From the NCBI GenBank assembly GCA_040754395.1, contig JBFMCL010000029.1:1-35672 (forward strand): a stretch of 35,672 nt of DNA, given 5' to 3'. The notes beneath the pieces are model-generated. The model was given only the letters and a program-made list of their open reading frames with translations, was not told where the DNA came from and made no database searches. This DNA comes from Nitrospirota bacterium. Its GTDB lineage: Bacteria > Nitrospirota > Thermodesulfovibrionia > Thermodesulfovibrionales > SM23-35. A program made the position numbers and the translations under genes. Shown in pieces: positions 1 to 35,672 of the stretch. The first letter of the stretch is position 1, and every line of letters begins with the position of its first letter.

Positions 1-1
1 A

Positions 2-94
2 TACTGGTTATTGGCTGATGTTTATAAAGGAAGGACTTTTGTCGATGGTGTATTGAAGCAGGAAACCAAGGTGCTTGAAAGGATGGCCGCCTAA
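2..94 (+). CDS. C-terminal tail of an unrecognised protein (partial at left edge)
   Basis: An open frame enters from the left edge and ends at TAA 92-94. It encodes about 30 residues that include DVYKGRTFVDGVLKQE and end in LERMAA. The composition looks protein-like and it lies just upstream of transposase debris, so it could be the end of a mobile-element or neighbouring gene. I do not recognise the family. Too little is visible to assign a function. Confidence 0.35.
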   Translation, partial: YWLLADVYKGRTFVDGVLKQETKVLERMAA

Positions 95-128
95 ATGCTT
101 TTTACACACCTATTGACATGACTCCGAA

Positions 129-185
129 ATGAAGGTCGAGATGGCCAAGTTAAAGAAGGAATTGGAAGAGTATAAAAAGCAATGA
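129..185 (+). CDS. Very short lysine/glutamate-rich ORF, doubtful
   Basis: An 18-codon ATG-to-TGA frame encodes MKVEMAKLKKELEEYKKQ, a short amphipathic helix. No convincing ribosome-binding site precedes it. It lies in the debris region and may be a fragment of a larger broken gene rather than an expressed peptide. Bases 186-329 after it hold nothing else I can name. Confidence 0.12.
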   Translation: MKVEMAKLKKELEEYKKQ

Positions 186-329
186 AATGAAATCCAGCCA
201 CATAAAGAGGCGCTTCCCTTGATTTGCACGGGGGCAGAGCGTTGACAGGTAGAGACTCAGGATAGCACATGAGTCAAGCCTTCCGGTTAAGATAGTTTAC
301 CCAAACATCTTGACCAAAGGAGGAAGGAC

Positions 330-482
330 ATGACTCAGAGACAGTATATCATTAACCGGAATCTCAATATTCTGGAATCAGGGAAGACCCTCGGCAATAT
401 CAGTGAAGCCTGTCGGACCCGGAAAGATCCTTTACAACGTTGGAGATTCCCCACACCGCCTGCGCCATGGAGCGGTAATTAA
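330..482 (+). pseudogene. 5' remnant of a helix-turn-helix transposase gene
   Basis: The ATG at 330 follows a good AGGAGG-type site (about 318-325). The first 29 residues (MTQRQYIINRN..., then GKTLGNISEACR) match, from memory, the N-terminal helix-turn-helix region of DDE integrase-type transposases, where the motif normally continues into a KLGVSRQHYYD-like recognition helix. Here the similarity stops at about base 415. The frame then continues 21 codons through the antisense strand of the M28 peptidase gene and stops at TAA 480-482. No catalytic domain is present, so the element is dead. Transposase assignment rests on motif memory, moderate confidence. Confidence 0.5.
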
Positions 483-1482
483 GCTTTTCGTAAGTGTCTT
501 GTGCAGTATGGTAGAAATCGTAGCGAAACAGGGCTGTGTCAGTGACCATGACGGCAGGATACCCTTCTTCCCAGAACGACCAGTGATCTGACCAGTCTAT
601 TCCGGTGATCCATCCCGGAGCCGAAATGCCTTCGGACGGAAAAGCTGTTTTTGCCCTGAAAACACCTATTGCGCGATGAACCAGCGATCTGGAGGGAATG
701 TTGCCCACGAAGGCAAGGAAGTTTCCTGTAGCAGGATAGAACCAGCTGAGGGGGAAGGGATATTTTTGGCTTCCCTGCATGTCTGAATACCATCCTATTG
801 TTTCAAGGGAAAACATCGCAAGGATATTTTCATTGCGGGCACGAACAAAAGACGAATATCTGCGGCTTCCCATGTCGCCGGTATGGAAGAACGGGGGCTC
901 TTCATTCACAAATGCCACAAATCGTATTGTTCGGGAGGGATTTGTCATTTTCATAAGCCTTGCCATCTCAAGGAGCGCTGCAACACCAGAGGCATTGTCA
1001 TTTGCGCCGGGGCTTCCTATTACCGAGTCATAGTGTGCACCTACAAGAATGATTTCTTCAGGTCGTGAACTCCCGGGTATTTCAGCAGCAATATTCCATA
1101 CGGGCACTTTTTCTGTCTGATATTCCTGTTTTGCAACGTCATATCCCAGATTCCTGAATACACGTTCAATATAATTTGCAGCAGTGACAAGTCGCTCGTA
1201 ATGCCAGATGTTCCTTTCACCTATGGTGTAGGACAATATGAAGACATGTTCCTCCAATTGAGTTTTGAGGAACTCTTCGTCTGAAGAGAGGGATTGGTGA
1301 GTCCCCGCATACGGATCTCCGGGCATATTCGTCATGTACCTGAGCATGGCGAACAGAAGCAAGGCCATGATAATTAATCCTATGAAAAGGAAAGCAGGAA
1401 AAGGAATCATTTTTTCAGGATTTCGGTGCATATATTCTACCGGAAACACAGCCAGGATATCTCTCATTATACATGCTTTCAT
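400..1482 (-). CDS. Membrane-anchored M28-family zinc aminopeptidase
   Basis: A 360-residue protein with one membrane anchor at about residues 27-47, so the catalytic domain should lie outside the cytoplasmic membrane. M28 signatures are in order: GAHYDS (H150, D152), GANDNASG (D162), NEE (E194, E195), E227 in SLETIGW, and H325 in FYHTAQDT. These supply the two-zinc site and the general base. The family removes N-terminal amino acids from peptides; the substrate here is unknown. The start is uncertain because no candidate ATG has a good ribosome-binding site; Met25 just before the anchor is an alternative. The last four residues (DRLH) and the stop come from the adjoining transposase remnant, so the native C-terminus appears to have been replaced after the last conserved motif. 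It is divergently oriented from the AsmA-like gene. Confidence 0.85.
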   Translation of the reverse strand: MKACIMRDILAVFPVEYMHRNPEKMIPFPAFLFIGLIIMALLLFAMLRYMTNMPGDPYAGTHQSLSSDEEFLKTQLEEHVFILSYTIGERNIWHYERLVTAANYIERVFRNLGYDVAKQEYQTEKVPVWNIAAEIPGSSRPEEIILVGAHYDSVIGSPGANDNASGVAALLEMARLMKMTNPSRTIRFVAFVNEEPPFFHTGDMGSRRYSSFVRARNENILAMFSLETIGWYSDMQGSQKYPFPLSWFYPATGNFLAFVGNIPSRSLVHRAIGVFRAKTAFPSEGISAPGWITGIDWSDHWSFWEEGYPAVMVTDTALFRYDFYHTAQDTYEKLNYRSMAQAVWGISNVVKDLSGSDRLH

Positions 1483-1614
1483 GTTATTGCAGGTGTTTCC
1501 GATGTTCAGGATGAGATTTCTCTGCGCATGCTATGCCTGCCCCCGAAATCCGTGAGGGTTACCGCAGCATTGCAGAAGCTTTTTTCTGTACGTAACCTTT
1601 GGGAGACGCTGCTG

Positions 1615-1643
1615 TTGAACTCCCCGGTTTTATTTAGTGTAAT
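1615..1643 (+). promoter_or_regulatory. Possible sigma-70 promoter for the AsmA-like operon
   Basis: TTGAAC (1615-1620) and TGTAAT (1638-1643) are separated by 17 bases. The predicted transcription start would fall within a few bases of the ATG at 1652, implying a nearly leaderless message. That agrees with the weak ribosome-binding site there. Motif match only. Confidence 0.35.
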
Positions 1644-1651
1644 ATTAAAGT

Positions 1652-4600
1652 ATGACAACGACTGCAAGGCGTGTCGTGAGGATTATTTCTACAGGATTGC
1701 TCGCACTGCTGCTTCTTCTTGTTACCCTCTCATACGTGTACTATCTCGAGATGAAAAAGATACTACTCGCGAAGATATCTGCGCGGTCAACCGTGTTCAT
1801 CGGGCAGAAGGTTGATATCGGGGACATGTCATTCAGTCCTTCCGCAGGGATAACACTTCATGACATTACCGTGCAGAACCCAAAAGGCTTTGCACAGGGC
1901 CAACTGCTCAGGATAGAAAGAATATTCCTCAGCATGAAATACCGGGCTCTTTTCAGCGGGCGTTTTCATTTCCACACCATTGCCGTGCATTTCCCAGAAC
2001 TCGCAATAGTGAGAGATGCAAACGGAAGACTGAACCTTTCAGAGAAGCTTATGCAGTTTTTCGCGAGAGAACCGACAATCCGGTACCAGATAGATGAGTT
2101 TGCGATCATCGACGGAACTGTTGATATCAACGGGGATAAGAGATTCAGGAACCATCATGTAAGGCTTTCCCTAAGGGACCTCTCTTCCGAGAAAGGCAGG
2201 AAGACCCTTATCCGGGGCTCCACCATTCTTACGGGAGAGAGCAGGGTCAAAATTGACGGATGGGCCTATCTGAAGGATGAACCAAAAAGACTGAATATCT
2301 CTGTTTCGTCACAGGGATTTTCCCTGTCTGCGCTGGGGAACTATTTTGAATCGCATGGCATCGATACAAACAAAGCAAAGGTGATTTTTGTCCTGAGCGC
2401 TGATGGCGATACCGGGAAAGGGTTTCATCTCTCAACAGACGTGCGCATAAAGAACGCGGAGTTCTCTTTTCTCAGAGATGATCTGCAGGAGATTCTTGTG
2501 AATATGCAAGCCTTCCTGAGCATTCCGGACCAGTCCCTCTCGATCGAAAATATTTCTCTCCGGGCAGGAGGTCTGACGGCTGCGTCAGCCAAAGGAGAAA
2601 TCAGGAAGACGCAGCAGGACGTATCCTACAATGCGGTGCTGAACATCAGCAATCTTGATCTGTCAGTGCTGAATTTCATGAAGGACATGAAAATACGCGG
2701 AATAGTGCATTCCGAAAATCTGCGGGTCAGGGGAAGCCTGAAAAAAGCACTTCCGCAAGTAGCAGGCAGTCTCCGTCTGAAGGATGGTGCATTCAGCACA
2801 AAGACTGAAGATATCGCGGGCATACATGCAGAGTGTGAATTCCTGTCAGGGGGGGAAATGGCAGTGAAGGCGCAGGTGCGTGCAACGCTTTCGAAAGCAT
2901 TCGGATATCTCCTCAGCAGCCCTGCGGACACGGATATCATCCTGCATGCCAGGGGCACCCCCGATGTCATGACAATGACATCTTCCGCGAAAATTTCTCC
3001 TGTCCGGATACATACAAAAGAAGGGAAAATGCTTTCTGCAGAAAGCATTGCCTTTGACGCGGACAGTACTGTCAGGCACCGGTCAATTGCAGGAAAAAGC
3101 AGGTTAACAATGAAGGGCGTTCAGGTTGGCGGGCACACAATCCCCCTGATACACGGCAGATCGACTGTTGCCTACAGGGAACACAGCATTACCGCGACAG
3201 ATACCGTGGTTGAGGGTGAGGGGTTCAATGTCTCTGCCGGGCATGCAACGATCAGCCTGCCGGGGAAGACAGCACGCAGTGCGCTCTCAGTCGACATGCA
3301 AAGGTTCAATGCTGCATGGACAGTAAGGGATGCCGGCATCAGGGATGCTGCATTTTCCCTTCGGGTGGCGAAAAGGAACGCCCTGCTTTCCGGAGATGTG
3401 GGATTTTCGGTAAGGCAGGCATTCTACGGCGGATCGCAAGCCGGCGTCATCAGGGGAAAAGGACGGTTTAATGACAGGGAATTTTCGCTTGATATCACGG
3501 ATGCGCAAGTTCCCCGCGGCAACCTGAAACTGACTGCAAAGGGAAAGATGGCAGAAGGTCCTTTCCCGATAAAGATCACGGCAAGCGCTGAGAATATCGA
3601 CATGGAGAACCTGTCAAAAGCAGCGTCGAAAATATCCGGCGTGCCATATTCCGTCACGGGAAATATCAAAACGTTCAGCTTTGAAGGGATGGTCAGCTCT
3701 GCAGAGTCTCTGACAGGCAAGGCAGGAATGCAGGCAGAAAAAGTTTTTGTACTTGATAAGAAAAACAGAAATGTCCTGAGGGAAGGTATGGCATCGGGTG
3801 AGATTGACTTCAGAGGGGAGGATGCGGATTTCCGGCTTCGTGCAGCCGCAGGAAAGATAACGGCAGACATGTCCGGTTCGGTACAAAGCGTCATGAAGAA
3901 AGAACGAACGGCGGCGATCCGGATCAGGCTGCCGGAGCTGTATTTGACGGACATCAGGGAGACATTCTGGGATGTCTTTCCGGACAGCATGCTCTATACG
4001 GGCCTCGAGGGATCTGTTGCCCCGGATCTTTCAGTCCGGTACGGCAGGGATACCCTCAACGTCTCGGGAAATCTGGCCTGTAAGGATGTTGTCCTTCAGG
4101 GGGAAAACGGGGAGTATTCCATAGGTCCGGTCAACGGGATCATTCCGGTTATCTACAGCAGGGGCGTTCAGCAACAGAAGGGATTGCATCTGCCCTCATT
4201 CGAGCGGACCGAATTCAGCAACCTCAGAAAGTACTACTCCCACACGACACCTTCCAAGGACTTTACCAGGATAACGATAGGGTCTGTCAATTATGGATTC
4301 AGGTTTCTTGAGAATGTGGAAGTCTGGATAAAACAGGATGGCGGTTTTTTGAATATCAGTCATTTTAGTGGTAATATATTTGGAGGAAAACTGAATGGTT
4401 CTGCGGTGATTGATATGACGGAAGATATTACCTACAGGGCGGGAATTCTCCTGGAGGGCCTCAGCCTGACCAGGCTCTGTGACAGCATGGAACCGATTAA
4501 GGGATACATATCCGGAAAGGTAAACGGTATCGCAAGCCTGAAAGGTTCCGGTCGGGGTATTGCTGAACTGATAGGCAAGGCGGATTTCTGGACATACAGC

Positions 4601-4882
4601 ACTGATGATGAAAAGACGAAAATCAGCAGGGAGTTTTTGCGCGAGGTCGGGGGTCCGTCCATTAAGGCGTATCTTGGCGACCGGAAGTTCAGCAAAGGGA
4701 TCATGAACCTGTATCTGCAGAAGGGGTTTGTAATTTTCAGGGAACTCGAGATATCCAACAGGAATTTCTTCGGCATCCAGGACCTTTCTGTGAAGGTTGC
4801 GCCGTTCAACAACAGGATTGCGATCGACCATCTGATGTGGTCGATAACAGAAGCAGCCCAGAGGGCGAAAAAGAAGGGATAA
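1652..4882 (+). CDS. Large AsmA/YdbH-like envelope protein
   Basis: A 1076-residue protein with one N-terminal membrane segment (about residues 12-32), followed by a long beta-rich region. The start of the periplasmic part has an AsmA-type pattern: VDIGDMSFSPSAGITLHDI, then a positive-inside-like YRALFSGRFHFHTIAVHFPEL stretch. The C-terminal part (about 850-1050) resembles the end of AsmA/TamB/YdbH-type proteins. Members of this superfamily bridge inner and outer membranes and move phospholipid along a beta groove. The next gene encodes a DUF1318 (YdbL-like) lipoprotein, which is the E. coli ydbH-ynbE-ydbL arrangement, so a YdbH-like role is inferred. The start is the first Met before the anchor; the ribosome-binding site is poor. 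Generic AsmA/DUF748 membership is firm, the YdbH equivalence is not. Confidence 0.75.
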   Translation: MTTTARRVVRIISTGLLALLLLLVTLSYVYYLEMKKILLAKISARSTVFIGQKVDIGDMSFSPSAGITLHDITVQNPKGFAQGQLLRIERIFLSMKYRALFSGRFHFHTIAVHFPELAIVRDANGRLNLSEKLMQFFAREPTIRYQIDEFAIIDGTVDINGDKRFRNHHVRLSLRDLSSEKGRKTLIRGSTILTGESRVKIDGWAYLKDEPKRLNISVSSQGFSLSALGNYFESHGIDTNKAKVIFVLSADGDTGKGFHLSTDVRIKNAEFSFLRDDLQEILVNMQAFLSIPDQSLSIENISLRAGGLTAASAKGEIRKTQQDVSYNAVLNISNLDLSVLNFMKDMKIRGIVHSENLRVRGSLKKALPQVAGSLRLKDGAFSTKTEDIAGIHAECEFLSGGEMAVKAQVRATLSKAFGYLLSSPADTDIILHARGTPDVMTMTSSAKISPVRIHTKEGKMLSAESIAFDADSTVRHRSIAGKSRLTMKGVQVGGHTIPLIHGRSTVAYREHSITATDTVVEGEGFNVSAGHATISLPGKTARSALSVDMQRFNAAWTVRDAGIRDAAFSLRVAKRNALLSGDVGFSVRQAFYGGSQAGVIRGKGRFNDREFSLDITDAQVPRGNLKLTAKGKMAEGPFPIKITASAENIDMENLSKAASKISGVPYSVTGNIKTFSFEGMVSSAESLTGKAGMQAEKVFVLDKKNRNVLREGMASGEIDFRGEDADFRLRAAAGKITADMSGSVQSVMKKERTAAIRIRLPELYLTDIRETFWDVFPDSMLYTGLEGSVAPDLSVRYGRDTLNVSGNLACKDVVLQGENGEYSIGPVNGIIPVIYSRGVQQQKGLHLPSFERTEFSNLRKYYSHTTPSKDFTRITIGSVNYGFRFLENVEVWIKQDGGFLNISHFSGNIFGGKLNGSAVIDMTEDITYRAGILLEGLSLTRLCDSMEPIKGYISGKVNGIASLKGSGRGIAELIGKADFWTYSTDDEKTKISREFLREVGGPSIKAYLGDRKFSKGIMNLYLQKGFVIFRELEISNRNFFGIQDLSVKVAPFNNRIAIDHLMWSITEAAQRAKKKG

Positions 4883-4914
4883 TGCAAAGAATTTATTCAA
4901 GGAGGGATAGAGGC

Positions 4915-5529
4915 ATGAAACGCAAGATAACGTTTCTTTCAGGAGTGCTTTTCTTCACGCTGATGGCATGCGCAGTCATTACGGTGAATATTTACTTCCC
5001 GGAGAAAGATGTCAAGGAAGCGTATAAGGCGCTTGAAAAAGAACTTATGGGAACAGACAAGAAAGAGGGAACAACACCGGCAGGCAAACCGGAAAGCTCC
5101 ATACGTTTTGAATTCGTCAGTTCTGCGTATGCGCAGGAACCCGGCCTCTCCGAAAAGATAGCGGAAATCGTAAAAAAAATGCCGGACGTGGTTGATGCCT
5201 ACGGGGAAATGGGTGCCAGAATCAATGCTATCGACCGGCTAAGAGGAAGCGGGGTTGTGGGTGAGGCAAACAACGGACTTCTGGTCCTCAGGGAAGGGAC
5301 CATTTCGCCTGATGACAAAAAGCTCGTGGACATGGAGAATGCCGACAGAACGACGGTAATGAAGGGTATGACGAAAGCGATTATCAGAATCAACAGGGTG
5401 CCGGAAAATGAGGCGAATATGAAGCAGGTCATGCCTCAGGCAGTTGAGCAGTTTGCTGCGATCAGGCGTGATGCTGCCAAACAGGGGTGGTGGATTCAGA
5501 GTCCTGACGGGAACTGGGCCAGAAAATAA
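4915..5529 (+). CDS. DUF1318 (YdbL-like) lipoprotein
   Basis: A 204-residue protein. The ATG at 4915 is preceded by AAGGAGGG (about 4899-4905), which decides the start over in-frame ATGs upstream. The signal peptide ends in a lipobox LMAC with Cys19; Ala at +2 is compatible with outer-membrane sorting. After it comes VITVNIYFPEKDVKEA, then a linker with an AYAQ motif (about 71-74) that looks like a leftover signal-peptidase site, then the DUF1318 domain ending QGWWIQSPDGNWARK, very close to the end of E. coli YdbL. YdbL is a periplasmic partner of the YdbH-YnbE lipid-transfer bridge. The lipoprotein head resembles YnbE in position and beta character, so this may be a YnbE-YdbL fusion (inference). 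It starts 32 bases after the AsmA-like gene and is probably co-transcribed. Confidence 0.75.
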   Translation: MKRKITFLSGVLFFTLMACAVITVNIYFPEKDVKEAYKALEKELMGTDKKEGTTPAGKPESSIRFEFVSSAYAQEPGLSEKIAEIVKKMPDVVDAYGEMGARINAIDRLRGSGVVGEANNGLLVLREGTISPDDKKLVDMENADRTTVMKGMTKAIIRINRVPENEANMKQVMPQAVEQFAAIRRDAAKQGWWIQSPDGNWARK

Positions 5530-5565
5530 GTGCACAGAAACCCGAAGTGCAGGGGTATAATTGAC

Positions 5566-6090
5566 ATGATCCGGAAAAGGATTTTGAAAGGGATCGTGTT
5601 CTTTGTCCTGTCAGGATATCTCTGTCTCGACCTGTGTTTTCCCTTTGCGGTACATGCCACGTTCGAGAAGGCAGACAAGGTTGTAGTGATCAAGAGCAAA
5701 CGGCTCATGATGCTGATGAAAGAATGTAAGATTGTCAGGGCATACCGGGTTGCCCTGGGGCAGCAACCTGTCGGACATAAAACCAAGTCCGGAGACAAAA
5801 AAACTCCTGAGGGAAAATATGTTCTGGATTCAAGAAAAACAGACAGCAAATTCCATCTGGCGATACATATTTCGTATCCGAACGGTGCTGATGTGGCAAA
5901 TGCCGAGCAGCTCGGCGCAATGCCGGGCGGAGACATCATGATACACGGTTTGCCCAAAAAAATGCAGGATGTCGGCGAATTGCACAGACTGACTGACTGG
6001 ACTGACGGATGTATTGCAGTGACGAATAAGGAGATGGAGGAGATCTGGAACCTTGTCCCGAACGGTACCCCGATAGAAATAAAGCCCTAA
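5566..6090 (+). CDS. L,D-transpeptidase (YkuD / ErfK-YbiS family)
   Basis: From the ATG at 5566 the protein is 174 residues, with an export signal over residues 5-30. The YkuD domain is clear: early KADKVVVIKSKR strand, GDKKTPEGKY, HGLP with His127, and the active-site motif TDGCIAV with Cys149. These enzymes form 3-3 peptidoglycan cross-links or attach proteins to peptidoglycan through a Cys acyl-enzyme in the periplasm. A GTG at 5530 would give 12 more residues but lacks a ribosome-binding site, while AGGGG lies upstream of 5566. It sits 36 bases after the DUF1318 gene, so all three envelope genes may form one operon. It has no LysM or other wall-binding domain. Confidence 0.85.
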   Translation: MIRKRILKGIVFFVLSGYLCLDLCFPFAVHATFEKADKVVVIKSKRLMMLMKECKIVRAYRVALGQQPVGHKTKSGDKKTPEGKYVLDSRKTDSKFHLAIHISYPNGADVANAEQLGAMPGGDIMIHGLPKKMQDVGELHRLTDWTDGCIAVTNKEMEEIWNLVPNGTPIEIKP

Positions 6091-6105
6091 GGCAGCGGGT
6101 CTGCC
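6091..6105. terminator. Short hairpin between convergent genes
   Basis: GGCAG and CTGCC form a 5-bp stem with a 5-base loop, one base after the L,D-transpeptidase stop and just before the stop of the convergent TPR gene. There is no clear T run on either strand, so termination is only a possibility. Confidence 0.2.
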
Positions 6106-6111
6106 CCTTCC

Positions 6112-7272
6112 TCAGTTGATGATGTTCCGGAGGATGTCTGCCTTTTCCCTGTCAAGCTTCATGAGTGTCTGATATGCGCCAAATGCGCTTACCGTGTCTC
6201 CTGAAAGAAAATGGGTGATCCCGAGGTTGAAGTGCGCAACAGGGTTATCCGGTTCTATGGCAAGCAGCTTTCTGAAGGTGTCAATCGCCTGGGGATACTG
6301 GCTGTCCAGAAGGTACATGGTACCGAGGTTATTGTAAGTTTCGGAAGAATCCGGATTGAGGTCGAGGACTTTCTTGTATATCCCGATCGCGTCAGGGTAC
6401 CGGCCGAGTTTGTAGTAAACCAGTCCCAGATTCAGGTATGCTTCCAGGTAATCCGGCTTCAGGGTCAATGCCTGGGAATATGCGTCTATCGCCTGAAAAT
6501 ACCTGCCTGTTTTCTCAAACCCGGAGCCGAGAAGGAAGTAATCCACCGGGTCACGGGAGATCTTTTCCGGTTCTTTTTTTTCCGGAAGCACCGGAGGGAT
6601 ACTGACAATCCTGCGTTGTGCGGATCTGTGTTTTTCGAGTTCACGTGCAGTGTCTTTCAGAAAGACCGCACCGTTATTGTGGGGAAATTTTTTTGGTATA
6701 AAGACCGCTGCCCCTATGACCTCTCCCTGCATATTGAACAGAGGGCTGCCGCTTTTTTGCTGTGTGACGGGAATGGAAATCTGGAATAGTTTGTCCTTTC
6801 TGATGATGTTTTTCACGGTCCCTTTTTCAGTCACGGACTCTCCTCCTGACGGGCCGCGTGTCAGGACAATATCGTCTCCCGGCTTTAACGGAAAGTCCGG
6901 CGCGAGTTTGGCAGAAGGAAGATCTTTTGCCTCAACCCTGATCAGTGCAAGATTGTTCGTACACCTTGAGGAAATCAGTTCCTGAATCGGCAGATGAATG
7001 CCGCTGTGAAGCTCGATATCAACACGGCTGTCTGTTCTTTTAAGCCACTGGACAATAATAAGGCAATCGGTTGCGATGATTCCTTCAGAGTCGAGAATAA
7101 CCCCTCCTGCGGACATGAGATGATTGCCGTCCCTGTCGTCGAGATATATGGTCACCGCGACATCTTTGTTATGCATTAACGCATCGGAACCTCCCGAGTA
7201 CGCGGGGCAAATGAGGATCCACAGCACAATTACCGCGGTCAGCGGAATGAATCTAAGAAGGTTTATTTTCAT
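6112..7272 (-). CDS. Exported degenerate trypsin-like domain with TPR repeats
   Basis: A 386-residue protein with an N-terminal signal or anchor (residues 5-25). Residues about 35-210 follow an HtrA/trypsin-like fold: GGVILDSEGIIATD, NNLALIRV, then QKSGSPLFNMQGEVIGAA. In active HtrA proteins the first block carries the catalytic His (TNNHVV), the second the Asp and the third GNSGGP. Here the His is replaced (ATDCLI), the Asp position is Asn107 or its neighbour, and only Ser174 remains, so proteolysis is unlikely. Residues about 240-380 hold at least three to four TPR units (AIDAYSQALTLKPDYLEAY and similar). The likely role is a periplasmic binding or scaffold protein. The gene is convergent with the transpeptidase and divergent from the adaptor gene. 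Confidence 0.75.
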   Translation of the reverse strand: MKINLLRFIPLTAVIVLWILICPAYSGGSDALMHNKDVAVTIYLDDRDGNHLMSAGGVILDSEGIIATDCLIIVQWLKRTDSRVDIELHSGIHLPIQELISSRCTNNLALIRVEAKDLPSAKLAPDFPLKPGDDIVLTRGPSGGESVTEKGTVKNIIRKDKLFQISIPVTQQKSGSPLFNMQGEVIGAAVFIPKKFPHNNGAVFLKDTARELEKHRSAQRRIVSIPPVLPEKKEPEKISRDPVDYFLLGSGFEKTGRYFQAIDAYSQALTLKPDYLEAYLNLGLVYYKLGRYPDAIGIYKKVLDLNPDSSETYNNLGTMYLLDSQYPQAIDTFRKLLAIEPDNPVAHFNLGITHFLSGDTVSAFGAYQTLMKLDREKADILRNIIN

Positions 7273-7434
7273 ATATGCGCATAAACTCAGGAATCACCAC
7301 AAACAAAGTATTATAATAGGTACAGGCACATTTTATAAATCACAGAACAAGCAGGATCCTGAACTGGCCGTATGCGGCAACGCAGAGGCAAATTTCGGGA
7401 ATCCTGTCTTCATATGCACGAGGAGTGTATTCTG

Positions 7435-8652
7435 ATGCCGAACGAAGACCTGTCACAGCTGAAAATCGACAAGACTGCTGAAATATATCAGCCGCAGAGA
7501 AAGCGGAAGGCGGTCTACTGGACAATTGGAATTGTCATTGCGGTACTGGTGATCGTTCTTTTTGCGGCCGGAGTGTTTACGCCTGCCGTGGAAGTGGAGC
7601 CCGCAAATGTGACGCAGATCTATCCGTCACAGACATTTACCCTTCTGAATGCAAGCGGATACGTGGTGGCGCAGCGCAAGGCTGCCGTTGCCTCCAAGGT
7701 GACCGCACGCCTCATTTCTCTCGCGGTGGAGGAGGGGAACAGGGTAAAAAAGGGCGAGATAATCGCCCGTCTTGAAAACGAGGATGTCAGGGCTGCATTG
7801 AATCAGGCAGAGGCGAATCTGAATGCTGCACGGTATGGTCTGGAGCAGTCGAGGGCAGAACTGAATGACGCAAGGGTCCAGTTCGAGAGAAACAGGAGCC
7901 TCATAGACAAGGGGTATGTTTCACAGGCAGAATTCGACTCCTCTGAAGCACGGTACAGGAAGGCTGTTGCTGCGGTTGCCGCAGCAGAGGCGGGTGTGAA
8001 GGCAGGCAGTGCCAGCCTCCAGAGCGCCCGTGTTGCACTTGAGTATACAATGATACGGGCTCCGTTCGATGCGGTGGTACTTACAAAAAATGCGGACATC
8101 GGGGATATTGTCACCCCCATTGGTGCTGCGGCTGATGCCAAAGCAGCGGTAGTGACCATTGCCGACATGGAATCCCTTCTGGTCGAGGTTGATGTGTCAG
8201 AGTCCAACCTTCACATGGTCAGGACAGGGCAGCCGTGCGAAATACAGCTTGATGCGCTTCCTGATGCCCGGTTCAGGGGCGAGGTGCATATGATCGTCCC
8301 TACGGCTGACAGGACCAAGGCAACGATACTGGTGAAAGTGCGTTTTGTCGATAAGGACAGCCGTGTATTGCCTGAAATGAGCGCGAAGGTTGCGTTCCTT
8401 TCACGGGAGATTACGGATGACGAAAGGGAGCCTCTGACCGCTCTGAGCAAAGCGGCGGTGGTAAAACGTAAAGGCGGGGATGTGGTATTCCTGATCCGTG
8501 AACACAGGGCATCGGAAACAGTCATCACAACAGGGAGGGAAATGCACGACATGATCGAGATTCTGGGCGGAATTAAGGCAGGTGACAGGGTTGTGCTCAA
8601 ACCGCTCGAGAAAATGAAGAACGGTCTGCGAATAAAGGTTGCCGAGCACTGA
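7435..8652 (+). CDS. MacA-like periplasmic adaptor (membrane fusion protein)
   Basis: From the ATG at 7435 the product is 405 residues; AGGAG at 7421-7425 supports this start over the ATG at 7372. One membrane anchor spans about residues 23-45. Then come the split biotinyl-lipoyl domain (VASKVTARLISLAVEEGNRVKKG and later YTMIRAPFDAVVL), an alpha-helical hairpin between them (about 110-205), and beta-barrel and membrane-proximal domains to the C-terminus. Adaptors of this kind couple an inner-membrane transporter to an outer-membrane channel. The stop overlaps the ATPase start by one base (TGATG), so translation is coupled. No TolC-like gene is in the window. Confidence 0.85.
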   Translation: MPNEDLSQLKIDKTAEIYQPQRKRKAVYWTIGIVIAVLVIVLFAAGVFTPAVEVEPANVTQIYPSQTFTLLNASGYVVAQRKAAVASKVTARLISLAVEEGNRVKKGEIIARLENEDVRAALNQAEANLNAARYGLEQSRAELNDARVQFERNRSLIDKGYVSQAEFDSSEARYRKAVAAVAAAEAGVKAGSASLQSARVALEYTMIRAPFDAVVLTKNADIGDIVTPIGAAADAKAAVVTIADMESLLVEVDVSESNLHMVRTGQPCEIQLDALPDARFRGEVHMIVPTADRTKATILVKVRFVDKDSRVLPEMSAKVAFLSREITDDEREPLTALSKAAVVKRKGGDVVFLIREHRASETVITTGREMHDMIEILGGIKAGDRVVLKPLEKMKNGLRIKVAEH

Positions 8653-9350
8653 TGTCCGGGAAGCCCATCGTTGCAATAACAAACCTCTCCAAGTCTTACC
8701 GCCGCGGCAATCAGATCCTTCCGGTATTGAACAACATATCCCTGATTATTGATGAAGGGGAGTTCATGGCCCTCATGGGACCGTCCGGCTCCGGCAAAAC
8801 GACGCTCCTGAACCTTATCGCAGGCATTGACAGGCCGGACAGCGGCTCCATTACAGTCGGCGGCATTGATATCACACACCTTTCAGAGACGGCGCTTGCC
8901 CGCTGGAGAGCACTGAATGTAGGGTTTATTTTTCAGTTCTACAACCTGATCCCGGTGCTCACCGCGTTCGAAAATGTTGAACTGCCATTGCTCCTGACCG
9001 GACTCTCGAAGCAGGAAAGGCAGTCTCATGTCGCAACCGCACTTCAGGTTGTCAACCTGTCTGACCGCATGGACCATTACCCGGGCCAGCTGTCAGGCGG
9101 ACAGCAGCAGCGCGTTGCCATCGCGCGTGCGGTAGTAACAGACCCCGCCATACTGGTCGCGGACGAACCTACCGGAGATCTCGATCGTGTGTCCGCAAAT
9201 GACGTGCTTGAGCTTATGGAGCGGCTTGTCCATGAACTCGGCAAGACAATCATCATGGTTACCCACGATCCCCGTGCAGCAGAAAAGGCACATGTGCTCA
9301 AGCATCTTGATAAGGGTATTCTGAATGCACATTCTGAAACTCATCCTTAA
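8652..9350 (+). CDS. ABC transporter ATPase, MacB/LolD type
   Basis: A 232-residue nucleotide-binding subunit with all motifs: Walker A GPSGSGKT (43-50), Q-loop around 95, signature LSGGQ (147-151), Walker B ILVADEP (Asp171, Glu172) and the H-loop His in VTHDP. The family energises mechanotransmission-type FtsX permeases (MacB, LolCDE) that work on substrates on the periplasmic side rather than moving them through the membrane. Unlike MacB itself, ATPase and permease are separate genes. The end overlaps the next gene by 26 bases. Confidence 0.92.
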   Translation: MSGKPIVAITNLSKSYRRGNQILPVLNNISLIIDEGEFMALMGPSGSGKTTLLNLIAGIDRPDSGSITVGGIDITHLSETALARWRALNVGFIFQFYNLIPVLTAFENVELPLLLTGLSKQERQSHVATALQVVNLSDRMDHYPGQLSGGQQQRVAIARAVVTDPAILVADEPTGDLDRVSANDVLELMERLVHELGKTIIMVTHDPRAAEKAHVLKHLDKGILNAHSETHP

Positions 9351-10482
9351 GAACTCCTTCCGTCACAAGCTCCGGACGTCTCTGACTGTGCTTGGTGTAA
9401 CCATCGCGATTCTTTCATTCGGTCTCCTGCGGACGGTGATAAGCGCGTGGTATGCCGGTGTTGAAGCCTCATCTGCCAGCAGGCTCGTGACAAGAAATGC
9501 CATATCCCTCATCTTCCCCCTGCCTCTTTCCTATAAGGAGAAGGTCCGCCAGATCGAGGGGGTGAAAGCAGTCTCCTATGGCACGTGGTTCGGAGGAATC
9601 TATATCGATGAGAAGAATTTCTTTGCGAACTATGCGGTAGAACCAAAGACCTATCTTGCCATGTACCCTGAGATCATCGTGCCGCACGATCAGATGGCCG
9701 ACGTGCTCCGTGACCGCAAGGCGGCAGTTGCAGGACAAAAACTCGCAAAGCGTTTCGGATGGAAGATAGGGGACATGGTAACACTCAGGGGCACGATATT
9801 CCCCGGAAACTGGGATTTCAATCTAAAGGCGATTTATCAGGGGAGGGATGAGACTGTCGACGAAACCGCGTTTTTCTTCCATTGGGATTACCTGAACGAG
9901 ACATTGAAGCAGACCGCACCGGGCCGTGCTGACCAAGTAGGCTGGTATATGGTAGAGATTTCCAATCCCAGACAGTCTGCTGAAGTTTCCGCAAGGATTG
10001 ATACAATGTTCAGGAACTCCCTTGCAGAGACATTGACAGAGACTGAAAAAGCGTTTCAGCTGAGCTTCATATCGATGACTGAGGCGATCGTTATCGCCAT
10101 ACAGCTCGTTTCTTTTGTAATCATCTTCATAATCATGGCGGTTGTCGCAAATACCATGGCGATGACAGCCAGGGAGCGTATCGGTGAGTACGCGGTATTC
10201 AAGACGCTCGGGTTTGGCGCGTTTCACATTTCCGGACTGATATTCGGGGAGTCGATCGCCATAACCATGACAGGGGCCTGCCTGGGCATTGCGCTGACGT
10301 TTCCGGTTGCGGGGATTTTTGCCAGGCAGCTCAGCAATTTTTTCCCTGTATTCATTGTTGAGACAGAGACAATCTATCTTCAGCTCGCTGCCTCTGTCCT
10401 TGTTGCGCTCGTCGCAGCGGTATTGCCGACATGGAGGGCAGTCAATATCCGGATAGCGGACGGACTGAGAAGAATAGGGTAG
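9325..10482 (+). CDS. FtsX/MacB-like ABC permease, subunit 1
   Basis: A 385-residue permease. One transmembrane helix near the N-terminus (about 15-35) follows a short cytoplasmic amphipathic start. A large periplasmic MacB-type domain (about 40-255) comes next, then three C-terminal helices (about 255-285, 305-335, 350-375), the FtsX topology. It overlaps the ATPase gene by 26 bases, so it is translated in tandem. It pairs with the second permease encoded 49 bases downstream, suggesting a heterodimeric transporter like LolC/LolE. The substrate could be a lipoprotein, peptide or glycolipid and cannot be read from sequence. Confidence 0.87.
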   Translation: MHILKLILKNSFRHKLRTSLTVLGVTIAILSFGLLRTVISAWYAGVEASSASRLVTRNAISLIFPLPLSYKEKVRQIEGVKAVSYGTWFGGIYIDEKNFFANYAVEPKTYLAMYPEIIVPHDQMADVLRDRKAAVAGQKLAKRFGWKIGDMVTLRGTIFPGNWDFNLKAIYQGRDETVDETAFFFHWDYLNETLKQTAPGRADQVGWYMVEISNPRQSAEVSARIDTMFRNSLAETLTETEKAFQLSFISMTEAIVIAIQLVSFVIIFIIMAVVANTMAMTARERIGEYAVFKTLGFGAFHISGLIFGESIAITMTGACLGIALTFPVAGIFARQLSNFFPVFIVETETIYLQLAASVLVALVAAVLPTWRAVNIRIADGLRRIG

Positions 10483-10531
10483 GAAAAGAACAGGGGATGA
10501 AGGACAAGACAACAGAGACGGAGCGAAAAGG

Positions 10532-11698
10532 ATGAAGATTCCTTTCTCCTACAGCATACGGAATCTCTGGGCACGCAGACTTACCACGGTATTGACGGTA
10601 TCCGGCATGGCGTTAGTGGTATTTGTCTTTGCAGCAGTCCTGATGCTTGCCGAAGGGCTGCAGAAAACCCTGGTTCAGACAGGATCGTATGATAACGTTG
10701 TGATTATCAGAAAAGCAGCCGAATCCGAAGTCCAGAGCGGGGTCGAAAGGCTTCAGGCATCTATTGTGGAGACCCAGCCGGAGATTGCGATGGACGAGGA
10801 CGGGAAAAGGCTTGTCGCAAAGGAACTGGTGGTGCTGATCGCGCTTCCCAAGCGAGGTACTGATAACCCCTCAAACATTGTCATCAGAGGGATTGAAGAA
10901 AAGTCGATGGGGTTGCGGCCGCAGGTCAGACTCATGAGGGGTCGTATGCCAAAACCGGGCTCATCGGAAATCATAACAGGGCTGAGCATTGCAAAGCGGT
11001 TTGAGGGCGGAGGCATCGGGGAGTCTCTTCGTTTTGGCATGAGAGACTGGACGGTTGTCGGGATTTTCGATGCAGGGAATACCGGCTTCAATTCCGAGAT
11101 ATGGGGGGATGTGAATCAGCTCATGCAGTCCTTCAGGCGTCCGGTATTTTCTTCCGTGATATTCAGGCTCAGCAATCCTGCCGATTTTGATCGGGTAAAG
11201 CAAAGGCTCGACAATGACCCGCAGCTTACCATTGAGGCACTGCGTGAGACGAGATACTATGAAAAACAGTCCGAGATGATGGCCAAATTTCTGAGGATTC
11301 TCGGCATTACCCTCACAGTAATATTTTCTCTCGGTGCGGTTATCGGTGCAATGATCACTATGTATGCGGCGGTTGCCAACAGAACCGCAGAAATCGGTAC
11401 CATGCGGGCGATCGGGTTTTCCAGAAGAAGCATTCTTGCAGCGTTTATTGTCGAGTCCCTGTTCCTCGGGTTCATCGGAGGGGTCGTCGGACTGTTTTTT
11501 GCTTCGTTTTTGCAGCTGTATACGATTTCGACCATGAATTTTCAGACGTTTTCTGAGCTTGCGTTCTCATTCTCGCTGACCTTCGGTATTATGTACAAAG
11601 CCATGGCTTTTGCGCTTGCAATGGGTTTCACGGGCGGCGTGCTCCCTGCAGTAAGAGCATCGCGAATGAATATTGTGGAGTCATTGAGGGCAAGCTGA
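10532..11698 (+). CDS. FtsX/MacB-like ABC permease, subunit 2
   Basis: A 388-residue permease with the same plan as the preceding gene: one N-terminal helix (about 18-40), a periplasmic domain (about 45-265) and three C-terminal helices (about 265-295, 310-340, 355-380), with a typical MacB end (GGVLPAVRASRMNIVESLRA). The N-terminal sequence SIRNLWARRLTTVLTVSG is the usual cytosolic lead into the first helix. AAAAGG lies just upstream of the ATG. It differs enough from subunit 1 that the two look like old paralogues. It is the last gene of the four-gene export operon and converges on the GGDEF gene. Confidence 0.87.
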   Translation: MKIPFSYSIRNLWARRLTTVLTVSGMALVVFVFAAVLMLAEGLQKTLVQTGSYDNVVIIRKAAESEVQSGVERLQASIVETQPEIAMDEDGKRLVAKELVVLIALPKRGTDNPSNIVIRGIEEKSMGLRPQVRLMRGRMPKPGSSEIITGLSIAKRFEGGGIGESLRFGMRDWTVVGIFDAGNTGFNSEIWGDVNQLMQSFRRPVFSSVIFRLSNPADFDRVKQRLDNDPQLTIEALRETRYYEKQSEMMAKFLRILGITLTVIFSLGAVIGAMITMYAAVANRTAEIGTMRAIGFSRRSILAAFIVESLFLGFIGGVVGLFFASFLQLYTISTMNFQTFSELAFSFSLTFGIMYKAMAFALAMGFTGGVLPAVRASRMNIVESLRAS

Positions 11699-11717
11699 TA
11701 TCCGGAAGCCGGAAGAG

Positions 11718-12965
11718 TTATTTCTTTGAGGGGAAAGACGGGCCGGCCTTCATGAAAGTCCCAATGGCTTTTTCTTCGGGAGAAGCCGGTTCATACAGCA
11801 AAATCCTGTTTCTTCCCATTGATTTCGCCCTGTACAGCGCGATATCAGCATGTTCAATGACTTTATGTATGGTATCACCGTCCTGCGGGAAGCACGCAAC
11901 GCCTCCGCTAATGGAAACGAATCCCAAAGGCTGCTTTGCCCTGTATGCAAAATCATGGTGCGCTATTGTTTCCCTGAGCCGTTCTGCATACTGCAGGGCG
12001 TCTTCCCTCGAAATTTCGGGAAGCATGACGATAAACTCCTCGCCGCCGTAGCGTGCGATAATGGACTGTCTCCGTGTAGCATCCCGGATCAGCTGGCTCA
12101 GTTCCCTGAGCAGCTGGTCGCCCGCACCATGACCATTTGTATCATTATAGTGCTTGAAATTGTCGATATCAAAAAGGAATACCGAGAGAACAGTTCTCTC
12201 CCTGACTGATTTTTCAATGTAATGCTGTGCCATTTTGAAAAGGTAATTCCGGTTGTTCAGGCCGGTCAGCGGATCTGTATTAGCCTTGTGCTGGGCTTCA
12301 TTCAGGGCGGTCTGGTTGATAAGGGCAACACCCGCTATGTCCGCGATCATTCTCAGCAAATCGCCCTCATTGCCGGAGGGGCTTTCTATCCTGCCAATGC
12401 CTATGACACCCAGAAGGCTGTCTTTAAAGAGGATCGGCATTGCCATCGAAAGTTGCTGTTCCTTGCCGGGAGTTAGTGAAGGATGATTCCTGGAAAAATG
12501 TTCTGTAACCATGAGAAACCGGTGTTTTGCCGCAGCACCGATGATACCTTCTCCAAGGGCACAGGAAGTCTCCTCCTGCTGCGTACTTCCATTGGCAGAG
12601 TATTTCCTGAGGAGATTTGCAGAGTCGTCGAAAAGATAGATTTCCACTTTGTCGGTTGTGAGGACGTCGTTTACCATGTCTATGATCGAGAGCACAATGC
12701 CATCCAATTTCATGGTTGAATGCAAACGCTGCACGATCGCGGGGACTTTCAGCATAAATGTAAGGTAGCGGTTGTTCAGTGCGGCCAGTTTGTTTATTTG
12801 CACGGTCAGCTTCTGGATATGCTGGTCTCTGAACAATGTCTTGCCCTGGTCTGCAGAGTCCTGACCATCAGCATGCTTTTGCCGGTTGCTCTCCTTTTGA
12901 AAATGCCGGACCAGAACAAACAGAAGAATCCCGGCAGCGAGTATTATGGAAGCAGTCACAATCAT
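11718..12965 (-). CDS. Membrane-anchored GAF-GGDEF diguanylate cyclase
   Basis: A 415-residue protein with a membrane helix at residues 3-20, a short coiled coil (about 45-65), a GAF-type sensor domain (about 80-220, with ALGEGIIGAAAKHRF and MAMPILFKDSLLGVIGI) and a GGDEF domain (about 230-395). The active-site loop is GGEEF (307-311), expected to be catalytic: two GTP to c-di-GMP. The usual inhibitory RxxD site in front of it reads RRQS (298-301), so feedback inhibition at that site is probably lost. The first helix has almost no preceding residues, so the GAF domain is cytoplasmic. The gene faces away from the HEAT/HD-GYP/EAL block and probably belongs to the same signalling set. Confidence 0.9.
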   Translation of the reverse strand: MIVTASIILAAGILLFVLVRHFQKESNRQKHADGQDSADQGKTLFRDQHIQKLTVQINKLAALNNRYLTFMLKVPAIVQRLHSTMKLDGIVLSIIDMVNDVLTTDKVEIYLFDDSANLLRKYSANGSTQQEETSCALGEGIIGAAAKHRFLMVTEHFSRNHPSLTPGKEQQLSMAMPILFKDSLLGVIGIGRIESPSGNEGDLLRMIADIAGVALINQTALNEAQHKANTDPLTGLNNRNYLFKMAQHYIEKSVRERTVLSVFLFDIDNFKHYNDTNGHGAGDQLLRELSQLIRDATRRQSIIARYGGEEFIVMLPEISREDALQYAERLRETIAHHDFAYRAKQPLGFVSISGGVACFPQDGDTIHKVIEHADIALYRAKSMGRNRILLYEPASPEEKAIGTFMKAGPSFPSKK

Positions 12966-13073
12966 CTGATCTGTTGTCCTTCTGTTTTTACCATTTCTTC
13001 ACTCACGCATGTCAGACAATAACCTGTCTCCATGTCTCTTATAATTATTAAAATATATAGGGACGGTATGGTC

Positions 13074-13093
13074 AATCCTACCGGAGTAGGGTT
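13074..13093. repeat. Eight-pair hairpin in the divergent region
   Basis: AATCCTAC (13074-13081) and GTAGGGTT (13086-13093) pair over eight positions with one wobble, around a CGGA loop. It lies in the roughly 296-base divergent region between the GGDEF gene and the HEAT-repeat gene. No T run follows on either strand, so it is more likely a leader structure or operator than a terminator. The rest of this gap (12966-13261) shows AT-rich stretches near 13040-13060 that could hold promoters, and the ribosome-binding site AGGAGA at 13248-13253. Confidence 0.35.
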
Positions 13094-13261
13094 CAAAAAC
13101 AGGGGGGTTTCTATTAGAATGAGAATAGAGAAGCAGCGGATGGTATGAATATGGTCACTGATAGCCATCAGATGATTTGCGTAAACAGGCCATGGATTCC
13201 GTCCGCAGATGCACAACCGGTTGCAGGCTTTCTTTATTCGCAATATCAGGAGATCTGAACA

Positions 13262-15406
13262 ATGGCCGATGCCAACAGCAACCTCCCGCTCGATGCAAGG
13301 CTTCTGAGTTATGTCATCATCGAGCTGAATATTTCACGCAGGAATGTGGCGATCTATCCGAAAAATCACCCCTCGGTGGAGCGATCCCTGACCCAGGCGT
13401 TTGATTTTTTGCGGCAGCTTTTTGCCCTCAGGCCGGAAATTACCCTTTCCATTGCGAAAGACACCATTATCATAGACGAATTTCACCTCGAAAAGAAGAA
13501 CCCGGTATTCACGGAATTTGCCGTGCATCTCAGCAAGATGAATATTGCGTCCGTAACATTCAATAAAGGCGTATCAAAAGATGAACTCTACAGTTTCCAG
13601 AGTTTTATTGTGCAAAAACCGGAGGACCTGACTATTGATAGCCTGAGAAACGCTCTCAAAAGGTTCAACCTGCGCAATATTCAGGTCAGTTTTATTGATT
13701 TCGGCTCATTTGCCTTCAGGAAAAGTCAAAGTCAAACGGCCATGAGCACGAAAGAGGCGCCGCTCTGGGAGCGTTATATTTACGGGTTGCGTTCTGGCGC
13801 ACTGAAGGGCAGCGAACTGTCACATGCGGTTCGGGAAATTCCTCCGGGAGACTTGGGAATACTTGTAAACGAATATTTATCTGAGGATTTAAAGCAAGAC
13901 ACCTATGACGGGGTGATCACAGCCTATATGAGAAGTTCAACCCATCAGCGTTTCCACGGCCAGGAACTGAAGAAAATGATGGAGTTTATCCGGGAATTAA
14001 AGCCTGATCTGAAACAGCAATTTCTCAGTTCCGCGGTAAGAACTTTCTCCCGGGATACTGCGTCAGCCTATCAGATGCTGAAAGAGGTGTCACTGGAGGA
14101 TATCAGGGGATTTCTTGATGCTGTCAACACACAGAAAATCTCTGTTCCTCCTGCGCTCCGGAACATTATGGATTCGTTATCCGAAAAACAAAGAATGCAT
14201 ACCCAAATAATCCGTCTGAAGGAAGGCATGATGATAGATGACGTTGTGCTGCCAGGCGACAGCACTGTGATGCTCGAGAATGGCAACTTCGATCCCTCGC
14301 TTTCGGATACCTACCAGCAGGACGTACAGAAACTGCTTAAGATTGATGCATCCGGGTTAAAATCCTCTCAACTCCTTGAATTTGAAACAGAGTTTTATGA
14401 TGACATTGTTGAGAAGAAATTCAATCAGATTATCCTTGAATTGTTGTTTTCCGAAAAAGCCTCGGAAGAAGACTATCGCGCATGTACCAATATCATTAAA
14501 GAGCAGAGTGCACAACTGCTGTGGATCGGAGAATATACGCATATTCTTGACATGCTCAGGATTCTCGAAATAAACAAGGCGCTGTACAGGTTTCCTGATA
14601 TCAGTGCAGGGGCTCTCCGGTATTTTCACTCTGCAGAATTCTTCGCCACATTGATCGATTCATTCAGGATTCTCGGCCGGCAGAAGAGAAAGGAAGTGTC
14701 GATGATCTGCGAGTATTATGATAAAAAAATCATACCGTACATCATGGACGCCCTCACAGATGAAGACTCTCCTGTTGTCAGGAGATTTTTGATGGAGCTT
14801 CTTAAGCAGTTTGGAGACAAATTGATACCCGAGGCATTAAAACGGCTAGATGACGAGAAATGGTTTGTGAAAAGGAATATGCTCTATATCCTGACTGAAA
14901 TAGACAACCATTCATTGGCTGAACATATACGGCCCTACTGCCGGCATGAGAATCCCAAGGTAAGTCTTGCGGCAATGAAATACCTCATTAATGCCGGAGA
15001 CAGGTACCCTGTAGAAAAACTCAGGGAATACCTGGACTCACAAGAAAAAGAAAAGTTTGAGCAGGCGGTTATGCTTGCTGGTTCCTTTAAGGTAAAGGAA
15101 CTGGTGGGAGATTTGATAGTGCTGCTCAACAAAACGGAAATGACCGGCGCTGATTTCTCCGAAAAGATTCCCATCGTGAAGGCACTGGGGGAAATAGGCG
15201 ATCCCCAGGCAGTGGCTGCCTTGCGGAATTTGCTCTCGAGCAGGAGCCTCTTTTTTAAAGGGAACACAGAACGGCTGAAAGAGGAGATTTACAAAACACT
15301 GAAGAACTATCCGTATGAAGCGGTGCAGGATCTGATAAAAGCCGGGCTGGAGTCAAAAAACGACGTGATAAGGACAGAATCAAGACTGCTGGACAGGGAA
15401 GGCTGA
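13262..15406 (+). CDS. HEAT-repeat protein with N-terminal domain shared with the next gene
   Basis: A 714-residue soluble protein without a signal peptide. The start has AGGAGA eight bases upstream. Residues about 12-147 form a domain that aligns with the N-terminus of the downstream HD-GYP protein: YPKNHPSV (32-39), FNKGVS (100-105) and IQVSFIDF (140-147) correspond to YSRHHASV, FLKGVS and IQVGVVDIDF. The middle is mainly helical. The C-terminal third (about 480-710) has HEAT-type helical pairs, for example DALTDEDSPVVRRFLMELLKQFG and VKALGEIGDPQAVAALRNLLSS, expected to bind proteins. Its stop is four bases before the HD-GYP start, so the two are translationally linked. Function is unknown; a scaffold or partner in c-di-GMP signalling is inferred. 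Confidence 0.75.
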   Translation: MADANSNLPLDARLLSYVIIELNISRRNVAIYPKNHPSVERSLTQAFDFLRQLFALRPEITLSIAKDTIIIDEFHLEKKNPVFTEFAVHLSKMNIASVTFNKGVSKDELYSFQSFIVQKPEDLTIDSLRNALKRFNLRNIQVSFIDFGSFAFRKSQSQTAMSTKEAPLWERYIYGLRSGALKGSELSHAVREIPPGDLGILVNEYLSEDLKQDTYDGVITAYMRSSTHQRFHGQELKKMMEFIRELKPDLKQQFLSSAVRTFSRDTASAYQMLKEVSLEDIRGFLDAVNTQKISVPPALRNIMDSLSEKQRMHTQIIRLKEGMMIDDVVLPGDSTVMLENGNFDPSLSDTYQQDVQKLLKIDASGLKSSQLLEFETEFYDDIVEKKFNQIILELLFSEKASEEDYRACTNIIKEQSAQLLWIGEYTHILDMLRILEINKALYRFPDISAGALRYFHSAEFFATLIDSFRILGRQKRKEVSMICEYYDKKIIPYIMDALTDEDSPVVRRFLMELLKQFGDKLIPEALKRLDDEKWFVKRNMLYILTEIDNHSLAEHIRPYCRHENPKVSLAAMKYLINAGDRYPVEKLREYLDSQEKEKFEQAVMLAGSFKVKELVGDLIVLLNKTEMTGADFSEKIPIVKALGEIGDPQAVAALRNLLSSRSLFFKGNTERLKEEIYKTLKNYPYEAVQDLIKAGLESKNDVIRTESRLLDREG

Positions 15407-15410
15407 ATCT

Positions 15411-16523
15411 GTGGATACGGTAAAGGCATTCATTGTGATATTGATGTCCGCGGTATCAAACTGTCTGCTTTACTCAAGGCATCATGCATCGGTCCTTGAA
15501 CTTTCCGAGAAGGCCTTCTCTCTGCTGAGTGCATACCTCCAGGGGACGGGACATCTTGAAATAATGATCCTTGAGGACGAGCTTGTTGTAAACAGATCCC
15601 CTTTGAGAGAGGTGGGACTTCAGGGGAAAAATCTCATGAAGAGGCTGAAACGCAAAGGGGTAACCCGCATCGATTTCCTGAAAGGTGTTTCCCTGTCAGA
15701 ACTGAGACAGCTTGTCGCCAATATTGCTTCCGCGGAAAAAGGACTGAAGTCCCTGCAACATATACAGGTGGGAGTTGTTGATATTGATTTTGACAGATCC
15801 CATGTATCGGGTGATTTCTCTGCGGACAGATCATCGGATATGGTATCGGGCCAGATTGAAAAAGTGCAGGGACAATATCACGCGGTCTCTCCTTTCAGGC
15901 AGCTGAATATTGCGGGCTTTGAAGAAATTGTGGTCCAGTTTGTACTGGCGCTGCAAAAAGACATGGGGATTCTTCATCTCCTGAGCCCGGTCAGGTCCAT
16001 GAGTGAATATCATGCCGCGCATTCTGCAAACGTCTCTGTGCTGACCATGTTCCAGGCGCAGGCTATCGGCATCAGGGAGGAGTTCGTCCATGACATCGGA
16101 CTTGCCGCATTACTTCATGATGTGGGCAAATTACTGATGCAGAAGGAAAAAGAAGGTCAGGCCAAAGCTGACACAGGCATTGAGGAGAACGCAATAGAAC
16201 TGCATACGGTATATGGGGCACAGTATCTTGCAAAGACAGACGGCCTGACACGCCTTGCACCCATCGTGGCTTTCGAACATCATCTCAGGTATGATGGCCG
16301 GGGATATCCGCAGTGTAAAACGCAGGGGATGAAGCAGCACCTCTGCAGCCAGATGACCGCCATTGCAGATTATTTTGATACATTAATGAGCGCGAAACCT
16401 GACGGCCGCACGATAGAAATGGATGAGGCGCTTTACTTAATGAGGACAAAAGATGAGGGGTTGTTTAACCCCTTCCTTATCAACAATTTCGTGAGGTCAA
16501 TGCATCTGGCATTATCCCGGTAA
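15411..16523 (+). CDS. HD-GYP-type phosphohydrolase (putative c-di-GMP phosphodiesterase)
   Basis: A 370-residue protein starting at GTG 15411, directly after the HEAT gene. Residues about 1-127 are the domain shared with that protein. The HD-GYP domain (about 175-360) keeps the metal ligands: HSANV (His204), LLHDVGK (His236, Asp237), HTVYG (His265), and EHHLRYDGRGYP (His290, His291, GYP 298-300). These enzymes hydrolyse c-di-GMP to pGpG or GMP at a two- or three-metal site in the cytoplasm. The usual DALTSDRPYR stretch is altered to DTLMSAKPDGR, but the family call is firm. It lies between a HEAT protein and a GGDEF-EAL protein, so it is part of one signalling operon. Confidence 0.88.
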   Translation: MDTVKAFIVILMSAVSNCLLYSRHHASVLELSEKAFSLLSAYLQGTGHLEIMILEDELVVNRSPLREVGLQGKNLMKRLKRKGVTRIDFLKGVSLSELRQLVANIASAEKGLKSLQHIQVGVVDIDFDRSHVSGDFSADRSSDMVSGQIEKVQGQYHAVSPFRQLNIAGFEEIVVQFVLALQKDMGILHLLSPVRSMSEYHAAHSANVSVLTMFQAQAIGIREEFVHDIGLAALLHDVGKLLMQKEKEGQAKADTGIEENAIELHTVYGAQYLAKTDGLTRLAPIVAFEHHLRYDGRGYPQCKTQGMKQHLCSQMTAIADYFDTLMSAKPDGRTIEMDEALYLMRTKDEGLFNPFLINNFVRSMHLALSR

Positions 16524-16530
16524 AGCATCC

Positions 16531-18288
16531 ATGAAGGATCCGGCAAGAACAGTTTCTGAAGACAATGATGACTTCAGGATAAGAGTCGAAAGCCTGAGCC
16601 ATATGGCTGACCTCGTGTTTGTGATCAGCCAGGACGGGAGGGTCCTCGAGTTCCAGGGAAAAAGGGATAGCGAACTTCTTGCGCCTACCGGCGATCTGGT
16701 CGGCAGGACACTCCATGATATCATGCCCTCACAGGTGGCGAACCCGATCATGCGGTTCAGGGAAAAAGCGCTTCAGTCGGGCAATCAGCATATTTTTAAT
16801 TACCAGCTTCTCATAAACACAGAAAAGTACCATTATGAGACGCGCTTTTTTCTCAGCGGGCAGGGCAAGGTAACGGTCGTGGTACGCAATATGACCGAGT
16901 ACAAGAGAGCGGAAAATCAGGTCAGATATCTTGAATATCACGACAGTCTGACGAACCTTCCGAACAGGTACCTGTTTCAGGACCGCCTGGAACAGGCAAT
17001 CGCATTCGCTGAACGCAGAAACGGTGTTGTGGCTGTCCTGCTGCTTGATATCGATAACTTCAAGAGGATTAACGAAGCGGTCGGATATGCTGCCGGAGAC
17101 CTGTTGCTGCAGAGCTTTGCCGACAGACTGGCGCCCTACGTACGGCAGACGGACAGCATCTCGCGCATTGCAGCTAGCGAATCCGAATCCCTGATTGCGC
17201 GTCTCGGAGGAGATGAGTTTACGATTCTGCTTACCGAAATCACGCATATCCAGGATGCGGCAAGAGTTGCAAACCGTATATTGCATATGGTTACGGAGCC
17301 TTTTATTGTCGAAGGACAGGAAATTTTCATATCTGTCAGCATAGGCATCGCGGTATATCCCTTCGACGGAAAAGACATAAACACTCTCCTGAAAAACGCG
17401 GATATGGCGATGTATCAGGCAAAGGACCACGGGAGAAACAATTTCCAGTACTATTCCGAATCACTCAATGCCTTCTCGGTGAAGCGGTTTACCACAGAGA
17501 ACAAATTGCGGAAAGCGGTCGACCATAATGAGCTCATGCTGTTTTATCAGCCGCAGATTGACATTGTTACCGGCGCAATAATCGGTGTGGAGGCGCTGAT
17601 ACGATGGCTGCAGCCGGATTTGATCCTCATTAAGCCTTCCGAGTTTATCCCATTGGCCGAGGAGTCGGGCCTGATCATCCCGATAGGCCAGTGGATACTC
17701 CGGAATGCGTGCAGTCAGAGCCTTGCCTGGCAGAAAGCGGGAATGAAACCGCTCCGCATGACAGTGAATGTTTCCGGCATACAGTTCAGACAGGGCAACT
17801 TCATCGAAAGCGTCTCCCAGACCCTCAGGGAAACAGGGCTTGATCCGGCACATCTTCAGCTGGAACTTACCGAGAGCATCATCATGCAGCACTCTGAGGA
17901 TACGGTGAAAAAGCTGCATGCCCTGCAGTCGATGGGAATCCGGATATCCCTTGATGACTTCGGTACGGGGTATTCCTCTCTGAACTATCTGAAACGCTTC
18001 CCGATATCCACATTGAAGATCGACCGTTCATTCATTCAGGATATCGCCACCAACCCTGATGACCAGGCTATCACAAAGGCGATTATCGGACTGGCAATTA
18101 ATCTGAACCTTAATGTTATCGCAGAGGGAGTGGAGACAAGGGAACAACTGAGATACCTGCGATCATATGAGTGTCAGGCAATACAGGGGTATTTGCTCTG
18201 TCCGCCCCTGAACCCTGTTTCTCTGGCGCAATTTGTGAAACAGGGCAAGTACCTCGATATGCTGAAAAGATGCGGAATAAGAATATAA
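16531..18288 (+). CDS. PAS-GGDEF-EAL bifunctional c-di-GMP protein
   Basis: A 585-residue cytoplasmic protein with a PAS domain (about 15-125), a GGDEF domain (about 130-310) and an EAL domain (about 325-575). The cyclase motif GGDEF is intact (226-230). An RQTD inhibitory-site motif (205-208) is separated from it by an eleven-residue insertion rich in Ser, Ala and Glu. The EAL domain keeps the catalytic set: EALIRW (Glu354), ELTES, DDFGTGYSSL, KIDRSFI and AEGVET, so it should hydrolyse c-di-GMP to pGpG. In tandem proteins one half often controls the other; which activity dominates cannot be read here. It starts seven bases after the HD-GYP gene. Confidence 0.92.
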   Translation: MKDPARTVSEDNDDFRIRVESLSHMADLVFVISQDGRVLEFQGKRDSELLAPTGDLVGRTLHDIMPSQVANPIMRFREKALQSGNQHIFNYQLLINTEKYHYETRFFLSGQGKVTVVVRNMTEYKRAENQVRYLEYHDSLTNLPNRYLFQDRLEQAIAFAERRNGVVAVLLLDIDNFKRINEAVGYAAGDLLLQSFADRLAPYVRQTDSISRIAASESESLIARLGGDEFTILLTEITHIQDAARVANRILHMVTEPFIVEGQEIFISVSIGIAVYPFDGKDINTLLKNADMAMYQAKDHGRNNFQYYSESLNAFSVKRFTTENKLRKAVDHNELMLFYQPQIDIVTGAIIGVEALIRWLQPDLILIKPSEFIPLAEESGLIIPIGQWILRNACSQSLAWQKAGMKPLRMTVNVSGIQFRQGNFIESVSQTLRETGLDPAHLQLELTESIIMQHSEDTVKKLHALQSMGIRISLDDFGTGYSSLNYLKRFPISTLKIDRSFIQDIATNPDDQAITKAIIGLAINLNLNVIAEGVETREQLRYLRSYECQAIQGYLLCPPLNPVSLAQFVKQGKYLDMLKRCGIRI

Positions 18289-18329
18289 CGTTGCCTGATA
18301 GGGTGATGTGAAATCAGCGACTCATTCTT

Positions 18330-18962
18330 TTAAAGATTCCTTGAGGGGCAGATATCATAAAGGACGCATTCTTTGTGGCGGGGTTTTTTTGCCTGGCAGA
18401 TTTTTCTCCCATGCAAGATCAGAAGATGGGAGACATTTCCCCAGTCTTCTTTTGGAATTATTGCCATAAGGTCTTTTTCGATCTTGACCGGATCTCCGTT
18501 CTCTGTAAGCCCAAGCAGGTTTGAAAGCCGTTTTACGTGAGTGTCAACAGCGATGCCTTCTTTAATGCCATATGCATTGGTGAGGATGATATTGGCTGTT
18601 TTCCGTGCAACGCCCGGAAGACTGGTCAGTTCATCCATTGTCCTCGGTACCTGAGCGTTGAATGTTTCGATGATGGTTTTTGCTGCTGCCTGGATATTCC
18701 TTGCCTTTGTTTTATAGAAATTTATGGAACCGATATCCTTCCGGAAAGTTTCGGGAGAGGCGTGTGCATAATCACTGATATCCCGGTATTTTCTGAAAAG
18801 CTTCTCGGTTACCTTATTGACCATGACATCGGTAGTCTGTGCGGAGAGTATCGTCGCGACAAGGAGTTGAAAGGGATCGTTGAAGTGCAGGGCTGTTTTG
18901 GGATCAGGGTATTCTCCCTTCAGCCGTCTGAGTATTTCTGATGATTTCCCGCGTATGTTCAT
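18330..18962 (-). CDS. nth: Endonuclease III with an altered Fe-S loop
   Basis: A 210-residue protein of the usual length for endonuclease III, a bifunctional DNA glycosylase/AP lyase for oxidised pyrimidines. The helix-hairpin-helix is LPGVARKTAN with catalytic Lys121, and the catalytic Asp140 is in AVDTHVKRL. The C-terminal [4Fe-4S] loop normally reads C-x6-C-x2-C-x5-C; here it is C189-x6-H196-x2-C199-x5-C205, with His (codon CAC) replacing the second Cys. The cluster may use a His ligand or be weakened. The start overlaps the apgM stop by four bases (ATGA), so it is the last gene of the operon, and it converges with the EAL gene. Confidence 0.93.
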   Translation of the reverse strand: MNIRGKSSEILRRLKGEYPDPKTALHFNDPFQLLVATILSAQTTDVMVNKVTEKLFRKYRDISDYAHASPETFRKDIGSINFYKTKARNIQAAAKTIIETFNAQVPRTMDELTSLPGVARKTANIILTNAYGIKEGIAVDTHVKRLSNLLGLTENGDPVKIEKDLMAIIPKEDWGNVSHLLILHGRKICQAKKPRHKECVLYDICPSRNL

Positions 18963-20170
18963 TCGCCCTTAATGAAATAGTCCATCAGCCTGTGCCCCTC
19001 CTCAAAAAACAGTACGTCATCCCTCTCTGCAATTGTCTCGTCGTACATCCTGTGTTCATGGTACTGCTTTATACGGCTGTCGTAGATGATAAACGGCACG
19101 GGTTCTTCCGTATGGGTCCTGACCTCAAGCGGTGTGGCATGGTCAGGGAGCACGAGGATCTTGTACTCCTGAAAAGCGGTGATGCCTTTCAGGACGTTCC
19201 CCACGACCAGCGCATCGAAGTCCTCAATCGCCCTTAGTTTGTCCCTGTAATTCCCGGAATGGCCTGCCTCGTCAGGCGCCTCAACATGAATATACGCAAT
19301 GTCTACTTTTTCGAGGGAATTCACGGCTGCTTCTGCCTTCCCGGTATAGTTCGTATCGAGATACCCTGTGATTCCGGGAACCTGAAGTATCTCAAACCCC
19401 GCGTTTATCCCGAGTCCTCTCATGAGGTCAACCGCAGAGACGAGAGAACCGGCAAGGGAATACTTTTCCCTGAAAGTAGGCAATGTGACCTTTTTCCCCT
19501 GGCCCCAGAGCCAGATGCTGTTTGCCGGATTGAATCCCTTTCTGTTACGTTCCCTGTTGATCGGATGATTTTCAAGAATGCCTGCGGATTTCAGCATCAG
19601 TTCCCGGAGTATGTCTTCTCCTTTTCCGACAGGGAGGTAATCGATAATCTCCTTGCCTGTAATGTCATGGGGCGGGGTACATTCCATATCCGATGAGCCT
19701 GAGGACCACACCATGATATGCCTGTAGCTGACTCCGGGATAAAAGATGAGCTGTGCTGTCCCGATGCCTCGGTTGATTTCTGTGACGAGTTCTCTTGCTT
19801 CGTCTGTGGTAATATGGCCGCTGCTGTAGTCTTCCATGACAGCCTTGGTCTTATCCCTGTTATACTTGAGCGTGACCAGGTTGCACCGGTACGCCACATC
19901 GTCTTCTTTCATGTTTATTCCCATGCTGGAGGCTTCAAGGGGAGCCCTGCCCGAATAGAACTGCCTCGGGTCATAGCCGAGAATATTCAGATTTGCAATG
20001 TCAGACCCGGGATGAAAACCGGGCGGGATGGTCCTGATTTTCCCCACTGTGCCCTCACGCGCAAGCCTGTCCATATTTGGGGTATATGCGCTCTGCAGGG
20101 GAGTTTTTCCTGCCAGTTCTTTTACCGGCCTGTCGGCCATTCCGTCTCCGATCATCACCACATATTTCAT
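18959..20170 (-). CDS. apgM: ApgM-type phosphoglycerate mutase, proposed homoserine kinase
   Basis: A 403-residue member of the archaeal-type cofactor-independent phosphoglycerate mutase family in the alkaline-phosphatase superfamily. Metal and phosphate sites are visible: IGDGMADRP (Asp9), HPGSDIANL with nucleophile Ser56, and a late metal block with HVEAPDEAGHSG and LPDHATP. Bacterial members encoded near threonine-pathway genes are annotated in a subfamily proposed to be an alternative homoserine kinase. Here homoserine dehydrogenase lies about 1.8 kb upstream in the same probable operon, which supports that reading, but mutase activity is not excluded. AAGGAG precedes the ATG. The stop overlaps nth by four bases. 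Confidence 0.88.
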   Translation of the reverse strand: MKYVVMIGDGMADRPVKELAGKTPLQSAYTPNMDRLAREGTVGKIRTIPPGFHPGSDIANLNILGYDPRQFYSGRAPLEASSMGINMKEDDVAYRCNLVTLKYNRDKTKAVMEDYSSGHITTDEARELVTEINRGIGTAQLIFYPGVSYRHIMVWSSGSSDMECTPPHDITGKEIIDYLPVGKGEDILRELMLKSAGILENHPINRERNRKGFNPANSIWLWGQGKKVTLPTFREKYSLAGSLVSAVDLMRGLGINAGFEILQVPGITGYLDTNYTGKAEAAVNSLEKVDIAYIHVEAPDEAGHSGNYRDKLRAIEDFDALVVGNVLKGITAFQEYKILVLPDHATPLEVRTHTEEPVPFIIYDSRIKQYHEHRMYDETIAERDDVLFFEEGHRLMDYFIKGE

Positions 20171-20355
20171 AATACTCCTTCTGTCTGTTTTCCGACAGAC
20201 TCTGTGTCCGCCTTGAATTTTTCGAGGTTTTGCTGGATACCCTTAAGGGTGTTACTCTCTTCCTGCCATCATTTTTCCGCAAACAGTTGCTGGTTCAGGA
20301 AAATCGTTGCTGCTCCGCATGCAATGTGTTCGCCCCAGTCTTTGTCCTCAGCCCT
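20167..20355 (-). pseudogene. Possible small gene remnant between NIL gene and apgM
   Basis: The 177-base gap holds a protein-like minus-strand frame, read from 20355 to the TGA at 20169-20167. It encodes AEDKDWGEHIACGAATIF and then LNQQLFAEK, hits TGA (20271-20269), and continues as WQEESNTLKGIQQNLEKF up to a TGA overlapping the apgM ATG. The frame opens just after a TAG (20358-20356), has no ATG, GTG or TTG start, and contains a stop, so it cannot be a normal gene. It overlaps the last bases of the NIL gene. A decayed or frameshifted gene is the simplest explanation; chance openness is possible. Confidence 0.25.
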
Positions 20356-20587
20356 CTAAAATATCTTCTTCCACAAATTCGACAGTGATGCCCTGATTCT
20401 TGAGCGACTGGATTCCCCTGTTCAGGTTTTCTTCCGTGCCTTCAAGTTCGAGCACCATTTCTCCGACAGTTTCCGTGACCCTTGCCCGTCTGATGTTTGG
20501 TATGACATCATATTTTTTTGCCATGGTAAAAATAACGGGTTCTTTAATAAGATGCTGGGGAAAGGTCAGTTTAACCCTCTGTTTCAC
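20348..20587 (-). CDS. NIL-domain protein
   Basis: A 79-residue protein consisting almost wholly of a NIL domain: VKLTFPQHLIKEPVIFTMAK, then NIRRARVTETVGEMVLELEG, then GIQSLKNQGITVEFVEEDI. NIL domains occur at the end of methionine ABC-transporter ATPases (MetN), where they bind methionine, and as stand-alone or ferredoxin-fused proteins linked to homocysteine synthesis in anaerobes. This version has no ferredoxin part and no Cys. It follows the sulfur-carrier gene by 15 bases and precedes apgM. A role in sulfur amino-acid regulation or synthesis is inferred from context. Confidence 0.85.
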   Translation of the reverse strand: MKQRVKLTFPQHLIKEPVIFTMAKKYDVIPNIRRARVTETVGEMVLELEGTEENLNRGIQSLKNQGITVEFVEEDILEG

Positions 20588-20602
20588 GGCCCCCTCCTTG
20601 CC

Positions 20603-20875
20603 TTATCCCCCTGCAATTGCAGGGACTATTGATACTTCGTCACCATCCTTTACCTCCGTCTGTTCATGCTGCAGAAACCTGATATCCTCGTCATTGAGAT
20701 ATATGTTCACAAATCTTCGTATCCTGTCTCCTTCAGATATCCTTTCACCGATATCAGGGAACTGTCTGTTAAGACCGTGCACCAGACTCATAATCGTGCC
20801 CGGCGCTCCTTCCACTTCTTCTCTGCCGTCTGTAAGTTTCTGAAGTGGAGAGAGTATTTTTACCTTTACCGGCAT
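20603..20875 (-). CDS. MoaD/ThiS-like small sulfur carrier
   Basis: A 90-residue ubiquitin-fold protein ending exactly in Gly-Gly (SIVPAIAGG). That is the form needed for adenylation and conversion to a C-terminal thiocarboxylate, so no protease trimming is required. Features include the early VKVKILSPLQKLTDG strand-turn, NIYLNDEDIRFL and DGDEVSIVP before the tail. GGAGG sits seven bases before the ATG. The activating E1-like enzyme is encoded upstream in the same operon. No large MoaE or thiazole synthase subunit is nearby, while homoserine dehydrogenase is, so a carrier for cysteine or homocysteine synthesis is more likely than molybdopterin. That assignment is inference. Confidence 0.85.
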   Translation of the reverse strand: MPVKVKILSPLQKLTDGREEVEGAPGTIMSLVHGLNRQFPDIGERISEGDRIRRFVNIYLNDEDIRFLQHEQTEVKDGDEVSIVPAIAGG

Positions 20876-21200
20876 CGCATGACCTCCTCTCCTGATAAGA
20901 TCCGGCGCCTCTTCGCATGAGCTGATTTCGGCTTTGTAAAATGCGGGGGAATGGTCTGCCTGTGAAAGGCTTTCTGTGTTTTTACCCCGATTCCCGCAAC
21001 ACAGATTGCCGTGGTTTCGTCTCTGCCGCCCTGTGGACAGATACTGAGCATTGCTTTTCAGCTCAGATACTCATTTTACTGTAAAATGGACAACAATTCA
21101 AAGAGATCAAAAGGGCTTGGGGGATTTTTCTCTGCGATGGAGAATTCATTTCACACACTTCATGCGGTCAATGACTGGTGCACCATATCCCTGAAACGGA
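20876..21200. other. 325-base gap between the E1 and carrier genes
   Basis: No convincing gene is seen. On the plus strand a 43-codon ORF (21086-21217) begins MDNNSKRSKGLGGFF but has no ribosome-binding site and resembles nothing I know. On the minus strand there is an open frame continuous with the carrier start, without a proper start of its own. The region is long for an operon and could hold an internal promoter or a structured leader for the carrier gene. I could not match it to a known riboswitch class. Confidence 0.3.
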
Positions 21201-21983
21201 TTAACTGTAGTCGATAAGTTCAGTAATTGTCGGATGATCGCTGCAGACCGCGCACTCCGGATTTCTGGGAATCTTTACCTTCCTGAATGACGGTTTAAGT
21301 GCGTCGAATATGAACAGTTCTCCCTTCAGGATCTGCCCTGCGTTGGTGATTAGCTTCAGTATCTCTGCTGCCTGAAGTGTTCCGATCACCCCCGGAATGA
21401 CGCCAAGGAGGCCGGCACCCTCGGGAGAAGGAAGAATCCCGGGCGGAGGCGGTTCCTCAAACAGGCACCGGTAACACGGGCCGTCACCGGGGATGACCAC
21501 GGTCAGCTGCCCCTCAAACTTGAATATTGCGCCTGTGACCAGGGGTTTTTTCGTCATGACACAGGCATCATTGACGAGAAACCGTGTGGCATAATTATCG
21601 CTGCAGTCAGCCACAATATCATAATCCTTTATGAGTGCGAAGATGTTCTGTTTTGTCAGCCTCTGCCTGACGGGAACAATCTCAACATCAGGGTTCAGGG
21701 ATTCGAAGGTCTGTTTTGCAGACTCGACTTTTGGGACGCCGACTGTCCTCGTGCTGTGCGCAATCTGCCGCTGGAGATTGCTGAGGTCAACCTCATCATT
21801 GTCAATGATGGCGATAGTGCCCACCCCGGCGGCTGCAAGGTAATAGCCGACGGGTGAGCCGAGACCGCCGGCGCCAACAATGAACACCTTTGCATTGAGC
21901 AGCTTTGTCTGGCCCTGTTCGCCGATTTCAGGCAGAATGAGATGCCTGCTGTAGCGCTGCAACTGCTGGTCAGTGAATTTCAA
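21201..21983 (-). CDS. moeB: MoeB/ThiF-family E1-like sulfur-carrier adenylyltransferase
   Basis: A 260-residue ThiF/MoeB-fold enzyme. It shows the nucleotide motif GAGGLGSP (37-44), IDNDEVDLSNLQRQ (61-73) with the Arg and Asp that bind ATP, DCSDN (127-130), and the structural zinc pairs CYRC (170, 173) and CAVC (244, 247). The enzyme adenylates the Gly-Gly tail of a small carrier. It lacks the C-terminal rhodanese domain found in some relatives. It begins five bases after hom and is followed by the matching carrier gene. The gene symbol reflects the family default; the partner is probably the adjacent carrier, not necessarily MoaD. Confidence 0.88.
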   Translation of the reverse strand: MKFTDQQLQRYSRHLILPEIGEQGQTKLLNAKVFIVGAGGLGSPVGYYLAAAGVGTIAIIDNDEVDLSNLQRQIAHSTRTVGVPKVESAKQTFESLNPDVEIVPVRQRLTKQNIFALIKDYDIVADCSDNYATRFLVNDACVMTKKPLVTGAIFKFEGQLTVVIPGDGPCYRCLFEEPPPPGILPSPEGAGLLGVIPGVIGTLQAAEILKLITNAGQILKGELFIFDALKPSFRKVKIPRNPECAVCSDHPTITELIDYS

Positions 21984-21988
21984 GGCAG

Positions 21989-23287
21989 TTACTCTTCTTC
22001 CTTCCCCTCGACCCGGATTACGACGGTTTTTCCCATGACAACCGGCAATCTGTCAATCTCCTGCAGGGCCTGACGGACATTCTTTTCTTTTGCATCATGG
22101 GTAAGGATCACCAGCGGAACCGCTTCACCGACCCTTCTTCCTTTCTGTATGACCGAGGCAATGCTGATACTGTATTTGCCGAGAATTCCGGAGATCTTCG
22201 AGAGGACACCGGGTCTGTCAAGCGCAGAAAACCTGAAGTAGTATCTGGAAACCACATCGTCTATTTTCCTGATTTTTACGGCGCGGGGTGCTTTGGGAAT
22301 CGTCTGGACCCTGCCGACTGCATTTTTCTGCATATTCCTTGCAATATCCGCAATATCGCTCACGACGGCACTTCCTGTCGGCACAGAGCCTGCCCCCCTG
22401 CCGTAATACAGGGTTGAGCCGGTTGCATCTCCTTCGACATATATCGCATTGAACGGCCCGTCTACCTTTGCGATCAGATAGTCTTTCGGCAGCATTGTCG
22501 GATGAACCCTGAGTTCAATAGCGCCATCCGCCTCCTTTGTGATGGCGAGCAGCTTTACCTTATATCCGAACTCAGAGGCAAATTCGATATCCTGAGCCGA
22601 GAGATTTGAGATCCCTTCGATATGCACGGAATTGTAGGAAAGCGGGATGCCGTATGAAAGGGTCGCAAGGAGCGTAAGCTTGTGTGCGGTGTCAATTCCT
22701 TCTATGTCAAAGGTCGGGTCTGCCTCGGCATACCCGAGCTCCTGGGCCTCCTTCAACGCAGCTGAAAACTCAACATGTTCATCGGTCATTTTTGAAAGGA
22801 TGTAATTGGAGGTGCCGTTGATTATCCCGTATACCGCTCTTATCCTGTTGGCGATGAGCCCTTCTTTCAGGACCTTGATTATTGGGATGGCCCCTGCGAC
22901 GGATGCTTCAAATCCCACCTCGACTCCGGCTTTTCGCGCTGCAGCAAAAATATCCGCACCTTCAGTCGCAAGCAGGGCCTTATTGGCGGTCACGACATGC
23001 TTGCCTTTTTGGATCGCCTTCAGGATGAAATCCTTTGCCGGTCTGATTCCGCCTATCAGCTCGACCACTATTTGGATATCCGGGTCATTGAAAAGCTCAT
23101 TTACCTCAGTCGTGAGTACGCCTTTCGGGATTTTTATCCCCCTGTCCCGTTTGATATCAAGGTCAGCAATTTTTTTCAGGTTAAGCGGGAATCCCAGCCG
23201 CTCCTTCAGTATGTCCTTATTTTCGATGAGTATTTTTGCCGTACCGCTGCCAACAATCCCGAACCCTATGATTCCGACATTGATCAT
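21989..23287 (-). CDS. hom: Homoserine dehydrogenase with ACT domain
   Basis: A 432-residue monofunctional enzyme that reduces aspartate semialdehyde to homoserine with NAD(P)H. It has an N-terminal Rossmann motif GFGIVGSG (8-15), VTANKALLA near residue 105, the GTSNYILSKM stretch, and the catalytic region FDIEGIDTAHKL containing the conserved Asp and Lys. A C-terminal ACT domain (about 355-430, YYFRFSALDRPGVLSKISGIL) suggests feedback control by threonine or another amino acid. It lies 15 bases after lipA and 5 before the E1 gene. Homoserine would feed the ApgM-type putative kinase in the same operon. Confidence 0.96.
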   Translation of the reverse strand: MINVGIIGFGIVGSGTAKILIENKDILKERLGFPLNLKKIADLDIKRDRGIKIPKGVLTTEVNELFNDPDIQIVVELIGGIRPAKDFILKAIQKGKHVVTANKALLATEGADIFAAARKAGVEVGFEASVAGAIPIIKVLKEGLIANRIRAVYGIINGTSNYILSKMTDEHVEFSAALKEAQELGYAEADPTFDIEGIDTAHKLTLLATLSYGIPLSYNSVHIEGISNLSAQDIEFASEFGYKVKLLAITKEADGAIELRVHPTMLPKDYLIAKVDGPFNAIYVEGDATGSTLYYGRGAGSVPTGSAVVSDIADIARNMQKNAVGRVQTIPKAPRAVKIRKIDDVVSRYYFRFSALDRPGVLSKISGILGKYSISIASVIQKGRRVGEAVPLVILTHDAKEKNVRQALQEIDRLPVVMGKTVVIRVEGKEEE

Positions 23288-23302
23288 TTTCGCATACCTT
23301 TC

Positions 23303-24340
23303 TCAGCCTTTGCGAGGCCTGTCTTGTTCTGTGCCTGTGTTTTTCAGAAGAAGTTCCTGCGACGTTATCACCGTTTCGCCAACCACGATTCCCGGAGACA
23401 TCGCATCTCCTGCTTCCCGTATGAGACGCGTGGTGAATGCAGGCGACCCCGTATGTTTGCACCGGTCCGCGAACCGGTTTTGTGCCGTGTTATTATTATA
23501 CATCTCTTCTGCATTCATTGAACTTCTCACCAACGGCCCGGAGGCTGCATAGTTGAAGCCCATGGAAAGGGCGGTTATCCGAAGCTGCTCAAAGAAATCA
23601 GGACTGATATATTTGCTCACGGGAAGGTTTGCGCGTGCAGGCCGGAGATACTGTCCCATAGTGATGATGTCGCAGCCAACATCCCTCAGGTCTCTCAGCG
23701 TGCTGATAATCTCATCAGGGGTTTCCCCGAGCCCGAGCATGAACCCGGATTTTGTGGAGATTTGCGGTGCCCTGCATTTTGCATATTCCAGAATCTTCAG
23801 TGAGCGCCGGTAATCAGCCAGCGGCCTGACGGACAGGTACAGGCCCTGTACAGTCTCGATATTGTGGTTATAGACATCAGGCTGTGACTGCAGGACTGTG
23901 TCAAGACTGCCCAGGTTGCCCTGAAAGTCCGGAGTGAGAACCTCAATGCCGGCATCAGGAAGATATTCCCTTATCGAGGCGACAGTTTCTGCAAAGTGTC
24001 CAGCTCCCCCGTCATGCAGATCATCACGTGTCACAGAGGTGATCACCACATGCCTGAGCCTCATCTCCCGTGCAACCAGTGCCACCCTCACGGGCTCTCC
24101 CCTGTCAGGGGTATCTGGCGGCGAAGATTCAATAGCACAAAAACCGCAGTGCCTGGTGCATTTCGCACCCAGAATCATGAACGCAGCGGTGGGTTTGGAG
24201 AAACATTTCCCTGCATTCGGGCACCGTGCTTCTTCACAGACTGTAGTAACCCCGTACTCCCTCAAGATCCTTTTTGTACGGTGAAGTCCTCCAAGGTGTC
24301 CTGCTTTTATCCAATCCGGGAGTCTCACATCAAGCTCCAA
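23303..24340 (-). CDS. lipA: Lipoyl synthase with C-terminal extension
   Basis: A 345-residue radical-SAM enzyme that inserts two sulfurs into octanoyl groups. Both cluster sites are intact: the auxiliary Cys35-x4-Cys40-x5-Cys46 and the radical-SAM Cys61-x3-Cys65-x2-Cys68 (CTRHCGFC), plus the late RSS motif (272-274). The family normally ends soon after that motif, at roughly 290-320 residues; here about 65 more residues follow, including NNNTAQNRFADRCKHTG, with no domain I recognise. The gene is first in the operon and has a good promoter upstream. No lipB is in the window. Confidence 0.95.
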   Translation of the reverse strand: MELDVRLPDWIKAGHLGGLHRTKRILREYGVTTVCEEARCPNAGKCFSKPTAAFMILGAKCTRHCGFCAIESSPPDTPDRGEPVRVALVAREMRLRHVVITSVTRDDLHDGGAGHFAETVASIREYLPDAGIEVLTPDFQGNLGSLDTVLQSQPDVYNHNIETVQGLYLSVRPLADYRRSLKILEYAKCRAPQISTKSGFMLGLGETPDEIISTLRDLRDVGCDIITMGQYLRPARANLPVSKYISPDFFEQLRITALSMGFNYAASGPLVRSSMNAEEMYNNNTAQNRFADRCKHTGSPAFTTRLIREAGDAMSPGIVVGETVITSQELLLKNTGTEQDRPRKG

Positions 24341-24408
24341 AGCTGCGTATTACACCGGCAATGAGGGATAATAATGCTGTCGCGCTCTATCAACGATGCT
24401 AGTCATTA

Positions 24409-24437
24409 AAAATAAAAGAAATGCCGAACTTTGTCAA
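24409..24437 (-). promoter_or_regulatory. Probable sigma-70 promoter for the lipA-nth operon
   Basis: On the minus strand TTGACA (24437-24432) is a perfect -35 box, followed after 17 bases by TATTTT (24414-24409), four of six matches to -10. Transcription would start near 24402, leaving a leader of about 60 bases before the lipA ATG at 24340. Confidence 0.45.
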
Positions 24438-24491
24438 ATACCGGGGCATTGCACGCGGTGTTCTCCCGTACTTTTTTCTTGTGAAGTTCCT

Positions 24492-24519
24492 TTTTCAAAT
24501 GGTATTCTGTTTTTATAAT
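24492..24519 (+). promoter_or_regulatory. Possible promoter for the aminotransferase gene
   Basis: TTTTCA (24492-24497) and a perfect TATAAT (24514-24519) are 16 bases apart, about 85 bases before the ATG at 24604. Motif match only. With the opposite promoter it makes the 24341-24603 gap a divergent control region. Confidence 0.35.
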
Positions 24520-24603
24520 ACAGGCTAATTGTCTTTGTATCCGGCATGACCTGATTGTCTCCCGGTAAGGGGGAAAAGAATCTACACGATAAAGGATGAG
24601 AAT

Positions 24604-25785
24604 ATGTTGAATTTAAGAATAAAGCGGCGGTTACCCTACAGACCGACGGAAAGAATGAACGTCGTAAGTTATCCGATCCGGGATATCGTAATGGAGGCAA
24701 AGCGGGAGGAGGCGAGGGGCAGGAAAATGATTTACCTGAACATCGGCGATCCTCCCCAGTATGGCTTCAAGCCGTTCCGGGTGATCGCTGACCGGGTGAA
24801 GACCGCACTTGATGAAAATTGCCAGGGCTATGCCCCGTCCGAAGGCGACGAACAACTGAGGAAGAATGTGGCAAAGATCGAGAGATGCAAGCCCGAGGAT
24901 GTTTTTGTTGTGGCGGGACTGACCGAGGGAATAGACTTTTTTTTCCATTCGTTCATCGGATTCGGTGAAAAGGTGCTTCTTCCAAACCCTGCATATCCGC
25001 TTTACATCAGCAAGGCAAAGCAGTTTGAAGGTGACACGGTATTCTACCGGCACGATGCGCATGGACAGATAGATGTTGCCAACCTTTCCAGGAAGATCGA
25101 GAATGCCAAGGCGATAATAATAATCAACCCGAATAACCCGCTGGGAGCAGTCTACTCCGAACAGAACCTGGCAGAGGTTGTGCATCTCTGCGCTGAATAC
25201 GATGTCCCGATATTCTACGACGGCTCCTACGATCAGCTCACGCTCGAAGGCAGGCAGATCGACTTCAGGAAGATTGCGGGCAAACGGGTGCCATATGTAT
25301 ATGGGAGTTCACTGTCCAAGGATTTTAATTATCCCGGAGCACGGATAGGATGGGTAGCATTCCACGGAGACAAATGGGAATATGTCAAGAATGCGTTCTT
25401 TCTCCTGTGCAACCAGCGACTTTCAGTGAACTGGGAGTATCAGAAGGCTGCTGCCGCAGCTATTGCGGACCGGACATATCCTTCCTACATCGCGAATATG
25501 CGCAGGGACCTTATAGAGCGAAGGGATGCCTTCATTAAAGTTGCCAGAAAACTGCCGCTTTCATTCCCTGTGCCGAAAGGCGCTTTCTATGCATTCATTA
25601 GAATAGAGACACAGACATGGAAGAAGGACATGGACTTCGTACGGGCTGCGCTGAAGGAAGGGGTGGTCTTTGTGCCCGGGTCAGGATTTGGCAGGCAGGA
25701 GGACGGAGTGTATTTCAGAACCACGTTTCTCCCCGCTCCGGAGATAATAGAAGAGGCGTTCGAAAAAATCAGCCGCATACTGTGA
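24604..25785 (+). CDS. Class I/II aminotransferase, AlaA-like
   Basis: A 393-residue PLP enzyme of fold type I. PLP-binding features are in place: NPNNP (Asn177), IFYDGSY (Asp206, Tyr209), SSLSKDF with Schiff-base Lys239, and GARIGW with Arg247. A substrate-carboxylate Arg is expected near FRTTF at the end. The N-terminal pattern (YPIRDIVMEAKREE, then YLNIGDPPQYGF) resembles E. coli AlaA and archaeal alanine/aspartate aminotransferases rather than LL-diaminopimelate aminotransferase. It probably makes alanine or a related amino acid from pyruvate and glutamate; the exact substrate is unproven. It is divergent from lipA. Confidence 0.87.
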   Translation: MLNLRIKRRLPYRPTERMNVVSYPIRDIVMEAKREEARGRKMIYLNIGDPPQYGFKPFRVIADRVKTALDENCQGYAPSEGDEQLRKNVAKIERCKPEDVFVVAGLTEGIDFFFHSFIGFGEKVLLPNPAYPLYISKAKQFEGDTVFYRHDAHGQIDVANLSRKIENAKAIIIINPNNPLGAVYSEQNLAEVVHLCAEYDVPIFYDGSYDQLTLEGRQIDFRKIAGKRVPYVYGSSLSKDFNYPGARIGWVAFHGDKWEYVKNAFFLLCNQRLSVNWEYQKAAAAAIADRTYPSYIANMRRDLIERRDAFIKVARKLPLSFPVPKGAFYAFIRIETQTWKKDMDFVRAALKEGVVFVPGSGFGRQEDGVYFRTTFLPAPEIIEEAFEKISRIL

Positions 25786-25973
25786 GATATTATATCCCGG
25801 GTTTTCAGTAATTCAGGGGCAGTTTCTGCAAGAGGCCATATCGCGAGAAATCGTATCCTTATTCCCTTTGGCTTTGGCTACGCAGGTGATGAAGGAGGTT
25901 ATTTTGCAGGCATATAAAGAAGGGCAGGAACTGAATGCAAACGTATAAACGTTATATTACAAAGGGAGAAACC

Positions 25974-26477
25974 ATGCAGAAAAGACTTTTTATCACAATA
26001 TTTCTGGTCATTTTTATTTGGGGAGGTGTTGCCTTTGGGTCGGACAGTTGTCCTGACGTAACAGGTCTTTGGGAAACTACCTATAAGCATGTTAGATATG
26101 ACCCTCCAGGGTTACCATCGTTTGGAAGTACGCCGGTGCTCCCTTTGGCTATTCATGCACAGGATGGATGTTCTTTTTATGGATCATTTCTCAATGAATT
26201 TATTATTGTTGTTGGCGTATTAAGAAAACTTTCTTTGACTCAGTATGCAGTGACCATGCAGATTGTTTCTGATGAAATGCAGCAATTTACAGGGCCTCTG
26301 GTAATAGAGGGCACTTTGAACTGTACCACTTCAAGCAGCATCCGTAAGGCATACCCATCAACAACTCAACTGGTCTGTAACACAATGAGCACTTCTTTCC
26401 ATGGCTACTATAGGAATCCCCTTGATCCATCGGACTTCACGAGCGTTGCAGGAAACATGAACTTTTCCAAGCAGTAA
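25974..26477 (+). CDS. Secreted protein of unknown function
   Basis: A 167-residue protein. The ATG at 25974 follows GGGAG by five bases, preferred over an in-frame ATG at 25935. Residues 1-22 form a clear signal peptide ending AFG, and the mature protein begins SDSCPDVTGLW. It has a beta-rich look with DVTGLWETTY, HAQDGCSFYGSF and YRNPLDPSDFTSVAGNM segments, and four Cys in the mature part that could form two disulfides in the periplasm. Codon use looks more AT-rich than in neighbouring genes, hinting at a different origin. It stands alone, ended by a strong hairpin. I do not recognise the family. Confidence 0.65.
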   Translation: MQKRLFITIFLVIFIWGGVAFGSDSCPDVTGLWETTYKHVRYDPPGLPSFGSTPVLPLAIHAQDGCSFYGSFLNEFIIVVGVLRKLSLTQYAVTMQIVSDEMQQFTGPLVIEGTLNCTTSSSIRKAYPSTTQLVCNTMSTSFHGYYRNPLDPSDFTSVAGNMNFSKQ

Positions 26478-26495
26478 CTTCGTATTTGTGAGATT

Positions 26496-26522
26496 ATGGG
26501 GCAGGATTCAGTCCTGCCCCAT
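26496..26522 (+). terminator. Strong hairpin, terminator after the secreted protein gene
   Basis: ATGGGGCAGGA and TCCTGCCCCAT form a perfect 11-bp stem around a TTCAG loop, 18 bases after the stop at 26477. A short T-containing tail (TGTGTTTG) follows. It lies between convergent genes, so it may stop transcription from both sides. Confidence 0.6.
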
Positions 26523-26570
26523 TGTGTTTGCACGCTGCATCTCAACGGGAAAAGGAATGCGCCTGCAGTG

Positions 26571-27356
26571 CTAACCTTTGCGTTCTTTTCCCTTTGCCTC
26601 GTCCCACAACCTGTCCATTTCTTCGAGGGTCATATCCGCCAGTTCCATGCCCTGTTCTGCAGCCTTCATTTCGATGTAGCGGAAGCGGCGGATGAATTTG
26701 CTGATGGTTTTCCGGTGGGCATCCTCCGGGTTGATTTTCATGAACCTGGAAAGATTCACGAGCATGAAGAAAATATCTCCCAGTTCATCTTCCATCTCTT
26801 CCCGCTTCCCGGATCGAAGGGCTGCCTTCAGCTCGTTCATCTCCTCATCGACTTTCTTCAGGACGTCTTCGACCTTTTCCCAGTCGAACCCCGCCTGTGC
26901 CGCCCTTTTCTGAAGTCTATGCGCCCTGAGCAGGGAAGACATCGCTGACGGAACCCCTTCGAGGATTGAGTCTCGGAGCTTGCCCTCCTTTTTTTTCAGC
27001 ACCTCCCATTGCTGTATAAGCTCTTCGGGAGTCCCGCATTCGGCATCTCCGAAGACATGCGGATGCCGTGAGATCATCTTGGTCCCGATATGTTCTATGA
27101 CATCCGGGAAGCTGAACTCACCCTGCTCTTTGCCCAGCTGGCACTGAAAGACTATCTGGAAAAGGAGATCCCCGAGTTCTTCCTTGATCTTTTCGGGATT
27201 GTTTTCCTCAATCGCTTCAATGAGTTCGTATGCTTCTTCGATGATATACGGCTTGAGGGTTTCCCTGGTCTGCTTTTTGTCCCACGGGCAGCCTTTTTCG
27301 TCCCTCAGCCTCTGCATGATGGTTAGCAAATCCTGAAAATCCATTGCGTTGTTCAC
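26571..27356 (-). CDS. mazG: Nucleoside triphosphate pyrophosphohydrolase MazG
   Basis: A 261-residue protein, the same size as E. coli MazG (263), with two tandem MazG domains. The first has CPWDKKQT, EEAYELIEAI and EELGDLLFQIVF; the second has DEEMNELKAAL and EDELGDIFFMLV. The EExxE...ExxD acid clusters bind magnesium. The enzyme hydrolyses NTPs to NMP and pyrophosphate, cleaning up abnormal nucleotides and influencing ppGpp-linked stress responses. The start is GTG with GAGGGGG eight bases upstream; ATG 27344 is an alternative. It is last in the rnr-DUF2784-mazG group, after a 95-base gap. No mazEF toxin pair is adjacent. Confidence 0.94.
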   Translation of the reverse strand: MNNAMDFQDLLTIMQRLRDEKGCPWDKKQTRETLKPYIIEEAYELIEAIEENNPEKIKEELGDLLFQIVFQCQLGKEQGEFSFPDVIEHIGTKMISRHPHVFGDAECGTPEELIQQWEVLKKKEGKLRDSILEGVPSAMSSLLRAHRLQKRAAQAGFDWEKVEDVLKKVDEEMNELKAALRSGKREEMEDELGDIFFMLVNLSRFMKINPEDAHRKTISKFIRRFRYIEMKAAEQGMELADMTLEEMDRLWDEAKGKERKG

Positions 27357-27451
27357 AGTAATTGCCCCCTCTCAATCACTCTTTTCACTCAACCCCGCAG
27401 GAGTATCTTCCCCTTATTATATTTAAGGAGGACAGGAGAGGAGCGCTGAAC

Positions 27452-27808
27452 TCATTTCTCTTTTCTCCTGAAGTAAACACAACCGGACATCGCGATCAGG
27501 AATAAGGTTAACACAAAGATGATTACCGGAGAAAGCTGCAGGTATACCACTTTCTCGATATAATGGATAATAAACGATCCTGTATAGGCAAGAGCCGGAT
27601 CATGCCTTTGTCTCAGCCATAATTCGAGGTGAGTCAGGGGACAGTACCATCCGAATATCTGCATGATCACTGCGAACCCCAGTCCGCTGATATGGAAGAT
27701 CCTGATGGGGCGATACCTTTTTCCGGGAAACGCGCCAAAGATCAGAAACACTATCCAGAGAAAATGCATAAGGACCACAAGGTCTGCCGTGTACCTGTAT
27801 ATCATCAT
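27452..27808 (-). CDS. DUF2784 family small membrane protein
   Basis: A 118-residue protein with about three to four hydrophobic segments: residues 8-25, about 40-55 and 88-110, plus a weaker one around 70-85. The motif GWYCPLTHLELWLR followed by SFIIHYIEKVVY is the hallmark of DUF2784, a family of inner-membrane proteins of unknown role. Its ATG overlaps the rnr stop by four bases (ATGA), indicating translational coupling, though no functional link to RNase R is known to me. Confidence 0.85.
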   Translation of the reverse strand: MMIYRYTADLVVLMHFLWIVFLIFGAFPGKRYRPIRIFHISGLGFAVIMQIFGWYCPLTHLELWLRQRHDPALAYTGSFIIHYIEKVVYLQLSPVIIFVLTLFLIAMSGCVYFRRKEK

Positions 27809-29913
27809 ACGATATCAAGGAGTATTTCCCTTTCCTCCATGTCGATCTTATCGATCCTTACTCTCAATTCCCGTCCTATGCTGAAAGAACGTCTTGTATG
27901 TCTTCCGACAAGACTCATGCGCTGTTCGTCGAACTGGTAGAAATCATCAGTCAAACAGGATACATGGAGGAATCCCTCCACATAGAAATCCTTCAGCCTG
28001 ACCTTCAGGCCATAAGGGGTGACATTCACTACACGGGCATCAAATTCCTCACCCACCCTGTCTTTCATAAACCATGCCCTCATGGCATCGATAACTTCCC
28101 TCTCGGCCTTGTCAGCAATCCGTTCCATATGTGAAGAGTGAAATGCGATATCCGGCAGGAGACTGTCAAGTTCCTTCAGGCGTTTTTCCGGGAGGCTTTT
28201 CTGTGTCAGTGTTTCCCTCAGTATGCGGTGAACGACCAGGTCGGGATAGCGCCGTATCGGAGAGGTGAAATGCGCATAGCATTTTGATGCAAGGCCAAAA
28301 TGCCCGGCATTGATATTCGAATACCTGGCCTGCTTCAGGCTCCGCAACACAAGATAGTTGATGATCTCTTCTTCCGGTCTTCCCTTCATGCTGTTGAGAA
28401 TCCCGGGGAAATCCCTTGGATTGAAATGTTTCCGGATTCTGCCGATGAATCTGATTGCTTTCAGGATTTCCCCGAACCGCATAGGGTCCGGCTCCTCGTG
28501 AATTCTGTAGATTGCCGGTATCCCGCGGCTTTCGAGGTTTTCAGCCACGGCCTCATTTGCCGCGATCATAAATTCTTCTATGATCATATGGGCGTAGTTC
28601 CTTTCTGCACTGAGTATCGCTTCGGGCATCCCCTGCAGATCCAGCAGGACCTCCGGCTCAGGAAGGTCAAAATCGAGACTCCCGCGTTGCAGTCTCCTGT
28701 TCCTGAGCACGCTGCACAGTTCTCCCATCAGCTCAAAGCTCTGGAGATGAAGGTCAAATTTCCGGCGTTCAGACACGTCATTATCGATAAGGATTTTTCT
28801 CACAGAGGTATAGGTCATCCGCTCATTGCTGATAATGATACTCGGATAGAATTTTGCATCAAGCCTGTTGCCGGATCTGTCAAAATCCATCTCGACCGTA
28901 AAGGCGAGTCTTTCTTCCTTCGGTTTCAGGCTGCACAGGTCTTCCGAGAGTTCCTTGGGAAGCATCGGGATTACTCTGTCAGGGAAGTAGATGCTTGTGC
29001 CCCGTTTTCTTGCTTCCGTGTCAATTGCAGAGTTCCAGCCGACATAGAATCCGACATCGGCGATATGCACGAAAAGGGTATACCCGTGTTTTGATACAAG
29101 GATCGATATGGCGTCATCAAAATCCTTTGCGCGTTCGCCGTCGATCGTAACGGTCTGCAGTGAACGCAGATCCTTCCTCCTCTGCGGCCTCTGTCCCGTT
29201 TCAGTAGCGGCCTGCCGTGAGATGAGAAGCGCCTCTTCGTGCACACTGCCCGGAAACCTTCTCGGAAGGTTGAATTCATCGATAATTGATTCAACCTCGG
29301 CCTTTGGATCTGCCGGTTTTTCCAGGATCTTTAAAATTCTCCCGGTCGGCGGTTTTCTGTCAGTGGGATATTCCGTTATCTCGGCAATCACTATTTCACC
29401 GTTTCGGGCGCCCCCGCTGTCTTTTCGTGCGACAGGGATGTCAAAATGCAGCGACCTGTCCTTGGGTTTCACGTAAAGGGCTGTGCCTGTCACTTCAACC
29501 CTGCCTGCGATTTTCGTGTTCGCCCTTTCGAGTATTCTTATTATCCTTCCCTCACGCCTTTTCCAGTTTTCGATGCGCACGAGCACCCTGTCATTCTGCA
29601 TCGCTCCTGATGTCGCCCGTGCAGGGATGAATATATCCCGCTCGCCGGGTTTTTCCATGATCACGAACCCGTACCCGTCCTTGTGGGGATCAAAATACCC
29701 GCTCGCGAGGCTCATGTCTTCTGAAGGACCATACAGTCCTTTTCTGGTCAGAACAATATCTCCGGTACGGACCAGACCCCTGAGAATCCGTTTGAGAGCC
29801 CTTGCTTCCTTATGATTCAGACCCATCAGCGTGACGAGGTCCCGGAAGCTGAGAGGCTTTCTCGTTTTTTCCCTGAAGAATGCAAGAACCGACTCTTTAT
29901 TCATTGTGCACAC
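27805..29913 (-). CDS. rnr: Ribonuclease R
   Basis: A 702-residue 3'-to-5' exoribonuclease of the RNB family. Domain order is a winged-helix start (about 1-62), cold-shock/OB domains (about 65-200, with GYFDPHKDGYGFV), the RNB catalytic core (about 245-560) with the acidic set TIDGERAKDFDDAIS (Asp258, 264, 266, 267), and an S1 domain (about 620-700, VVNVTPYGLKVRLKDFYVEGFLHVS). It degrades structured RNA and helps in RNA quality control. The C-terminus ends just after S1, without the basic tail of E. coli RNase R (813 residues). The start is GTG 29913 or ATG 29904; ribosome-binding spacing slightly favours the latter. Confidence 0.96.
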   Translation of the reverse strand: MCTMNKESVLAFFREKTRKPLSFRDLVTLMGLNHKEARALKRILRGLVRTGDIVLTRKGLYGPSEDMSLASGYFDPHKDGYGFVIMEKPGERDIFIPARATSGAMQNDRVLVRIENWKRREGRIIRILERANTKIAGRVEVTGTALYVKPKDRSLHFDIPVARKDSGGARNGEIVIAEITEYPTDRKPPTGRILKILEKPADPKAEVESIIDEFNLPRRFPGSVHEEALLISRQAATETGQRPQRRKDLRSLQTVTIDGERAKDFDDAISILVSKHGYTLFVHIADVGFYVGWNSAIDTEARKRGTSIYFPDRVIPMLPKELSEDLCSLKPKEERLAFTVEMDFDRSGNRLDAKFYPSIIISNERMTYTSVRKILIDNDVSERRKFDLHLQSFELMGELCSVLRNRRLQRGSLDFDLPEPEVLLDLQGMPEAILSAERNYAHMIIEEFMIAANEAVAENLESRGIPAIYRIHEEPDPMRFGEILKAIRFIGRIRKHFNPRDFPGILNSMKGRPEEEIINYLVLRSLKQARYSNINAGHFGLASKCYAHFTSPIRRYPDLVVHRILRETLTQKSLPEKRLKELDSLLPDIAFHSSHMERIADKAEREVIDAMRAWFMKDRVGEEFDARVVNVTPYGLKVRLKDFYVEGFLHVSCLTDDFYQFDEQRMSLVGRHTRRSFSIGRELRVRIDKIDMEEREILLDIV

Positions 29914-30014
29914 CCTCTTTCCTCATACGGGTTCCTATGACTTCTCTGCATCCCTGTTTTTCATGGCTAATATGATGTTATTATAATATTTATAGCTGCA
30001 GTTTGTTTCTCTAC

Positions 30015-30044
30015 TTGCATTTGCAGAGTTCTTATACCTATAAT
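30015..30044 (+). promoter_or_regulatory. Possible promoter for the TPR-ATPase pair
   Basis: A perfect TATAAT (30039-30044) lies 42 bases before the ATG at 30087, with a weak TTGCAT (30015-30020) 18 bases upstream of it. A separate TTGACA starts at 30044 but has no good -10 box at standard spacing. Low confidence. Confidence 0.25.
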
Positions 30045-30086
30045 TGACAGTTTTAGGCAATTGTGATACTTTGAATAATACACGGA

Positions 30087-32360
30087 ATGTCTGATAAAGC
30101 ATCCATAATCAAGGAAGCCCAGAAGTATCTTGCCCGCGGACAGATAGATAAGGCTATCGCCGAATGGGAGAAACTTGCCAAAGAGAATCCCGAAGGCAAT
30201 ACATTCAACATGATCGGCGACCTCTATCTGAAAAAAGGCGGCAGGACTGATGCGATTGATTCATATCACAGGGCAGCAGTGCTTTTCCAGCAGGAGGGGT
30301 TTTCGTTAAAGGCGTTGGCCCTGTATAAGAAGATACTGAATTTCAACCCCTCGGATTCCACTGCGTTGTATGTCCTCGGAGAGCTGAATGAAGCCAAGGG
30401 CCTGACTACAGATGCCATTAAGTTCTATCTTGCATCCGCGGACAGTCTTGCAAAGGAAGGCAAGAAGGAAAAACTTCTGGAGGTGTATGCAAAGATAGTC
30501 GATATTTCTCCCTCCAACATCCCCCTCAGAAGCAAGATTGCAGAGATATATACAAAGGAAGGTCTTGCTGCGGAAGCGGCCAAGGAGTTTTTCCAGATCG
30601 CACGGCTCTATTCCGAAAAAGGGGAGAGCGAAAAAGCGATTGAATTCTTCCTCAGGGGGCTGAATAACCAGCCTGTAAACAGGGAAGCAATCCTTGATCT
30701 GAACGAACTGTACGAGAAGACAGGAAAGCTGAATCTGGCAATCGAGCAGATGAAAGAGGCCGCGAGCCTTTTCCCTGAGGATACAGAGATTCTCCTCAGG
30801 TCTGCGGAAATCCATATCATGGTTCAGAGGTTTCAGGATGCACGGGAGTATCTCAGGCAGGTAACCGGATATGAACCCGGGAATATCAGGGCAAGAAGGC
30901 TCCTCGGAGACGTATATATCAAGGAAGGGAACAAAGAACTCGCATGGGCTGAATATCACAGTGTTCTCGATGAGATGCTGCTTGAGGAAAATTATGACGA
31001 TGCAATCAGGCTCCTTGAGACCTTCAAGGATATCGACCCGGTTGAAACAGGGAAAAGGCTTGTTTCTCTGTATATCCAGATCGGGGATTTCCTCAAGGTG
31101 ATTGAGGAGCTTACTTCCCTCGGGGATCTCTACATCTCAAACGGCAAACAGAGAGAAGCGCTGAACTGTTTCAGGGAAGCGCTGAAAATGAACCCGGACG
31201 ACGATCATCTCAAGGAAAGAGTCATTGAACTTGAGAAGGAAGTCGGGAAAGAACATATTGTAATCGGTGCGGAAAAAACCATTGAGGAGGTTATCATAGA
31301 GGCAGATATATACCTCAGGTACGGACTCTATGATAATGCAAGGGAGCTCCTCGAAGCATTTGTACAGAAGGAGCCTGAAAACAGCGACCTGCATCTACGG
31401 CTGAAATCCCTGCATGTTGATACCGGCGACAGGGAGCAGGCTGTCTCCGAATGCCTTATCCTGCATGAGTTGTACAAAAAACAGGGTGAATCTGCAAGCA
31501 GCGAACAGATTATCAGGGAGGCCATCGAAATAAACCCGGATGACCCGAGGCTCGCGGCGTTTGCCGGTGCGGCTGCTCCCGAAGAGGGTGCTGCTGTGCT
31601 CCCTGAAGCCCCCTCAATAGAAGATTACAGCGAAGAGCTGTCCGAAGCTGATTTTTATGCAAGGCAGGGATTGACGGACGAGGCCAGGGAGGTATTGGAG
31701 AGGCTGCAGAGCATGTTTCCCGAGCACGAGGAAATCAACCGGAGGCTTGGATTGCTAGGACAGATTGGAGAGACTGAAGAGAAGATCGAATTTGATCAGG
31801 GGATTGAAAAAGAACCATTGCTTGCAGAAGGTGAGGCGCTTGAAGTTGAGGAGATATCCGAGCCCCCCCTTGACAGCGATGTCATGGATATCTTCAATGA
31901 GTTCAAGAAAGGACTGGAGAAAGAGCTTGAAGATGAGGACTTTGAAACTCATTATAATCTCGGGATCGCATATAAGGAAATGGGCCTTATCGATGATGCG
32001 ATAAGGGAATTCCAGACATCACGCAAGGACCCGAAGAGATTTCTCCATTCTTCAAACATGCTCGGCATATGCTACATCGAAAAAGGCGTGTGCCCGCTTG
32101 CAATAGATGTGCTGAAGGACGCCATTGCTAAGATGGAGGACCGCGGCGAATCATACTGGGCGATGAAATACGATCTTGCAGAAGCCTACGAAAAGAACGG
32201 GAACCTGAAGGAATCTCTTGATCTTTATACAGAGATCTACGGCTGGAATTCGAAATTCCGCGCTGTTTCTGACAAGATAACCCAGTTGCAGCCAAGGATC
32301 GCCGATGGCACCGATCAAAAGAAAACCAAGGAAAGAAAGGACCGGGTATCTTATCTTTAG
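30087..32360 (+). CDS. Large cytoplasmic TPR protein
   Basis: A 757-residue protein without a signal peptide, built largely of tetratricopeptide repeats, such as GQIDKAIAEWEKLAKENP, GGRTDAIDSYHRAAVLF, KQREALNCFREALKMNPDD and the C-terminal GLIDDAIREFQTS. The repeats run from about residue 10 to 500. An acidic low-complexity linker (about 480-630, rich in Glu, Ala and Pro) is followed by another TPR set (about 640-740). It is probably a scaffold for a protein complex. It is 35 bases upstream of an ExeA-like ATPase gene, so the two likely act together, perhaps in secretion, pilus or polysaccharide assembly. The specific process cannot be told from sequence. Confidence 0.8.
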   Translation: MSDKASIIKEAQKYLARGQIDKAIAEWEKLAKENPEGNTFNMIGDLYLKKGGRTDAIDSYHRAAVLFQQEGFSLKALALYKKILNFNPSDSTALYVLGELNEAKGLTTDAIKFYLASADSLAKEGKKEKLLEVYAKIVDISPSNIPLRSKIAEIYTKEGLAAEAAKEFFQIARLYSEKGESEKAIEFFLRGLNNQPVNREAILDLNELYEKTGKLNLAIEQMKEAASLFPEDTEILLRSAEIHIMVQRFQDAREYLRQVTGYEPGNIRARRLLGDVYIKEGNKELAWAEYHSVLDEMLLEENYDDAIRLLETFKDIDPVETGKRLVSLYIQIGDFLKVIEELTSLGDLYISNGKQREALNCFREALKMNPDDDHLKERVIELEKEVGKEHIVIGAEKTIEEVIIEADIYLRYGLYDNARELLEAFVQKEPENSDLHLRLKSLHVDTGDREQAVSECLILHELYKKQGESASSEQIIREAIEINPDDPRLAAFAGAAAPEEGAAVLPEAPSIEDYSEELSEADFYARQGLTDEAREVLERLQSMFPEHEEINRRLGLLGQIGETEEKIEFDQGIEKEPLLAEGEALEVEEISEPPLDSDVMDIFNEFKKGLEKELEDEDFETHYNLGIAYKEMGLIDDAIREFQTSRKDPKRFLHSSNMLGICYIEKGVCPLAIDVLKDAIAKMEDRGESYWAMKYDLAEAYEKNGNLKESLDLYTEIYGWNSKFRAVSDKITQLQPRIADGTDQKKTKERKDRVSYL

Positions 32361-32395
32361 CTGGCAGGCTGAAAACCGGTGCCCGGTATTAGTCT

Positions 32396-33220
32396 ATGGA
32401 CTATCTGGAATATTATGGCTTAAAGGAACATCCATTCTCTAACGTGGTTGACAGCAGATTTTACTACAACAGTCCCCTGCATGCGGATGCACTCGTGAAA
32501 CTCAGATATGCGGTGGACACAAGAAAAGGGCTTGCAGTGGTCATCGGGGGAATCGGCACAGGCAAGACAACGCTTGCGAGGCGGTTCCTTGAGGAACTTG
32601 ACGAGAGTAATTACGAGGCAGCCCTCCTGGTAGTCGTGCATTCCAGTGTCAGTTCCGAATGGCTGTTCAAGAAATTTGCGATGCAGTTAGGGGTCAAAGA
32701 CGCCAAGGATGACAAAGTTGAACTTCTCACCCAGATCTACAGGAGACTGTACGAGATTATCGAGGAAGACAAAAAGGCTGTGGTGATGATAGACGAAGTC
32801 CAGATGCTCAATTCGAGGGAAATCATGGAGGAGTTCCGGGGCCTTCTGAATATGGAGTCGCCCGATGGCAAGATGCTGAACATCATTTTTTTCGGTCTGT
32901 CGGAGCTTGAGGACGTCCTGAGCCTTGATGAGCCGCTCAAGCAGAGAGTTGCGATTAAGGTCAAGCTGAAGGAATTTTCCGACAAGGATACGAGGGATTA
33001 TATCAGACACCGTCTTTCTGTCGCCGGTTGCCGCAAGGAAGTTTTTTCGGAGGAGGCGGTAGAATCGATCTACCGGTTTACCAACGGCACACCACGGCTT
33101 ATCAACACCGTGTGCGATAACGCCCTGCTTGAAGGATATCTCGCAAAAGCTTCCGTTATTGAAAGGGATACCATAAAGACTGTTGCGGTCGATCTCGGGT
33201 TAAGCATCAGGGATGAATGA
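32396..33220 (+). CDS. ExeA/GspA-like AAA ATPase
   Basis: A 274-residue AAA+ protein. The N-terminal signature YYGLKEHPFSNVVDSRFYY is typical of ExeA/GspA/MshM-type ATPases. Walker A is GGIGTGKTT (51-59), Walker B VVMIDEVQ (129-136), and a sensor region FTNGTPRLINTVCDNAL lies near residue 230. Full ExeA also has a membrane segment and a periplasmic peptidoglycan-binding domain; both are missing, so this is the cytoplasmic module only. Relatives help insert secretion or pilus components through peptidoglycan, and others resemble transposition ATPases (TniB/TnsC). The pairing with a TPR protein favours an assembly role. The 3' end overlaps the convergent lipoprotein gene by 21 bases. Confidence 0.87.
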   Translation: MDYLEYYGLKEHPFSNVVDSRFYYNSPLHADALVKLRYAVDTRKGLAVVIGGIGTGKTTLARRFLEELDESNYEAALLVVVHSSVSSEWLFKKFAMQLGVKDAKDDKVELLTQIYRRLYEIIEEDKKAVVMIDEVQMLNSREIMEEFRGLLNMESPDGKMLNIIFFGLSELEDVLSLDEPLKQRVAIKVKLKEFSDKDTRDYIRHRLSVAGCRKEVFSEEAVESIYRFTNGTPRLINTVCDNALLEGYLAKASVIERDTIKTVAVDLGLSIRDE

Positions 33221-33829
33221 CATGTTTCTGATCTTGAGCGTCACCGCATACCTGGAAAGTTCTATCCTGATCTTCGACGGATACCAGACGTTGCCGGTTT
33301 TTTCCGGATTCGCATAAAAGATATTGAGTTCCCGCCCGTCTTCCAGGGCAATGACCTGTTTCATGGGGAACGCGGTCTTTCTTTCCAGCCAGAGCATCCT
33401 TGTGAGGTTCCTGAGAAGAAACTCTCCTTCTGTTTCTTCTACCTGAAAATCATTCATATCCCACCAGAAAAGGCAGTTTCTCAGACCACTCGTAAGAATC
33501 GTTCCCTTGTTCCTGTCTATCGCAGGATTCGATCTGATGATGCCATCCCGTGACGTCATTTCAAAGGCAAGAAAACCGAATGAATACACCCTCATGACCA
33601 TATCGCCGTTCCTCGATATGTTTAATGCGCCTTCTCCTCTTATTTCTGCATCCGGTTTTTCAAAAGTGATGGAAAATACCGTATCAATCGATTTAATGCT
33701 GTTTTTTGAAGAGAGGAATTCCCGTATGTCGGCTCCCTCATACACAGGCAATTCGACCCGCTTTGGAGCGCACGAGCACGAGAAAAAGATGACACTAATC
33801 AAAAGCAGTTTTAAGACATTCCTCAACAT
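33200..33829 (-). CDS. LolB-like / DUF4292-type lipoprotein
   Basis: A 209-residue lipoprotein: the signal peptide ends at FFSCSC, with Cys18 or Cys20 as the lipidated residue, followed by APKRVEL. The mature part has beta strands with a pattern like LolB/LppX-type lipid-binding folds, such as GALNISRNGDMVMRVYSFGFLAFEM and SKIRIELSRYAVTLKI. DUF4292 or LolB-like proteins sit in the outer membrane and may bind or transfer lipids. The start lies inside the end of radA (35-base overlap), so expression follows radA. The family is a best judgement from fold-like pattern, not a strict motif. Confidence 0.7.
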   Translation of the reverse strand: MLRNVLKLLLISVIFFSCSCAPKRVELPVYEGADIREFLSSKNSIKSIDTVFSITFEKPDAEIRGEGALNISRNGDMVMRVYSFGFLAFEMTSRDGIIRSNPAIDRNKGTILTSGLRNCLFWWDMNDFQVEETEGEFLLRNLTRMLWLERKTAFPMKQVIALEDGRELNIFYANPEKTGNVWYPSKIRIELSRYAVTLKIRNMSFIPDA

Positions 33830-35165
33830 TCCTTACTCCTTTTATCTCCAGTCCGAAAGTATTCTTTATTTTCTCCGCGTTTCCGAAGGGCATGACAGCC
33901 TGCCTGAAGCCGATTTTGGCGGCTTCCCGTATCCTGGTTTCTGCCTGTGCAACTGCCCGTATCTCCCCGGAGAGCCCCACCTCCCCGAAGACAAAGACTT
34001 TCGGGTGAAGGGGGACGTCTCTCAGCGAAGAGGCGATGGTGACGATGATGCCGAGATCGACCGCAGGCTCGACTAACCTGAGGCCGCCGACGACGTTCAC
34101 AAAAATATCCATTCCCCCCAGAAGGAGGCCGGCCTTTTTTTCCAGCACCGCTGCCAGAAGGTTTACGCGGTTGAAGTCGACGCCTATGGTCGTCCTGCGG
34201 GGCATCCCGAAGCTGGTCTGTGAAACCAGAGCCTGCAGCTCGACCATCAGGGGCCGTGTCCCTTCAATACTTGCAACAACAGTTGAACCCGGCACATTGA
34301 TCGGACGTTCGAGAAGGAAAAGCTCGGAAGGGTTTTCGACTTCGAGCAATCCGGAATCCGACATCTCGAATATCCCTATCTCATTGGTCGAGCCGAACCG
34401 GTTTTTCACCGTTCTCAGGATCCGGTACGCGTGTCCCCTGTCCCCTTCAAAATATAGCACGGTATCCACAATGTGTTCGAGTACGCGCGGGCCGGCAATC
34501 GCCCCTTCTTTTGTCACATGTCCGATGAGGAAAACCGGGACACCGGACTTTTTTGCATACAGCATCAGTTTTGCAGCAGATTCCCGCACCTGGCTCACGG
34601 AGCCCGGCGCAGAGACCAGTTCATCCGTATATACCGTCTGCACGGAATCCACGACCATGGTCTTCGGGCTGAGTTTTGATGCGATACTGATGATATTTTC
34701 GAGTGAAGTCTCCGGAAGAAGGATGATTTCCTCTGAACTGACGGATAACCTCTCAGCCCGTATCTTGATCTGTTCGGGGGATTCCTCTCCTGATACATAC
34801 ATGACCTTGCCGTATGTCCCTGAAATTCCGGAGAGGGCCTGCAGAAGTAAAGTGGATTTGCCGATGCCCGGGTCCCCACCGACGAGTATCACAGACCCTC
34901 CTACAACCCCTCCTCCCAGAACCCTGTCGAGTTCCATGATGCCGGTAGATATCCTCTGCTCCTGTCCGCCTTTGATCGAACTGAGGGGCCGGGGTTCTGC
35001 TTTCGCAAAATTTCCTGCAACCGAAGAACGTCGGGAACCCGGTTCCTTCTTTTCCTCTGCAAAGCTGTTCCATGCCCCGCAGTCAGGGCATTTGCCGAGC
35101 CATTTGGGGCTTGCATGGCCGCAGACCTGGCACTGAAAAAAAGTTTTTGTCTTCTGCATCTTCAC
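33795..35165 (-). CDS. radA: DNA repair protein RadA
   Basis: A 456-residue protein, typical length for bacterial RadA (Sms), a DnaB-like branch-migration helicase acting in recombination repair. It has a zinc finger CQVCG...CPDCG (Cys12, 15, 26, 29), Walker A GGDPGIGKST (96-105), Walker B around MVVDSVQT (170-177), the RadA-specific KNRFG motif (254-258), and a C-terminal Lon-protease-like domain (about 280-450). The start is ATG 35165, with ATG 35159 as an alternative. It lies 90 bases after a small conserved-looking gene and overlaps the downstream lipoprotein gene by 35 bases. Confidence 0.97.
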   Translation of the reverse strand: MKMQKTKTFFQCQVCGHASPKWLGKCPDCGAWNSFAEEKKEPGSRRSSVAGNFAKAEPRPLSSIKGGQEQRISTGIMELDRVLGGGVVGGSVILVGGDPGIGKSTLLLQALSGISGTYGKVMYVSGEESPEQIKIRAERLSVSSEEIILLPETSLENIISIASKLSPKTMVVDSVQTVYTDELVSAPGSVSQVRESAAKLMLYAKKSGVPVFLIGHVTKEGAIAGPRVLEHIVDTVLYFEGDRGHAYRILRTVKNRFGSTNEIGIFEMSDSGLLEVENPSELFLLERPINVPGSTVVASIEGTRPLMVELQALVSQTSFGMPRRTTIGVDFNRVNLLAAVLEKKAGLLLGGMDIFVNVVGGLRLVEPAVDLGIIVTIASSLRDVPLHPKVFVFGEVGLSGEIRAVAQAETRIREAAKIGFRQAVMPFGNAEKIKNTFGLEIKGVRNVEECLKTAFD

Positions 35166-35255
35166 ACGTTCATCGGATGCTCCCGGCAGGGTTTTGTTTC
35201 GGATTGAGTATCTGCAGCATTCTCTGCCAGGAGCTATCAGCGGTTCGAAACATAT

Positions 35256-35432
35256 TCAGGAATTGTCTTCTTCTGCCAGATAATCCTTGAGCTTCTCCTG
35301 AAGAGATTCAGGCCATACCTCGTCATACAGAAACGCATCTACTTCAGCTTTTGTGAGTGTCTGCTTGATATCAAGTGGCATGCTCCTGAGTACCTGCATT
35401 TTCACGGGGTCAGGTTTTCTTCTATTCTCCAT
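35256..35432 (-). CDS. Small hypothetical protein upstream of radA
   Basis: From the ATG at 35432 the product is 58 residues; AAGGAGG six bases upstream decides this start over longer in-frame versions. The protein is mostly charged and helical (DIKQTLTKAEVDAFLYDEVW, then PESLQEKLKDYLAEEDNS), with no signal peptide, membrane segment or Cys. It may be a small cytoplasmic regulator or DNA-associated helper. I do not recognise a family. It is probably the first gene of the radA operon. Confidence 0.7.
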   Translation of the reverse strand: MENRRKPDPVKMQVLRSMPLDIKQTLTKAEVDAFLYDEVWPESLQEKLKDYLAEEDNS

Positions 35433-35453
35433 ACAACCTCCTTCGATATCCAT

Positions 35454-35459
35454 ATTATA
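35454..35459 (-). promoter_or_regulatory. Possible -10 box for the small gene and radA
   Basis: TATAAT reads on the minus strand at 35459-35454, about 20 bases before the ATG at 35432. No good -35 box is seen at 16-18 bases upstream, so the assignment is weak. Confidence 0.25.
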
Positions 35460-35569
35460 ATATTCAGAAGAGAAATGTTGTATGTTTATGTTGCTGGGCG
35501 AATGTACCGTTCTGACAGGTTCCGGAGAAGTGCAGAAGAACACGGGTCCTGTTGCCTCATAATAAAATG

Positions 35570-35671
35570 TTACCGAAGGATCGCTGACTCAGCGAGAGAT
35601 TTTGTAGCATAGAGGAAGATTTTTTTCAGTTTATCTTCCAATGCCTTTCTCAGATGAAATGGGTTCAGGTT
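35570..35671 (-). CDS. C-terminal end of an unrecognised protein (partial at right edge)
   Basis: A minus-strand frame enters from the right edge and ends at TAA 35572-35570. It encodes 33 residues including NLNPFHLRKALEDKLKKIF and ending LAESAILR, a plausible amphipathic helix end. It may be the end of a transposase or another gene; nothing in view decides. The 110 bases between it and the -10 box of the small gene hold no other feature I can name. Confidence 0.4.
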   Translation of the reverse strand, partial: NLNPFHLRKALEDKLKKIFLYATKSLAESAILR

Positions 35672-35672
35672 T

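Follow-up and report, generated by a model that had tools for sequence, protein, structure and literature searches.

The HD-GYP phosphodiesterases (Pfam HD_5), among them PmGH and RpfG, are the closest described relatives of the enzyme discussed here. The activity of PmGH is abolished by an alanine in position D183 (PMC4159591), and RpfG acts partly via protein–protein complexes (PMC3749722). In many proteins the HD-GYP domain is preceded by DUF3391 (PF11871), a domain the function of which is not known and for which mostly beta strands and a C-terminal helix are described (PMC12943098). Bacterial HEAT and PBS-lyase HEAT-like proteins, such as NblB, represent the second type of protein relevant to this work. 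A search of the literature outside subscription journals and preprints found neither a link between HEAT and HD-GYP proteins nor a report on HD-GYP signalling in Nitrospirota.

Here, a 35,672-nucleotide stretch of DNA from a Nitrospirota bacterium (hereafter, the window) was analysed, in which two adjacent genes encode a HEAT-repeat protein and an HD-GYP protein with related N-terminal domains (N-domains). We give about an even chance to the explanation that these genes are a conserved two-protein signalling cassette, whose N-domains would join the HEAT and the HD-GYP protein so that the former controls or places the phosphodiesterase.

Gene organization of the locus

The HEAT-repeat protein is encoded at 13262..15406 on the forward strand (714 aa, ATG start). 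The shared N-terminal domain forms its front (residues 10–148, 13289..13705), as delimited by profile alignments and an AlphaFold model, and a HEAT solenoid region identified by Pfam covers residues 371–710 (14372..15391). Tandem HEAT repeats are found above the Pfam cut-offs, with PF13646 (HEAT_2) at 57.8 bits in four stretches (cut-off 27.7) and PF03130 (HEAT_PBS) at 25.9 bits (cut-off 20.9). The HD-GYP protein, likewise assigned by Pfam, follows on the same strand at 15411..16523 (370 aa, GTG start). It carries its own copy of the shared domain at the front (residues 2–127, 15414..15791, delimited in the same manner) and the HD-GYP catalytic domain at residues 199–363 (16005..16499; HD_5 at 50.8 bits, cut-off 27.2). 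When the open reading frames were re-read, the coordinates and the four-base gap between HEAT stop and HD-GYP start given in an earlier note on this DNA proved correct, and every motif quoted there for the two N-termini was found in the sequence. A ribosome-binding-like site for the HD-GYP gene, AGGGAAGG, was read from the sequence at 15395..15402 (+), within the final part of the HEAT gene, which suggests that translation of the two genes may be coupled.

In the window, the pair sits among other c-di-GMP genes, as a PAS-GGDEF-EAL protein is encoded from 7 bases past the HD-GYP gene (16531..18288, +) and a GAF-GGDEF diguanylate cyclase divergently upstream (11718..12965, −). The PAS-GGDEF-EAL gene possibly belongs to the same operon as the pair; no relative of it was found beside the pair in other loci. 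In four related loci (L061, L062, L064 and L106), a relative of the GAF-GGDEF gene lies in the vicinity of the pair, and this cyclase is one of few recurring neighbours. In L067, L077 and L084 the gene immediately upstream of the pair is that of an ABC transporter instead (identified by Pfam in L067).

Homology and fold of the N-terminal domains

That the HEAT and HD-GYP proteins begin with a common domain had been claimed in the earlier note from an alignment by eye. The claim is borne out by BLASTP, profile–profile comparison, a shuffle control and AlphaFold topology. A single BLASTP comparison of the HEAT N-terminus (~148 residues) with that of the HD-GYP protein (~127 residues) gave 33.5 bits at E 2e-7. 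The profile–profile comparison that the note had proposed returned significant similarity between 30 HEAT and 33 HD-GYP N-termini (probability 98.8%, E 5.1e-17, 111 columns), and larger sets of 51 and 47 N-termini, collected through a different search, gave 98.7%, E 3.8e-16 and 116 columns. Moreover, a profile of the HEAT N-termini gave each of the 47 HD-GYP N-termini a score of at least 15.2 bits (median 36.3), with a maximum of 10.5 bits among 4,700 shuffled copies and zero matches reported for the 47 reversed sequences. Among 1,775 ORFs from related loci, the same profile matched HEAT-family or HD-GYP-family ORFs only. By these sequence comparisons, the two N-domains are homologous and chance is ruled out.

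The AlphaFold models of the HEAT and HD-GYP copies are confident (pLDDT 87.2 and 88.2, pTM 0.81 and 0.79, respectively) and agree in the order of their elements, α-α-β-β-α-β-α-β, i.e. two helices, a two-strand hairpin, a helix, a strand, a helix and a strand; the HEAT-copy model has one additional helix preceding the final strand. Element order and sequence homology together point to the same predicted fold in both proteins, and neither the lack of similarity nor the different folds that the earlier note had named as counter-evidence was seen. The domain comprises ~120 residues with the hallmark Y(P/S)xxHPxV at the turn linking helices 1 and 2; the Tyr and His of this motif, and a Glu, are among the columns conserved across both copies. 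Mean pairwise identity in the HEAT protein is 49.9% for the N-domain compared to 33.2% for the middle and 39.8% for the HEAT tail, which makes the N-domain its most conserved part. Within the domain, conservation peaks at residues 10–40 of the HEAT protein, i.e. helix 1 and the YPxxHP turn (68.8% mean pairwise identity).

The notion that this module carries no name holds for Pfam and NCBIfam, and the searches brought up no relative of solved structure. Scans of both collections with single domains and with 63 aligned members gave scattered chance matches only. Profile comparison of these 63 N-domains gave zero matches to GAF, PAS or REC, a result still compatible with a distant relation. A sequence search of the PDB returned nothing for the HEAT-copy profile and two weak matches at chance level for the HD-GYP-copy profile. 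Foldseek of the N-domain models against PDB and BFVD gave nothing at E 0.001, and the best VIA-align 2 scores (Z 4.8 and 4.2, below 5) both fell within the background range. The domain could have a novel fold; absence of a structural match is no proof of it. No plasmid copy was found in a search of plasmids.

DUF3391 was considered as the identity of the N-domain and rejected: an hhalign comparison with DUF3391-region sequences of the same order gave a probability of <1%. The DUF3391 profile returned nothing at E 1 against the two proteins of the window, and DUF3391 is absent from the window's genome.

Conservation of the gene pair

With the HEAT protein alone as query, an HD-GYP gene was found immediately downstream in 30/30 relatives, at distances from a slight overlap to ~25 nt. 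Across the sampled Nitrospirota, each of the 99 unique domain-bearing HEAT genes with sufficient downstream sequence is followed by an HD-GYP gene (99/99), a count that includes some loci picked because a domain match was already visible. Those picked without a prior domain match are the first 30 from the HEAT query, a scan of the relatives' contigs and a HEAT search in 396 genomes. The HD-GYP partner lies close behind in 98 cases and ~185 nt downstream in L243; the N-domain was detected in 97/98 of the HD-GYP partners. Among 81 relatives, 35 genomes have both genes of the window's type and 46 have neither. Direct search accounts for 33 of the 35, while the partner in G008 and G009 was seen on inspection. 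The reciprocal search of the 81 relatives with the HD-GYP N-domain gave 33 positive genomes, all of which contain the HEAT gene. Clustering of the surrounding genes shows that the pair alone is conserved and that the flanking genes vary.

This conservation of the gene pair (99/99 genes; 35/35 genomes) strongly supports a functional coupling of the HEAT and HD-GYP genes. The earlier note had suggested that both proteins form mixed assemblies or respond to the same signal; a coupling is upheld by these counts for genes and HEAT-type genomes, which do not separate the two.

The domain is present in 82/198 sampled Nitrospirota genomes and wholly absent from several lineages of the phylum, and HEAT genes close to that of the window were found in 75/396 Nitrospirota genomes. 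The window's genome has three pairs, namely that of the window, one on contig 20 (2133-5380) and one on contig 4 (~98.0-101.1 kb), the last being a more distant version with a shorter HEAT protein and a longer HD-GYP protein.

Several loci are irregular. In a relative from the window's family, L157 holds a third, fast-evolving pair (3524-7019, −) with an intact HEAT gene, an HD-GYP gene that is split between two frames (276 and 102 aa) and both N-domains on long branches. The HEAT gene of L063 (316-3808) is distributed over two ORFs ~1.2 kb apart, and the gap contains a 382-aa ORF on the opposite strand that resembles an inserted element. Two adjacent pairs occur in L064, where they are divergent, and in L090, where they are in tandem and one of the HEAT genes is split over several frames.

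The domain on histidine kinases

Further outputs bearing this domain, which the earlier note had proposed to look for, do exist: PAS-HisKA-HATPase histidine kinases headed by the N-domain were found in three Nitrospirota genomes from two families (L158, 2281-4164; L163, 1923-3812; L167, 1799-3766; all on the reverse strand). The domain is thus a reusable signalling module, and its presence on these kinases is what such a module predicts. In addition, one genome has a 155-residue ORF that consists of the domain alone (L164, 3625-4089, +), with a HEAT-only protein encoded from 13 bases past it (4102-6084, +). This ORF may represent either a split HEAT partner or a shortened kinase.

As kinases that have no part in such a pair also bear the domain, its role may be that of a sensor rather than of a docking part. 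This is the main rival explanation, which we regard as rather unlikely: the shared domain would bind a small molecule or perceive another cue, and both proteins would read the same input independently. The HD-GYP protein would answer by a change in c-di-GMP, whereas the HEAT protein would bind other targets, so that contact between them would be unnecessary. The N-terminal location ahead of HEAT, HD-GYP and histidine-kinase outputs is typical of an input domain, and the Tyr, His and Glu invariant across both copies could bind a ligand. However, a common sensor alone needs no strict 1:1 adjacency of the two genes, and neither a ligand, a pocket nor, by Foldseek and VIA-align, a related sensor fold was identified.

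The HD-GYP catalytic domain

The positions of PmGH (PMC4159591) were mapped onto the HD-GYP protein of the window by residue spacing. Its catalytic-domain residues H204, H236 and D237, K240, H265, H290 and H291, the GYP motif (298–300), D320 and D323 are invariant in 33/33 relatives. The HDxGK motif is found as LHDVGK (residues 235–240), and its four defined residues are invariant in 33/33. The counterpart of the HHExxDGxGYP motif reads HHLRYDGRGYP (residues 290–300); HH, DG and GYP are present, HH and GYP are invariant in 33/33 relatives, and Leu replaces the Glu after HH. Of the eight PmGH metal ligands (E185, H189, H221, D222, H250, H276, H277 and D305), seven are present and invariant in the family. 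The eighth position, E185, is Tyr in the window's protein (region of residues 198–200), which would fit the two-metal subgroup of PMC4159591. The counterpart of the catalytic K225, K240, is invariant as well. The position of PmGH D183 is occupied by Ser here and by Ser or Asn in the majority of the relatives compared, and the next residue is a conserved Glu. The contig 4 paralogous pair in the window's genome retains Asp at this position.

The protein had been called a c-di-GMP hydrolase in the earlier note. The seven invariant metal-ligand positions argue for this activity and the Ser in place of D183 argues against it. Hydrolysis of c-di-GMP is likely judging by the sequence signature; it is not assured, because a residue essential in PmGH is replaced.

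The same substitution bears on a second alternative, in which the main role of the HD-GYP protein is regulatory: it would bind or slowly hydrolyse c-di-GMP and thereby switch the HEAT protein, the effector, on or off. The prevalence of Ser or Asn among the relatives, at a position whose loss abolishes PmGH activity (PMC4159591), is consistent with such a role, and RpfG is an example of action by contact in an HD-GYP protein (PMC3749722). We nevertheless consider this improbable: none of the 33 relatives departs from the HD pair, the Lys, the other histidines or GYP, and the HD-GYP domain is the most conserved part of its protein (55.4% identity), which suggests that catalysis is retained.

Functional interpretation

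Tandem duplication alone could be the source of the shared domain; in the N-domain tree most HEAT-side copies separate from HD-side copies, but the tree does not decide whether a single duplication lies behind all pairs (p-AU 0.195 to 0.28). That the similarity merely survives from an ancient tandem duplication and swap of domains, with co-transcription alone keeping the genes together and no physical or regulatory link via the domain, is very improbable: translational coupling alone can preserve overlapping or near-overlapping genes, but the pair has remained intact while its flanking genes were reshuffled, further pairs are found in families that diverged deeply and as paralogues within one genome, and no part of the HEAT protein is better conserved than the domain.

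The preferred explanation is the two-protein signalling cassette. The strict pairing of two proteins that start with paralogous domains argues for a heteromeric unit joined via these domains. The N-domains of the HEAT and HD-GYP proteins would bind one another, and the HEAT protein would serve as an obligate partner by which the HD-GYP phosphodiesterase is regulated or placed, control presumably running in this direction. The HEAT arch may bind a target or an upstream input; recruitment of targets by this putative scaffold, as the earlier note had it, is plausible. As an outcome, either local c-di-GMP would fall by hydrolysis or the complex would work by contact, for which RpfG offers a precedent by analogy. 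Support comes from the domain homology, the matching predicted topology, the invariant gene order, the co-inheritance, the reuse on kinases and the intact HD-GYP signature.

Covariation between the two N-domains was not enriched and did not favour an interface there, as this block accounted for 5 of the top 50 inter-protein pairs and 3.8 would be expected; with 80 gene pairs (Neff 71) the alignment is too shallow and intra-domain contacts are likewise indistinct, so that this analysis lacks power. Between the HEAT middle (residues 160–370) and the HD-GYP N-domain, 16 pairs at 5.9 expected were found in the top 50, a slight excess that stems from a few columns of an alignment too shallow to be relied on.

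Taken as a whole, the picture of a new family with a fold absent from solved structures, and of a Nitrospirota-wide c-di-GMP device in which HEAT and HD-GYP proteins are joined by paralogous N-domains, the plug being reused on histidine kinases, is put forward tentatively, at somewhat less than an even chance.

Comparison with known systems

The system bears on how c-di-GMP phosphodiesterases acquire local, specific tasks. Recognition of the domain would annotate the N-termini of numerous HEAT and HD-GYP proteins and of kinases together, and, being without a Pfam or NCBIfam name, it is a candidate for deposit as a new family.

Among HEAT proteins, the NblB type resembles the window's protein in its C-terminal HEAT_2 and HEAT_PBS repeats, whereas the NblB model scores 23 bits against it at a cut-off of 300 bits. 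The N-terminal domain and a pairing with HD-GYP are not known as features of that family. DUF3391 is similar in that it precedes HD-GYP, but its described topology (PMC12943098) differs from the α-α-β-β-α-β-α-β order of the N-domain. The complexes of RpfG with GGDEF and PilZ proteins in Xanthomonas are comparable as cases of an HD-GYP protein acting via protein–protein complexes (PMC3749722); they involve other partners, other genes and another surface (the GYP motif of RpfG), and RpfG has neither a HEAT protein nor a shared domain. In common with PmGH and RpfG, the window's enzyme combines HDxGK and GYP, 7/8 PmGH metal positions and an input-type domain placed first. Unlike PmGH, it has Tyr and Ser in the positions of E185 and D183. 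It further differs in that its input domain gives no Pfam match to REC, GAF, PAS or DUF3391 and that it has an obligate HEAT neighbour with the same domain. An HD-GYP enzyme that, in the sampled Nitrospirota, always comes with a HEAT partner of the same domain presents a concrete and testable case of an enzyme with its candidate scaffold.
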